64,000 nt of DNA from NCBI GenBank assembly GCA_015956445.1, contig WIUZ02000014.1, positions 682,001 through 746,000 on the forward strand. The letters are read 5' to 3'. The DNA comes from Thelephora terrestris (Eukaryota; Basidiomycota; Agaricomycetes; Thelephorales; Thelephoraceae). Below, one piece after another: positions 1 through 64,000 of the stretch. The notes under the pieces were generated by a model. That model made no database searches. It was not told the DNA's origin and saw only the letters and a program-made list of their open reading frames with translations. Position numbers and translations under genes: made by a program. Every line of letters starts with the position of its first letter. The stretch's first letter is position 1.

Positions 1-253
1 TATACGAGTGTGCTGGGGCGCTGTGCGGGATTTTTGACAATGGAGGCAGGCGAGGATGGCCATCGGTCCAAGCAAAACGGCAGAGCGGTTGGACTGGGAT
101 AAATAATGATCCCACCAAGATGGGACCTAGTCGGTGCTACTCAACCCCGGCCCCAGCCCGCTAGGAGTCTCTCCATTCGTCTCCATCGAACCCACGGAAC
201 TCCCATCACGCAAGGTCTCGTTTACGCACTCCGGTTAGCATCTCGTAGAATAA

Positions 254-820
254 TCATGAACGGAGCGATGACCTGTTTGTCCCCGCGATTAGACAATATT
301 CGTCTTTCCCGGGCCAAGTTCTAGGCTCGTACCAAGCCACGCGATTCTCCTCGTCGAGGTCGAGGCGGCCTGCAGCCGTTTCGATCGGTATCTGATCGAA
401 CCTCGAGTCCTCACGCGTCCCGCGTGGGGTGGATCCCTCCGGGACCCGGTCTTGCGCCGAGATATCGACTACGGGAATCTCCGCTTCTCTACTTTCCGAG
501 TCCACCGCCAGCTTTCAAACGCCAGGTCAAAGGTCGAAAACATTCAGGCAGGTTCCATTGGCCCACGTAGCCAGACATCTCTCGCGGCGTTGACGACTCT
601 TGGCGGAATGAGTCTCCCAACGCTCGTTTACTGAGCGGCTACTGCAAACAACAAGTTCCGCCAGCCGAGATAGATAACGGAATACGCTCTCCCGTCGCCT
701 CCTGACGTCTTTGAGTTGACGGCGTAGTAGCTGGAGGGCGGTTGAAATGCTGGCTTTCCTTGTTGAGCCCATCTCGACGCCCGTCGCGATCAAAGGCTTG
801 AGAGTACCAGTGCCACGCAA
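254..820 (-). CDS. Coding-like stretch, unknown product
   Basis: Two adjoining minus-strand open frames (254-505 and 527-820) have plausible amino-acid composition. One is Arg/Leu-rich and possibly helical, with a run QLLRRQLKDVRRRRES. The other is acidic and ends near the motif RTWPGKDEYC. I could not place a convincing intron that joins them, and I recognise no domain. It could be one small two-exon gene or chance open frame in GC-rich DNA. Nothing else is seen in 1-1249. Confidence 0.2.
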
Positions 821-1249
821 TTGGAGTGAGTTCCTTATCTCGCGGTAGTCTCGGAGTCGGACGCTGACTTATGTTCCTCCTATACATCTGGTGAAACCAA
901 AATAGATGACCGGTACGAACTTGAACCAGTTAAGAGTTTCAAATAATGTCCATCTACATCATGCCACTTTGAGTAAGCTATACCATTAACTGCCGGTGCG
1001 TGACGCTCATAAACATGCTAGTTGTCACACTCCAATCCTTGTGACAACTCCACTAGAGCGACATGCCTATGCCACGGGTGCACTTCACATATCTAGGCGT
1101 CCTGACAGCTTATTTCGTGTTCCCTCTTCCCCAGCACAAACGACTGCTCTACTCCCCCCCTCCCCAAGCCGAGTACAAGCACTCCGGAAAGACTTAATCA
1201 CACAGGTTGTGCCCCAACGCGATCTCGTCCTTCCTTCTTACTGTCCGAC

Positions 1250-3211
1250 ATGATCTTTCCTGTTGCCTCTGATGGCCCTCGCGAAGTTCAGTCTGACCTG
1301 AGTCCGATTGTCTCTCTTTGGCGAGGTCTCGCTTCAATGGATCGCCAATCCCCAGAGTTCCTTCCCTTGCTTTCTTCGCTTACCGTCGGAGACTACAAGT
1401 CCCTGACAATCAAGCTCCAACACTCAGATGCCAGGGATATACTTACCATCATGGACGAGGTAGGCCTGGCGTTTTCTGCAAAGGCAATAACTCACGTTGC
1501 ATGCGTCCTACAGGTCCTGAAAAAGATCCCGAGCGAGTATGAACGTGATACCCTCCACACTATGTGGAAGCTTGCGTATCGCTCGGGGCAGGTTCCTGCC
1601 CGTTACCAAGTCGACCGTCACTCCCTGAGTAGGGAGGCGGACGTGATTGCAGGTGGCACTTTTGCGGAAGTTCGAAGGGGAAGGTTAGGTGAAAAGGCGG
1701 TGGCCATCAGGACCCTGAGGACTGACCATAACACCAACGGCGATAAGTATCAAAAGGTTCGTGTTTTGCCCAGCTAGCTGTCCAGTATGTATTAACAGAT
1801 CGTTCACCCACACCTAGCACTTTTGCAAAGAGTGCATCATTTGGATGAATGTTTCTCATCCCAATCTCTTGCAGCTCATCGCCGTCGATATCGATTCTCA
1901 GACAGGCCAGTGTTCGATGATTTCGGAATTGATGGTGAATGGAAACATCAGGGACTATATCCGCCACAAGTCAGCAAATAGACACCGACTGGTAAGACAC
2001 CTCTTCCAGCTATACGACTACTGTTGACTCTACTTTCTGCACAGTTAGAGGATGTCGCTGCAGGTTTATGTTACCTCCACGAACACGATATCGTCCACGG
2101 GGATTTGAAGGGGGTACGTCCGTCAGCACCAGCGGTATTCCGCGTCGTCACACTCTCCCCAGAACAACATCTTGATCACCAACGATACGCCTCCCCGGGC
2201 CTGTCTGGCCGACTTTGGGCTTTCAACATTCGCCCCTAGTACGCAGGGAGTGACTACAGACACCACTGGAGGGACGCTCCTCTACATGGCCCCGGAGTTG
2301 ATAGCTCCAACATTGTTCGGTAGTTCGAGCGCCCGACCGACGAAGCCTGCGGATATCTACGCTTTGGGGATGGTGATCCTGGAAGTGCTCACCGGCGCCC
2401 AGCCATTTTCTGAGAAGGGGTGGGTAATCTCGGAGGCCGCATGTCACGTAGTGAGCGGGGAACGACCGGCAAAACCTGGTAATGCAGAACAAATCGGGTT
2501 TGGAGGTGGGACTTGGGAATTAGTTGAAGAATGTTGGTTGGAAGCAGCGAAACGGCCAAATATCGAGCAAATACGCGCACACTTAATTCGTATCGCCGCG
2601 TCCTCGACAGTTGTTGGTCCAACACCTGAGGTAGCTCGCAGTACGGACACCCCGGAGATCGATGCCTTCAGTGAGTTCTTTATGCTCCTATTTTACAACG
2701 ACCCTCACATTAGTGCGGAAGGTGAAATGTTTCCATTCCATTTCGCAACAATCACAGCTCAAAATGAGGTGCATTGCTCGGAAAATCCAATCATCGACCA
2801 AATTACCGGTGCCGTAATGGCCGACACAGTAAGCCCGACTACAGCGGTCGGCACAACCAGCATCTTGGCGGCCGGAGCTTTGAGCCCCTTCATTTCAGTT
2901 TCAAGCAAGAGCAGCAAAGGCCCAAGCCGCACAGATGGTAGTTTTGGCTCTTGTCTGGGGTGTTTCATCACTCACCTCCTGAAACTCTAGTCAAACCGCC
3001 AACGTCATCATCCAAGTTTTCGGCCACCGTGGTAACCTCTCAACGCCTGACCATAACCAAGGACCTTCTGATTGATCCCGAGAATGCGCTAAGCCCCACT
3101 ATCCCTATGCCACTACTTTTCGCAAAGAAGACGGCGAAATCTGAACACTCCGGATGGGACGGATTTTTCAACAAGCGCAAGCCAAAGGGCGCAATGGACC
3201 ATCATGCTTAA
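1250..3211 (+). CDS. TKL-like protein kinase K1
   Basis: A predicted cytosolic Ser/Thr or Tyr kinase of the fungal TKL-like group, six exons, 563 residues. Introns fall at about 1460-1513, 1757-1817, 1992-2044, 2114-2162 and 2938-2990, and the exon sum is a multiple of three. About 145 helical N-terminal residues precede the kinase domain. Visible motifs are a Gly-rich loop GGTFAEV, an alpha-C helix before SHPNLLQL, HGDLKGNN, ADFGLST and YMAPELI. The tail is Ser/Thr-rich and ends in a basic patch. The beta-3 lysine of VAIK is Arg (VAIRTL), so activity is doubtful, although HGD and DFG are intact. The first intron is 54 nt and keeps frame, but K2 and K3 have an intron at the same place. K1 is closest in form to K2 at 16.6 kb. 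The substrate is unknown. Confidence 0.85.
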
Positions 3212-3832
3212 ACTCTCCGGGGTCAATTACATCAGCTTTTACCAGTTAATGTTTGTGCAGCGGAGGGCGAGGTGCCTTCGTAAGTCGATCTAACCTTCAG
3301 TTAAAGTGTAGCAGTGCGGATGTTTCCCGTGCCTTTTTCTAAATTGTTTGTATGAACTCGATACTTTATTTATTGACATACCTACGTTGAGCCGGAATAC
3401 ATGAGATCTAATGCGTGGGGTACCTGAGCGACGAACAAGCATCAGTGACAGAGTAGTGTGATGAATAAGAGCGCCACACTTCCTAGTACGGACCGTCTAA
3501 TCCGCTTTCTCGAACTGGAGGTCGAGAGAGTACTTGGTATCTCTACTCGCCTTCCTGTCCCGAGGATCGTCAGTGGTCAGTACGTACTGAATCCACGGAT
3601 CTTTAGTCACGGCCCGTGCTGAGGGCGCACCGCCGATTCTTGCAGGTGGCACGACGGCAAGAATGAAATGCACTTCACAACATACAAACTCGACAAGCCA
3701 GGATCTGGCTAGGAGTGTGTCCGGAAAGTTTTATCGTGCCGATAGGTGGAACACCGGGTTCCGTACATTGCGTGCAACTCGCCTAGGTCCTACACACTCC
3801 CCGCCCATGTACTCCATACACAGACGTGTCAT
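3212..3832. other. Intergenic, convergent 3' ends
   Basis: This lies between the stop of kinase K1 and the stop of the minus-strand hydrolase. No frame with coding character, repeat or RNA gene is seen. Confidence 0.5.
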
Positions 3833-5134
3833 CTAAAGTCTGGGCCGCACCCCGGTGTCCCAAATTCCAGTCTTGCACTTTCCATTGGCAACCGTTTCGT
3901 ACCATTTCAGGATCGTCTCGATGACTGTTTCCCGGTTCTGGTGAGAGAAGTCAAGCGTCTAGTTTAGAGCGGGAATGGGGATGGAAATCGTACCCTCTTC
4001 CGCGTGAAATTGTGGTCTGCGTCTTCGATGAGACAAAGGTTATGGGTGCCGGGGGACCTGTTACCGAGCGCCCTCGAATACAACACGGCATCATACCTTT
4101 GAGTAAGCAGCCCATTCAACAAAAAATTCAATTCACACATTAGTAGTCATTGGGACGTACACCGGAATCCGGGTATCTTCTATCCCGTGAATAGTCAAGA
4201 CGTGGATATGGTGTGGGAACTTGTCCAATCCGATGCTAGTATCCCAGTTGAGAAAATTTTCAACGTGATGAGGGTACATTCTGAGCGTTGTGAGCTTTCT
4301 TGCAACCGTGGCTTGGAACTCGTGGTAGCCGAGGGTTTCAAGCGACCTGGTTAACCCTGGATACAAATGTTCAACTAAGATGGATCAAGGCCGATGTCAG
4401 TTGCGGGCATCATGGGAGAGGACTGCAGAGTAACACTTGCCATCCATTTTCTGGAGGATGGAAAAAGCAAAGACTCCGTAAATTGTGGGCTCCAAAAGGT
4501 ATTTTAATTGGCCTTACCATCCTGTACCTCCCTGCGACATTTACAAAACACCTAATGCCCGCGGCAACGTCTTCGTGAGTACACAGATATCGCATGGCCA
4601 TATTCACTGCTTTCGAATGGGGAATCATCATCGTCACCGTGTAGCCGTATTTCGATTTCAGGTATTCGACGACCACGTCCAGGTCCTCAATGTCCGAATT
4701 GAAGTCACCGAAAGTAATTTGACCGAGGGTTTCGCTGTGACCCCTGAGTTGTTCGGGTAAGCGAGGGGTTGGGATTGACCTTTGGTAGGAGGTGAGAGAT
4801 TCACCGGAAATCGAATCGGAAGGAATCTATGGGCAGTTGCTGCGCCAACTTCTTCTGGTAAACGTAGTCTTTGTGACTGATCGCAAGTCAACGCGTGTTC
4901 CGTATGGGGTGGGGAACTGAAAATACCCCATGGTACCGTGAAGGAGCTAGAATGCGAAGATATACTGAGTCGCAACACTAAGACGGTTAACACGGAACTG
5001 GACTGTACAAGGGCAATGGGTCTACCCCGAGTATCACCAGCAGCGTCGAGTTGTTCCAGAATGCCTGCGATGTTACAACCTTCATCCTTGGTGTGTGGAA
5101 TGTAAATTTTGGAGGATTTCCTGTCGTCGCTCAT
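3833..5134 (-). CDS. Alpha/beta hydrolase (S33-like)
   Basis: An alpha/beta-hydrolase-fold protein of the serine aminopeptidase-like (Hydrolase_4) kind. The start chosen is the ATG of MSDDRKSSKIYIPH. In order I see HGTMGHKDY (oxyanion region), the strand SFRFDF, the nucleophile region TVTMMIPHSKAVNM, a VNVAGRY block, YHEFQATVARKL, a TIHGIEDTRIP strand and IEDADHNF with the catalytic His. The last exon ends in GVRPRL. The elbow normally reads GHSRGS. Here the Ser is kept but the flanking glycines are lost (PHSKAV). Several tiny introns are needed: one of 35 nt (3959-3993), one of 64 nt (4097-4160), and near 4800 either a 25-nt intron or a one-base frameshift. It may be active with an unusual elbow, or a decaying gene. 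The substrate is unknown. Confidence 0.75.
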
Positions 5135-5388
5135 GGCGACGATGATGATGGTGCATAAACCATTTAGCAGGCTTCGCCGCTTCAGCCAATTGATCACCGT
5201 TGCGGATCAGGAACAAATGATCCGTTCAGCACGCCGTCAGCGATGTCACGCTGTAGCCGTTAGCCTTTAGGCTCCGTGGTCCTCGGGATTGCTCAAATCG
5301 CGCGTAGAATAAAACAGTACAGATCGTGAGTGTCGATTGCGGGTAGAGTACAATGCAACAAAGCCTGATGACATTAGCCATAGAAAGT

Positions 5389-6620
5389 CTATTTCTTGAT
5401 GCGCTTTCCGACTTGAGCTTGGAAACCGCTCTTGATAGCACTAACCGACCGCCTAGATCCACACGACATGCAGGACATGAAGAAGATACGGTTCTCCTTC
5501 GTCAGGAGGGTATCGAAAGATTTGCAAGTCTTGCAGGTAACATACTCAACTGTTCAGTAAGGTAGGTCAGGATAAGTCGAGGGGAGAATACGAAGGGAGA
5601 TGTGAAACGTAAGATCGCACCGATGTAACGACGGAGCACATTTTCGATTTGTTTTTGTTGGAAGCGGCCTTTGATGACAAGACGACCTGACCCATCCACC
5701 GACCCTGTCGTACCCATTTCAGCGAACATGAATTGGATGACATGCTCTGGTTGTCTGTGCATTCGTTTACAAATATCGGGAATATTGGCAAAGATCGATT
5801 TCTTGTTGCCTTCTCGCATAATTTGTGGGGGAGCGATGGTGTAGCGTTTTGTACTGGAAGAGAAAAGGGCAGGGTTCGAGGCATGCAGTTGCGCGTAGAA
5901 TCGGTGGAGAAGCTGCGGAGCTCGTAAGTACAACAGAATGAAAGGACGCATAATTTGAGCTGACTTCTTGGTATGTGTAGTCACGGTCCGAGGATAGCCA
6001 AGGTTCGGTTTGGGTGTCCACGCCAGCTGGGACCTCATGTGCCTGAGCAAAGACATCCTCGCCGAGATCTTCATCGTTGACATCGTCCAGAAAACGACCA
6101 TCTGGTTCACCACCGGCCTCATCGTCCTCCACTTCTCCGTCCTTGGCCTTTGACTGGCTCAATTCCTTCTCGAAGGCCTCTAAATCGAAGGCGGGTTTCT
6201 TCTTTTTCTTCTTTTTCTTGATATCAGAAAAGTCAAGATCATCGGCAGCGCCTGTTGTAGGTGTGGCGGTACCAGATCCTTCTTCCTGGGGACAAGTGAG
6301 ATGGACGGCGGAATAATTGGAGTGGTAACACGAACCAAGTCGAGAGGTATCTCCTTCTTTGATTTCTTCTTCTTCTTGACATCCCCAAACATCGCCTTAA
6401 AGTCATCGTCTACCTCGCTGCTCTGCTGCTGAGCGAGCTGTTCGTGGGCGGTGGTTGGACCCATGTCCACCGCTTCGCCGTTGGTTGTGCGATTGTCAAT
6501 GACATCTGGTGCAGGTTGGGTAGGATCGGCATCTGCCCCGAGGGGATCCTCTGAGAAGGCGACCTGTTTCTTCTTGGGTTTTTTCTTGAACGAAGAGTCG
6601 AAGAGAGGTTCCTCAGACAT
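5389..6620 (-). CDS. SUI3: Translation initiation factor eIF2 beta
   Basis: The beta subunit of eIF2, which with alpha and gamma carries Met-tRNAi and GTP to the 40S subunit in the cytosol. Four exons give 352 residues, with introns of about 50, 52 and 71 nt, and the exon sum fits. The N-terminus has the hallmark poly-lysine blocks (three: after FDSSF, after FGDV and after SDI), which in the family bind eIF5 and eIF2B epsilon. The conserved alpha/beta core follows ([14 protein letters not shown], then [16 protein letters not shown]). The C-terminal zinc ribbon is complete, with CKTC and CMSC pairs 19 residues apart. Its start faces that of the ATP synthase gamma gene over a 193-bp shared promoter. 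Length and order are normal. Confidence 0.97.
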
Positions 6621-6813
6621 ACTTGCAATTGCGGTCAAATGATCGTTGAGCTTGATCTGCTTTGACTCAGCCTTGCAGAGATGATGCGGATAATCCCGAC
6701 ACTCCGACACTCCGCCAGAATTCTCAGCCACATCGTTAGTCCGTTGCACCCGTGCGCGAGAACTCCCGACACAGCGACGCAACAGACTTTCATTTTTTAT
6801 TATACCTTTCATA
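6621..6813. promoter_or_regulatory. Bidirectional promoter SUI3 / ATP3
   Basis: Only 193 bp separate the two divergent ATGs, so both promoters and 5' UTRs must lie here. No clear TATA box is visible. The sequence next to the ATP3 start is T-rich (CATTTTTTATTATACC). Confidence 0.7.
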
Positions 6814-7970
6814 ATGCTCGCAAGGAGGACTCTCGCGCGCATCCCTGCTCAGCAGGTTGTCTCCGGCGCTGCTCCACAAAATGCCCGTAACATGGCCACC
6901 CTCCGAGAGCTCGAGCTTCGTCTCAAGTCTGTCAGGAACATCGAGAAAATCACAAAGGTTCGTGTTTAACCTTTCGAGCATTCGCTGGCGCAATAGCTCA
7001 TTACAGAACGCATATAGTCGATGAAGATGATCGCTTCGACACGGTTAGCCAAGGCCCAGCGTGCTCTTCAAAGCGGAAAGCAGTACGGAATCGCAAACGC
7101 CGGTACGTGAACCGGGATCCTAAATTCGAGCGTGTTTAAACCGATCAATATGCTGGGAACGTCAGAACTATTCGCAAACACCACACCCGAAGAAGTTGGC
7201 AAGCGAAAGCTCTTTGTTGTGCTCTCCTCCGACAAGGGCCTTTGTGGCGGTATCCATTCATCCGTCAGCAAAGCAACTCGGGCCGCTGTGAAAGAGGCTG
7301 ACCCAGAGTCACCGGTCATGATCGTTGGCGACAAGTCCAAAGCCCAACTCTCCCGTTCCATTCCTCAGAACATTGCTCTTACCTTCAATCAAATTGGACG
7401 CGACATTCCTACCTTTGCAGATGCCGCTGCCGTTGCGGATCTGATCTTCAAGTCCGGTGCCAAGTACGACAGCATCGTGATTATGTACAACAAGTTTGTT
7501 TCTGCTCTCTCGTTCGAGGCCTCGAGCATCGAAGTGCAGACTGAAACTTCACTGAGGGAAGCTCGTGAGTGGACCCCACTGTGATCTGTTCTTTCTTGTT
7601 GAAGAACTTTCCAGCTGGCTTCCAGGCTTACGAGATGGAGGATGATGTTGTCAAGGACCTTAGCGAGTTTGCCCTCGCTAACGCCCTGTATGCTGCTCTG
7701 GTCGAAGGACACGCTGCGGAGACCAATGCTCGGTGAGTTACGGCTGTTTGACTCGGGGTTGCCACTGAACTTGGATTTCTAGGCGAAACGCTATGGACAG
7801 TGCCTCCAAGAACGCCTCAGACATGATTGGACGTTTGCAAATGCAGTTCAATCGTGGTCGCCAAGCCTCCATTACAAACGAGCTCGTCGACATCATCACC
7901 GGTTTGTTGTCACCTCGTCAATTCGTGCGAGGGGTTACTGAAACACTCTCCAGGTGCCAGCGCCTTGTAA
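6814..7970 (+). CDS. ATP3: Mitochondrial ATP synthase gamma subunit
   Basis: The central rotor stalk of F1-ATPase, in the mitochondrial matrix. Six exons give 293 residues with a correct exon sum, including a last exon of 17 nt that encodes the C-terminal GASAL. The N-terminus [14 protein letters not shown] is Arg-rich without acids, as expected for a mitochondrial presequence. Then come the N-terminal helix ([37 protein letters not shown]), the family signature [15 protein letters not shown] and the C-terminal helix that carries [16 protein letters not shown]. Introns are about 60, 63, 50, 50 and 52 nt. The gene is divergent from eIF2 beta. Nothing is missing compared with the fungal family. 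Confidence 0.97.
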
Positions 7971-8776
7971 ACTCGGAAGATTCTTTAGAAAGTGGAATAG
8001 ATTCTGTCTTTTGGCGCAACCCTGTGATCTGTCGTTTTCCTAGTTCTTTAATCGTTCTCTGGACTGGTTCCTCCGAAAAGAGGTGTTCATTCACCTTCTC
8101 AGTCACTCTCATTTCCGTCCTTGCAACTTGGATCGAGGCTCAGACAGCTTTGCGCTGATTCACAAAATTTGGACTTGAAATTTCTGGTCTCTCGAGGAAG
8201 AGTCCACTGCCCGTTCGGCAAGCGGATGATTATCCGTCTCTTAAATAAGTGACATGATTTTGCTCAGAGCCCAAGCCCGGATTGAGTGTGAGTGGGTGCG
8301 AGTTACGTACGTCATGCGTGAGATCCCTCGCAACATAAGATGTGACGGCCACTGCCTTCATCTCCCTTCATCTCTCCACCACCATCTCACTCCCACAAAA
8401 GGGTGGGAAAAGTTCGTGGTTTCGGACGCAATAATCGAGAGCTTGCTCGCATCAAGATATGATCAGCCTCATGCTTTCAACGTGCTCTACGCACGGCATG
8501 AGCCAGGTGCCATTGAGTAGGTATGTACGTGTTTAGGGCGTGACCTATAAAGCCGGCCCGTTGACTCGCCATTCGGAAATCTATTTTTTTGTTGCCCTTT
8601 TATGTGCTAGGCTGCACGCACTTCGCGCACCACGAACCATCACTTCCGTGCGACATCCTCTTATGTTTGGTCAAGCTTGAGCCTCATTGCTACCCTTATA
8701 GCCTTACGCCTACCTCCCTACCTTGCGTCCCCCATCCTCTACTTACATCACATTTCTAAGCCTCCTCCTCTGTCCA
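7971..8776. other. Intergenic region
   Basis: This holds the 3' side of ATP3 and the promoter of the P-loop NTPase gene. A pyrimidine-rich stretch (8690-8776) precedes the NTPase ATG. No gene is seen. Confidence 0.5.
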
Positions 8777-11700
8777 ATGAGACGAAGCTCTACAACAGCT
8801 AGTAGCAGCCGTCAAAAAACTGCTAGGCCCAGTCTCGAATCCCCCACGTTACGTCCCAGCACCTCATCGAGGTCGCGTGCTCACCGCGAGGGCTTTTCTT
8901 ACCACTGGATTTTTCGATCCAACATCCCCAAGAGACGAAGTCTACTGCTCACAAACGACATCCAGAAACGCAACTTTTTCGGTATGGGAGAGGTTTTCGG
9001 AGTCTTGGTCAACGTATGTGTTTTAATCCTCCTCAAACATCTCTCAGCTCGCCTTATGCCTCGTGCCCAGCCAGGACAAACCCTCAGATCTCTGACCGAA
9101 GCCAAGAGTCTTCTGGAACAGACTCGCAATGAGTTGACGGAAGCCAAAGAACGAGCCCAGATCAGGCCCACACACACATTCTCTCCGCTACCGCCTACTA
9201 TATTCTTCCCTCGACCAACAGAAGTCAAGGCAATCGAGAATGCCCTCATGGGTCAGCCAAGTTGGACTGTCGTTTTTGGCGCTAGTTCGACAGGGAAGGT
9301 ATGTCGGACGTTTGTCGGATGGGATCCGAACTGATCCTTATCTACTGTCATCTATGGGCGACTCTAGACTGCAATTTTACGACATGTACTCTCAAATCCC
9401 CGCTATCATGTACTTCATTTCGACCTTCGGATCGCCGGCTTCGCCGGTTTGGCTGGTCTCCACACGAGCTTATGGTCAGTTAACTATAATCTGGGAATTC
9501 TGGGTTCTGATGGTCTTTCACTCCAGTCAACAAATGGAACAATATTTCGCCATGATCAGCGAGACGATGGAAGGCTATGGCGATTTTGAAGTAGAGGCGT
9601 TGGCATTCAAAGTACGTATTTGCCTTACCCTACAGACCACGACCAACGTGCTCACAAGGCTTTTGCTCCAGCACGAGCGACTGAACATCGAAAGGCGCTT
9701 GGCTGGTACACCTCAGGAAGATGGTGCAAGTGCCCCTGGCGGTTCGGTAAACACAACGGACGTTGCTCGGCTGATGGAAATGTTCCAAGTGAGTCCGCCA
9801 GTTTTGCCAACTGATCTTTACGTTTACCGTTCGGTTCCCAGAGTTCCCTTCTCAAGTACAGGGACTTCGAACCCTTTGACGATGAGGATCAACACTCTGA
9901 CTTGACCCACATCGAGGAACACGCTTCCCAGCGCAACCAGAATCACACCCGATCGAAATCGTTTTGGAAGAGGGTTAGGTCTCAGAGACGACCCAAGTCC
10001 TCTAACAAGGGGAAGGAGAGAGAATTCACGCCATCGCAAGATCAAAGCATGGGGTCCAATACTCCAAGGCGTCAATTTAGTCACAAGGGCAAGGAAGACC
10101 GTCCCGAGAAGAGGGTTCCGGTCATTTTCTTTGACGAAGCTCATAAACTGTGAGTCAATTCCAGGTTTTCATTCCGTCCCCGTGCTTATCTTTTCGGTTC
10201 ACGTTAGTCCCGCTTTGATACACTCCACCGGCGCTATGAAATGTTTGCTTGACGCGATGCTCGTATTGACCAAACAGGATCGATTGTGTCATGTTATCCA
10301 TGCCACGAGCGAACCCTTCTACCAGACTTGGCTGCGGAAGGCTAATGTAATGCAGCACTGCAAGGTCCGTATCTGCACCGAAATCAACCTCCTTGAGCAC
10401 CTCCGTACTCATTTGGGGCCACGTTCCAGATTCTCACCATCGGCGATTGTACCAAGTCGGAAACGCGGGCATTCTTCAGGGACCGGGTCATCCCTGAGGT
10501 GCCTGACAAACTCCGAATGGGTCTCTCTTTTGAGCATCTTTGGGACGCCTTTGGTGGAAAGCTTGCCCATTGGCAAGACTACATCACGGACTATGGTACG
10601 CTTTACTTCCGCTCTGACGTAATGGAACCATGGCTCACGACGTCCACGTTGAACAGTGAATGCCAACGGGAAGCTCGATAGTAAGTCTCCCCTAAGCTTA
10701 TCTGAAATTGCGAGCTTCTTTTGCTGATGTTCCCCGTCTTTTAGTCAAGCAAAGTTCGCACTTCTTACAGGCCCATGCCCTTCTCAACCTCCACATCATT
10801 CACTCTTCCGAATGCCCGCCCGAATCTCCCGACACTCGCAGGAATCAACAAGTCAACTCTGGGAGCAACGGTCGTGCGACCCCCTCTGGACCTGGGTTCA
10901 GGGTTTACTCTCCCCTTACGGCTGGGGTGGCCGAAGAGGACGATCACGATACCGCGGATTTTACCGCCTCACAGCTGATCAAAGTCATGGTCAAGTTGAC
11001 CGAGAGCGAAGACGGACCCGCGCGAGCTTTACCTTACTTCCTCCTGTGTAAGGAGATCGGAGTGAAGGCTGTGGATGGGATGGTCCGGGGCAGGATGTTG
11101 GACTTGCGCTGGACGGACGTCGTGAGGAGGTCGAACACCTTTGGGCTGGATGACCGGACGAACCCAAATTCTCAGTCGGCCTTGCCGCTGCGTCGTTCAC
11201 AATCGCGCATTCAATCGCATATCCAGTCAAGGACTCAGTCTGCAGACGTTCTGCGCATAAGGGGAGGAGGTTCCAGTTACGAGGGCGCCTTGACACCGAA
11301 GGAGATCACTCCCAAACCCAGTCAAACCACTCAAGACAGTCGGGAGAGTTGTGACATGGAAGACGCCATCATAATCGATGGCAACGACAACGGTCACGTC
11401 CAGGTTGAGGAACACGACGGCGAACATCACCACGACGATCAAGTTTCGCAACACGCCAGGAGTCACTCGCACACGAGAGCGGAGAGCGCGGCGACGATGA
11501 TCAACCCGCAAGAAGCAATCTACGATGCTGAGGAGGGAGAGATCGTCCCTGCCCTGTCGGATGCTGGAGACACGCCGGTCACAGGACCAGGCGAGCAGAG
11601 GTACCAACCCATGTACCACCAGGAAGAGGTAGAGGAAGACTATGGAGACGACGGGTTCGTTGGTCCGAAGCTCTTCCCCGCCACCCCCATCATGCGGTAC

Positions 11701-11787
11701 GCGATGAAAGTGGTTGTCAGCGATTATATCGTCGACGAAGATACGGCTTCGGAGTATGCTTCGTTGTCGGATGTTAACGAGTATTGA
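8777..11787 (+). CDS. Basidiomycete P-loop NTPase, AAA/STAND-like
   Basis: A large NTPase of unknown role, ten exons, 823 residues, exon sum a multiple of three. The N-terminus is Ser/Arg-rich, followed by FFGMGEVFGVLVN and a coiled-coil-like stretch (LRSLTEAKSLLEQTRNELTE). Walker A is FGASSTGKT near residue 150, split by an intron after GK. Then come HVLHFDLRIAGFAGL and Walker B with a DEAH-like end, VPVIFFDEAHKL. A basic,  disordered insert full of Ser, Arg and Lys lies just before Walker B. Sensor-like strands follow (HVIHATSEPF, ILTIGDCTKSETRAFFRDR) and a helical lid with GKLAHWQDYI. The last 180 residues are acidic and low-complexity. It resembles ATPase_2 or STAND ATPases in layout, but I know no characterised member. 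ATP binding is likely and its partners are unknown. Confidence 0.85.
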
Positions 11788-12734
11788 GTCTCTGTTTTTA
11801 CCTCTCACAAACATGGTCCAAGCTTTTCTTTTCTCATGCGGACGGACACTTTCGGAACCCATATGACGACGTTCACTTGTAACATCCCCCCCATATTATC
11901 CTGCATGTGGGCTTATAAGTTATTCATTGCGTACACACAACCCTTCTGCGTTGTATTTTAACTCTCTTTCGCGAAACGCAGGCAGTTTCGATCATGTTTC
12001 CGTCGGAGGTCCTAAGGTTTACTCAACAGCGGAGTGCGGAGCAATGCTCTCCCCGCCAATGGTCGTGTCATCAAAGTTTATTCACCCTTAAGTTCCCTCC
12101 CGCCTTTCCCGCCCGGCTTTGATCACAAGTCCACTTTTTGGTGTTCGCCCTGTGAGTACACAGCTTGTGGAAGGGAAACCAGGGCTGAAAAGACTTTAAA
12201 AGCATTTATCCCCACGCGGAACCCCCGGATGTAGGTAGGCAGGTTCCCGCCAGAAATTGGAAAGAATGCTCGGGCAATACATCCGCTCTTTCTTTCTTAC
12301 GCCGATCACATCACTCTCACCTGGACTATGAGCACCTTTTGTTCCAGCTATTTCGCTGCCGGCGAACACAGTTCCATCCTCGACGCATCTTGGAGCTAAT
12401 GCCCCATGCGCGTGTCAGGACAACACCGGGGCTCCTTGCCCCAGAGGAGGCGTGCGTGGAGGCGGTGGGAGGTGACGGTGTAGGCTGGAATAAACAACCT
12501 CAAGTTCGAAGTAGTGGGGTCTCTCCGAGAAGTGGCAGGAGAGGTCATGATGGTCAGGTGGATGGAACGGCGTGGGTTCCAAACAAGCGCTGTGTCTAAA
12601 TCTGAGTCAGGCCCCGCGGAGGCTGAGTGGAGGGATTTTCAATCCAACCCTCACCAAAAAATCGCATGCCTTTGTTCAGAAACTCCCTCCTCCCGACGCC
12701 CCCGCGCCCTCTCGGGTTCACGAATGTTGTTACC
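11788..12734. other. Intergenic region
   Basis: Between the NTPase stop and the glycosyltransferase start. No frame looks coding and no repeat is seen. The last 150 bases before 12735 are CT-rich, as in many fungal promoters. Confidence 0.5.
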
Positions 12735-14599
12735 ATGAAGCCAAAGGCAAACCGGAGTATCTTCAGGACTCTGCCCACCTGGCTCTCCCTGACGATCGGC
12801 GTCTTGATTGGGATAATCGTCTCCAAGCTCGTCTTCTCATCAGTCGGTGTTTTCTCGCCTTTTTACTCTATCAGAACATTGACCTCCTTGTGAATTTTCG
12901 CATTCATTTTCGCATACAGTCACCCCGAGCATGGAATCGAAGGCCTCCAATTGGGCATCGGCCTCTCAGCACCCCTGTCGACCATCAACACAAGTTCACT
13001 ATGCCAACGATTGAACAGCGCTTTCGAGTCCTCGAGCTCTTGACCACCCTAGCACCACACTACACCAAAGAGTGCACTCGACACGCAAACCCTCTCTACG
13101 CTGAACAAGCACGAGAACGCTACGCCACCCTCATCGGCCACAATGAACCTTTGCAGTCATCATGGATCACCAACCTCGGTCTAGGCCTCGGAGGTTTGGA
13201 CGGGGACCAGATGCCTAGCCCATCGATGCATACCCCGGACGACCACAAGTACTTTTTCGCTATCAACTTGTACAACTCGTTCGACGTCATACCCGACCTG
13301 TTTCCTACTCTCTTCAAAGTCTCGTCCATTCTTGGTTTCCAGAACGTCTACGTGTCAATCTACGAGAACGGATCAGACGATCAGACGAAAGCCCTCCTGC
13401 GCATATTCGACGCTCTCTGTCGGTCCGTCGGACTGAAGGTTCACATTCGTACCTCGATGCGAACCAGGAGCGATTTCGCTCATCGTATCGAGTATCTGGC
13501 TGAAGTGAGAAACGCCGCTTTCGTACCTCTTCATGAACTCCGAGATTCTCACGGAGAACATTTCGACACGATCGTCTTCATGAACGATATCTTGCCTTGT
13601 GTGGACGACTTGCTGGAGCTGATTTACCAGAGCCGGTTGAACAATGCCGGGATTACCTGTGCGGCGGACTACATGTATCACGAAGAACTGGTGTGAACGT
13701 TCGTTCGTTTTCAGGTCGGCTCGAGCGCTCACCAATGACTACCCTTTACAGGGACATCCAGTGTTCTACGATAACTGGGTCGCTCGCGACATCAACGGCA
13801 CTGCCCTAGAAAACGCTCCATTCGAAGTCATATTCCATCACCCGTCCTCGAACGAACGGTGGCAACGCCACTTGCCCGTCCAGGTTCAATCGTGTTGGAA
13901 CGGCATCGCGATCCTGGACCCAATGCCATTCTATACCCCTCCATCGGTCAAGTTCAGGATGGCGAATATATTGGAAAACGAGTGCTCCGCGTCAGAGTGC
14001 AGTTTGATCTGTAACGATTATTGGCAGGCCGGGTTTGGGAGGATCATGATGGTGCCTAGGGTCAAGTTGGCTTATGATAATGTAAGTGGGAGGGCCCGAC
14101 GTCAGTGCTTGTTTACGGAGAGAGTTGACTTTGTTCTACTACAGAGAGTTTTCCCGATCATTCATCCGTCGAGGAGGAACTTGACGGCCATCCGGGGGTA
14201 TCTGAGGCTGGGTGGATTGCCGGATAACCCTAGGACGGATCCTCAGGACCGGGCGTGGTTTGGTCCTCATGATAGGTTGTTTATTGAAGAGGAGAGTGAA
14301 CCTGTTGAGTTTGTTCCTGGACCTGACTATGGTGAGTTTCTTCCTGGTTTCTGCCTTCTTGCATCCTTGGGATTCCCCCGATTGTTCTATATATATATCC
14401 TTGCGTTGCGTGTTGCGAAGGCTTGTCATGAAACAATGAATGTTGATCGCTCCTTTCTTTAGTGTGGTGTTGGGGGTGGGACGGGGCTGGTGTATTGGAT
14501 GGACCGGACGTGGATCCTATCTGGGAGAAGATGCCGAATAGGACTGCCTCGCCGGATGCTATCCAAGTTCGACACCGTAGGGATTTGAAGCAGTATTGA
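12735..14599 (+). CDS. CAP59-family glycosyltransferase (GT69)
   Basis: A type II Golgi membrane glycosyltransferase of the CAP59/CMT1 family (GT69, alpha-1,3-mannosyltransferase type). Members build capsule or cell-wall mannans in basidiomycetes. The start at 12735 gives a short basic cytosolic tail, then a single membrane anchor (WLSLTIGVLIGIIVSKLVF). The lumenal domain shows YFFAINLYNSFDVIPDLFP, VYVSIYENGSDDQT, FDTIVFMNDILPC (an acidic, possibly metal-binding site), CAADYMYH, FYDNWVARDING, VQSCWNGIAILDP and CSLICNDYW. Introns are at about 13691-13751, 14082-14144 and 14332-14462, and the C-terminus is RRDLKQY. The junction of the first exon (near 12840-12930) is not settled. The acceptor substrate cannot be told from sequence. 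Confidence 0.88.
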
Positions 14600-16590
14600 G
14601 GACGCTCCTCGTCTGTGCTGTCGAAGGACGCCTGAACCTTCGATTTTTGGACTCTAGATTTCTTGGCCATTTTCGAGGACCACATTGGCTTGTACCCGAA
14701 CATGATCATTCTTTCCTCCCACGGGACTCTGCTTTTATCCTCCCACCCGAAGAGTCTTCGCTTTTGAAGATACCGGGAGGGCCGGTTCATTGCGAAAGGC
14801 GTGGCCTCTTTTATAAGGAGTTCGCAACAGAAATCTCCATGACCACAACGGAAGATTCTACCATGTCATACCGTAAGCCAACCTGGTAGACATCATCATA
14901 CATGTACATCTATAGCGCCGTGTGACATAGTGAGTGACTGTCCGTGGGATGTACACAGTGTACACTTGAATCTAGGTGAATATTTGTGGACCGTTAAGGA
15001 AGGCGAAGGACCCCGACCGCTGTGGAGGGTCAGGAACACCGCGAAATGCGGGAACTGGCACCGTTCTACGGCGGATATGTATATTTGCTGTCTAACCTAT
15101 TCCTGCGGACAGTCACTCAGTACTGTACCTGTGATCGTTGTACATGCCACAGCTAATGGTTTCCAACCTCGTGGATGTTATCGACCTCGAGTTGACGGAA
15201 AGTGCTCATCCGGAGTAGCTAGGAGGCCTCCTTCCTTCAAAAGATCCTGCCTCGTTCATCGCGGAGGTCACAGAATAACCTATTGGGCAACATCCGAGTC
15301 TACGCAGACGCAATGATGCACGGGTATTAGAGCTCAAGCGCTAATCCCCGCGTTTTCACGAATGCCAGTAATTTGAGGCCGGCGACGTAACCATGAGTCC
15401 GGGGCCTTAGAATCGAAAAACTCGTCTGGATGAGATCTAGCTGCCGTCCCCACAGAGAGCCGGATGTTCGGCCATTTGTCCATCCGGAAGCGTAGCATGC
15501 GTTCGGACTTTGGGTTTCGCCCTTGCGAAGGGGCTCATCAGAGGGCTTACCCGCTGCCCAACCCGTCCTCGAGATCTTTATGTACTACCCATTTTTGGAT
15601 GTATCCTAGTGGATTCCACGCAGCGCCTATCTGTCAGCGCGTTGATGCGTTTGACCACAGGAGATGGGTGCAGTGTGGGGGGTCAGACTCAATCAGGTGG
15701 GGCGCTCCCTGCCTCGGCACCTTCTTGACATTGGACCATGTAGGCGTAGCTGACAGTGACGCAACCTACACAGCCGACTGAATGCCTGCCATAGACAGGA
15801 CTTTTCATACAAAGATCTGTCGATCCAATCTACCCCACACTTCATTCAGTCGGCCTTCTCCGAAGATAAGGTCGAAAAACAACAAAGTGCTGTGTCTTGG
15901 GTGAGATTGGAACCGAAGACACGCTTATACTGTAACATGCCGTTGTTTACTCGGGCCCCTGCACCGCTATTAATTCTTGAGAACAGAAACCGCTGATGTT
16001 GCCTGCCGGCAGAGTCCCTCGAAAGACGACGAGAGCTGATATGAATCCCGAGGTTCAACGCTGTTCCCTTGACCGTGTCGACGCGTCGGGTCCCACCTAA
16101 TCACGTGGCTGCCATCCGCAGGACTCTAGTTTTAACTCATCCTCCGCGACGAGTTCGGAGTTGGTCGAGATCTCAAGCATCCACCTCTGGCCCACGTTTT
16201 TGAGTGCGTTTTTCGATTTCTACATCACCCTCCCGATTGAGTGGGTCACGCTGCTTGTCAGTGAAAACGGACCTCTGATTTGCTGCAGCCACGCGCCGAC
16301 CACGATGGAGTTGGAAGCGGATAGAAGAGTACGATAGGCAGCAGGGAACCTCGATGGGTTCACTGAGCTCAAAGGTGGGCGCCTGAACTATTGCCAATCG
16401 AAGGAGTGTATGACCGTATTCATGAACATCGAGGCCAGACGCGCTCTACATTCCGACACTTATCGTAGGGTGGTGACCTGCCAAGGGAATTTGTCAGATA
16501 TCTGGCTCTTGATGCCAACTTCTAGGGGATCAGGTTTTGAGCGTTAGATCGGCTTATGGACTACCTCGTGGTTTCTGCGTGCAATTCTGC
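14600..16590. other. Two-kb stretch without recognised gene
   Basis: Open frames at 14930-15316 and 15464-15781 lack recognisable motifs and support from splice sites. I see no kinase or transposase remnant. The last part should hold the K2 promoter. Confidence 0.4.
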
Positions 16591-18848
16591 ATGATTACAA
16601 TCCAAAATCGAAAGCCTGCAACGCGCTCTCTCTCTTGCTCTTGCTGCCATGGATCCATCCCACTCGATATCCAAAGTACGAAACGCCAGACTAAACAGAA
16701 GTCAGTCTTGAAGGTTCTCTGCCTAATTCTCCTCTGAACTCTGCGTGCTCTAGGTTTCTCCAACGATGTGCTACCGGGGTTGCATACCCTTTCACCACTC
16801 GACCCCAAGTCAGAAGAGTTCCTGGAATTGTTCCGATCATTCCTGTCGAAGGACGAACGCGCGACTATCCTCGCTTTATCTAGAGAAGACGCGAGGGTTT
16901 TCATTGAAATCATCGACAGGGTACGTTTCTCTCGGATATTCTCCCGCGATTGTTCGGTGATATTGTCCCTGAACACCAAGGCACTCCGAGAAGCGCGACT
17001 GGATATTGAACTTGAGAAAATTGCTTTCAGTGTCCTCAAGGAGCTATGTGGCGAGATAGGACACCTTCCAGACTCCTACCTCTTATCCTGCAGGCTCGAA
17101 CCCGCTGTGATAGCTCTCGCCCCTGGCCGCTTCTCCCATATTCAGAAGGGATCTTTTGAAGGGAAGGACGTTGCTGTGAAGTCGTTGAGAATATTGAAAT
17201 TTGACGGCGAAATCCAAGTCCGCAAGGTTGGACAACAAGCCACAGCTTTTTGTCAAAGTTCGCTCACGCACTGTGTAGCATTTCTGCGAAGAGATCACTG
17301 TGTGGAGGAATTTGTCCCATCCCAACGTCCTTAACCTCATTGGTGTCTCTGACACCATTGAAGAAGGACGGCTCTCTGTGGTCTACGAATGGATGGCCAA
17401 CGGCAACATCATGGAGTACGTCCGTACCAACGCTGGCAACCATCTGAAGCTGGTAGGCTATAACCGCGTTACCCCTTATCACCACTTACTTAATACCTTA
17501 CAGCTTGAGGATGCCGTTGAAGGACTGAAGTACCTTCACCAAACCGGCATTGTACATGGAAACCTGAAAGGTGTAAGTATCCTCGCCCGGATCCCTCGAA
17601 CACCTCTCATGTGATTGTTCAGGCCAATATCCTGATAACGAATACCGAGCCCATCTCAGCATGCCTGGCCGACTTCGGATTCATGACCATCGTGCTCAAC
17701 CAAATCGTTGGGACAAGGGTGGCAAAGCCTGAAGTGGATGAATGGACGACTCCTTTCGTGGCACCAGAGCGCCTTCTATTGTCCGAGTTCGTACTGGAGA
17801 ATGGTGCACCTACGATGGAAGGTGATATATACGCAATGGCCATGACGACATACCAGGTACTCGCCACACGATGATTAACCTACACGCAGATTAATCCTTC
17901 TGTATAGGTGCTCACTGGAACACTCCCATTCGGCGAACAGACCGGACCTGAGGTGGTAGCTCAGGTTCTGGAGGGAGCGAGACCCTCCAAGCCCATGAAT
18001 GCACTGGATCTTGGCCTCTCTGACGTGGTTTGGAAGCTGCTCGAAGACTGCTGGCAAAAAGAACCTCATCTCCGGCCGCCGGTTGAAGATTTCTTGAGCC
18101 GTGTCAAGTCAGCTGCCTCGGTCTGCGGTACACTCTCCCCGGTTGGAGGATTTCCCCAACGGAATGAGGATCCCGATTCTGACTTGATGAAATTTGGTGC
18201 GTTACTTTACTACTCGCACGGCAATGTCAAATTAATCAGGCGCTGTAGATCAACTGTTCCTCGGAATGACCCACGGTGAGCTTTCCCCTCCCATCACACA
18301 CCTGCCAAAGGTTAATGCTGTGTATCGTAGATGAAAGTGAAGGTATCGGTAGCCATTGTAGGCACATCCCTTTGTCCCATCTCAAGCGCCTTCACAAACT
18401 CCCCACAGCCATAGCACGCCTTCCGAGCCACGACTCAGACACCTCCGCGTCTAATTCATTATTCTCCGAAACCTCAGAGGTTTCGAAAACTGAGTCTACC
18501 TTCACTGAACCCCTCCCAGCCTTTCTTTTTAATCCAGCGCCGGATCACGCCCGTGAGTTGAGACAACTGCACCGCACTGCCGTCACGCCTTGCTGACGGA
18601 TCAACCCAGCCCCTCCCCAAGACCTCGCCAACCTGATTTCCCGACCCTCCACGCCCATCTTTGTAACTCACACTCTGCCGCGGCCTTTCAGCGACAACAC
18701 GGGCCCCTACCAAGATGATACGTTCGCGGCGTCGAGCGGTAGTGTTCGAACACTATTCCCAGATGCCGCGCCTCATCAACGGGATCAACCCCGTTCCGAG
18801 ATCGGTCAGCATCCGTTTGGTGTGATGTGGCAGCGAGCCGTGTATTGA
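16591..18848 (+). CDS. TKL-like kinase K2, probable pseudokinase
   Basis: A second kinase of the K1 type, ten exons, 583 residues, exon sum a multiple of three. The first intron (about 16676-16753) only fits frame from the ATG at 16591. A 60-nt in-frame intron at 16921-16980 matches the intron position in K1 and K3. The N-terminal helical region contains ERATILALSREDARVFIEII. The kinase domain shows a weak Gly loop (APGRFSHIQKG), the beta-3 lysine VAVKSL, EEITVWRNLSHPNVLNLIG, HGNLKGANILI, ADFGFMT and FVAPERL. The catalytic Asp of HRD is Asn (HGN), so phosphotransfer is unlikely. A long Ser/Pro-rich tail follows. An alternative 31-nt intron at the stop would extend the protein to 19170. Confidence 0.83.
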
Positions 18849-18873
18849 TTAGAACCTGCCAGCAGCCGAGCTA

Positions 18874-19170
18874 ATGCCCACCCCGTATCCTGTCTTACCG
18901 GCCGCAATAACTGCTACTATGACCCGAGCGAGGGCCAAGTCAACACTCCAGCGAAGCAGAGCCACAACTTTGCTACCGTCGCGTGGCTCTAAGTCACCAC
19001 TCCAGCGAAGCAGAGTCATAAGCCTGTTGACATTGCGCGGCTCTGAGTCACCAACGATCGAGCTGCACGCTTCGCCACAGCTCGATGGCAACGTTAAGAA
19101 CAATGATCAACATAGCCGTTTTAGTGTCTGGCAACGGTTCGGAAGGGTGTTCATGGATACTCAGAAGTAG
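18874..19170 (+). CDS. Repeat-bearing open frame after K2, possible last exon
   Basis: A 98-codon frame rich in Ser, Arg and Thr that includes two 18-residue repeats and ends in SVWQRFGRVFMDTQK. The end loosely recalls the C-terminus of K1 (SGWDGFFNKRK). It can be joined in frame to K2 if a 31-nt intron starts at the GTG before the K2 stop (about 18840-18870). Otherwise it is a separate or dead piece. Confidence 0.3.
   Translation: MPTPYPVLPAAITATMTRARAKSTLQRSRATTLLPSRGSKSPLQRSRVISLLTLRGSESPTIELHASPQLDGNVKNNDQHSRFSVWQRFGRVFMDTQK
18937..19060 (+). repeat. 54-bp tandem repeat, about 2.3 copies
   Basis: Units start at about 18937, 18991 and 19045. Each opens with AAGTCACCACTCCAGCGAAG or a close variant, and the first two end in GCGTGGCTCT or GCGCGGCTCT. 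The period is a multiple of three and the frame stays open, giving TLQRSRATTLLPSRGSK and PLQRSRVISLLTLRGSE. Confidence 0.8.
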
Positions 19171-19942
19171 CTCACGTGAAGCCGCGGTGAGCCTGGGCAG
19201 GCTTTTATATTTACTTCGCGACTCATTCACTATGTCCTGTATGTATGCTTGAAATCAGTTCAAAGTCGTTACGAAGTGTGAAAGGGAACTATCTACGTGT
19301 TTTTCCCCCTATATTTCGATAAAGCTGATCCTCAAGGCAAATTTTCCTTGAGATGATCTGTTGCTCAGCCCGATTCGTAAGCTTGGGGTCTGAGCCTGAC
19401 CTACACCACAAAAAAGGTCACTTGGCCATCCCACGCCGGCTCAACCAGCCTGGTTCCTTGTGGTCGACCCTGTGGGATAATGATGGCGTCACACAGGGGT
19501 TCCATCTAACAACCGGCAGTGGGCATTCCCCGGGGCAGGACATGGGATCCATAGATCAGCGACACAGAGGTCCGCGGGAACGGTTCCAGCCGGATTTCAG
19601 CCCACCCGCAAACACACCCGCGGCACCCCTTTCACTCCTTCGCAGAAAGTTTCGTTGGGGGCTGCCCACTGGCGCCGACGGTTCTTTTGACATCTGGAAA
19701 CCAATCCCCCAACTCGCGCGTTGGTCAATCAAGGTTGAGTTAGGAGTAACCCAAGCAATTGATGCTTATTACCAGTGTTAGCAACTCTCGCTGAATTAAT
19801 CGCGCATGCCCTGGACCGTCACTGCAATCCGGGTGACTTGTTAATTACTCATCGACCCGGACGCTGTTTTCATGCAGAAGCTGAAAAATTGGGGCGATTT
19901 ACTGGACCACTGTTGGACTGCGGTGAGCTAGAGTGCCTTAGC
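19171..19942. other. Intergenic, upstream of K3
   Basis: No recognised gene. The true start of K3 may lie here, because its open frame continues upstream to about 19775 without an ATG that fits clearly. Confidence 0.4.
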
Positions 19943-22892
19943 ATGGTTCTAACCTCTCTGGCATCTCAAGAAGGCATGAACGCCGCACTATCCTTGGAGG
20001 GCGAGGATGCGTTGACCCTTGTGAATATCCTGGATCAGGTAAGCAGACCGGCGGGTGTCTGGTTACGCTATCTGATTATGCCTACACAGGCTTTTGAGGC
20101 ACCGGGCATGTCCCTTGATCTCCGGAGAAGGAGTGTTCGCATCCTCCGGAGAGTTTGTGGTCTACAGACAATTCTCCCACGTTCTTGCATCCTCTCCGAA
20201 AACATCTCGAAGGGAGGAGACATTGCGTGGGCTTCTGGTAGATTCACAGATGTATGGAAAGGTCGCAACAACGGAAATCTTGTGTGCATAAAGGCGTTTA
20301 AAACGTATGGCGCCAATCTGACAAGGATCAAGAAGGTTTGCACACATTGCTTTTACGTTGGATGTGCACCTTTGACAGCTCGTGGCAGCGCCTGTTCCCA
20401 GAACTCGTGATTTGGCGACACTGTCCCATCCCAATGTCCTGCCCGTCTTAGGTATCTCCCCCAAGCTGTTTCAGTTATGCATGGTCTCGGAATGGATGAT
20501 CGACGGGAATATCCTCGAGTTTACGTCGAAGCATTCCGAGGTCAACCGCCTCCGTCTCGTACGCCTAACTTTCCTTCCTTCTTCAATCCTCAAATTTTGA
20601 CACGCCTCTTAAGCTCGGGGAAGCAGCAAACGGGTTGCAGTATCTACATTTGATGGACATCTTTTACAGTGACCTCAAGCCCGTACGTGCCACAAGCAGT
20701 TTCCCTCAACTCCCTCTGATGGTTTCACACAGAACAACATTGTCATCGACAGCAACTTCCGCGCTCGCCTCACTGATTATGGGTTCAGTGCGATCATCTC
20801 AGATGTGAACACTGTCAACCCTGGAAGCAAGACACATTACCCCGTTGGAACCGTTCGATACATGGCACCGGAACTGCTGGACCCCTCCGGCTGGAATCTG
20901 GATAACAGCAACCCAACGAAGAAGAGTGACGTCTACGCGTTCGGAATGGTTGCGTACCAAGTAAGCATCACGTGTAGGATCTTGGATGTGGCAATTAACG
21001 GCAACGTGTAGGTGACCACGGGACTGCAACCATTCGCTGGGGCAAAGGACGGTGTGATCATCTACGGCGTCATTACTGGAGAGCGACCGAGCCGACCTCC
21101 GGGTGCCAACGACTGGCTCTCGGATGACGTCTGGAACTTTATTTCCCGGTGCTGGTCTCCATCGCGGGATGGCCGACCCGACGTAGAATTCGCGATAAAC
21201 GCACTGAACGATGCGGCTGATGTAGTCGAGACCAGACGCGTAAAATTGTACGTGGAAAATGGCCAGGGTGAAAAGGCCGCTCGCCGTGGCGGTAAGTGGG
21301 TCGGCCAAATAGGCATAGCCAAGACGAGGACAATTCCCCAAGGGTTAGTGGCCCCATTATCGGTGACAACGATAACCAGGCCCTTGTCCAGGTCCTTCCA
21401 CCAGCACCGAAAGACTGGTTTTCACGAATTACAGACGAGATATTGGACCTCACCGATCAAGTTGCGTCGGTCGCTCTTTTCGGGCCCATTGGCGTTGGAA
21501 AGTCTTTTGTGGCCCGTACCGTCCTCGACCACGGCCGAACCAAAGCCAAGTTTGGTGAAAACCGTTACTTTATGTGCTTCGATGACTTCGCGAACTCGCC
21601 GGACGTGTTCATGGAGCACCTATCCGATGCCATCCACATTGATGCAACGCAGCTCCGGTCACGCCTCCAGTCCTCCCCCTCACTCATATTTTTGCTCGAT
21701 GGCGTGGATTCCGCCCTTGACCCGCCGACTCCTGAGGCCGAGGAGATGTACGCAATGATAGAGGAATTTGGTAGCTTCGAACACATCTGCCTGGTTACTA
21801 CCAGCAGGATGTATCCAGACATTCATGGTTTCCATCGGATCGAAGTACCGAGGCCCCCCGAGGATGGCGCACGAGACATCTTCTATACACTCTGCAACTT
21901 GGGAAGATCCCCTGCAATGGACACCCTCGTTGCGACGCTGGACTTCCATTCGTTTTCTATCGAGCTCCTCGCCAGGGTCATATGCGAAAACAATTGGGAC
22001 GAACAAATGCTGTTGGAGGCGTGGGATGACCAGACAGGCGTGCTGAAAACGGACTATTACCAAAGGCTCAAGGACACGATCGAGCCGGTGCTTCGCTCTC
22101 CGAGGATTCAAGGGCTAGGGACGACGGCTCGGGACGTGCTCGAGGCAATTGCATCCTTCCAATCTGGGCTTGAAGAACGCCAATTGGAGGGGATCTTTCG
22201 TGGAACATGCGGAATACGAGAGGTGGTTGATATACTTTGCAGATTCTCCCTTGTTGATCGCCGAAACGGAGTGCTAAAGATGCTTTTGCCACTCCAGTTC
22301 TACTTCCTGAAGTCCATGATCGTGCTAGCAGAAACGGAGGAAGTTATAAGATGGGGCCCTGATTGTATGGCTGCACAAGGTGGTATGTGCTCGTTGAATC
22401 CATTTCACGGTTGGCGTGTGACAATTCTTTGAAGTGCTCCCTTACTCCACTCGGGGACCGCCAGAGTACCTGTTGTTATCCTCCTCCCCCGAACACCCTA
22501 CCATCCGCCGCCCAAGAAGGGAATGGATCAGAAGACTGCCGCAAGTCGTGAAGAAAAGTAAATACTATGTTCCCGATTCTTCATTGACTGTTCCTAACCT
22601 CAAGCTTAATTCTCCGATAGGGCTCCTTGCTCTGTTCGGCCGCCTGATAGCAATCAAGATGCAAGAAGGTCCTGCGAGTATCGTGCCTACCGCCCTACGA
22701 GAAAAGCCTACGGAATCTCTGCCAACAGCCTCCCGAGAAGACCGCGCAGATATCCCGCATGCCGCCGCGCAAGATGATCATGGAAATACATCGCCCGGCG
22801 CCCTACAAGAGGATCCCGGAAATACGCCGCTTACTGCTCCTCAGCGACAGATCTCTCTCACACCAGTCGCGTACGAGGTGGACTGGTGGTGA
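19943..22892 (+). CDS. Kinase K3 fused to nSTAND NTPase (NLR-like)
   Basis: A predicted signalling protein with a TKL-like kinase domain, then an nSTAND/NACHT-like NTPase, then a repeat tail. From the ATG at 19943 nine exons give 850 residues with a correct sum; the start is uncertain. Kinase motifs are ASGRFTDVWKG, VCIKAF, LSHPNVLPVLGIS, YSDLKPNNIVI, DYG for DFG and RYMAPELL. The alpha-C glutamate is not evident. The NTPase shows Walker A FGPIGVGKSF, Walker B LIFLLDGVDSALDP, a TTSR sensor and the helical pattern of fungal nSTAND proteins (LDFHSFSIELLARV, LGTTARDVLEAIASF, CRFSLVDRRNGVLKML). The two halves are joined by a 32-nt intron (21292-21323). The NTPase frame has no ATG of its own before Walker A, which supports one fused gene. 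Kinase-headed STAND proteins are known among fungal NLRs. The trigger and output are unknown. Confidence 0.8.
22686..22856 (+). repeat. Degenerate 11-13-residue repeats in K3 tail
   Basis: The last exon of K3 encodes about five imperfect units of roughly 36 nt: PTALREKPTESL, PTASREDRADI, PHAAAQDDHGNTS, PGALQEDPGNTP and the start of a fifth. They are Ala/Pro/Asp-rich and not WD40, TPR or ankyrin repeats. Confidence 0.65.
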
Positions 22893-23232
22893 GATATCGC
22901 GCATCGTTCGGTTGACGCAAAATTGACCCGCAATCCGACGCTCGCTTCGTAATGATTTCCATTGGCTACCTCCCCCCTCAGAACCACATAACCGCGCCCT
23001 TGGTGTAGCAATTCATTTGACTGGGGTACTCACCCTGTAGTCCTCGTATAGTTGCTGCGAACCGTTAAATGATGGCACAACTCTCCATAAGAGCTATAGG
23101 GAAACGCGTAGCTTACATACAATTGCAGATTTGTACATACAAACCACGAGTATAGCACAATCGCTGCCCCTCCACGCCCCAGAACATGACACCTGTCTGC
23201 ACTGATATCTGCTCAGATGCTACCAAGCGGGG
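22893..23232. other. Intergenic, convergent 3' ends
   Basis: This lies between the stops of K3 and the DUF1308 gene. No gene or repeat is seen. Confidence 0.5.
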
Positions 23233-25551
23233 TCAAGGCGGACGCCCACGGTCCTCTGGGGCTGGGGGAGGAGGGACATAATCCGCGCTCATAACCTCGG
23301 CCAAACTCCTCGGGTCAACAACCCAAATCGCCGCGGTTTCGATGGCATTCCCCCCTCCATCCATCATAACCCTCACATTTTCATGAGCTTCATCACTCTC
23401 GTGCACGCTGATCCCAGCAGCATAATAACCCCCACTGAACGTCTTCACCTCTTTCAAGATCTCTTTCACGCTGTGTTTGTTCGCCGTGAGTGTCGTCCAG
23501 CCCCTTCTCGCACCCTCGAGCAGGCTTTCGACGGTGTGAGCGGTGAGTTTTGGGTTTGCTTTCGTGACAGTAGCCCGTTGGATCTCTCCTCTGTCGTCGC
23601 CAAGGAGTGACAGTCCTTCTAGTTCGAGAGCATCCATACCGGAGCTCGAGTTTGTGTCCAAGGGAGACGGAACCGGTCTGGTAGAGACGATATTGGAAGG
23701 GAGGGACCGAGGGTGGGGGACGATATTTTGGGCGAGGATGTGCGTGCAGGTCTTAACTAGCCGATTGAAGAATGGGGATCGTGGAAGAGGGGAAGACTTG
23801 TGGTAGAAAGATGGAACTTCGTCCGGGGATTGAGGGAATATCCGCACAGGCAGGAGTGGGAGATATCTTTCCTCGTATCTCGAATTGTCCCAGTAAAGCG
23901 CCGAGGCTGCCTTCAACCTCTCTTCGGGGCCACCCCCGTCTTCGGGGGATGCAGTCGCGGTGAGCGTAGGGGAAAACAAGAGAGCCTTAGCCCGTTCCCG
24001 TTCCCTCGTCCCACTGATCTTTGAAGCGATCCTCAAACACCTCGCCCTAGCCTCCGCCGTCGTCCAAAACTCGACATCCTTCAAGCTCAAATCATTCCCA
24101 TGGACAAACCGCACGGTTTGCAGGAGCCTATCGTGCATCTCTTCCAGAATGGCACTCTTCATCTCTTGCTTCGCTTGGTTCGCAAGGGCTCGGGAGTGTT
24201 TTCCCGTCTCCGGTCTTCCCTGGCCAGGGAGTTTAACCTTTTTCTTCTTCGATCCACTGTCTGTGCCGCTCCCGTTCTCGTCCAGGTCATCTTCCAAAGA
24301 TTCCTGTAAAATTACTTCCTCCATCCGTCTTGTTTTCCATTCCACGTAACTCGGGGGAGGTATAAACCTATCCTCAGCATCCTCGTGACTCGTTGGCAGT
24401 GGCAGGTGTGTGATGTCTGAGATAAGCGCAACTAGCAAGGAAAGATCCAAGTTCACCTGGATCGTGGGGAGGAAAACGCGGGGAGGCGAAAGCGGGGGAG
24501 GCGAATGGGGATCAGATTCTCCTAGTTTGACTTGAATTCCCATGTTCTCGAGAGTTCTTATCGTCTGGGGTATCCTGGGGTCGAAATGAGACGGGTCGGA
24601 TGGGGAGGGATCTAGACGGGTAAGCCGGAATGTAATCCGGATTCGTGGAGTCGGGTTGTGACTGGTGCTCAAGGTAGTCGCCGTGGTCGGTTTGGCGGTA
24701 GACCGTAGTGTTGGTATTGATGGGTTTGCATGCCTGGCCGCAGAGATTAAGGAGCGGCCCATCCGTATCACAGAATTTTCGAGCTCATCTTCATTGGGAG
24801 AGGGTCTTGTAGGACACTGAGCAGCTCCCAGCTCGTCGTCGTCGTCTTCCGGGTCCGAGTCCGTCAGATAAGAATCGATCTCTCGAAACTCGGAGAGGAT
24901 CTTCGAGTTCTTGATCCTGTTTCCCGTTAGTAACGAAGTTGGCGTAGTCCTGGGTAGCGACTGACGTGTTAACTCGAATCCACGACAGGCCACCGTTCGC
25001 CACGATATCGACCTTGACATCTTGTGCCTTCCGTTTCTTTTTGCTTTTACGTACATCATCGCCCCGGGTTGAGCGCCCCCCTGGATCCGGGAACGAGCTC
25101 CAAATTCCAACGACGGGAGGAGGAGCAGCCAGAACCTCCTCCCATACGGCCACGAGATACGGCGCGTTCGTTGAGAGCGGTGGAAGTTCCTCGCTCTTAG
25201 GATCATCCAAGAACTACTAATTCATGCGCTACTGAGTTTCGAGCCTAGCGCGTATTGTATAGTATTCAAACGTACCTTCGCAAGCACGTCCAAATCACGG
25301 CGGACCGATTCCTCCAGCCCTCTAAGGCCAGGAATTGTCGTCTCACCCGAGCCAATTCCTCCTACCCGAGAAGGATCCTCGCCCACCAGTGACACGTCCA
25401 GCACAGGAGGGAGCTGTATCGCCGATTCGAACGCTCGGATAGATGTCAAAATTTCTTGCAGCCGTAACCGCAATCGATGCAAGTCGACATGCACCCCATT
25501 GTATCCGCCCCCACTTTGATCTTCAGGAGCAGAGGAGCCGTCGGAAATCAT
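23233..25551 (-). CDS. DUF1308 (C7orf25/UPF0415-like) protein
   Basis: A conserved eukaryotic protein of unknown function. Three exons give 735 residues, with introns of 62 and 49 nt and a correct sum. The N-terminus is helical (VDLHRLRLRLQEILTSIRAF). Exon 2 has the family block PYLVAVWEEVLAAP, then VKVDIVANGGLSWIRVNT, which continues across the intron as IKNSKILSEFREIDSYLTD. The C-terminal domain starts at VNLDLSLLVALISDI, carries a long basic and helical insert, and ends with VESLLEGARRGWTTLTANK and a loop near the tail. It is longer than the animal protein because of Ser/Pro-rich and acidic inserts. The biochemical activity is not known to me. Confidence 0.85.
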
Positions 25552-25851
25552 CCCAGTTCAGTTTTGAAACTTTCTGATCGTCGACGACAATGGGAGAGGA
25601 AAATCTTCGGGGGTGAACGGGGTCAGTAAACACTTCGCGCGTCAAGGAGATGCGTCAGGATGCGTCTGACCCTGGTGGTGGAGTTGATGATCAGATGATC
25701 GATCACGCGCGTCTCGGATGCCCGTGGAATGCGGCGGAGTCAACTCTCGAAACACTTGCGCAATTGTATACATCATAGATTGCACACGAGGTGTGGATAT
25801 TTCTACGTAGAAATTCCTTACATTTCCCCAGGCTAACAATTTGATGGTCGG

Positions 25852-27753
25852 TCAGAGCCTTGCTTGACGCGTGGCTCCGTATTCACTCCTCAGGAAGGAC
25901 AATATCTCATCACCTGAATAGAGAGCGAATGTGTGTCAGCAGTCAGTTATCTATATCCAAACTGTGTAGTACCTGTCTCGAGTGGTGCCTCGTGGCAAAG
26001 CTTTGGGAAAAGATAACCAACATTTAGGAAAACCCGATTGGGAACAAGCAATTTCTGATTTCCAGCACGTACCAGATGAGTTGCCCCCATGATAATGACA
26101 TGGGAGGAGTTATTCGGTCGTAGGAAAGGTAAATACGGTGCGTGCTTGAGACTAAGGATGTGTTCAGCCCCTCATTGCCGAAACGAGCACTAGCAGTCCG
26201 ACTCACCCAAGCAGGTACGCTTCGGGCATGATGAACTTCAACGCAACTCGCTTGTCAAGTAGCGGCAATATATCCCATGCCTCGAATGGCGCACGGTGCC
26301 CAGTAAACACTGAGCCCTCCTGCGAAGAACGATCAGAATCTAAAGACAACAGACAATAGGGGCACCCACCCAAGTACCCGACATCTTCAACTTTGTTTCC
26401 CCACTTTCCTTATCCACCCAGAGCTGACACTCTACGTACAATTCTAGCGAGAGCGGATCCCAACTAGCAAAAAAGGGATTCTTCTTGAATGATTGCAAAG
26501 CTTCTGCCCTGCGACAAAACCGCGGATAAGTGTCACCGCTAGCGGGAAACAGTGCGCATACTTAGACTTCCACCCGTTCCTCCGGGTGACCGCACCGTCG
26601 CAGAGCGCGACCAGATTTTCCGAAGCACCCCACCCATCCACCCACCTCATTCCTGGTTCGGTCGGGGCCGGGAATATGACAGGATCTACCAGCACCAATG
26701 CGGAGAATAGTTCGGGGGAAACCCGAGCTACATTTGTCCTGAGTATAGAGTGAGCCCACGGACCCATAAGGTATATCGATTCGTTTTACAAGGTGCAACC
26801 GCCAAGAGAGTGACCAATGCCGACAAGCGTCCTGTTTGTGAGGCCATTTTTCCTTCGCGCCTCAGATATCTCTTGTGATAAGAGAGGGAGATGTGTCGGA
26901 AGCTCGTCTCCGGAGTATCCAGCAGCATCGGGGAGATAGTAGGTCAAAAAGTTGACTACATCGCGGCTATTATCCAGCCATTCATCTATATCCAGCGTGA
27001 CTGGGGTTAGTCAATACCAGTTGTCTCAAAGAAGAATCCTCACAGAATGCACCGAGGTTCTTTCTATTTATCAAGGCAGCGTCTCCGTGGTTCACGGCCT
27101 CCCAGGACCAAATCTCTTCAACAATCGGATCGTCAGCCCTGCTATTCGATAGCATGTGCATAAGGGCGGGTTCCCAACACTACCAAGTGAGAATGAGCAA
27201 TGAACCACGAGACCTGCACAAGTTTACACACCTCTTTCCCAAAGCCGTTGCCATGGGCGAGGAGCAGCGTCACCCGCTTCCTTCCCCTCTCTTGGTCCTT
27301 ACCCACTGGAGCCTTTCTCACAAACCTATTCACACACCCCCAAAGTGGTTTCTCACTGTGTCCAGGCAACTCTCCCAACCACTGTTTCTTGTTGATTTCA
27401 AACAGTGCCTTCCTCACCTTAACCCCCGTCTCTGCCCTCGATTTCTTCGCCGCGCCCGGTCCGCCCTCTAATTCCGGAATGACCAGACCATCTGCGTCAC
27501 ATCCCTCGGGATACGGGACATCCGGACCTGACCTCGGGAACGCTGCTGGCAAAAAGTGTGTCGAAAGGGTGAACCATTCTTCAATGACACCCTTGCGTTG
27601 CGGTGTAGGAAGCTCCGGTAGGACAGCGTCGCGGTAAACAGAGGCAGGGATATCTCTAGGGTTCGTAACCGGGAGCACGTCCTTCCGTTCCGAAGCGGGT
27701 CTAGGTGGCGTCCCTGGCGCGTATTTTGACCTAGCTCTCGTCCCGAACGTCAT
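25852..27753 (-). CDS. Alpha/beta hydrolase, LPX1-like
   Basis: An alpha/beta-hydrolase-fold enzyme resembling the fungal group that includes yeast peroxisomal lipase Lpx1. It has about eight exons with introns of 43-53 nt where measured. In order: a Pro/Arg-rich N-terminus, LLLAHGNGFGKE (oxyanion HGNG), WEPALMHMLSNS, IVEEIWSWEAVNHGDAAL, WLDNSRDVVNFLTYYLP, the nucleophile elbow LVGIGHSLGGCTL, the strand LVLVDPVIFP with a possible catalytic acid, FFASWDPLSLELYV, and HVIIMGATHL with the catalytic His. The tail ends in SEYGATRQARL, where the last three residues ARL could act as a peroxisomal PTS1 signal. That fits Lpx1-like placement but is inferred. A decayed relative lies about 1 kb away on the same strand. 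Confidence 0.9.
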
Positions 27754-28619
27754 TTCTGAGAGTTGGGAGGTTCAACGTATACGTGGATGTCGTCGGGTTC
27801 ACGAAGGGCAACGTAGAGAAACGACGTCGTTGATCCAGTCCCCTTCTCGGGATCTCGTCTGATCCGCGCCGATAGTTCCGGCTGCGGTCAGCCCCGCATT
27901 TACGCCCGAGATGCCGCAGTGGGAGCTTAAGGGGGAACGCACCTGAAGTCGAGGGATTGAGAGGTTGTGGAAGGCCCCACGAAGGGATCTAAGGCAAAAG
28001 AGGTTCGACTCCGGTTTAGTTACATACCGCAAGCGTGTACATACAAGGATCCACAAAAATTAGGTAACCCTTACTCAACCGCGACATCCGTGCCTCTACC
28101 ACAACAATCACAATGGTTGGTGACCTTAAGAGGCCTTCATTCGACGTGTCGGCCCGCCACGTTTTTCGAACACTTACTATCAGTACAATGGAACCTCGAG
28201 ATTCGTGGAACCAACGTGAAAAAATGCCCCGGAACGTGCTTGCAAGGGGGCCTTGAACGGTACCAGTACCACTAGGGTGAAGCTCTATTGCAGAGAACAT
28301 GATTTTATCGTCCCCCAGCCTACGATGATGCGACACGCCCAAATCACTCCCGTCTGCGGCTTTTTTGCTCAGGCACTCCGGTCGCGGCACATCTAGCAAT
28401 CCGCGTGTGCGAGCGGATCCCACGCCGGATTTCCTTTGGCTTCTCCAGCGCATTTACTCTTGACTCTTACGTGAACGCATATCCAACACCGAAGTCGGAA
28501 GCGGGTTGGGAGACGCGCCGGGGTTCCCCCTGAATGAGTGCGCCACCCACGGAGGGTTTACAGCAGCGTAAACCTCGAACCCGTCGCCGACAATCCTCCT
28601 TTCGCGCCTGGTGGCAGTG
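27754..28619. other. Intergenic, no clear gene
   Basis: A minus-strand open frame at 28016-28453 has no recognisable motif. This region may be further decayed parts of the hydrolase copy next to it, but I cannot show it. Confidence 0.35.
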
Positions 28620-28960
28620 GCAGTGTTAATGTGTCAACCAAGACCAAGGCCTAAACCAGAACCGACTCGCTTATCGCTGCGGGAGCCCCAGAAAGTAGGC
28701 ATTGATGATCCCACTAGCGTAACGGCGAGCTTGGCCCCGTCATGATGAGCCGCCTCCCAAAGAATGACCAATGCCCACTGGCGTCCGTTCGGAAAACCAA
28801 CCCCTTTTGCTCTGCCCCGAGACGTTCACAGAATCCCGCTGCACATGTATCGGAATGGTGGGAGCAAGAATGGACCCGGAGCCTTGCAGGTAAGTCAACA
28901 AAAGGAATTTCCTGGCCACCGTCTGACTCACCTGGAAATACGTTTCAGCGTGTGCCAATC
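28620..28960 (-). pseudogene. Decayed alpha/beta hydrolase copy
   Basis: On the minus strand 28740-28958 reads FLLLTYLQGSGSILAPTIP, then RTPVGIGHSLGGGSS. This matches the nucleophile-elbow exon of the intact hydrolase at 25852-27753 (FLTYYLPDAAGYSG, RTLVGIGHSLGGCTL). Further along, 28633-28650 reads ALVLVD followed by TLTLPLPPG, matching ALVLVDPVIFPAP. The pieces are in different frames with stops between, and the other exons are not found. A broken paralogue is the simplest reading. Confidence 0.6.
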
Positions 28961-30095
28961 ACCTTCACATCCCAGGAATAACAAAGTGAGCCGAGCCTTT
29001 GTGGGATGTCGCCAGTCGTAGGGATTCCCCTTCGCTAGACATTTTTACAATAGTCGATGGTTGGACAATCCTTTCCGAGGCTCGGCAAGAGGTGGGATGA
29101 CTTGTTCTCAGCAGCACGGGGGGATAAAGAGGCGTAGACGGCGTGACGAACATACCCCCTACCCGAAACCAACACAGCCAATCGTCCCCTCCTCTTTCAC
29201 TCCTTTTCAGCTTCCAATCCCTCGGGCACGACCGATGATCAGGGTCTATATGCGTCTAGAGACCATACTCGTATCCTCTTATCCATTGGCCTTAGCCCCA
29301 AAACTTACCTCGGGGGAAAGGTGATTCCGACGGTTTGAGCAGAGCAGTCCCGACACCGTCTTCGGAGTTAGCTTCGCACTATTGACCATTGAAAGTTCGG
29401 CGCTGTTGCTGTTGCCCCGCGTGCATGCTTCGGCTTGGTCGGATCATCTCAGAGGAGCGAATGTATTATGCAACGTCGAGGACACTTGGTGATGGAAGGG
29501 AAGGTTGGCGTACTGTTAGACGAGTGCGACATTCAGCCACACATTCAAATCTCAAACATTGAACGTTCGAATCACGAAACATGATTCCAGAGCTGTCCTG
29601 AATTCTAGCTGTTTGACTTCCATAACCGCCACTCGATCAGCTTCATTAAGGCATCGCGACTCGGATGGCCACAAGGATGGAGATACATAATAATTTGACG
29701 TGCTAGGTAGATACAGGGGTTCCGCGTAGTTTGCGAGGAGACGAGAGAAAGAACGGAGAGGGTGAGGAATAGGGAGAAACTAGACGAGGCAGATAAATAT
29801 GAGCACAGATGGGCAGCGTACACGCGTTCTACACCCAATAGTATGGTGATAATGTAGACCTGTCAGGTCAAGGGCATGGATACACCGAAAAACGAGTGAT
29901 TGATAAGCGGAGAAGACCGAGGGAGAACAGAACCAGGCCACGCTAGGGCGTCGATGAAAGGGAATAAGGGGGGAAAGATGGTAAAGTGAGATTAGACAAG
30001 TTGGGAGCCTTGTGTCCCTCGAACAATTAACGTGATACATCTAGAAATCGGTAACATGAGCACCGCATCATGCAAGTGTCGAGGACGAAGACTTA
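28961..30095. other. Intergenic, 3' side of transcription factor
   Basis: No gene recognised. Short open frames on both strands lack motifs. Part of it will be the 3' UTR of the Zn2Cys6 gene. Confidence 0.4.
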
Positions 30096-33000
30096 CTAGT
30101 AATAATAATTTTCGGTAAGTTGATACATCGGTTGATCTTGGTGGGTTTGGTTGACCAAGGTCACCAAACCCGGCGAACCCGCCGTAGGGTGTTGTTCCTG
30201 AGGCGATTGCTGAGGTAGCATTCCAACATACGTCGGATCGAGTTGCCCCATAGCGGAGTGATCTGTCCACAGCGGCTGAGCGTATCGAGTGCTCGGGTCG
30301 CCCCCACGATGACGATGGCCCTGACCACTCCTGCTCACGCTACCAACAAAGCCCGTGCTGTACTGTTGCGGCAAGAGACTTGTCGACAGGTTGTTTGTTG
30401 TAGTGTTCCCGAGCAGGTCGGCACTTCCCAGCCAGCGACTGTAGTCGTAATAAGGCGAGTGATTGTTCGGATCGACCAAAGACGGATACGGCCCCATATC
30501 ACTAGCGCCGTTGGTGTAAACCTGGTTAAAGTCGGGAGCCTGGGAACCACCCCCGTTCCTCGGAGCGTTGTCGGGGAGTTGCGTATCTGCGGGCCGTTTA
30601 TGGTGCTGTCTTCCAGCCAGATTCTCAGGATGTGACTTAGGGCCAGGCCCAGGACGGTTGACCTTGTTGCCGTTGAGGAGTTCCCATGCACGCCCTGCGC
30701 TCGGCCAGATGACATTCATGGCTCGAAGCGCGTCCATACACTTGGTCAACCCCGAACGAGCCTGGGGATCATCAGGGTAGGAAGTCACTAACGTGGGTTG
30801 GTTAGCCAAAAAACAGGGTCCGATGCGGCATCACGAAGGAAACTCACGGGTGGACACGTGTGTGATACTGGCCGTGAAGACGTAATAGGACAGGAAGACT
30901 GGAGCCTTGCAGATCTGGAACTTCTCCATGTAGGCCGTCACGATCGCCGTGATTTTGTTGGCGGCTTGCACACAGATATCCTGACTTCTTTGTGAAGCCT
31001 TAGACTCCGACTCCTTGTTCCTGGATGTGAAAAACAGGAGCGGTTACCATCACCACTCCATTGAGAATCGGAGAACCGGGGCTTACCCTTTTGCACTCGA
31101 CAGATGTCTAATGAATGGACGGTGCAACAAGATGACGGTGCACCAGTACTTCATATGTAGGGTCAACACATTTGGTGGTGGCAACCGAGCCGCGGTCCCG
31201 TTGGACTTCGCCGCCGCCGGATCGTACCGAAGATGTTCTGGAAGTTTGAGGAGCCAGTTATCCAGAGCTTCTTCGAGGGCGTGGAATTGCGAGGTTCGAG
31301 TGGGTTCTGGTCTGATGGCGTAGATGCACTGGACGATTGAACTGAGGATCATCGCTGTGGTACATACTCCGGATTGAGAAAGATAGCGCGGCGATACAGA
31401 GAAAGGAAGGGCATACAGAGTGTAGAGGCAGCATTGAAACACGAGATGGTGTGACTCTGGATGGTCACCGTCGACCCCGGCGAGGCACTCGGACAAGCCT
31501 GGAACTCAAAAGCTTCATGCTCTTCCATCTGTCAACGCAGGTGAATGAGATGTGAACAGGAGATACCTGACGAAATGACTTACTGCGTCCTCACTCGGCA
31601 ATTCCGTGTCGAAGTCTCGCGCGGAAATCGCAACCGGCCTTCCGATGTAGCTGCTGATGTACTTGTCCATCACGATGCACGCGTACCATATCCTCCTCCT
31701 CTCTTGCAACTCCGCCCTGGTGAACATATGAACGCCCGTCCTCCTCCACTTCTCAGCCGTCTTGTGCATCCCCAAGTCCTGGGCCATCGTGACAGCCATT
31801 CTCGTGTAAATCCATGCCTGGGCCATTGAACCAATGCCGACTTCTCGGTAGCCCAAAAGCAGGAGGGCCTGGCACGTCCCGATACGTGGGGTAGAATATG
31901 TTGATGCGAGGGTGGCTTTGGCCGACTCTAGGTAAGAATCCCCAGCAGGCCACATCGTATCAGAAGCCTCGGATCCGTGCTGGCCGGTATAGCGAGCGGC
32001 GATGGCGAACATCGACAGAAGGAGGACGGTAGATGTTTGGTCACGACCACCCGGAGTAGGGCTAGCAGATGACCCCGACCCGACAGAACGAGGAGAATTG
32101 CTTGCAGGAGAGCTGGAAAGATATAAGCGATAATACCAATCGCAGGACGAGATACTTACCCTCGTTGGAAGCTCTCCAAAAAGCTCTGTTTGTGAACGAT
32201 CGGTAAGGCAGTGTGAACGTACTTCCAATACAAATCCAGAAGCTTGTCCTGTTCGTCCAACGGTGGCATAGAAAAGGTGAACTCCCCATCACACTTTGCG
32301 AACTGACTGCGCTCGGTGAGGGGTAAAGGCGGCCAGACCCTAGCCCCCGGGAATTTCCAAATACCTCCTTCGCTCCTACCATCAATCCGTTCCTGTGGGG
32401 CGAGTAGATGGAGGCCACTAGCCTTCCCGTGGAACCGGACCTGTTCGTCCTCGTTCAAACTCAATTGCCCAACAGCTTCATCGAGGTCCTCCTCTCCTTC
32501 AATGTCGCATTCATCCTCCTCTGACGATGTTATTGACGGTGAATCAAGAGACATGGCGCGACCTTGATTGGGATTCGATACCCCGTTAGAAGTAGCGTGA
32601 GGAGACAGAGGGGAATTCGATGATCCGGGCGATACGGTTCGCCTGACATCGCTGCCGTTGTCGGTTTTCCTTCTCACTCGCCTTGGAGAATCGTCTCCTG
32701 AGCCGGGAACGGAGGAGAACGAGGTATCCACCGAAGGCATTGATCGTTGTTGACCGCCGACGTTTGACCCTAACAGTGGTGATGTCTTGATGGGGCTCAA
32801 CCTCCCATTGACCCCCGTGCTTCTGAGGGCCTGGATTTGGGAGATGACCTGATCTTGCCATTCATTTGATGGGCTGCGATAAGAAGTAGGGCGGGCGTCA
32901 AATTTCGATATTCAGATCAAAATCGGGGTATTCCGATCGTAGAATGGTTTGGAAGGGAGGGCAAAGGCAACACCGAAATTAGACAGGCATTGAATGGGGG

Positions 33001-34024
33001 GAGAGGGGGCTTACTGTGCCGAGGTTGCCAAATAGTCATGTGGCTTCAGTTTCGAAGGGGCGGCAGAAGACGGTTTGCCCCTCGACTTTGAGCCATACGG
33101 CGTCTCCTCGACCCGAATGAGGATGGAATGGGCCAGTGGATCCTGCGAGAGATAAACAATCAACACAATTACAAAGTAGATTGATTGGGGGGCAAAACAC
33201 GAACTTGGCACAAGTCTTCAACCAAAGAAGATGCCCCGGGGTCGCCATTGCCTCGACTCCCGTCAAGTCCACCGGCAAGTGACAAGATTATCCCAAGGAC
33301 CGCTTCGGTCTGATGCAAACGTGCCTCGATGGCGTTGATGTACCCCTTGGGGGGACCACGTTTCCGCGAAGGGCCCAAAAAAGTGCACTCTGAGATTCCC
33401 AGTAAACACGACAAATTGCAAAGCAGACACAGTGATGTACTGACCAGCGTTCAAAGTGACACAGTTCCTACAAGGGATGTTCAGCCCCGTTCTTTCGCAC
33501 TTGCACTTGAGTTTTCGACATTGATCACAAGCTGTATGAAAGACGAAAATTCAGTGACGATTAAGCGGAGAGCTCGACTGAGATTCACCTTTGCTACTCC
33601 TACGCCTGATATGCCTCTCCCCTGGTTTATCTGAGGAACCGGCTGATCTGGGAGTTGAAGGGGTCTGTTGGGAGTCGCCAAATCCATCAACGTCCAAATC
33701 GTCATACGAGTCGTCTTGTGTTCCGTGCGAACCGGTATCAAGAAGCGGCAGGTCGAACTCGACACGGCTCGAGCTGTTTGTCGATTCGAATGGGTGGGTG
33801 GCGTCGAGTTGGGAGCGCATGGAGGGTTTCCACGCTTGGGAGGACATGAAGGAGTAATTGAAGGCTGGGTCCGAGCCGAAGTGAAACGGGGGCTGCTGGC
33901 TGGAGATGGAAGCACCCAAGTCAGGGGTATCTGAGGATTCCAGTTTCACCGAGTCTTGTCGGGAATCACGAGACGGGGGATATGAACTGTAATCGGCGGG
34001 GGAGATCTGTGAGTGCTGGAGCAT
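30096..34024 (-). CDS. Zn(II)2Cys6 transcription factor
   Basis: A nuclear DNA-binding regulator with a fungal binuclear zinc cluster and a fungal_trans-type middle homology region. Ten exons give 1107 residues with a correct sum. The N-terminal 145 residues are Ser/Gln/Asp-rich. The cluster has exact spacing C-x2-C-x6-C-x8-C-x2-C-x6-C (ACDQCRKLKCKCERTGLNIP, then CRNC and ECTF). It is split by introns on both sides and followed by a basic RKRGPPKGY linker and a helix EARLHQTEAVLG. After an acidic Ser-rich stretch comes the regulatory domain: KLLDLYWKYVHTALPIVHKQ, LLSMFAIAARYTGQH, YREVGIGSMAQAWIYTRMAV, RRIWYACIVMDKYISSYIGR and KYWCTVILLHRPF. The C-terminus is Gln/Asn/Pro-rich, as in activation tails. 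Target genes are unknown. Similarity to carbohydrate regulators such as XlnR is only general. Confidence 0.92.
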
Positions 34025-35222
34025 GTGCGGTGATAATTTACAGGTAAAGGGTGGGGGGAGGGAAGGAGGGGCAGGTTAGGGAGAGAGAGTACATGTGAGT
34101 GAGGCACTATAAGAATCAGAAATATGACGACGCGCGGATCCGTCACAGACGCTGATCGATTCTGTGGGACGCGGATGCAGTTGGGTCACGGGCCCCTTGC
34201 GTCGGTTTCAAGAAGAACGGTTCTGAGGACTGTTTCGCGTTGCCGGGCCATGAAAAAAACCTTTGGCAACAAAAGATCGATCCTCATCAAAGTGCTTCTC
34301 CTCCAAATATTCCCAAAAGCCTCCTCCCCGCCATCAGCGCATCACACATCACTCTTGACACCCCGCGCGAGTCTAAATCACCTCACTCTTCACTAGTGAC
34401 TCACTCGATATCTTCCCCATCGAAGACCCAGGGATTAAAATCGCACCAAAGGGATTGACTGGCAAGCGTCGCTCAGCGGTGAGTAGGCCAAGAATCTGAC
34501 CAAGTATTCGGGGGATCTACGGAGAATCTCTCGGTTGCAGCGGCCCGACCTGGGTGCATCCAGACTGTGCTGAAGGTTAGATGCCAACAAGTAAAAACGG
34601 GGCAGAAGGCTCACTACCATCAGCGGATGAGACACTTCATACCCTGATCACGGATCGCCCCTTTCCTGGCCGTTGGTGGCCTAAAACGGATGGTCATCTT
34701 GACCGGGTAACTTCCTCGGTAGCGTCTTCCTCGGTGGATTTTGCCTTACCACGCCTTCCACTGGACCCCTAAACTTGGGTCTGGCGAGCATTCGAAACTG
34801 CGAGTGATTCCGGCTCGGGCCCTCCAACCTCTCTAGTCCCGCCCAAGCGCGCGCGCAGACACCTCGTAGAACGCCCCCCTTGTCGGCGCATGCTATGCTT
34901 GCTCCTCCGACCGATCCCATTCAGGTTGCCAAGCGACCTCCCCTCGACTCTCAGCTGCCTACGCGAGTTTACAATTGAGCTGAAACTGCGGGGGAAAACG
35001 GAAACAGGAACTTTGATCGCTCACATCCTCATGGTTCTTCTCTCGATATGTATTTCAATTTCTAGCCGCAGCCCTGAGCTCAGACTAGACACCGGCGGAA
35101 TAACAAACTTCGGATCACATTCGCCGCGCTTTACGGACGCATTACGAAAACCAGTTGACATGCTTGAATCTCGCTGATGTCAAACCCGCTCGGAACGCCA
35201 ACAACCCCGATACGGGGGCTAC
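34025..35222. promoter_or_regulatory. Upstream region of the transcription factor
   Basis: About 1.2 kb between the TF start and the DUS3 stop, so it should carry the TF promoter and the DUS3 3' UTR. A 60-bp purine-rich tract (34048-34110) lies just upstream of the TF ATG. No gene is seen. Confidence 0.45.
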
Positions 35223-38200
35223 TTATCCTTGACTCTCGTACGCGTTGCTCCTGTGTTTTGGAACGAACGTCCACGCTTCAGGGGCTGGGCCGAGGAACAC
35301 CTCGGAGATTTTCACCCAGTCCCTACTATCTGGGCTTGCGAGTAAGGTTTCTGTGAGCAATGCCAACGCGAAAAAAACGAGGCATCCGAACAATTGGAGC
35401 AAGGCAAATCAGCTCTCAACGTCCTTCAAAAAAGATCAGAAAACACCGACCCAATTCATCCCTTCCCCTGTATGCCGGTGGCCTATCATTGATCTTGCTG
35501 GGCAGGTACTCCAACAATCCTATCGGCACATAGCGGTATTGGAAAGATAACGCTTCACACAAATATCTCCTGGTGGTATTCTGCGTATCACGACTTGCAA
35601 TTCAGCGGGCGGACCTGGCGAATGCATGCAACGTGACGACCCACCAAACCGGCGGTGTCAGTACCAAAGTGGCTACGACGGAAGAGGGACAAAGGCGTAG
35701 TCAGGGTTCGCGATCACCGATCACCCAATACGACAGCACGCACCTCAGCCCATATTCAGCAAACTGTTCACAAGCAAAAGCAGGGCACCAGTCAGTGGAG
35801 TTCGGTGCTTTTTGTTTTCCACATACTCGTCGAATCAGTTCCAAACGTTCCTTCGAGCTGATATCCCATTCTCTTCTTTCTTTGATCTCTGTGAAGATCC
35901 ACGGCTTGATCAACGCCCCGCGAGCGACCATGACCCCATCCACTCCACTGTATTCAACCTTTTCCCAATAATCCTGTGAAGAAAAGGCGTCTCCGCCGCC
36001 GAAAATTGGAATAGGAGGCACTGAGTGATGGGAGGAGAAGCACCGTGACTGAGTAAATCGCCCCAAGCTTCCAAGCAGCGGTCCGCAGCAGCGGCTCTAA
36101 TGCCAGGGGACATCACCGCCACTTGAAAGGAGGTCGTTGCACTCACAATTTGAATCTGCTTCCTTCGCCCGCACAGCAGCGACGCATTCTTTGATGTAAT
36201 CCCAATCTGCAAGCTTCTGGTACCTCTGCTGTCGCGTGCGCCCATGCAGCTGATCTCGTTGAAAGGATACAAACGTTAGCGCCAGTCGAGCATCAATCGT
36301 CAAATGAATGTGAAGTCAAGTTGAGACACAAAAGGTACTTTCGAATCTTCTATCACACAGAAGTTAAGCGGCCGAACGACCAATAACACTCACAGTCATG
36401 CAACCAACACCCCACTCCGAAGCAATGCGGGGCATGAGCTTGTGTGCAGTGTTCCGACCATCCTTCACGCCGGCTCGAAGCTTGATCGTGACAGGGACTT
36501 CTCCAAGCGCCCTGTTCATCCCCGTAAGGATCTTGCCTAACTTTCCAGGCGCGTCGAGGACTAGAAAGGCAGGCAAATAGTTGGCATCAGATATTCTTTG
36601 TCAGCGGACAATGTACAGGAATGATGAGATATAAAAAGAGGAGGGAATGCCGAAGGATCACCAGTCCCAAGTCCGAGGAAACGGCGAGAAGCGAATGTAG
36701 AGTTGCTGCGTTGACGAGACTTACGGGCGGAGCCACTCCCCGACTTGAACACGAGATCAATCGGACAGCCACAGTTTAGATCAACAAAGTCGACATTCTG
36801 TCCACATTCCCGGGCGATCGCCTCCGCCGCAGGCACCAAGGTTGAGGGTTTGTTCCCAGCCAGTTGAACGCCAAAAATCCCCTCAGAGGGGTGCCTTCGG
36901 ACCAGAGACCACTCCTCTTTTGATCCAGCAAGGAAGGAGGTAGCTAATCCCACTTTGATAAACCATTCAGTGAGACTGGTGCTCTGAGTGGTGTTGAATG
37001 CCTGGTGACTTACTTTCACCACACGTAATATCTGCCCCCAAAGAGATGCACAAACGTCGGAATGGCTACAAGTGGTCACGATCAATATTAAAATATCCCT
37101 TCGGATCATTGAGGGCGAGCCTGAAACTTACGAGGTTACCGACTGTTGTCAACGGCGCGAGGTCTGTGCGCATTCCATGGAGTGAACACGCATGGTCTCC
37201 AGATCTGCTCAACGGAGTGGAAGTGCTTACAAGTCTTCCCGCTCCAATGTAAGCGCTTTTTTTCCACGAACCGCATGGGGGTGTCTGGGGTGTCAGTTTG
37301 AGACATACCGATATCCCGGGATGTCAAAGCCTCAAAGCCAGCGCCCGCTTCTTCGGGTGTTTCCAGAATCTCCTCGTCCTTTGTGTCTGGCGATTGTTGG
37401 ATCTCTTTCAGGTAAGCATCCGACACCGGCCTCGGATACTGTGCGTATGGGAGATGAAAGGCGCGCAATATTGGAATACATATTGTCAGCCGAGTTCCAA
37501 CCAGAAGGTGAATGAAAAGTTGTCACCTTCCTTGTGCGGAGCTGTTTTCGAACATCAGGATCGACGAAGTTCAACTCCGTCGCCGAAACAGCCGCATGAG
37601 CAGCCTTTTCTCCGTCGACAATGAGCGACAATTCGTCGGAGAAACCATTCCCCACTGCCTCTACATGTGCTCCAAGGAACCTGCACTTGAAACCATGCCT
37701 ACACTTGCCTGTTTCGGAATGGACCGTACACATGGTCGTTGGATCGAGCGATGACTGGGTTTCCGCAACTTGATTGGCGACGGCCCCTGCATCTCCGGGG
37801 ATCACAAAGGGAGGTTCGGTAGAGAGTTCAGATACAGCCGGGAACTTGACGTCCCTGGGTTTGGCGGAAAGGTACTCCCCAACGTTGTGTGTGAACCGGC
37901 ATCTGGATCCCCTTCGGCCAATCAGACAAAAACACGAAGAACGGCCGCACGTACTCTGAACCGAATTCACAAGTCTCGCCCGCAGCGACCTTCCAGCACA
38001 AGTCCAGCTCTTCTCGCATTTTTTGGAATCTCCGACCCTTGTTCTGACCTCTCCGCTTTTTCTTTTCATCGCGTGCTAGTTTCTTACGCTGTGCGCCACT
38101 CATGCGAGGCTTCTCTCCCTGAGTCGGCGCCTTTGAATCGTCATCACCGTCTTCCTCCGTCACTCGAATAAGAGAAACATGATTCGTGTTCCCTTCGGCA

Positions 38201-38351
38201 GCGTCGTCGTCTGGGAGAGTTTGATTCTGTAACGAGACGACGTATCTTGTGAGAAAGATAAGCTTGGCCAATGCTAAGAAAACCGAGAAAGGAATCGCGA
38301 AACTGACTGGGCTTTGACAGGTGCGGTCCCTGGAGGAAATGCGGTTGACAT
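35223..38351 (-). CDS. DUS3: tRNA-dihydrouridine(47) synthase
   Basis: An FMN-dependent enzyme that reduces U47 in tRNA, cytosol or nucleus. The start at 38351 gives [14 protein letters not shown]. Two CCCH zinc fingers come first: one complete ([20 protein letters not shown]) and one with the DUS3-type spacing ([17 protein letters not shown]). The Dus barrel follows with [36 protein letters not shown], the active-site Cys in [21 protein letters not shown], a [11 protein letters not shown] run spanning a splice, [17 protein letters not shown] and [15 protein letters not shown]. The end reads [11 protein letters not shown] and SNAYESQG. Many introns split it. A 24-nt in-frame segment near 37300 could be a very short intron or plain coding. 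It is divergent from DUG1 over 154 bp. Confidence 0.93.
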
Positions 38352-38505
38352 GATGATCAGACCGTAAATTTTGAGATGTTGAGATGTGAGTTCGGGTGGC
38401 ACTGGTAATCTATAGGTGGCACATGACCTAGACCCCGGATCTGGTCACCGCCTCCCACACTGTGGCTTCATCAACAACCAACCCATCCTCAAACAACGAT
38501 ACGCG
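38352..38505. promoter_or_regulatory. Bidirectional promoter DUS3 / DUG1
   Basis: 154 bp between divergent ATGs. No TATA box is visible. An imperfect repeat GTGGCAC...GGTGGCACATGACC occurs at 38395-38425. Confidence 0.6.
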
Positions 38506-40295
38506 ATGCCAGCTCCGGCCACATTCCTTGGGTACATCGATGAACATGCGGATCGCTTCATCAAGAGATTAGCAGATGCCGTCGCCATTCCGAGGTGATC
38601 TTCTGTTCTGGAGTGCGAGATCTCCCACACGAATGCTCAGGCGCCTCAATGCGTTTAGCGTGTCGGGTGACCGAACCCATCGTGAGGATGTCGTCAAAAT
38701 GGCAAAGTTCATGGAGGATCAGCTCAAGGCCCTTGGCGTCCAGACGAGGTTGGTTGATCTTGGCACAGAGAACCTAGAAGGCCACGAAATCAAAGTGCCC
38801 CCCGCAGTTCTGGGAAAGATCGGAGAGGATCCAGGGAAGAAGACGATTCTAGTTTATGGCCATTTTGATGTTCAACCCGTAAGTGTGGCGGTCGTTAGCT
38901 GGATCCTGGACCAGTGGCACAGACCGTTTTGAATCCAGGCAATCAAGAGTGATGGATGGAACACCGATCCATTCACTTTGACAATCGCTGATGACGGCCA
39001 GCTCATCGGGCGAGGATCTTCCGATGACAAAGGTCCAATCTTGGGATGGCTAAACGTCCTTGAGGCACACAAGGACTTGGGAATTGAACTCCCTGTGAAC
39101 CTACGCCTCGTCTTCGAAGGAATGGAGGAAAGTGGAAGCATCGGCCTCGACGAATTCATCGCTGCAGAGCATGCCAGGGGAAAGGACGGCTGGTTCCATG
39201 GCGTCGACGCCGTCTGCATTGTAAGTTTCAGTTACCGAGACTGTCTCAGACACTTGACGATCCGATAGTCTGATAACTACTGGCTCAACACTCGCACTCC
39301 GTGTGTCACCTACGGTCTTCGCGGTCTTGTGTACATACTCGTCGAGGTCAGCGGTCCGACTCGCGACCTCCACTCTGGTGTCTTTGGCCGAACCGTGCAC
39401 GAACCCATGACAGACCTCATCGCCCTCTTGGGGAAGCTTGTCACTTCAGATGGGAAAATTCTTGTCCCCGGCGTTGATGACATGATAAGTGCTGCTGATG
39501 ACGAGGAAAAGTATTAGGTCGTCGATCCGCCGTTCAACAGTCCTTGACTGACACAGTCCTACCCAGGGCACTTTACGAATGTCTCGACTACTCCATCGCA
39601 GATATTGAGGCTTCCGCTGGGGCGCCAATTGCTTTATCAGATGACAAGATCCAAGTCCTCATGGGCAGGATGAGGCAGCCTTCTTTATCTATCCACGGCA
39701 TCGAAGGCGCTTTCTACGGAGCCGGGGCTAAGACCGTCATCCCCGCCAAGGTCACGGGAAAGTTCAGCATCCGGTCCGTAGCTTCTGTCCCAAGTTTGTG
39801 GACTAGAGTAATGATATTTTCACGTTGGCAGGCTGGTGCCTCCCCAAACGCCGGATAAGATCAACCCCCTCGTCGTTCAATACCTCGAAGCGGAATTTGC
39901 CAAACTCAACTCAAAGAACAAGCTACGTGTGCTCCTCGAGCACGGCGGGAAACCGTGGGTTGCCGACATCAAACACTGGAATTACGAGGCAGCGATCAAG
40001 GCGACGCAAGCAGTTTACAACAAACGACCGGATATGACCCGCGAGGGCGGGTCGATTCCAGTGACCCTTACTTTTGCTGAAACACTTGGTGTAAACGTGT
40101 TGCTATTGCCAATGGGAAGGGGAGATGACGGCGCCCAGTGAGTCGAGTCCGCTTGAACCTTCAGCCGAGTGGAAATTTTCTTATATCATCTACTTTTTTA
40201 GCTCGACGAACGAGAAGTTGGACAGATCCAATTTCATTGAGGGTACTAAGCTTCTCGGAACTTATCTCCATGAAGTTGCTGCAATCAACGCCTAA
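38506..40295 (+). CDS. DUG1: Cys-Gly metallodipeptidase, M20 family
   Basis: A cytosolic zinc dipeptidase that cleaves Cys-Gly in glutathione breakdown, like yeast Dug1 and mammalian CNDP2. Seven exons give 479 residues, about the yeast length, with a correct sum. Metal-site motifs are present: YGHFDVQP (His and Asp), [19 protein letters not shown] (Glu-Glu base and ligand) and the Asp of [19 protein letters not shown] carries the dimer-interface His. The C-terminal block is [15 protein letters not shown], and the last exon has [16 protein letters not shown] with the His ligand. It is convergent with the USP-like gene (203 bp apart) and divergent from DUS3. Confidence 0.95.
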
Positions 40296-40498
40296 CTATT
40301 TCATACGTGGGTCACTAGATCAAGTGTGGAGACTGTGCCTGTCTTAATAAAAACGTGTATGTATCGCGTGGATCACCCGAGATGGTTCGCTCGCGAAGTA
40401 GGAAGTTTCAGATAATAAGAAATGTACAACAGTTGACGACACCCGAAAAAGAGAGAAGTTGAACCAACGCTTATCTGCGTCGCCAAGATACAGACTAC

Positions 40499-43113
40499 CT
40501 ACTGCTCAGACGTGCCAACAGCGTACCCAGGATGGTGGATCTCGTTCGGGGCGAGTGCTATTTGTGTTGCTTCGGGTGGCACATGACTGGGGTCCGTGTG
40601 CGGCAAGGTAGAAGCCGGGTTATCGTCTAGTGCGACATGCGCGCTGGGGTTATAGGCTGTCTGCTGAACGGAGAGGGGCAATTTTGCCAGGAATTGCAAT
40701 GAATCGGTCCTTGCCCCAACCTGAGAATATCAGGTGCGATCAGTCCCCATTCACCGACACTTTCTGATGATCTTTTCCGACCTTTATTACATTTGACCAT
40801 TCACTGATGAGCGGTTCTGATAACGAACGGCTGTAGATGAGGAGGAAAGGCCCGGCCCCGAGATGCATCCCGTCCTTATCGTTCGAGACGGTCTCGAATG
40901 TTACCTACGAAGCGAATAGCTTATTAATTGGGCCCAGCATTCGCTGAGGAAGAGGGCTGACCTTGGTGGTTGTGTGATCTACTACCTTCCACCATGCATC
41001 ATCATGTTTGATGTAAGAATAAACATGTTTCCGCCCCTTTAGTCCATCGTGCATCAACACCGCTCTTAGGTCGTACTAGAGAGGGCAGGTAGGGATAGTC
41101 AGCCACGCAAAGGCTCACACATCATGGAAACAACCTTCGTTTGCTGGAATTCTTCCGTAGAGAACAGGTTCGATGAGTCTTTTTTCAGTCGTTCGATTGT
41201 AGTCGTGATCGCTAGAAATCGTCTCAACAAACAGATTCACTCGTGAGGTACTTTGCGACTTGCTTTCTAGTTCTGCCTCTATGTGTGCAATGATGTTCTT
41301 GAGCTTAGCCGCAGAATTTTCGATGACCACCTGCCGTTCGACGTCTGTCGCAGAGTGTGCCACGTTCTCGTAATAGTACAGCGAAGATCGGATGCTCTTC
41401 ATAACATCCTTCTTCTGCGGCACCACTAAGTTTCCCAAAGGGCAACGCAGACTAGATAGCACTTACATCTAGCTTTGTGAACTCGGATTTCTTTTGTATT
41501 AATCTCCGGATTTCCTCATCCGCAACGTTCGCGTTCTGGATAACTTCCTGGGCTCGTTCGTGATTGGTCATCAGGAATCTGTCCAAATAAAACGACTCTG
41601 GGAAGGAGAATCTCCTCCGCTGTTGTGATTTCCCGGTCACGGTATCTTGGTAAGATGGTAGACTCTCGTCCCGTGTAGGCGCAAAAGCGATCACATCCGC
41701 AGCTACGGTGATTGCATGCCCTCCATTCGCACCAGGGTCCACGTTGAGCGACCCTCGCTCCGGCAGCTTCGAGAATACTTGGTTTGCAAGACATCCGATA
41801 AGGTCGTTCGACCCATCTTCGTCATTGTATTTCACAGGAAACAAAGAGAAGTCTTTCTTGAGGTCAAAGACCGTCTGTTCGTGTGGTTCAAGCGTCGCAT
41901 CGCTGACGCGGGAGTGAAGCAACCTGTAGCGCAGGAGGGCTTAATTTAGAACCGGGCAGAAAGAAGGTGTGAAACCGTCATGGTTCGAAACTAACCTCGA
42001 CCGGCCTGGGTTTTGTGTGGCTAGGCCACCACCGAGGCAGAGCTCTACTCGTTCGGAAAAGTCCTGATATGCCTCTAAAGAGAATCATCGTCACCGAATG
42101 GGGAAAGGAGAGCCTAATAGAACGCACTCTCAATGTCCTCACGAGGAGAAATTCCTTCCCAGGGGCGATATGAAAACTTGTAGATTGGAGGCTCTGCTGT
42201 GACGATCGCCAGAACAGACAGTTCCATGTACCCAAATAGTTCGTTTACAGCCCAGACCTGCCCCTCTGCGAATCGAGAAATCAGTGAAGCTTCGAACTGA
42301 ACAGCTGCGAGGTACCTATGCCACTGGCTGGGGGATCAACCACAGTGCTACCTTCTGGTGAAGGGGGTCCGCGGTACCGAGAGATCCGGTATCGGACCTG
42401 CGGAACATAGTAAAGGGCTTGCCACAGTTGTCCAACGTGTGCAAACTTTGGATCCGCGGTCCGTAGTACGACCGGTCTAAACTAGTTAGAAAAGAGGGAC
42501 CACGCGGGCTCTTAAAATTGCTCACCTGCTGTCCTTACGCAGCAACGCTTCGGGCGGGATCAATTCGTCTACTTCGTCTACAGTCGTCGACATCGCCAAA
42601 CTTTCCGCAATTGCCTTGTTCAATTGTTCGTCTTGAACGACGTCAACATCCATGGTGGAACCAGTACCGTGGTCCACGGGCACCTGTATGTCTAAGTATG
42701 CGAGGTTGCACCCACAGTCACAAGAAATCAAAAACCATGTACGTTTGACCGAACCAAGGCCCACTCTTGCTTCGGTGGTACAGCCTCATCTTTCGCCAGA
42801 TCTACAACAACCTTGTTCGGACTAGGTGCTGAGCGTTGAATACGTCATTGGTAGTCTTCAGGCGATGAGGAGCAGACTGACGAGGTGCAGAGGCGTACTC
42901 TGTGTAACCCTCCAAATTGCCGGGTGGCGCAGAGAGGTTCAGGGTGTGGGCTTGGCCACCCAGGAGCGCGTCTGCAGCCTTATCAATGTCTCCGTTGTAA
43001 TAGTCAAGGACCTTTCGAGCGAAATCCCGATCGGCGTCTCCCATCATCGCCACGAGCATGTCGACCTTTTCGTCGAGTGGATCGATGCCATAGCTGCTAG
43101 TTCCCGCCGTCAT
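40499..43113 (-). CDS. UBA/UIM protein with inactive USP-like domain
   Basis: A likely ubiquitin-binding scaffold. The start MTAGTSSYGIDPLDEKV opens a UBA/CUE-like helix bundle (MLVAMMGDADRDFARKVLDY, YNGDIDKAADALLGG). A clear UIM follows (DEQLNKAIAESLAMS). The rest has USP (UCH) architecture: FRPVVLRTADPKFAHVGQLW, QALYYVPQVRYR, then long helices, and near the end YDLRAVLMHDG, GRKHVYSYIKHDDAWW with a histidine-box-like segment, and GAGPFLLIYSR. Where active USPs have GNTCYxNS there is no cysteine (position read as ADPKFAHVG), so it should not cleave ubiquitin. It resembles fungal proteins named ubiquitin interaction domain-containing and, distantly, USP25/28. It has many introns; the last coding exon (40499-40700) is Pro/Ala-rich. 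Confidence 0.82.
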
Positions 43114-43390
43114 CTTGGGTCAAGAACAGGAGTGGCGGTCGTCTGTTTCGTCCGTCGATTTGATAGCGGGTTCCAAGCGGGTTCAGTGAACTGAGCGGAT
43201 GGCAGGTGGCAGCTGTTTATAGTTGTTTGGCAAGATCTTCAATCATTCCGTTCACCTTCATTCTCTTCCGAAAGGCCCGCGTACATCAGCTAGGCTACCC
43301 GCCGAGCCAAATATCGGACGCCATGTTTGTCCTGGTTTACTGGTCCCCAGAGCCATAATCTGCCGGAAATACGTACAATACTCTCGAAGG

Positions 43391-43640
43391 ATGAAATCCC
43401 GAGGGACCATGAGCCTACATGTGCACCGTGAACTAGCTATGGTGGTTGCGGAGGTGTTCAAAGAGTTTATTGAGGTCAGTATCATTGATTTCCATGACAT
43501 GACCGTTCCGTCTTATCCCATTACAGGAGCACTTGTGGATCCTAGCCCGTCAAAACGGTGTGTCGGCAAGGGTGGCATTACGATCAACGACCTTGTTCTT
43601 TTTTTCTGTACCAGGTATCCCAGGGCAGCTGGCAGGCTGA
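43391..43640 (+). CDS. Small protein of 46 residues, unknown
   Basis: Three exons (about 43391-43474, 43527-43557, 43615-43640) with GT..AG introns of 52 and 57 nt join in frame to 141 nt. The product starts MKSRGTMSLHVHRELAMVV and ends ARQNGIPGQLAG. The middle is an amphipathic helix (VAEVFKEFIEEHLWIL). I recognise no family. The open frame goes further upstream without a better ATG, so the N-terminus may be longer. Two frame-keeping introns are the main reason to believe it. Confidence 0.35.
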
Positions 43641-44078
43641 CGTACGTCTCGAGGCTAACCGAGATTTATGCACCCCACCTTCGATGCTGTGCTTGCTTAC
43701 TCGTGGACTATGTCGAACTCCCACCATGTCAAGAATGATGATTACCACTGACGATTGCGTCTACTCGCAGCGTTTCTACTCGACTCACAGGCTCGCATTT
43801 ATCCGTGTGACTCTCACAATCTACCACCCAATCCATGCAACGCCGATTTGATCTGCCGAAGAAACGATGTGCGAGCCGCGATCCCTTTTCGATAGCAGGA
43901 TGCAGAAAATAAGCAAAACAGTTGAGACTACCCAGAAACAATGGCCAACACCCGATGGTGATATGTTGCATCCCATATGCTTGAGGGCCTTGTTGCAAGA
44001 GGTAGAGAATATGTACATAACAAGATCTGCGGAGAAATTGGAAAACGCGTCTTTATTTGAGAAAGATGCCTGCATACC
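43641..44078. other. Intergenic region
   Basis: No gene recognised between the small gene and the stop of the minus-strand hypothetical gene. Confidence 0.4.
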
Positions 44079-44685
44079 CTACTGTGGAAGTTGGGCGCAC
44101 TCGGTGGTGATGACCTGAACTATGCGGCGCAATTCGGCCTCTCCTTCAGCCGTGAGGATGTCGTAGTTCCAGCGGCCAACCGGTGCGGTATCGGTCACGT
44201 ACTGCGGGGTGGCGAGAATGCGCCCCGGCGAAATCAGCCCTGCCTTCGTAATGGAGTAAAAGTAGAGTTTGGTCCCGAACGCGCTGACACCGTGCAAGAC
44301 GGGTAGAGGACAAGCATCTATAAGAAATAAATAAAGTGGAGATATCAAAAGAGAGGGAGCAAGGCGTTACCAATAAGGTCACCCAGGCGTCCACGCAGCA
44401 AATCATCAGCAGCCGCGCGTTAGACTTCACCGATAAATCCTTCTTCCGTTTGGGCCCCAGCGCAAAAACGGGCAGATTTTCCAGGAAGATTTCGAAAGTC
44501 ACGAAGTAGTCCACACCCTTAGTCGAGTCGATCTCTTGGAAGTTGGGAATGACCGTGAAGTCCGTGTCGACTGGGAAGAGCGTGTTCAAGAGCTTGTTGT
44601 AAGGTGCATGCATTACGTTCTCAAGGGCATCGTTTCCTGCTGCTTGAGCGATGCCGAACCGTCGCCGCACTTTCACTGGCCACAT
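44079..44685 (-). pseudogene. Agaricomycete hypothetical gene with one frameshift
   Basis: Matches a widespread Agaricomycete family of unknown function, recalled by its motifs RRRFGIAQAAGNDALENV, APYNKLLNTLFPVDTDFTV, PLPVLHGVSAFGTKLYFYSI and DTAPVGRWNYDIL. The start used is the ATG of MWPVKV. Exon 1 reads well to KSNAR, near 44414, where one base seems lost from a G run. Reading one frame over gives AADDLLRGRLGDLI, the expected sequence, up to the intron (about 53 nt). Exon 2 ends ITTECAQLPQ. It is a recent pseudogene or a sequencing error. It is divergent from prefoldin 5 over 131 bp. Confidence 0.65.
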
Positions 44686-44816
44686 CGTGATCAGAGGCAA
44701 GGTGCGTTTTCTGCGTCATCCAACTCCAAGTCCCAACCCAGGATCGGCGAAGCCAGGCATCACGTGGCCGCTCCCGCTTCAAAGCGCCGTTCGTTCGCTG
44801 ATAATCGAAACCTACG

Positions 44817-45455
44817 ATGGCTGCCGACACCCAGCAACAGATCAGGGTCACAGACCTTGATGTTCCTCAGCTAGCAGATGTTCGAAGGCAGCTCGATGAA
44901 GTTTGTCTTCGTTCACCGCGTTGATCACCCTCGGCAAAACTGATTGCGGCTTTGGCAGGAGTTGACCCATCTCACCAACTCGTTCACTCAATTGAAGCAG
45001 GCACAGGCAAAGTTCAGGTCTTGTATAGACAACGCGGCCGAAGTAAAGCCGGGTAATAAAGGTGCATAGCAATCTGATTCCTGAAATTTTGTTTCAACGA
45101 CTGACTGCTGCAAGATACGACCATCCTCGTGCCCCTCACGAACTCGTTGTATGTTCCTGGGAAGCTCAGCGATCTTGAAAATGTTATCGTGGATGTCGGC
45201 ACCGGTTATTACGTCAAGAAGGTGCGATGCGGTCGTTGTGACCCGCACTGTCGAAACTCACCACCACTCCCCCAGAGTCGAGCCCAGGCTACAAAATATT
45301 ATCAATCGAAGGTGGATTACCTCCAGTCCAACCTAGAAACACTGCAGGAGACGATTCTCAAAAAACAAGAAGATTTGACCTTCGTCACGAATGTCCTCCA
45401 GTCGAAAATACAGGCCCAATCACAGGGCTCCACCCGCAATGCAAAAGATCGATAG
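44817..45455 (+). CDS. GIM5: Prefoldin subunit 5
   Basis: An alpha-class subunit of the hexameric prefoldin chaperone, which hands unfolded actin and tubulin to the TRiC chaperonin in the cytosol. Four exons give 154 residues with a correct sum, and introns are 58, 62 and 54 nt. Two coiled-coil helices frame the beta-hairpin core: ELTHLTNSFTQLKQAQAKFR, then TTILVPLTNSLYVPGKL and VIVDVGTGYYVKK, then YYQSKVDYLQSNLETLQETI. The core motif LVPLTNSLYVPG is typical for this subunit. Confidence 0.95.
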
Positions 45456-45649
45456 TCCTTGCTGCCTAGTTCATCGGCGTTCGCGTTAGGTTTACACTAT
45501 CAACGGTAATGTATCTCTTAGACGACATATAGACGGATTATTATATGCTAATAGGGACCGGAGATTACGCAAGCCATAAGGCTGGCCTGCAGACCAGCCA
45601 GCTTATTCCCGAGGTCAAAATGGGGGAGCGATTATATGTGAACGAGAGA

Positions 45650-46486
45650 TCATCTACTCGTGCGTTCGTTACGGGGCCTGCCGCGGATACGAAACACCTG
45701 TCGGATGATGTTGCCACGAGAAATCGTGCCACGTCGCGTAACACTGAGCGAGTTCCAATGACGTATCTTCTCTCGAGCCCGAATGATCCTGTTCACGGTT
45801 GTCCCGTGAAGCTTTGCGGCTTCACCGTCGCTGAGGTGTCTGGCACGGAGGCACAGTCTCCGATATGCCGCGTAGAGCCATTCTTGGTCAGCTCCAGGAT
45901 TCTGCTCCGCAATCACGACAGCCATGACAGGGTTCTGTTCGATGAGAATGTTGAATAGCTCTTTGTAAGCCCTTTCCTCGACACTCGTGATACGGTAGTG
46001 TCGAGAAACCCGCTTCAGCCTCTCCCAGTATTTGAATGGGGTGACACCGACGGGCATCCCTTTTGTCCTGCTCATCTTGTCAGCTCACCGAACGACAACG
46101 ATCGGGAGAGGGTCACCGACTGCAAGTCATTATAATAGTGAACGAGCGATTCAAAATCCTCAGGGTTGGCATTGTTTAGCCTGATAGCTTGCTCTTCTGA
46201 AGTTCCTCCACCTTCCAGTCCGAGTGTGGCGAACATTTCGCACAGCATCCCGGGCTCCGATAAGATCGTGCTTTTCTTCAGCCAATAAACTTTGGTGTAT
46301 CCGTTTATCTACGAAACGTTCAACGTTAGAACGTCCCTGTTAGCAAGCGCTGGCAAAAGTGCGTGCCTTGAACGCCACCATTTCCGGGTGTGAAGTTGGG
46401 TGTTGTTGGACAGCTCCCCCGGCTGCCAGTTCCGCCAATCGACTAGGGTGCTGCGGGAAGTTGGAGACCCACTCCCAGTGAGACAT
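45650..46486 (-). CDS. BTB/POZ-like protein A
   Basis: A member of the fungal BTB family. Three exons give 245 residues with a correct sum. The start MSHWEWVSNFPQHP is on exon 1, whose end HPEMVAFK aligns with SNSIVTFK-type ends in gene B. Exon 2 carries the BTB core (YTKVYWLKKSTILSEPGMLC, FATLGLEGGG, NANPEDFESLVHYYYD). Exon 3 carries the helical C-terminal part shared by these proteins (YAAYRRLCLRARHLSDGEAA, RIIRAREK). Intron 1 (46309-46366) needs a GC donor; the branch-like CTAAC and TAG acceptor look normal. Intron 2 is 41 nt. These proteins are often adaptors or protein-interaction modules. The role is unknown. Confidence 0.7.
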
Positions 46487-46842
46487 CTTCGTGGTAAGCG
46501 ACTAAGTTCAGAGACCTCCATGCGGTCGAAGACACGTCGCGTCTCCTAAAATGAACACAGGTCTTTCCGCCTTTCCGAGTCCCGGATTCCCACGTTCTTG
46601 ACGCTTCGTCATAAATCATACTGCTAATTAGTACACAGCGTCAATCGATCGTTCCCTACTCGGCTCCGGTCCTCGGCCTTCATCACAAGTAAAGGGGAGT
46701 TCCGAAGTAAAACTTTCGTGGGACGCACATACTCGGTGAATGATGATACAACATGAAAACTACGTCGGCTACTGCCGAGAAAACAGCAGAAATAAAGAGC
46801 CACACGAGAAAGTGAACGAAACAGCGAGCAGAGAATAGGGAA
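46487..46842. other. Intergenic between BTB genes A and B
   Basis: 356 bp with the promoter of BTB gene A and the 3' end of gene B. No gene is seen. Confidence 0.45.
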
Positions 46843-47908
46843 TCATCGCAATGTGCCTTCGAATGCCTTTTTCATCATATCTGGGGTTAACGAAGTGGGA
46901 GCAGAAGAGTTGTGTATCGCTTCTCTAACTCGCGCAACCCGTGCAACGGTGACAATGTCCAGCCTCTGCGCCTCTGCATCGCTCAGCGGTTTCGCCCGCC
47001 GACAAATCTTCGCGAAGCTGGAGAACATCCACTCTTCGATGTTGAGCATCGCTCCAATGGCAAACTTCTCCACAGGACACATAGACTTGAACTCGGAGTC
47101 TATCCTTCGAATCGCACGTGTTCGAACCCGAGTAAACTGGAGGCGAGTGGAAGCGGAGAGGAGGTTGATCCAGTACTCCAGATTCGCATCCTCGAGGTCA
47201 TGTCTGGTCAGCCCGAAGGATTTCAGCCGATGTTTCTTTTCCCTTGAGATCTGAAGACGGGCTTACGAAGAGTAGAAGAAGCGTAACAGCGCATCAAACT
47301 CGGTAGATGTAACCCCCGCTACCTCAATGGCAGATTCGTCGGTGGTACCTTCCAACTCTTCCTTTCCGTCCACCTCCACGGGTTGTGGATGACACACGGC
47401 GAACAAATCCGCAAAAACACTGGGTTCGGAGCAGAAGTAATGTCTGTGGACACGGTACAGTACCCCTTCGACCTTGCATTTGGGAACGTCTCGTTAGAAT
47501 GCAGGTGTTCATTCTGCTAAAAGTTAGACTTTGATCGCGCACCTTGAAGGTCACGATGCTATTATCCGAGATATAGAATCGCTCGGACCTTCGGCGTTCA
47601 AGCACCGCACCAATGTCGCCACATTTGCTGTGCGACACAATATCGACGTCCCCAAACGTTACCAGCGGGCTGGGGTGAACTTGTGGGTCCGAAGTGCGTT
47701 GTTGCACTTGTTTTTCATTGTAGTACCGAATGGTCGCCACAATAAACGCAACGGCAACGGGACAAAGGGATGCGGCGAGGTCTCCGGAAGAGACGCCGGG
47801 GATATTAGGGAGTTCAAAAGGCACTTCCGGTTTCTGAGTTTCCGCAAGTGAAGCACTTGCGCTCAGCTCTCGAACGCCTGAAAGAACGGAGAGTAGTAGA
47901 GGGAACAT
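46843..47908 (-). CDS. BTB/POZ-domain protein B
   Basis: The clearest BTB gene of the array. The ATG at 47908 starts a hydrophobic, Ala-rich N-terminus and continues to SERFYISDNSIVTFK. After a 45-60-nt intron the BTB core follows: VEGVLYRVHRHYFCSEPSVF, ADLFAVCHPQPVEVDGKEE, AIEVAGVTSTEFDALLRFFY. A further intron leads to the helical part (LEYWINLLSASTRLQFTRV, FSSFAKICRRAKPLSDAEA, VARVARVREAIH). The end MMKKAFEGTLR is close to BTB A in layout. An N-terminal stretch LAASLCPVAVAFIVATIRYY is hydrophobic and might be a membrane segment, or mis-modelled. Confidence 0.8.
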
Positions 47909-48302
47909 CTCGAGAGTATGAGGTCAGGTCGACCCTGGTTAAGATTCTTCCCTCGGACTAGTATCCCTGGGGCGCCCTGGGACGCCGAGGTTTCAGTGAC
48001 ACAACCTTGATCATACAGGTGATCAGTACGTATACTTATAAGGTTTTTGAAGAGGCGCGAGACATCAGTACTGTGCAAGTGCGATCACGTTCAATCGATC
48101 AAAGGGCGCCGACCTTGGTTTTCTGAGGACGCGTACTATTTCCTATATATGAGTCTAACAGACCAACTTCCCAGACAGTGACTAACAACCAGGCTGCTCA
48201 TTCGGTAGTCCTGCGACGAGCAGGCGAGAAGGCAACTGGATTTTGCCGAGGGCGTCCTTCCAAGTGGCCAGCTGCATATTCTATTTGGCAACTCTAACCG
48301 GT
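47909..48302. other. Intergenic between BTB genes B and C
   Basis: No gene recognised. It holds the promoter of B and the 3' end of C. Confidence 0.45.
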
Positions 48303-49168
48303 TCAACGGAAAGTGCCATCTCCATCCATGTCCTCGCGCATACACGCGATCATCTGAAGTAACTCCAACCCAACCTGTCGCGCCTGTTCTGAATCCAAAG
48401 GTTCCACCTGCCCGAGGAGTTCCGCAACTGCAGGGTACAACCAATCACGTTCTGACAATGAGTCTTCGTATCGCAGATAGAGGGAGACGCGTTGGTGAGG
48501 CGGCAACGGAGGCTGGAGGTTGCTCAATCGATTCGAGGCGTACTCGAAGATTTCGGGCATCCGAGTGCGATAGGAAACGGCTAAGAGCTCCTGGAGGTAT
48601 TCTACCTCTCCGAGCTCACGCGCGAGTTGGTGGGTACGTCTGTTTCCATACGTTGCTCAGCACAGAAAAGCCAAGGTCTTTAAAAGAGAGCACAAACTCG
48701 TAGTAGAAATAGTACAGCAGCGACCTAAATTCCTCGATGGGGATATCATCGAGGACGATGGCCCTCGCGTCCGACGATCCGTCCAACCAGATCTCCGGAG
48801 AACGAGACTGGCGGATTCTCGAGCACAGAGTGTTTTCCTCGGAGGACAGAAAATTTTCGTGGATGCGGAAGAGAGTGTTGTCGATCTAGTCGCGCGTCGT
48901 GTGAGCGTGTGCATCACAATGAAACATGCGGAAATGAAAAAAAACATACCCTAAAGACCACGGTAGAGGCTTGAAAGTAGTATTTTGGGTCTCTTTCAGG
49001 GGGGTCCTCTTCTTTGATCTCGGCAGCCACGGAGGGGCCGAGCTTTAAAGGCGCGAAGAATCCAGGCATCCTGCCTTGGGAGCAGACAAACGCGGCGACG
49101 CAGACGCAGATGGCAATCCGGATATAATCCATCAAATCAAGAGTGAGAGGCCAAGATCTGAGGGACAT
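48303..49168 (-). CDS. BTB/POZ-domain protein C
   Basis: The third BTB gene of the row. The open frame starts at 49168 with a hydrophobic stretch (YIRIAICVCVAAFVC). An internal ATG at about 49069 (MPGFFAPLKLGPSVAAEI) is an equally good start. Then come RDPKYYFQASTVVFR, an intron, the BTB core IDNTLFRIHENFLSSEENTL, IVLDDIPIEEFRSLLYYFYY, another intron of about 60 nt, and the helical half (EYLQELLAVSYRTRMPEIF, LYPAVAELLGQVEPLDSEQA, MIACMRED). It is more diverged from A and B than they are from each other in the C-terminal half. Confidence 0.75.
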
Positions 49169-49535
49169 AAGGGATCCAAGCCATGGGGCGCCCCTACTTA
49201 TGCAGGAGTGCGTCTCAAAGACACTCTTTCAGGGCTTTGTGCCACGAGGTGGAAGGTGACTCTCAATCGCCACTCAGATAGATCGGGCCCAGAGTCTTTC
49301 ATCTCTGCCGCGGCACGCCAAGGAGACCAAAGTCAGACCAATCACCGGATTTCCGTTGAGGCAACGAGGCCAGTGCTTAGAAAACCCCACAATCAATGGG
49401 CGATCTCAGTGCGGTGAATTAATGATGTAATCAGAATTAGTAAACTCCTGGTGGATAACGAACTACTGACAGACAAAGACACGGCCAGGCAAAACGAGGG
49501 GAGGTGGACGCGATGGCCCATATAACTTTTGGTGT
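49169..49535. other. Intergenic region
   Basis: Between the BTB C start and the amylase stop. No gene is seen. Confidence 0.5.
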
Positions 49536-51282
49536 TTAGCTTGAGCAATGGTTGATTGGCGCAGAGGCGGGTATGTACAGCTGGGGTTGTCCACCAACTG
49601 CAGTTGCCTTGAGTGTACCAGTCTCATCCACAGCAACTACGTTGCACGAGAAGACTTCGAGAAGTTCCGTGCCCGGAGTCCATTCGGTGCCCTGGACGTT
49701 CCAGGATGCGGTGCCGTTCGATCCGACATTGGTGAATAAAGCCAACAACGGGTGCTTATAGACGGCCATGGTAGTTGCGGTGACCCCAAGGAATGTCATA
49801 GGCGTAAGGAGATATCCTGGACAGGTAGCAATGGCGGCTTTACGTGCAGCGTTAAGCGCCTTGACGTGGTCGACGAGTTCCTTCCCTTCCTCAACATACC
49901 CAGAGAGCCATAATCTAATCCAGGAAGTTAAAACCTGAATGAGACTGCGCATGAATTGAACCTACGCTTCACGGTTGTACGGGTCATTACCGCCGGTGTA
50001 ACCTTGTTCTTGACCTGAAAATATGTCAATGGCCACTCTCCGAGGGCAACTGGTCATCCTGATGACATACCGTAATAGAGGATAGGGATACCATCATGGA
50101 TGAAAGGGAAAGTAATGACATTCTTAATCCTCTGAAGTGAATGAGCACAAGCCTGTCCGCGATTGCCACAGGCACTTACCGCGGTATCGCTGGTCAACGA
50201 GGGGAACCTTGGCTGGTCATGATTCTCTGAGAACGCGCCAGATCCAAACAACCCGGTCTTGTACGTGAGTTGGGCTTTGTGGACAACCTCGGCGAGAGCG
50301 CTCAAGTTTCCGGTTGACGTTTGGAACGCAGGGAACAGTTGGTACCATGTGGGGTAATCCAACACGCCGTCAATAACGTCTGCGAGAAGGGTCGATCCCG
50401 AATGAATGATGGCAGAGGTAACAGGATACTGACACGTGTAATCCTTCACGTAGGCTGTATCGCCGTGATACACCTCGCCGACAGTGTAGACACCAGAGAG
50501 AGTGGAGAACGCTGGCCAAAAGTCTTTCCTGACGTGCTTCACGGTGTCGATTCGAAGACCATCGATATCGTATTTCTGGGTCAAGTGTCGAATCCAACTG
50601 TAGTAGGTCTTGACAACAAAAGGGTTCTCCGTATTAGCGTCCGCCAGGCCAACCTTATTATCACCTAGCCAACATTGTTCGACATCCGTCTGGTTGTTGT
50701 AATCAGTTATTATGCAATAAGGATGGAAATGGCTGGGCTTGTCAAAGGGGCGGAAAGAAGCGTAGGGGGTCGATGAGTTGACGGGGGGTCCAAAATGATT
50801 GACCACTATATCGACCATGAGGTACATATCTCGCTCGTGCAAGGCATTGGAAAGCGCAAGCAAATCTTCTTCAGAGCCAAAGTGTGGGTTGAGCGAGTAG
50901 ATGTCCTGCGCCCAATACCCATGGAAAGCCTCCCCGTAGACGGTAACGCCTTCGATGTTGGCAACGATGGGCGAAATCCAGATGGCGTCAAAACCTAGAT
51001 CTTGGATATAGTCGAGTTTTTCGATAATGCCTCGATAAGAGCCGCCACAGTATTTGCGATAATCGGTGATGCACTCAGTGGTGCCTCCACCCTCTAGGGA
51101 AAACCTGTCGGTCAAGAGCTGCGGTAATTCATCATTCAGCATAGGCGATAGCTCGGCGTCACAATGGCAACCAGTCGCGTACTTACCTGGTATATCGATC
51201 GGCTTTGCCACTCCCAGACTGAAGCCGCGAGGGAACTCGCCGCAAAACACGTAGCCAGCGCGAGGACGCGTGAGACAGACAT
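49536..51282 (-). CDS. Secreted alpha-amylase, GH13
   Basis: An extracellular endo-acting starch hydrolase. Five exons give 507 residues with a correct sum, and introns are about 68, 48, 56 and 51 nt. The signal peptide is clear: MSVSRVLALATCFAASSLAA, cleaved before SVWEWQSRSIYQ. The fungal amylase fold follows: LLTDRFSLEGG, DYRKYCGGSYRGIIEKLDYI, YWAQDIYSLNPHFG, MVDIVVNHFG (region I), GLRIDTVKHV with the nucleophile Asp (region II), YTVGEVYHG with the acid/base Glu (region III) and FSENHDQPRF with the stabiliser Asp (region IV). The C-terminal beta domain is of the DUF1966 kind and no starch-binding module is present. All catalytic residues are in place. The length equals typical fungal Taka-amylase relatives. 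Confidence 0.96.
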
Positions 51283-52181
51283 GAGAGGGTAAAAGAAAAC
51301 GAGTTGGTTCTCCCTTGGGCTTATGTACTATTGATCGGCAGAACAGTGACAGGAGCGCGCATGATCTTGAAACGGATGACGTTCTCTCCCCGTCCATTCA
51401 AACACCGACGAAATTGGTCTTCTTGCGTACTCAGAAACAGCCTCGCCCCGTTCTTGGAGGATTTGAGGGTATGGGAACGCAGACCACGCAAGCCGCGCTT
51501 TTGACCCCCTCTCACCAGTCATAAGTAAAGCTGGGAAGAGATGCCCACGATACTTTTGCTCATCTGACACCAGGCATTTCAATGGATGTCCAAGTTCGCT
51601 GATGCAGAGATGAGAACCCCCAGCATCCGTGGTGGGGCTTCCGTCAGAGTGGACCCTGGGCGGGAATTGAAGCGGGGTTGTCCTACATCAGTCTTAGTAT
51701 GCCCTGGGAGGAATGGAAGTCATGGTTCTCTCAAGCGTCATGGAACTCTCGGCGGGGGTAGTTTGGTGTCGACGCCGGTGGGATTGGAGGGTATAGACAC
51801 AGCGAGGCCAGTGTCAACTAGGCCAGTATGAGGAGGAAAAATCCGGCGGTGGAGATCAATGAGGTACCTTGGTTGCTTTGCCACTTAGTCTCATCTCATG
51901 TCACTGCCATTTCGACGATTTTGAGGAAAATTGCCCAGGAGGGTGATCCGAAAGATATGTATTTAAACCTTGTATCCGTTGCCTGTATGCTCCACAATGA
52001 ATAAATGGTGTGCGACGCGCTGAGATACCCGGTTTCGGCCGCGTCTAATGGATCCAGACGGCGATTGAGATTGAGATGTTTGTTTGGATCAAAAGCTATT
52101 GCCAAACAAAGGCTTCCAGTTTACTGTTTAGGCAACCCTCACCGATCCTCCCGAACACTGTGTTGAACACCGGAAACCACC
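51283..52181. promoter_or_regulatory. Divergent promoter region amylase / RCF1
   Basis: Nearly 900 bp between divergent starts. A plus-strand frame at 51586-51831 is open but has no recognisable motif. Regulation of the amylase by sugar would act here, but I cannot name a site. Confidence 0.4.
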
Positions 52182-52733
52182 ATGAGCACCGAAACGCTCC
52201 GTGTACCTCACGGCGAGACGTACCAGGAAAAGGCGCTGAGGAAGTTTAAGCAGCAGCCGTTGGTGCCCCTAGGTTCGCCAAATTCTACTTGCGAGGGGGA
52301 TTAGTAACCAATGTTCTCGATAGGTGCCCTGGCCACGACGTTCACGCTTTTAATGGCTGCAAACAAATTGAGGAAGCGTCAGTCAAAAGACATGAACTAC
52401 TGGCTACGCGCTCGTGTGATCGCGCAGGGTTTTACTATCGCTGCAGTCGTGGCGGGTGCCTGGATGATGGGCCGGACGAAACCCCAGATTGACCAGTCCG
52501 CACGGGAACAAGACGAGATGCTGGCTACGTTGCAGAAACGCAGAGAGTTTGAGGAAAGGTTGAAGAATGCCGAGGAGAATCATAGACGCGAACAGGAGAT
52601 CCTCAACGCTCCCCCCTCCGAAGGATCTAGTACCCCGGAAGTTCGCGACATCAATGCTCAGTCCCCACAACTCCCACAGACGTCCTCCACATGGAACCCA
52701 CTCCGGTGGTACAAAGGGTCAAACTCGAAATAG
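52182..52733 (+). CDS. RCF1: Respiratory supercomplex factor 1 (HIG1 domain)
   Basis: A mitochondrial inner-membrane protein that stabilises complex III/IV supercomplexes. Two exons give 166 residues, with a 51-nt intron at 52273-52323 and a correct sum. After a short soluble start (STETLRVPHGETYQEKALRK) lies the HIG1_N domain with two membrane helices (LGALATTFTLLMAANKL and VIAQGFTIAAVVAGAWMMG). They are joined by the loop NYWLRARVIAQ, which carries the RxRxxxQ core of the family motif. A charged C-terminal coiled coil follows (REFEERLKNAEENHRREQEI), ending NPLRWYKGSNSK. The architecture is normal for fungi. Confidence 0.93.
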
Positions 52734-53354
52734 GCCCTCGGATCACCCTCCCGTGAATTCTCGTGGCCTGTGAGCACTTGCTCGAACCTCTCTTCTCGTA
52801 TTCATGCGTGACAAAGTGCTAGAAGAATCTGTCCCAATACAATGTGGTCGCCGGCGCGTTACCATCGCACATTCGCAAACCCCTGCTACCCGCGGGATCC
52901 ACGGCAATGCGTACATGACCTACATCCGAAGGCCCTTAGCGATTCTACCCTCCCGCCGCCCCATTCAATTCCTGGCTCGCGTAAACTATTGCTCAGCAAT
53001 CCCAGACTTCTCAACTCAAAAGTTACTTCCTCATCATCGCTTCTGACCTCAACCAAGCGACTCGACAGTCAAAGCATACGTTGATAGCCATCGCAACGCA
53101 GAATCTATCAATTCGTATGCCTAATCAAAATTATCAAATCGGCGTGGTCTCTGTAACGCGGTGGCTCAGCTAGCTTCCCAATAGATCATTGTAGGCGCAT
53201 AGTGCACCAGGCTGAACAAACGGACCGAACGTGTTTACAATGATCACGCACCGTCGGCGAATCCTATGGATCAAAGGGCGGGGGATAATACATATCTACT
53301 GTTGGTGGTAATTTCGTCCACAGCGACCGGGGATCGAAAGAACCGACGCTTGAG
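52734..53354. other. Intergenic, convergent 3' ends
   Basis: Between the RCF1 and URM1 stops. The open frames here (52804-53046, 52842-53084) show no domain or splice support. Confidence 0.45.
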
Positions 53355-53737
53355 CTATCCTCCATGCAATGTGGATATGAAGACAATCTCGTCGTTGTTC
53401 TGCACAACGTAATCCCCTTCTCCTTCCAACTCCCAATCTGTATCGTTGATCAGGACGAGAATACCCGGTCGCCTGGGACGCATGTTCATTCACATTTAGA
53501 ACACATGAGGAGATGAGACAAGGCTTACACTGTATTTTTGTCAAGGAACAGTTCCTCACGCTCTTTAAGCAAATTGTCTCTCAGCCACAATATCAAGTCA
53601 TGGACATTCGTAGGCTTGCCGTCGACCATTGTGCCCGGAAGATCGACTTTATGAGACTTTTGGTTCGCAAAGAGAAGCTCAAGGCCACCTCCAAACTCGA
53701 TTCGGACCGATTTGGTGGTGATCGTAGTGGTGGTCAT
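53355..53737 (-). CDS. URM1: Ubiquitin-related modifier 1
   Basis: A ubiquitin-like sulfur carrier. Uba4 thiocarboxylates its C-terminal Gly, and it donates sulfur for tRNA wobble-uridine 2-thiolation; it can also modify proteins. Two exons give 108 residues, with a 56-nt intron and a correct sum. Seen are [20 protein letters not shown], a [16 protein letters not shown] helix, [20 protein letters not shown] and [10 protein letters not shown]. The obligatory C-terminal Gly-Gly is present. The preceding gene (ISD11) ends only 78 bp upstream on the same strand. Confidence 0.96.
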
Positions 53738-53815
53738 GGTGTGAGTAAGTTATGTCCGAACTGGACTTGAGATTGGAACGATAGCAGACAACTACACCGC
53801 ACGGCGGCAACAACT

Positions 53816-54181
53816 CTAATTAACGCCACGCGTCCTCTCAATCTTGTCCTTTTCGACTACGAGTTTCCGGCCTCCGTAAAGTGAATTCACGATCGCGCTT
53901 CGCTTGAGCACCGAGAGTTCTTCCACAGTTGTACGATAGAACGATGTGAGCTTGGCGGGGTCTGATTCATTCTGCAAAGGCCGGTCGTGGGTGACAACCT
54001 GGTGAGCCGAGAGGCCTTTCTGGTGGAACTGAACACGAACCTGAATTCCTCGGAACGAATCTCTAGTCCTTGCCAGGAAATAGTTTCTGAAATTGTATGA
54101 GCTGAACCCCCGCGAGACTCGCAGTGTCGCAGCGTAGAGGTGGAGAAGTGTCTTCCTCGACGGGGGTAATGGGGTCGACAT
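53816..54181 (-). CDS. ISD11: Iron-sulfur assembly factor ISD11 (LYR family)
   Basis: A small mitochondrial LYR-family protein that holds the cysteine desulfurase Nfs1 in active form for Fe-S cluster synthesis. Removing an in-frame 69-nt intron (53972-54040) gives 98 residues. The family pattern is clear: SFSSYNFRNYFLARTRDSFR-like helix (read as RGFSSYNFRNYFLARTRDSF), FYRTTVEELSVLKRSAIVN and LYGGRKLVVE. The LYR tripeptide near the N-terminus reads LYA (LLHLYAATLR), so its Arg is replaced. Keeping the 69 nt as coding would insert 23 residues into a conserved stretch, so the intron reading is better. It lies just upstream of URM1 and divergent from RPS30. Confidence 0.92.
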   Translation of the reverse strand: MSTPLPPSRKTLLHLYAATLRVSRGFSSYNFRNYFLARTRDSFRGIQVRVQFHQKGLSAHQVVTHDRPLQNESDPAKLTSFYRTTVEELSVLKRSAIVNSLYGGRKLVVEKDKIERTRGVN

Positions 54182-54545
54182 GGCTGCAGAGTCAGACGTC
54201 AGCGTCGGAGTTCGGCTGCATCCTGTCCGAAGTTCCCGTTCGGCATTCGCCCTCCGGCTGATTCCTTTAGTTTAGTTGAAAGTCCAGACCTCCTTCGTCC
54301 ACGGAAATCGCGTTCTCCACAAAAATCTAAGCATGACTCCTTAAGACCACCCGCTTATCTGACAATGAGCCCGGTTCAGGGGAGGCAACTGGAATTTTCC
54401 GTTACGCGGGAGTAATGTACAGTAATCGCGACCTGGGTGCGGTGATCGTGGGAAGTTTGCTCCGTTTTTGGTAGGAGCTGTACAGTCAACTCCCCGTCAG
54501 CCTTGAGTCAGCGGAAGGCGCCGTCGTCCTCATCGTCAAGCAATC
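54182..54545. promoter_or_regulatory. Bidirectional promoter ISD11 / RPS30
   Basis: 364 bp between divergent starts. A palindrome-like pair GTAATGTACAGTAATCG and GAGCTGTACAGTC lies at 54412-54486. No TATA box is obvious. Confidence 0.45.
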
Positions 54546-55051
54546 ATGGGAAAAGGCATGCCGCTCCTTGCTACCTATATTGGATGCTAACGCGCCCCTG
54601 CTGCTGCGTTTAGTTCACGGTTCTCTTGCCCGTGCCGGCAAAGTCAAGTCTCAAACACCAAAGGTCGAGCCCCAGGAGAAAAAGAAGTCCCCGAAGGGCC
54701 GCGCAAAGAAGAGGATGGTGTACAACAGACGGTACGGCGCACCGCTTATCACGTTTCTCACCCGGCTTATCTCTGCCTTTTAGATTTGTCAACGTCACCA
54801 CCCTACAGCAGGGTGGAAAGCGGCGAATGTAAGTTGGGACTTTCGCATCCCGGCTCTGTCCCGTGCTCTTCCCTTGACTCGGCCAAACGATGAACCAAGA
54901 AATATGCATAGTTCACACTGAACCTAAAGTGTTGACAAAAATTCATCACGTCTTTCGCTCCTATCTGATCTTTCCTGTTTCCTCCCTGTCCGTCTCCGAC
55001 TTGGTGCTGACTTGCCTTCGTTTGTTTAGGAACCCGAACCCCGGATCGTAG
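54546..55051 (+). CDS. RPS30: 40S ribosomal protein eS30
   Basis: A small basic protein of the 40S ribosomal subunit. Four exons give 64 residues with a correct sum. Exon 1 is only 10 nt (M-G-K plus one base), and its intron has a GC donor (AAAG|GCATGC). [20 protein letters not shown] follows, then [33 protein letters not shown] and NPNPGS. No ubiquitin-like FUBI extension precedes it, unlike in animals. The last intron is about 201 nt, the longest measured here. Confidence 0.96.
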
Positions 55052-56103
55052 ACTCTCTTTCGCGGGATACGTTCGTTCATCGGTCATTTGTATAAGCAGA
55101 GCATCACCACGTCCGACGTCTTTTTATTCAACATGTTTTTTTACCAAATGACATACTCTCTGTCTGCCACCCCGCCTGACCCATCAATCACTCTCCTCGA
55201 AACGAAAGGTCATCCCCACTTTTGTGCACAAGTTGCAGAGATCTTCCAGTTTACGTTTGTGGTATCATGTCGATGCTCAATGGACATTCCCGGATCTAGC
55301 AACTGGTCATCAAACGTCCAATGTGTAGAGCTGAGATGGGAGGCCATGCCGAGGAGGCCCTGTGCTAGACGGCAAGTCAAATGGACTGGAAGACCAGTAG
55401 GCACTTGCCCATTCGCCCGTGCCAACTTGTTCAAATCTCGACTGATAGATTGTCCTGATGCAGGAAGCATCATGCGGTGCCAATGTCAGCTGCTCTACAG
55501 TTGCCTGCGTCTGAATTGACATGTCCGCGCAGTGATATAAGCTGCTGTAATAGGGTGAGATGGGACCACATGATCAATTAAGCAAGGGTCAAGTCAATCC
55601 ACCCGGGCAGGCAAATCGTAAGGGAGGAAGGCTTTGTGCTGTGACATGGAACACGGCGGCGCGACCCCAATGCCATCTCGAGGTAGAAGCCAGATACGGC
55701 TGGAGTATCTGGCAGGGAGGCGAAAATCTTGACAATCGGTCTCGTGGTTTCTTACCGAGGAATCTGATTCGAATAAGGTTTTCTCTCACGCCATGTCGCA
55801 TTACTCGCAACGGTCAACCCCCGGCTAGCTCTGGCCAGCCGTCTTATCTCCGTATCCCCAATCGCAGGCCTTTCAAGTCTTCATCCCGGCGTCACGAGCA
55901 TTCTCATGGAAATCAACACCCTGGGGTTGCCATTCATCTTGGCACTGACTTATCCACGTTTTCGCCACGGGCGCAATTCTCATCTGTCAACAAGAGTGTG
56001 CCTGGGCGGGTGTAGAAATACTTATAATACAGGGTTCACCTGTCACAGCCCACCACGCATTCTCTAGTCTCCCCCATTGAACCCTTTCCTCTTTCCTGTC
56101 AGA
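55052..56103. other. Intergenic, promoter copy of the GTPase array
   Basis: No gene recognised. The part 55860-56040 is related to the region 58910-59165 upstream of the second GTPase gene. Shared are a GTTGCCATTC block, a following CTTCGCACTGG-like block (CTTGGCACTGA here) and CTTATAATACAGG. Confidence 0.5.
56022..56031 (+). promoter_or_regulatory. TATA-like box of GTPase gene 1
   Basis: TTATAATACA lies about 80 bp before the ATG, within CTTATAATACAGG, which recurs before gene 2. Confidence 0.5.
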
Positions 56104-57637
56104 ATGACCAGCATAAGCGGACGCTTTGGAAGAACGCGTAGATCTTCTAGGATGGAACCTCCTCCAGAGTATTCAGATGTTCGTCCACAGGCAGTGCCGA
56201 CGCGGACGGTTGCGTCCTCCTCGACTACACAATATCCTATGGTAACGTCCAGCTGTGTCGTCTCGACAGCGAAACAACACTCATGTGCTTTCTGTAGGAA
56301 GAGCGTGCCCCCGAAGTCACGATCGCGTAGGTCTTTCGTTGTGTTTGCTCTGATCAGTTCCAACACTTACTTCCCATGCGTCCTCAACTCTGCTTCTCAC
56401 CAATTTGCGACCATCTTTCGACCCACTCAACAGTGTCATGGGTGCAACGGGAACCGGAAAGTCGACCGTGCGTTTCTGTGGCTTGATGGAAGTGACTAAG
56501 AGCTCATCGTGCCTATTCCATGATTCAAACAGTTCATCAATCTCGTCAGCAGATCAAATCTTAGAGTTGGAAATGGGCTACAATCTTGCACAGAAGCAGT
56601 GGGAGCTTCGAACTCTTTTCCTCTGGATGGCCGTCGTGTCACTCTTATCGATACTCCCGGGTTTGATGACACCACGAGGAGCGATACGGATGTTCTCAAT
56701 ATGATCGCACTCTTCCTTGAAAACTCGTGAGTGAAGCTCAGGCCTCCAGGAACAATCGATCGTGGCGTCCTCACGAAAATGGCCCATATGCAGGTACAAA
56801 CAGGGTACCAAACTTGCCGGCGTCCTTTACTTTCACCGAATCTCTGATTTCAGAGTGGGCGGGATATCGACCAGGAACTTCAAAATGTTCCGAAAACTCT
56901 GTGGAGATAGCACCCTTCACAACGTTCTCATCGTCACCAACATGTGGGGAGAAGTCGAACTCCGAACCGGTAGCGACCGCGAGGCAGAACTAATGAAGGA
57001 GGACATTTTCTTCAAGCCCGTTCTCGATAAGGGTGCGCAAATGGATCGCCACCTGAACACCGCTGGCTCTGCAGAACACATCATTCGCCGCATCCTTGAC
57101 AATCACCCCTTGCCACTGCGGATCCAGCAGGAGCTTGTCGACGAGCACAAGTCCATCACCGAAACCGGCGCTGCCGAGGAGTTGAATCGCGAATTCAACG
57201 AACGAGTCAAAGGGATCCAGATTGAGATGCGCACGCTCAGGGAGGAGATGGAGCAGGCGATAAGGGACAAGGACGAGGAAACGAGAATGGAGCTCGAGAT
57301 TTCGGCTAAGAAGATGCAGAGGGAGATGGAGAGGTACCAGAACGATGCCAGGCGGTTGGAACACGATTACTTGCAGGAGAGGCAGAGGCTCGAGGCACGT
57401 ATATTGCAGATGGAATCTGAGGCGAGGCAGGGAGCGGCCTACTACCAGCAACAGATCAACCAGATGAGGAACTCCATGTACACAAATTCCATGTACACAA
57501 ACCCGCACGCTGAACAGATGGAGAGAGCTAATAAGCAGATGAAGAAGGCTAATCGTGCCCGCATTGCTGGTACAGTGGCGCTCGGAGCTGTTTCGTTGCT
57601 TGGAGCCTTGCTCGGAGGACAGCCAGGGTTGTTCTAG
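56104..57637 (+). CDS. AIG1/GIMAP-like GTPase with coiled coil, copy 1
   Basis: A P-loop GTPase-like protein of a family frequent in Agaricomycetes. Five exons give 412 residues with a correct sum. The N-terminus is variable, Ser/Pro-rich. Then EERAPEVTIA leads into Walker A VMGATGTGKST, followed by FINLVSRSNLRVGNGLQSC, the G3 motif TLIDTPGFDD, LAGVLYFHRISDF and a G4-like position VTNMWGEVE (no NKxD). The second half is a long charged coiled coil (RTLREEMEQAIRDKDEETR onward) of about 120 residues. The C-terminus MKKANRARIAGTVALGAVSL, LGALLGG is hydrophobic and differs from copies 2 and 3, so this copy may bind a membrane. The physiological role is unknown; animal and plant relatives act in immunity. 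Confidence 0.87.
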
Positions 57638-58164
57638 TTCTATGACCGTGTACTTATAACTTGATCTTGCGTATACGTACCATGGTTATGTAACATTGTT
57701 CGATAGAGTCCGCACAAGATATCCTACCCACTTGTGGACTCCCCACAGCATTGAAATCGCTCATGCCATTGGACATTGATGCTGGGTGGGATGAAGGGGA
57801 CGTTTCAATCAGAGTGACGCTTCCGGACACCCGTCGTCAGGTTTACTCGCGAGAATCGGGATGGGAAATGTACATTTTGCCCTTTTCGGTGATGGACAGC
57901 ATCTGCCGGTGTCATCTCTTCGTTCAGCCTACGTGCTGGTATAAGATGACATTAGAAACACAGTTGGAGAGTTTAACCAGGTAACCCCAGTATACTGGTG
58001 ACTTTTGACGGCGTCCTGGACGCTGGACTTAAGGCACGCTACTCGTTAAACCAGGTTTGGCGCTACCCGTCGTCTGTTCTTTCTTTGGGACTGATCCTGA
58101 AACTCCGATCGCCACAGTCGTGCTTCAAGTCTTTAGAAAGTGGCCATGCCCAGGGCAGGCAGCC

Positions 58165-58335
58165 CAAGGACAAGGTTGCGACCGAGTAAAGCAAACACGA
58201 GACGAAGTGACTACCCTATACAGATACTGGTATGGTCTGTTGACCTCAGGGTTGCGAGGTGTTGCTTGAGTTGATGATGGTGGCGAGGAGAATACGAGAA
58301 TGAAGGGAACTTCTCGATCATCATCAGTGTTCCTG
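58165..58335 (+). repeat. Relic copy of the SUZ-gene upstream flank
   Basis: Aligns by eye to 63720-63945. Examples are TATACAGATACTGGTATGGT against CATACAGATGCTGATGTGGT, GGTGTTGCTTGAGTTGA against GGTGTTGTTTGAGTTGA, and GAATGAAGGGAACTTCTCGA against GAATGAAGGGCGCTTCTCGA. The relic has lost a segment of about 55 bp present near 63865-63915. Confidence 0.75.
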
Positions 58336-59149
58336 ACCGTTTCTCTTATTCGTAACGCTGGCGATTCCGCTCGACTTCAAGACACTTATGGACCTCCTCA
58401 TCGACGAGAGTACCTCGGGGACACACATTTTTATGCTGAAGGAGGCCTTTTTTATTCATTCCCCGTTTCGGCAACTGGAAAAATGGCCATGACGGATTCA
58501 AGAGAGAGATCAACAGCTTATTCACCTACAGGCGGGTCCGCAGGGGACCCTCCCAGGCAACACTTTCGACAACAAATCTGATTTGGAAAAGGAGGGCATG
58601 CTGAGACCACTGTCAAAATCAGGGACCGGGTTATCTACCAGGCGGCTAGGCAAGTTGTAGATTGCCCCCCAATTCGAAACACCTCTGACCCCAGATATCG
58701 TCGCGGTTGGACTTCTACAGCTCTATCTGTGAAGTACCCGGCGAGGAAGCGAAGATCTCGAAATCAGCCCCATTGTTTCTAGTCTGAGAATCTGGTTGGA
58801 GTGACTGTCTTGAATGCTCCAATTTCCTTCTCATGTCGCCCACTACTTACGAACTATCCGATGCGGCCGGACATTGATCGCCTCGACAGTCCCCCGGGAT
58901 TTCTATCTGGGTATTCCAGACTTCACCTCATCTCGACATCACAGGCATTCCCGTGGAAATGAAAATTCCAATCGAGGAGTTGCCATTCGAGTTGTCGTCT
59001 TCGCACTGGATCACTCGCGCTGTATCAATCAAGATCTACTTTCGATGAGCCTCGGCCTCACCTCTCCTGGCAAGCGCGCGATCATCGGCGTTTGCCTACA
59101 GGCCAAAGTGTGGCTAGCAAAAAGTGTGGCTGAACATGTGTGCAAATTC

Positions 59150-59159
59150 TTATAATACA
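59150..59159 (+). promoter_or_regulatory. TATA-like box of GTPase gene 2
   Basis: TTATAATACA about 68 bp before the ATG. Two copies of AAAGTGTGGCT sit at about 59104 and 59121; the same word is before copy 3. Confidence 0.5.
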
Positions 59160-59216
59160 GGAACCATAACCCGCCGAGCATATCACGGTTGCCTTTTTTC
59201 CCTGCCCAGATCCGAA

Positions 59217-60738
59217 ATGGCCAACTTGAAAGGAAACTCTGGCGGAGCACAGAAACCATCGTCTAGTAGAAAGGGACCTCCCCCGACACATCCCGACGTT
59301 CGCTCACAGGCGATACCAACACGGACGTCTGCGCGCTCCTCGGCTAGGGCCGCTCAACGACATCCTGAGGTAATCTTCAACTTTATTGTCTAGGAGGTGG
59401 AATGAGACTCACGTACCCTCGATAGGAGGAAGATGTCCCGGAAGTTGCCATCGCGTTGGTGTCTCATTGCATCTGCTTGGATCATTTCCGTTACTTATAT
59501 TTTATGCGTCAACTTCCAATCTGCTCAACAGCGTTATGGGTGCAACGGGAAGCGGAAAAACTAGCGTGCGTTTGTCCCAGCTCAGTAGCAAACTACCAAG
59601 AGAGCTGATCACGCCTTTCTCATGACACAAACAGTTCATCAATCTAGTTAGCGGATCCAACCTTGGTGTTGGAAAAGGGCTACGATCTTGCACGGAAGCG
59701 GTCCAAATTGCAGGCGCTTTCTATCTGGATGGCCGTCGTGTCGTTTTGATCGACACTCCCGGGTTCGACGATACCTCGAAGAGCGACACGGATGTTCTCA
59801 AACTGATTGCGGCCTTCCTCGAAACCTCGTAAGTGAAGCCCGAGACCAGCCTTCGGGAAAGAGTGGCGTCCTCATGATAATCTTCCCTACGCAGATACGA
59901 ACGAGGTAGCAAACTCGCTGGTGTCCTTTACTTCCACCGGATCTCAGATTTCAGGATGACGGGGTTATCGAGGAAGAACTTCAGCATGTTCCGAAAGCTC
60001 TGCGGTGACAACGCCCTCCAAAACGTTGTCATCGTCACCAACATGTGGGGAGAAGTCGACCCCCAGACCGGGAACGAGCGCGAAGCAGAGTTGAGGGGAG
60101 AGGATATCTTCTTCAAGCCCGTTCTCGAGAAGGGTTCCCAGATGGCTAGGCACGAGAACACTGTTCCTTCCGCGGAGACTATCATCCGTCTTATTCTCAA
60201 CAACCACCCCATGCCGCTGCGGATCCAGGAGGAACTCGTCGACGAACACATGGATATCTCTGACACGGGTGCCGGCGAGGAGCTGAATCGGGAAATCAAC
60301 GCTCAAATTAGGAGACACAAGGAGGAGATGCGTGAGCTCAAGGAAGGGATGGAGCAAGCGATGAAGGATAAGGATGAAGAAACGAGAAAGGAGCTTGAGA
60401 TCGAGACAAAGAGGATGCAGAGGGAGATCGAGAGGTTCCAACACGATAGCGAGAGGCTGGAATCTGACTACAAGAAGGAGAAAGAGAGGCTCGACGCGCG
60501 CATGGGGAAGATGGAGCAGGAGGCGAGGGAAGAAGCGGATCGTATTTCGGCACAATACCAACGACAGATCGACGAGATGAAGAACGCCCTCCAAACCAAC
60601 ACCGAGGCTTCAGAGGCGGAGAAGTCTCAAATGCGCGAAAAGATCAGCGAACTCTCGACGAGGGTTGCTGACGGCGGTCGTCGCCGTGGTGGATTTTTTT
60701 CAAAGATTGGAGGATTTCTCGACGACCTCTTCTTCTAG
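59217..60738 (+). CDS. AIG1/GIMAP-like GTPase with coiled coil, copy 2
   Basis: Same five-exon structure as copy 1, 417 residues, exon sum correct. Intron positions are identical, including exons of 29 and 34 nt around Walker A. EEDVPEVAIAVMGATGSGKT opens the G domain, then FINLVSGSNLGVGKGLRSC, VLIDTPGFDD, YERGSKLAGVLYFHRISDF, VTNMWGEVDPQTG. The coiled coil runs from about residue 250 to 390. The C-terminus is basic then hydrophobic/acidic (RRRGGFFSKIGGFLDDLFF). Copies 2 and 3 are closer to each other than to copy 1. Confidence 0.88.
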
Positions 60739-61357
60739 GATGTACGCAGTTTTTTTGACCATGTATTACTTGATCTTGCAGATCGTGCCCATGTGAAGCC
60801 GTTCGAAATGTACACGAGATGCCCCATTCACTTCCGGACTCCTCGACGACGATATCACGAATGCATTCCGTCCTGTGTGGGACAGCGGCGGCAGATATCC
60901 GCGAGTTGAAGGGGATAATGGCACTCAGTGCGATGCTGTCGGACGCTCATCTTCAGGTTTACACGCTACTTATCTGGGGGAGAGCGCCGCGTGCCAGGCC
61001 AGCGTGAACGTGCATGGACCACTTACCTCATGGGGTAGGACATGGATTTCAAAAGATCTTTATATCTGTATCTTCGACGGCGAATTAACCCCTCAGTCTG
61101 CGGAAATGAACCCCTAGACTGGGCCAGTCATCACCCGAATGACCTTCTTCGCTCCGGGTGATTAGCGGCAATGATTGGGATTGATGCCGATAAGCATCAG
61201 CCTCACCTCTCCAATGCGCACGAGCGGCGTATTGCCCAAGTAAAAGTGTGGCTGGCCAGGTGCGCCACACAATATAATAAAGGTGTCACACCCCCGGCGC
61301 CTGGAATTCTACTGCAGCCTCTCTCTGCCGACTTCTCTCCCCTGCTATCTGTCGAAG
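60739..61357. other. Intergenic between GTPase copies 2 and 3
   Basis: 3' flank block of copy 2 (60770-60970, related to 57655-57870), then the promoter of copy 3 (61185-61290) with CCTCACCTCTCC and AAAAGTGTGGCT words shared with the promoter of copy 2. Confidence 0.55.
61273..61283 (+). promoter_or_regulatory. TATA-like box of GTPase gene 3
   Basis: TATAATAAAGG about 85 bp before the ATG, in the same place relative to the duplicated promoter words as in copy 2. Confidence 0.5.
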
Positions 61358-63006
61358 ATGTCCTACACGTCCTACTGGAAGGGAAAATCACAGAAACCGC
61401 CAAAGAAAGAGCCTTCTGCGAGCACAAGTAATCCACAAAGCCTTACGGAGAACTCTTGGGTCTTGATGGACACCGACGCCGCACCTCCCCCCACGTATCC
61501 CGAGGCTACCCCACAGGCGGAACCAGAACGACCGCCAACGCGCTCTTCGACTACTGGCTCAATACAGCCCCCAACGGTAAGGTTTCCTCTGTATTGTCAG
61601 GGAAATGGAACGAAACTCAAATGTCCTGCGCAGGAGGAAGACCTCCCAGAAGTAGCCATCGCGTACGTTCTCGTCATATTCTTTCCCCTCGATTCCATTT
61701 CTTAAGATCTTATGCTTCAATTCTCTCCATCTGATAGGATCATGGGCGCAACGGGAACCGGCAAATCCACCGTAAGTTCCCCCCTCTTTCTCATCGCCTC
61801 TGCTTGTTTGATTTCGCCAATGCTGATCGGAATTCTGTCCTTGACCTGACAATCATCTATGCAGTTCATTAATCTGATCAGCGGATCCAGCCTCGGTGTC
61901 AGCAAGGGGCTACGATCTTGCACGAACTCGGTACAAGTAGCGGGTGCTTTCAATCTGGACGGTCGCCGTGTCGTCTTGATCGACACACCCGGGTTCGACG
62001 ATACCACAAGGAGCGACACCGATGTTCTCAAGATGATCGCTGCCTTCCTGGCGACCTCGTAAGTGAAACCGATCCTCCAAATCTCAATCAAACCGTCCTG
62101 ACGCACATTCTCCGCATCTGCAGATACGAGCGCGGTAACACGCTCGCCGGTGTCCTCTACTTCCACCGAATCTCTGATTTCAGGATGGGTGGGGTATCGA
62201 CACGGAACTTCAACATGTTCCGAAAACTCTGTGGCGACAACACTCTTCAGAATGTCGTCGTCGTCACCAACATGTGGGGAGAAGTCGACCCCCAGACCGG
62301 CAACGACCGCGAAGCAGAACTGATGAGGGAAGATATTTTCTTCAAGCCCGTCCTCGAGAAGGGTGCCAAGATGGCTCGTCACCAGAACTCCGCTCCCTCT
62401 GCGGAAGATATTATCCGCCTCATCCTCAGCAACCACCCCCTGCCACTGCGGATCCAGGAGGAGCTCGTCGACGAGCATAAGGATATCTCAGACACCGGTG
62501 CTGGCGAGGAGTTGAATCGGGAAATTAACGCCCAAATTAGAAGGCATCAGGAAGAAATGCGTTTGCTAAAGGAGGAGATGGAGCAGGCAATAAGGAACAA
62601 AGATGAAGAGACAAAGAGGGAGCTCGAGATTGAGACTAAGAGGATGCAGAGGGAAATCGAGAGGTTCCAGAACGACGCCAGGCGATTGGAATCCGACTAC
62701 AAGAACGAGAAGGGGAAGCTTGAATCCCGTCTCGGGCAGATGGAATTGGAGGCGAGGGAAGAGGCGGATCGCATTGCAGCCGAGTACCAGCGACAGGTCG
62801 ACGAGCTGAGGAGCGCCCTTCAATCAAGTGCCGAAGCTTCGGAGAGGGAGAAAGCCGAAATGCTCGAGCAAATTGACCAACTCTCCAGGAGGGGTGTTCG
62901 CGCCCAGGCTGTCGGTCCGGCGGGACATGGATTTTTCTCAATGATTGGAGCCATCCTAGACCAGCTCATCCCTCTACGCAACGGCCTTGCCTCCTTTCTT
63001 CGATAA
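61358..63006 (+). CDS. AIG1/GIMAP-like GTPase with coiled coil, copy 3
   Basis: Five exons, 452 residues, exon sum correct, introns at the same codons as in copies 1 and 2. A longer variable N-terminus (MSYTSYWKGKSQKPPKKEPS, Pro/Thr-rich) precedes EEDLPEVAIAIMGATGTGKS, FINLISGSSLGVSKGLRSC, VLIDTPGFDD, YERGNTLAGVLYFHRISDF and VTNMWGEVDPQTG. The coiled coil matches copy 2 over most of its length. The C-terminus GHGFFSMIGAILDQLIPLRN is hydrophobic, so membrane contact is possible. It is convergent with the SUZ gene (128 bp between stops). Confidence 0.88.
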
Positions 63007-63134
63007 GCATGTTGACTTGACCCTTTGTATTTCGCCCATGTAAAACAATCCGAACCTCACACGAAATAACCCAGCACCTATCAGAACTTTGACCACGCAC
63101 GAGCAAAGTGACAACGCAAAAGAACCCTCGCCCT

Positions 63135-63657
63135 TCAAGGGTTCGGAGGCCTCCTACTACGCTTACTGCCGAACCCCTGTGACGCATTTGAGTCCGAACC
63201 ATCTGGTTGTGGTCCAGCAGGATCACGGGTAATATTTGAGACGGGTTTAGATGGCGGCGTTCGGGTCTTTGGATCATCCTGCCCTGAAGGTTTGGAGGGT
63301 CCCCCAAATATACGCTCCCTGGCTTCTTGGTATCTAGCCTCCCGTTCTGCCAGGGATTTGTTATCCAACGAGGGTGAGGCTGAGGAGGTATTTGAGGGAG
63401 TAGTCGTCTGCGTCGGCCGTTTCAGTATTTTCATTGGAGCTTGGATGACCGTTGACGGGGGTGGAGAAAAGACCGTGGTTGAGGTTGATGGCCTCGAAAT
63501 CACGAGTTGTGGCATGGGAGACTTTGAATTCCTAAACGCACATCTCAATCAATCCCCGCCGAGGGGAGGAAGGGTCAGCGTACGCGGTTTCCCAGATTTT
63601 CTGACTGTCTGTTTCTTCTTCTTCATCGTCATCATCCCAATCGTCCGGGACGCGCAT
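63135..63657 (-). CDS. SUZ-domain protein
   Basis: A small RNA-associated protein with a SUZ motif. Two exons give 156 residues, with a 52-nt intron (63532-63583) and a correct sum. The start MRVPDDWDDDDEEEETDSQK is acidic, as is usual for fungal members. After NSKSPMPQLVISRP comes a Ser/Thr/Pro-rich linker, then MKILKRPTQ and the SUZ core with SLAEREARYQEARERIFGG. A basic tail ends KRSRRPPNP. SUZ domains bind RNA or translation factors; the target here is unknown. An upstream coding exon cannot be excluded. Confidence 0.85.
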
Positions 63658-64000
63658 CGGCTTCGACTTCGTCTGAGCCAGGTTCGGCGAAGCGTCTCCG
63701 TGAGCCTGCGGACCATCCAAGTTCAAGGTCACGACCCAGCAAAAAAGGAACGAGACGAGAGGACTGCCTCATACAGATGCTGATGTGGTTTGTTGTCCCC
63801 ACGGATTCGGGGTGTTGTTTGAGTTGACGGTGGGCATGGCGGTGACGAGGAGGGGACGAATCTAGAGCAGATGTCGCCAGGGGAAGACTCAGCAAGGCGA
63901 TCGGGAAGGCCCTCGAAGAATGAAGGGCGCTTCTCGATCACATCTCTCTCGTCTCGTCCCTCTCATGCGAACGTCTTTGGGGCGCCCGCGAATTTGTTCG
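63658..64000. promoter_or_regulatory. Upstream region of the SUZ gene, to window edge
   Basis: The source-type copy of the flank found as a relic at 58165-58335. No further gene can be called before the window ends. Confidence 0.5.

What the first reader, a model, noticed from the sequence alone, without database searches (positions are those of the whole stretch)
19943..22892. Kinase fused to an nSTAND NTPase: an NLR-like protein
The exons join into one 850-residue frame: TKL-like kinase, then Walker A FGPIGVGKSF and Walker B LIFLLDGVDS in an nSTAND/NACHT-like unit, then an odd repeat tail. Kinase-headed STAND proteins are a known but little-studied class of fungal NLRs, tied to heterokaryon incompatibility and possibly immunity. 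Two kinases of the same type sit next to it.
Basis: partly seen in the sequence, partly recalled or inferred. Interest (0 to 1): 0.78.

Follow-up and report, generated by a model that had tools for sequence, protein, structure and literature searches.

The report
Immune-type switch grafted onto fungal kinase
A fungal gene copy in which a protein kinase lost its usual tail and gained a molecular switch of the kind found in immune receptors; the same switch sits on several unrelated proteins in this genome, and this particular copy may be damaged.

Summary
A kinase followed by a STAND-type NTPase is really there, but the single 850-residue frame is not secure. Module-free kinase copies on the same contig align to the head and then run into an SHD1 domain; in the window that homology stops at about 21289 and a 1.5-kb module (NTPase plus a tail of 12-residue repeats) follows. 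Relatives of the module occupy 17 places, window included, in one supported clade, behind six head types: three kinds of TKL kinase, degraded kinases, a VAP/MSP protein and a CBM21 protein (one unbroken frame). Most heads have a module-free paralog on the same contig. TPR repeats, present in 7 of 7 wider relatives checked, were not found. The kinase-headed class is known; a dispersed module on copies of ordinary proteins resembles integrated-decoy NLRs, but at the N-terminus and without a repeat sensor. The window copy has a one-base frame break in the alphaC region relative to three paralogs and an irregular junction; RNA must show whether it makes the fusion. Nothing found here bears on heterokaryon incompatibility.

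The parts
19943..21291 (+). Kinase head (K1 type) in six exons: 19943-20038, 20090-20335, 20379-20558 (as read; relatives point to a start at 20389), 20614-20682, 20733-20960, 21012-21291 (end depends on the junction intron)
   Evidence: Pfam Pkinase 5.6e-30; 81% DNA identity over 1270 bp to C6:658k and 76% over 1338 bp to C6:842k
20379..20425 (+). Damaged alphaC segment: one base fewer than three module-free paralogs near 20419; an acceptor 10 bases upstream restores the frame but changes the residues
   Evidence: alignments
21289..21343 (+). Breakpoint and junction: kinase homology stops at 21289; about 50 bp without a match found; module frame from about 21343. Candidate introns include 21248-21312, 21292-21404, 21296-21342, 21296-21348
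   Evidence: homology end; intron list; junctions of other copies
21343..22379 (+). nSTAND-type NTPase exon: Walker A GPIGVGKS, Walker B IFLLDGVDS, TTSR, HSFSIELL (GLPL-like by reading), then KMLLPLQFYF
   Evidence: alignment A1 of 25 members, G50 G52 K53 invariant; 16 other places of the close set
22435..22892 (+). Tail in two exons (22435-22557, 22621-22892): basic RREWIRRLPQVVKK, LLALFGR, four 12-residue repeats of type xQEDPxNxxPxA, end VAYEVDWW
   Evidence: matches in 14 of the 16 other module loci, not L023 or L024; genome search
17143..18129 (+). Neighbouring TKL kinase (K2 type), no module; HGNLKG where active kinases have Asp
   Evidence: Pfam Pkinase 2.5e-31
1818..2618 (+). Further kinase in the window, 33% identical to K2
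   Evidence: Pfam Pkinase 2.1e-14 on frame 2109-2987

Best explanation
The window gene is a chimera: a local copy of a TKL kinase-SHD1 gene whose 3' end was replaced by a dispersed nSTAND-plus-repeat-tail module (shown by paralog comparison). Inferred: where such fusions are expressed, the NTPase is the nucleotide switch and oligomerisation unit of an NLR-like receptor, and the head, a copy of an ordinary cell protein (kinase, VAP, glycogen/PP1-type subunit), is the bait whose disturbance by a parasite or non-self factor trips the switch; the basic helix and 12-residue repeats would carry output or assembly. In this strain the window copy itself is probably damaged or only partly functional. 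I hold the chimera part at about 0.9 and the bait mechanism at about 0.4.
For: Chimera: homology to the module-free copy C6:842k ends at 21289; C6:658k continues in one open exon from kinase into SHD1 (SHD1 4e-9 for 658k and 1.1e-7 for 842k); 5 of the 6 SHD1 hits in the genome (one of the five below cut-off) lie beside K1-type kinases on C6, none at the window copy. Module reuse: 17 loci in a clade supported 99/97 with six head types. Fusion in one exon: kinase with NTPase in L018, L027, L030; CBM21 with NTPase in L012, 948 codons (CBM21 8.9e-21). L012 breakpoint: homology to its CBM21 paralog ends at 1346, homology to L018's module starts at 1340. VAP: L024 homology to the standalone C5:523k gene ends where that gene's hydrophobic C-terminal segment begins. 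Module-free paralogs on the same contig for the K1, K2, L025, CBM21 and MSP heads. Module constrained: window against four copies dN 0.15-0.18, dS 0.68-0.76. Bait rather than enzyme: of 9 K3 heads, the six in which my pattern found the catalytic loop read H-x-DLGG (Lys lost), and 8 of 9 lack the DFG Asp, L018 keeping it; MSP and CBM21 are not known output domains (recalled).
Against: No RNA, protein, population or phenotype data. In the C23 sister set 6 of 6 heads read HGDLKG, and DFG was found in 4, which suits an enzymatic output as well. L013 and L025 heads keep their catalytic Asp and Lys. K3 heads are on C1 and C12, so not every head type stayed on one contig. The window copy has frame damage. 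Extra nonsynonymous change in its head is significant against one paralog (34 syn:42 nonsyn vs 48:21, p=0.004) but not the other (26:36 vs 26:26, p=0.45). Only one genome could be examined.
Confidence: 0.5

Rival explanations
1. Classical effector-head NLR: the kinase is the output enzyme, released when the nSTAND unit oligomerises; head changes diversify outputs.
For: Kinase is a listed fungal NLR N-terminal domain (PMC4986451 passages). In the C23 sister set 6 of 6 heads read HGDLKG and 4 of 6 showed DFG.
Against: MSP and CBM21 heads are not kinases; 8 of 9 K3 heads lack the DFG Asp; the window head has YSD in place of HSD and a broken alphaC.
Confidence: 0.25
2. The window copy is a pseudogene or a non-functional by-product of local duplication and recombination (compatible with the chimera part above).
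For: One-base frame break against three paralogs; the junction acceptor CATCAG of K3 copies reads TATCGG here (by reading); no branch motif in any printed junction intron. Other copies look broken: L014 (interrupted), L022 (truncated), L025 (frame change), and the NTPase match changes frame or stops early in L020 and L023 (not examined further).
Against: The NTPase frame (378 codons) and the tail are open; pairwise dN/dS about 0.2; frame-restoring splice options exist.
Confidence: 0.45
3. Two adjacent genes, kinase and NTPase, wrongly read as one.
For: No regular junction intron in the window.
Against: The NTPase frame has its first Met at codon 93, after Walker A at codon 66, so it cannot start alone with an ATG; three relatives join kinase and NTPase in one exon and L012 joins CBM21 and NTPase; most K3 copies share a junction intron with donor GTCAGT, or GTAAGC in L014 (by reading).
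Confidence: 0.06
4. The frame break near 20419 is an assembly error and the gene is intact.
For: Single-base difference in one assembly.
Against: No homopolymer at the site (by reading); the junction is irregular as well, and the head shows extra nonsynonymous change against one paralog.
Confidence: 0.2

Closest known systems
Fungal NLRs with N-terminal PKinase (PMC4986451 and PMC9815663, passages)
   Same: Protein kinase N-terminal to a STAND NTPase
   Different: No TPR array found; short repeat tail; the same NTPase module also carries MSP and CBM21 heads
Putative integrated-decoy NLRs of Sordariales (PMC12258605, passages)
   Same: A domain copied from a separate cellular protein is joined to an NLR; kinases are prominent candidates
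   Different: There the kinase is C-terminal in nine of 12, in complete tripartite NLRs; here it is N-terminal and a repeat sensor was not found
Plant NLRs with integrated domains (PMC9528084, search listing only)
   Same: Copies of possible pathogen targets fused to an NLR
   Different: Plant NLR-IDs keep NB-ARC and LRR (recalled)
nSTAND-TPR genes of the same genome (e.g. L033)
   Same: Homologous NTPase, about 39% identical, nSTAND1 over cut-off
   Different: Open frame ends in TPRs and starts close to the NTPase
TKL kinase-SHD1 genes on contig C6
   Same: Closest relatives of the head, 76-81% DNA identity
   Different: Carry SHD1, no NTPase match

Membership tests
Fungal NLR (tripartite STAND receptor) | STAND-type P-loop NTPase with Walker A and B | tested here: met
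   G50, G52, K53 and D119 invariant in 25 of 25; profile hits NLRP1, NRC1/2, RPP13-like protein 4, with ClpC and Rix7 at similar E-values; window alone below Pfam cut-offs
Fungal NLR (tripartite STAND receptor) | N-terminal effector-type domain | tested here: met
   Pkinase 5.6e-30; the join in the window is not shown by RNA
Fungal NLR (tripartite STAND receptor) | C-terminal superstructure-forming repeats | tested here: not met
   A TPR query hits 7 of 7 TPR-type loci and 0 of 23 loci L009-L031, window included; no repeat family in the Pfam scan of the model. Only the 1.5 kb held downstream of each match was searched, and only for TPR
Fungal NLR (tripartite STAND receptor) | Ligand-triggered oligomerisation | not testable with these tools
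TKL protein kinase, active | Kinase domain over family cut-off | tested here: met
   PF00069 105.1 bits against 31.7
TKL protein kinase, active | Intact alphaC and catalytic motifs | tested here: not met
   alphaC read in another frame than in paralogs; YSDLKPNN and DYG, where paralogs 658k and 842k have HSDLKPTN and DYG
Integrated-decoy NLR | Fused domain is a copy of a separate cellular gene | tested here: met
Integrated-decoy NLR | Otherwise complete NLR architecture | tested here: not met
   no TPR array found
Integrated-decoy NLR | Parent protein is a pathogen or non-self target | not testable with these tools
   no interaction or infection data

The most novel reading that the evidence does not exclude
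A dispersed NTPase-plus-tail module in this fungus repeatedly replaces the 3' ends of local copies of ordinary genes (SHD1 kinases, the VAP gene, a CBM21 gene), making a family of head-swapped receptors in which the captured protein itself is the sensor and no repeat array is needed.
Probability: 0.35. Interest if true: 0.8.

Novelty: new variant of a known kind. Interest (0 to 1): 0.6.

Why it matters
What activates fungal NLRs is named as a crucial open question (PMC10197012, passages). Each head here names a candidate guarded protein, and most have a module-free paralog in the same genome, so the bait idea can be tested directly. It would also extend integrated decoys to N-terminal, repeat-free receptors.

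Tried and rejected
Tandem repeats at DNA level in 21200-23200: none, although a 12-residue period is visible in the protein. For the window NTPase NCBIfam and PADLOC gave nothing. A count of unique changes in the module across ten copies (window 8 syn:17 nonsyn; others from 20:11 to 2:8) was not informative, because saturated sites are left out and the nonsynonymous share is inflated. Papers: a search on SHD1 with kinase and basidiomycete (3 listed) and one on mushroom, NACHT, NLR, protein kinase domain, architecture (1 listed) showed no title or abstract start describing this architecture; some searches were the other searches. Only open-licence papers are held, and I read passages of five papers, none whole. 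Other fungal genomes could not be searched. Rejected: two separate genes; a plain NLR with TPRs. My first junction guess was out of frame and was replaced.

Full report
Setting. The window is bases 682001-746000 of contig C6 in a 40.6-Mb, 60-contig genome.

The observation. Pfam finds Pkinase at 5.6e-30; the NTPase part hits NACHT, AAA_16, AAA_22, NPHP3_N and AAA, all below cut-off. In an alignment of 25 relatives the Walker A glycines and lysine, D119 and T153-S154 are invariant; 11 of 25 members hit nSTAND1 and 18 of 25 NACHT at E<=0.01. The family profile reaches NLR family protein 1 (2e-6), NLRP1, NRC1/NRC2 and RPP13-like protein 4 in the PDB; ClpC, Rix7, VCP-like and McrB proteins also appear, some as strongly as the plant NLRs. 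I read this as a divergent STAND NTPase.

A family in the genome. The NTPase query has 117 listed matches, a lower bound. I held sequence for 30 of these places. Seventeen form a close set: the window and 16 others at 52-76% identity, L025 counted once although it matches in two pieces. Six lie in a cluster at C23:121-164 kb (40-44%). The other 93 matches lie at 35-41%; I examined seven. All seven carry TPRs downstream; in the five that I read, the open frame starts 14-60 residues before the match; in the 1.5 kb upstream there is no kinase match at E<=10 except one at E 9.4 in L035. The other 86 were not examined. The tree puts the TPR types on one side (100/100) and, on the other, the C23 set (100/99) and the close set (99/97).

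Heads of the close set (17): K1 kinase (window); K2 kinase (L013); another TKL kinase (L025, Pkinase 3.2e-25); K3 kinase-like heads in nine (L010, L011, L015-L020, L023); an interrupted K3 head in L014, whose other K3 exons lie about 3.5 kb further upstream; CBM21 in L012 (8.9e-21); MSP/VAP in L024 (3.5e-17) and L021 (Pfam only 0.014, below cut-off, but 66.8% DNA identity over 1115 bp to the VAP gene); none found for truncated L022. Six of six C23 loci have kinase heads. In L018, L027 and L030 the kinase C-lobe and the NTPase are in one unbroken exon, so the fusion does not hang on splice guesses there.

The graft. Window kinase DNA aligns to module-free copies C6:658k (81%, 1270 bp, to 21221) and C6:842k (76%, 1338 bp, ending at window 21289). 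At 658k the same exon runs on in frame into SHD1 (SHD1 4e-9). Six SHD1 hits exist in the genome: a strong one on C3 and five on C6 near K1 kinases, one of them below cut-off; none is at the window copy. K1-type kinases occur at seven places on C6, of which only the window one has a listed module match; K2-type at five, of which only C6:554k has one. L025's head has kin at C23:343k (78%) and 385k. The CBM21 head has a 74%-identical copy (592-codon frame) 23 kb away (CBM21 region dN 0.164, dS 0.494); its homology ends at L012 base 1346, and homology to L018's module begins at 1340. The VAP head has a standalone copy about 120 kb away that ends in a hydrophobic segment (by reading); L024 homology stops there, that of L021 earlier. 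K3-like kinases without a listed module match lie at C1:440k and C12:3197k. The module is spread over C1, C5, C6, C12, C17 and C23; head relatives mostly stay on one contig, K3 being on both C1 and C12. How it moves is unknown; homology of window module DNA to other copies ends close to its stop codon (22899 at the furthest).

The tail. Basic RRxWIRRLPQIVKK, LLALFGR, then 12-residue repeats of varying number (four in the window), ending VAY(D/E)VDW in many copies (by reading). It matched 14 of the 16 other close loci, not L023 or L024. In the genome search 16 of 19 tail matches lie at module loci; C1:598k, C1:313k and C6:54k do not.

State of the window copy. Against 658k, 842k and 883k the window lacks one base near 20419, and the frame survives only with a non-shared acceptor. 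The copy at 883k is itself broken (stops). Window-specific changes in the head are 34 synonymous to 42 nonsynonymous, against 48:21 for 658k (Fisher p=0.004); in the four-copy comparison the window has 26:36, 658k 30:14 and 842k 26:26 (window against 842k p=0.45, 658k against 842k p=0.10). The module shows pairwise dN/dS near 0.2 against four copies, which averages over both lineages and cannot date any decay. The junction intron of most K3 copies (donor GTCAGT, or GTAAGC in L014, acceptor CATCAG, by reading; L018 has none) has no counterpart in the window.

Mechanism. Shown: chimeric gene structure, module reuse, head truncation, and one-exon fusions in relatives. Inferred: NTPase as switch, head as bait. 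The kinase-as-effector rival remains open, above all for the C23 set. Known from print (passages): PKinase heads in fungal NLRs (PMC4986451, PMC9815663; kinases also in PMC10197012), nearly identical NOD domains with different N-termini (PMC4986451), and candidate kinase decoys, mostly C-terminal, in Sordariales (PMC12258605). I therefore call this a new variant of a known kind. After checking against the calls I lowered only the two-genes rival (0.08 to 0.06), because one search shows one-exon kinase-NTPase fusions in relatives.

Noticed in passing
contig C6 658-664k, 699-702k, 867-872k, 883-890k: K1 and K2 kinases recur as neighbours along C6; the window pair (17143-18129 and 19943-21291) is one of them.
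   Followed up: partly
L026-L031 (C23:121-164 kb): Cluster of six kinase-headed nSTAND genes with HGDLKG loops; DFG seen in four of six.
   Followed up: partly
C1:527-532k (L014): Most of a K3-type head and its module are separated by about 3.5 kb, as if by an insertion.
   Followed up: no
window 17143-18129: K2 kinase reads HGNLKG, Asp replaced by Asn, while its module-bearing relative L013 keeps HGDLKG.
   Followed up: no
L016, module start: Extra tandem copies of a LPPAV-type unit just before the NTPase.
   Followed up: no
window 12551-14459 (+) and 50057-51397 (-): CAP59-type mannosyltransferase (5.7e-38) and alpha-amylase (7.7e-50).
   Followed up: no
whole genome: 93 further listed nSTAND matches at 35-41% identity, many with open frames near 700 codons; the seven examined all carry TPRs.
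   Followed up: partly
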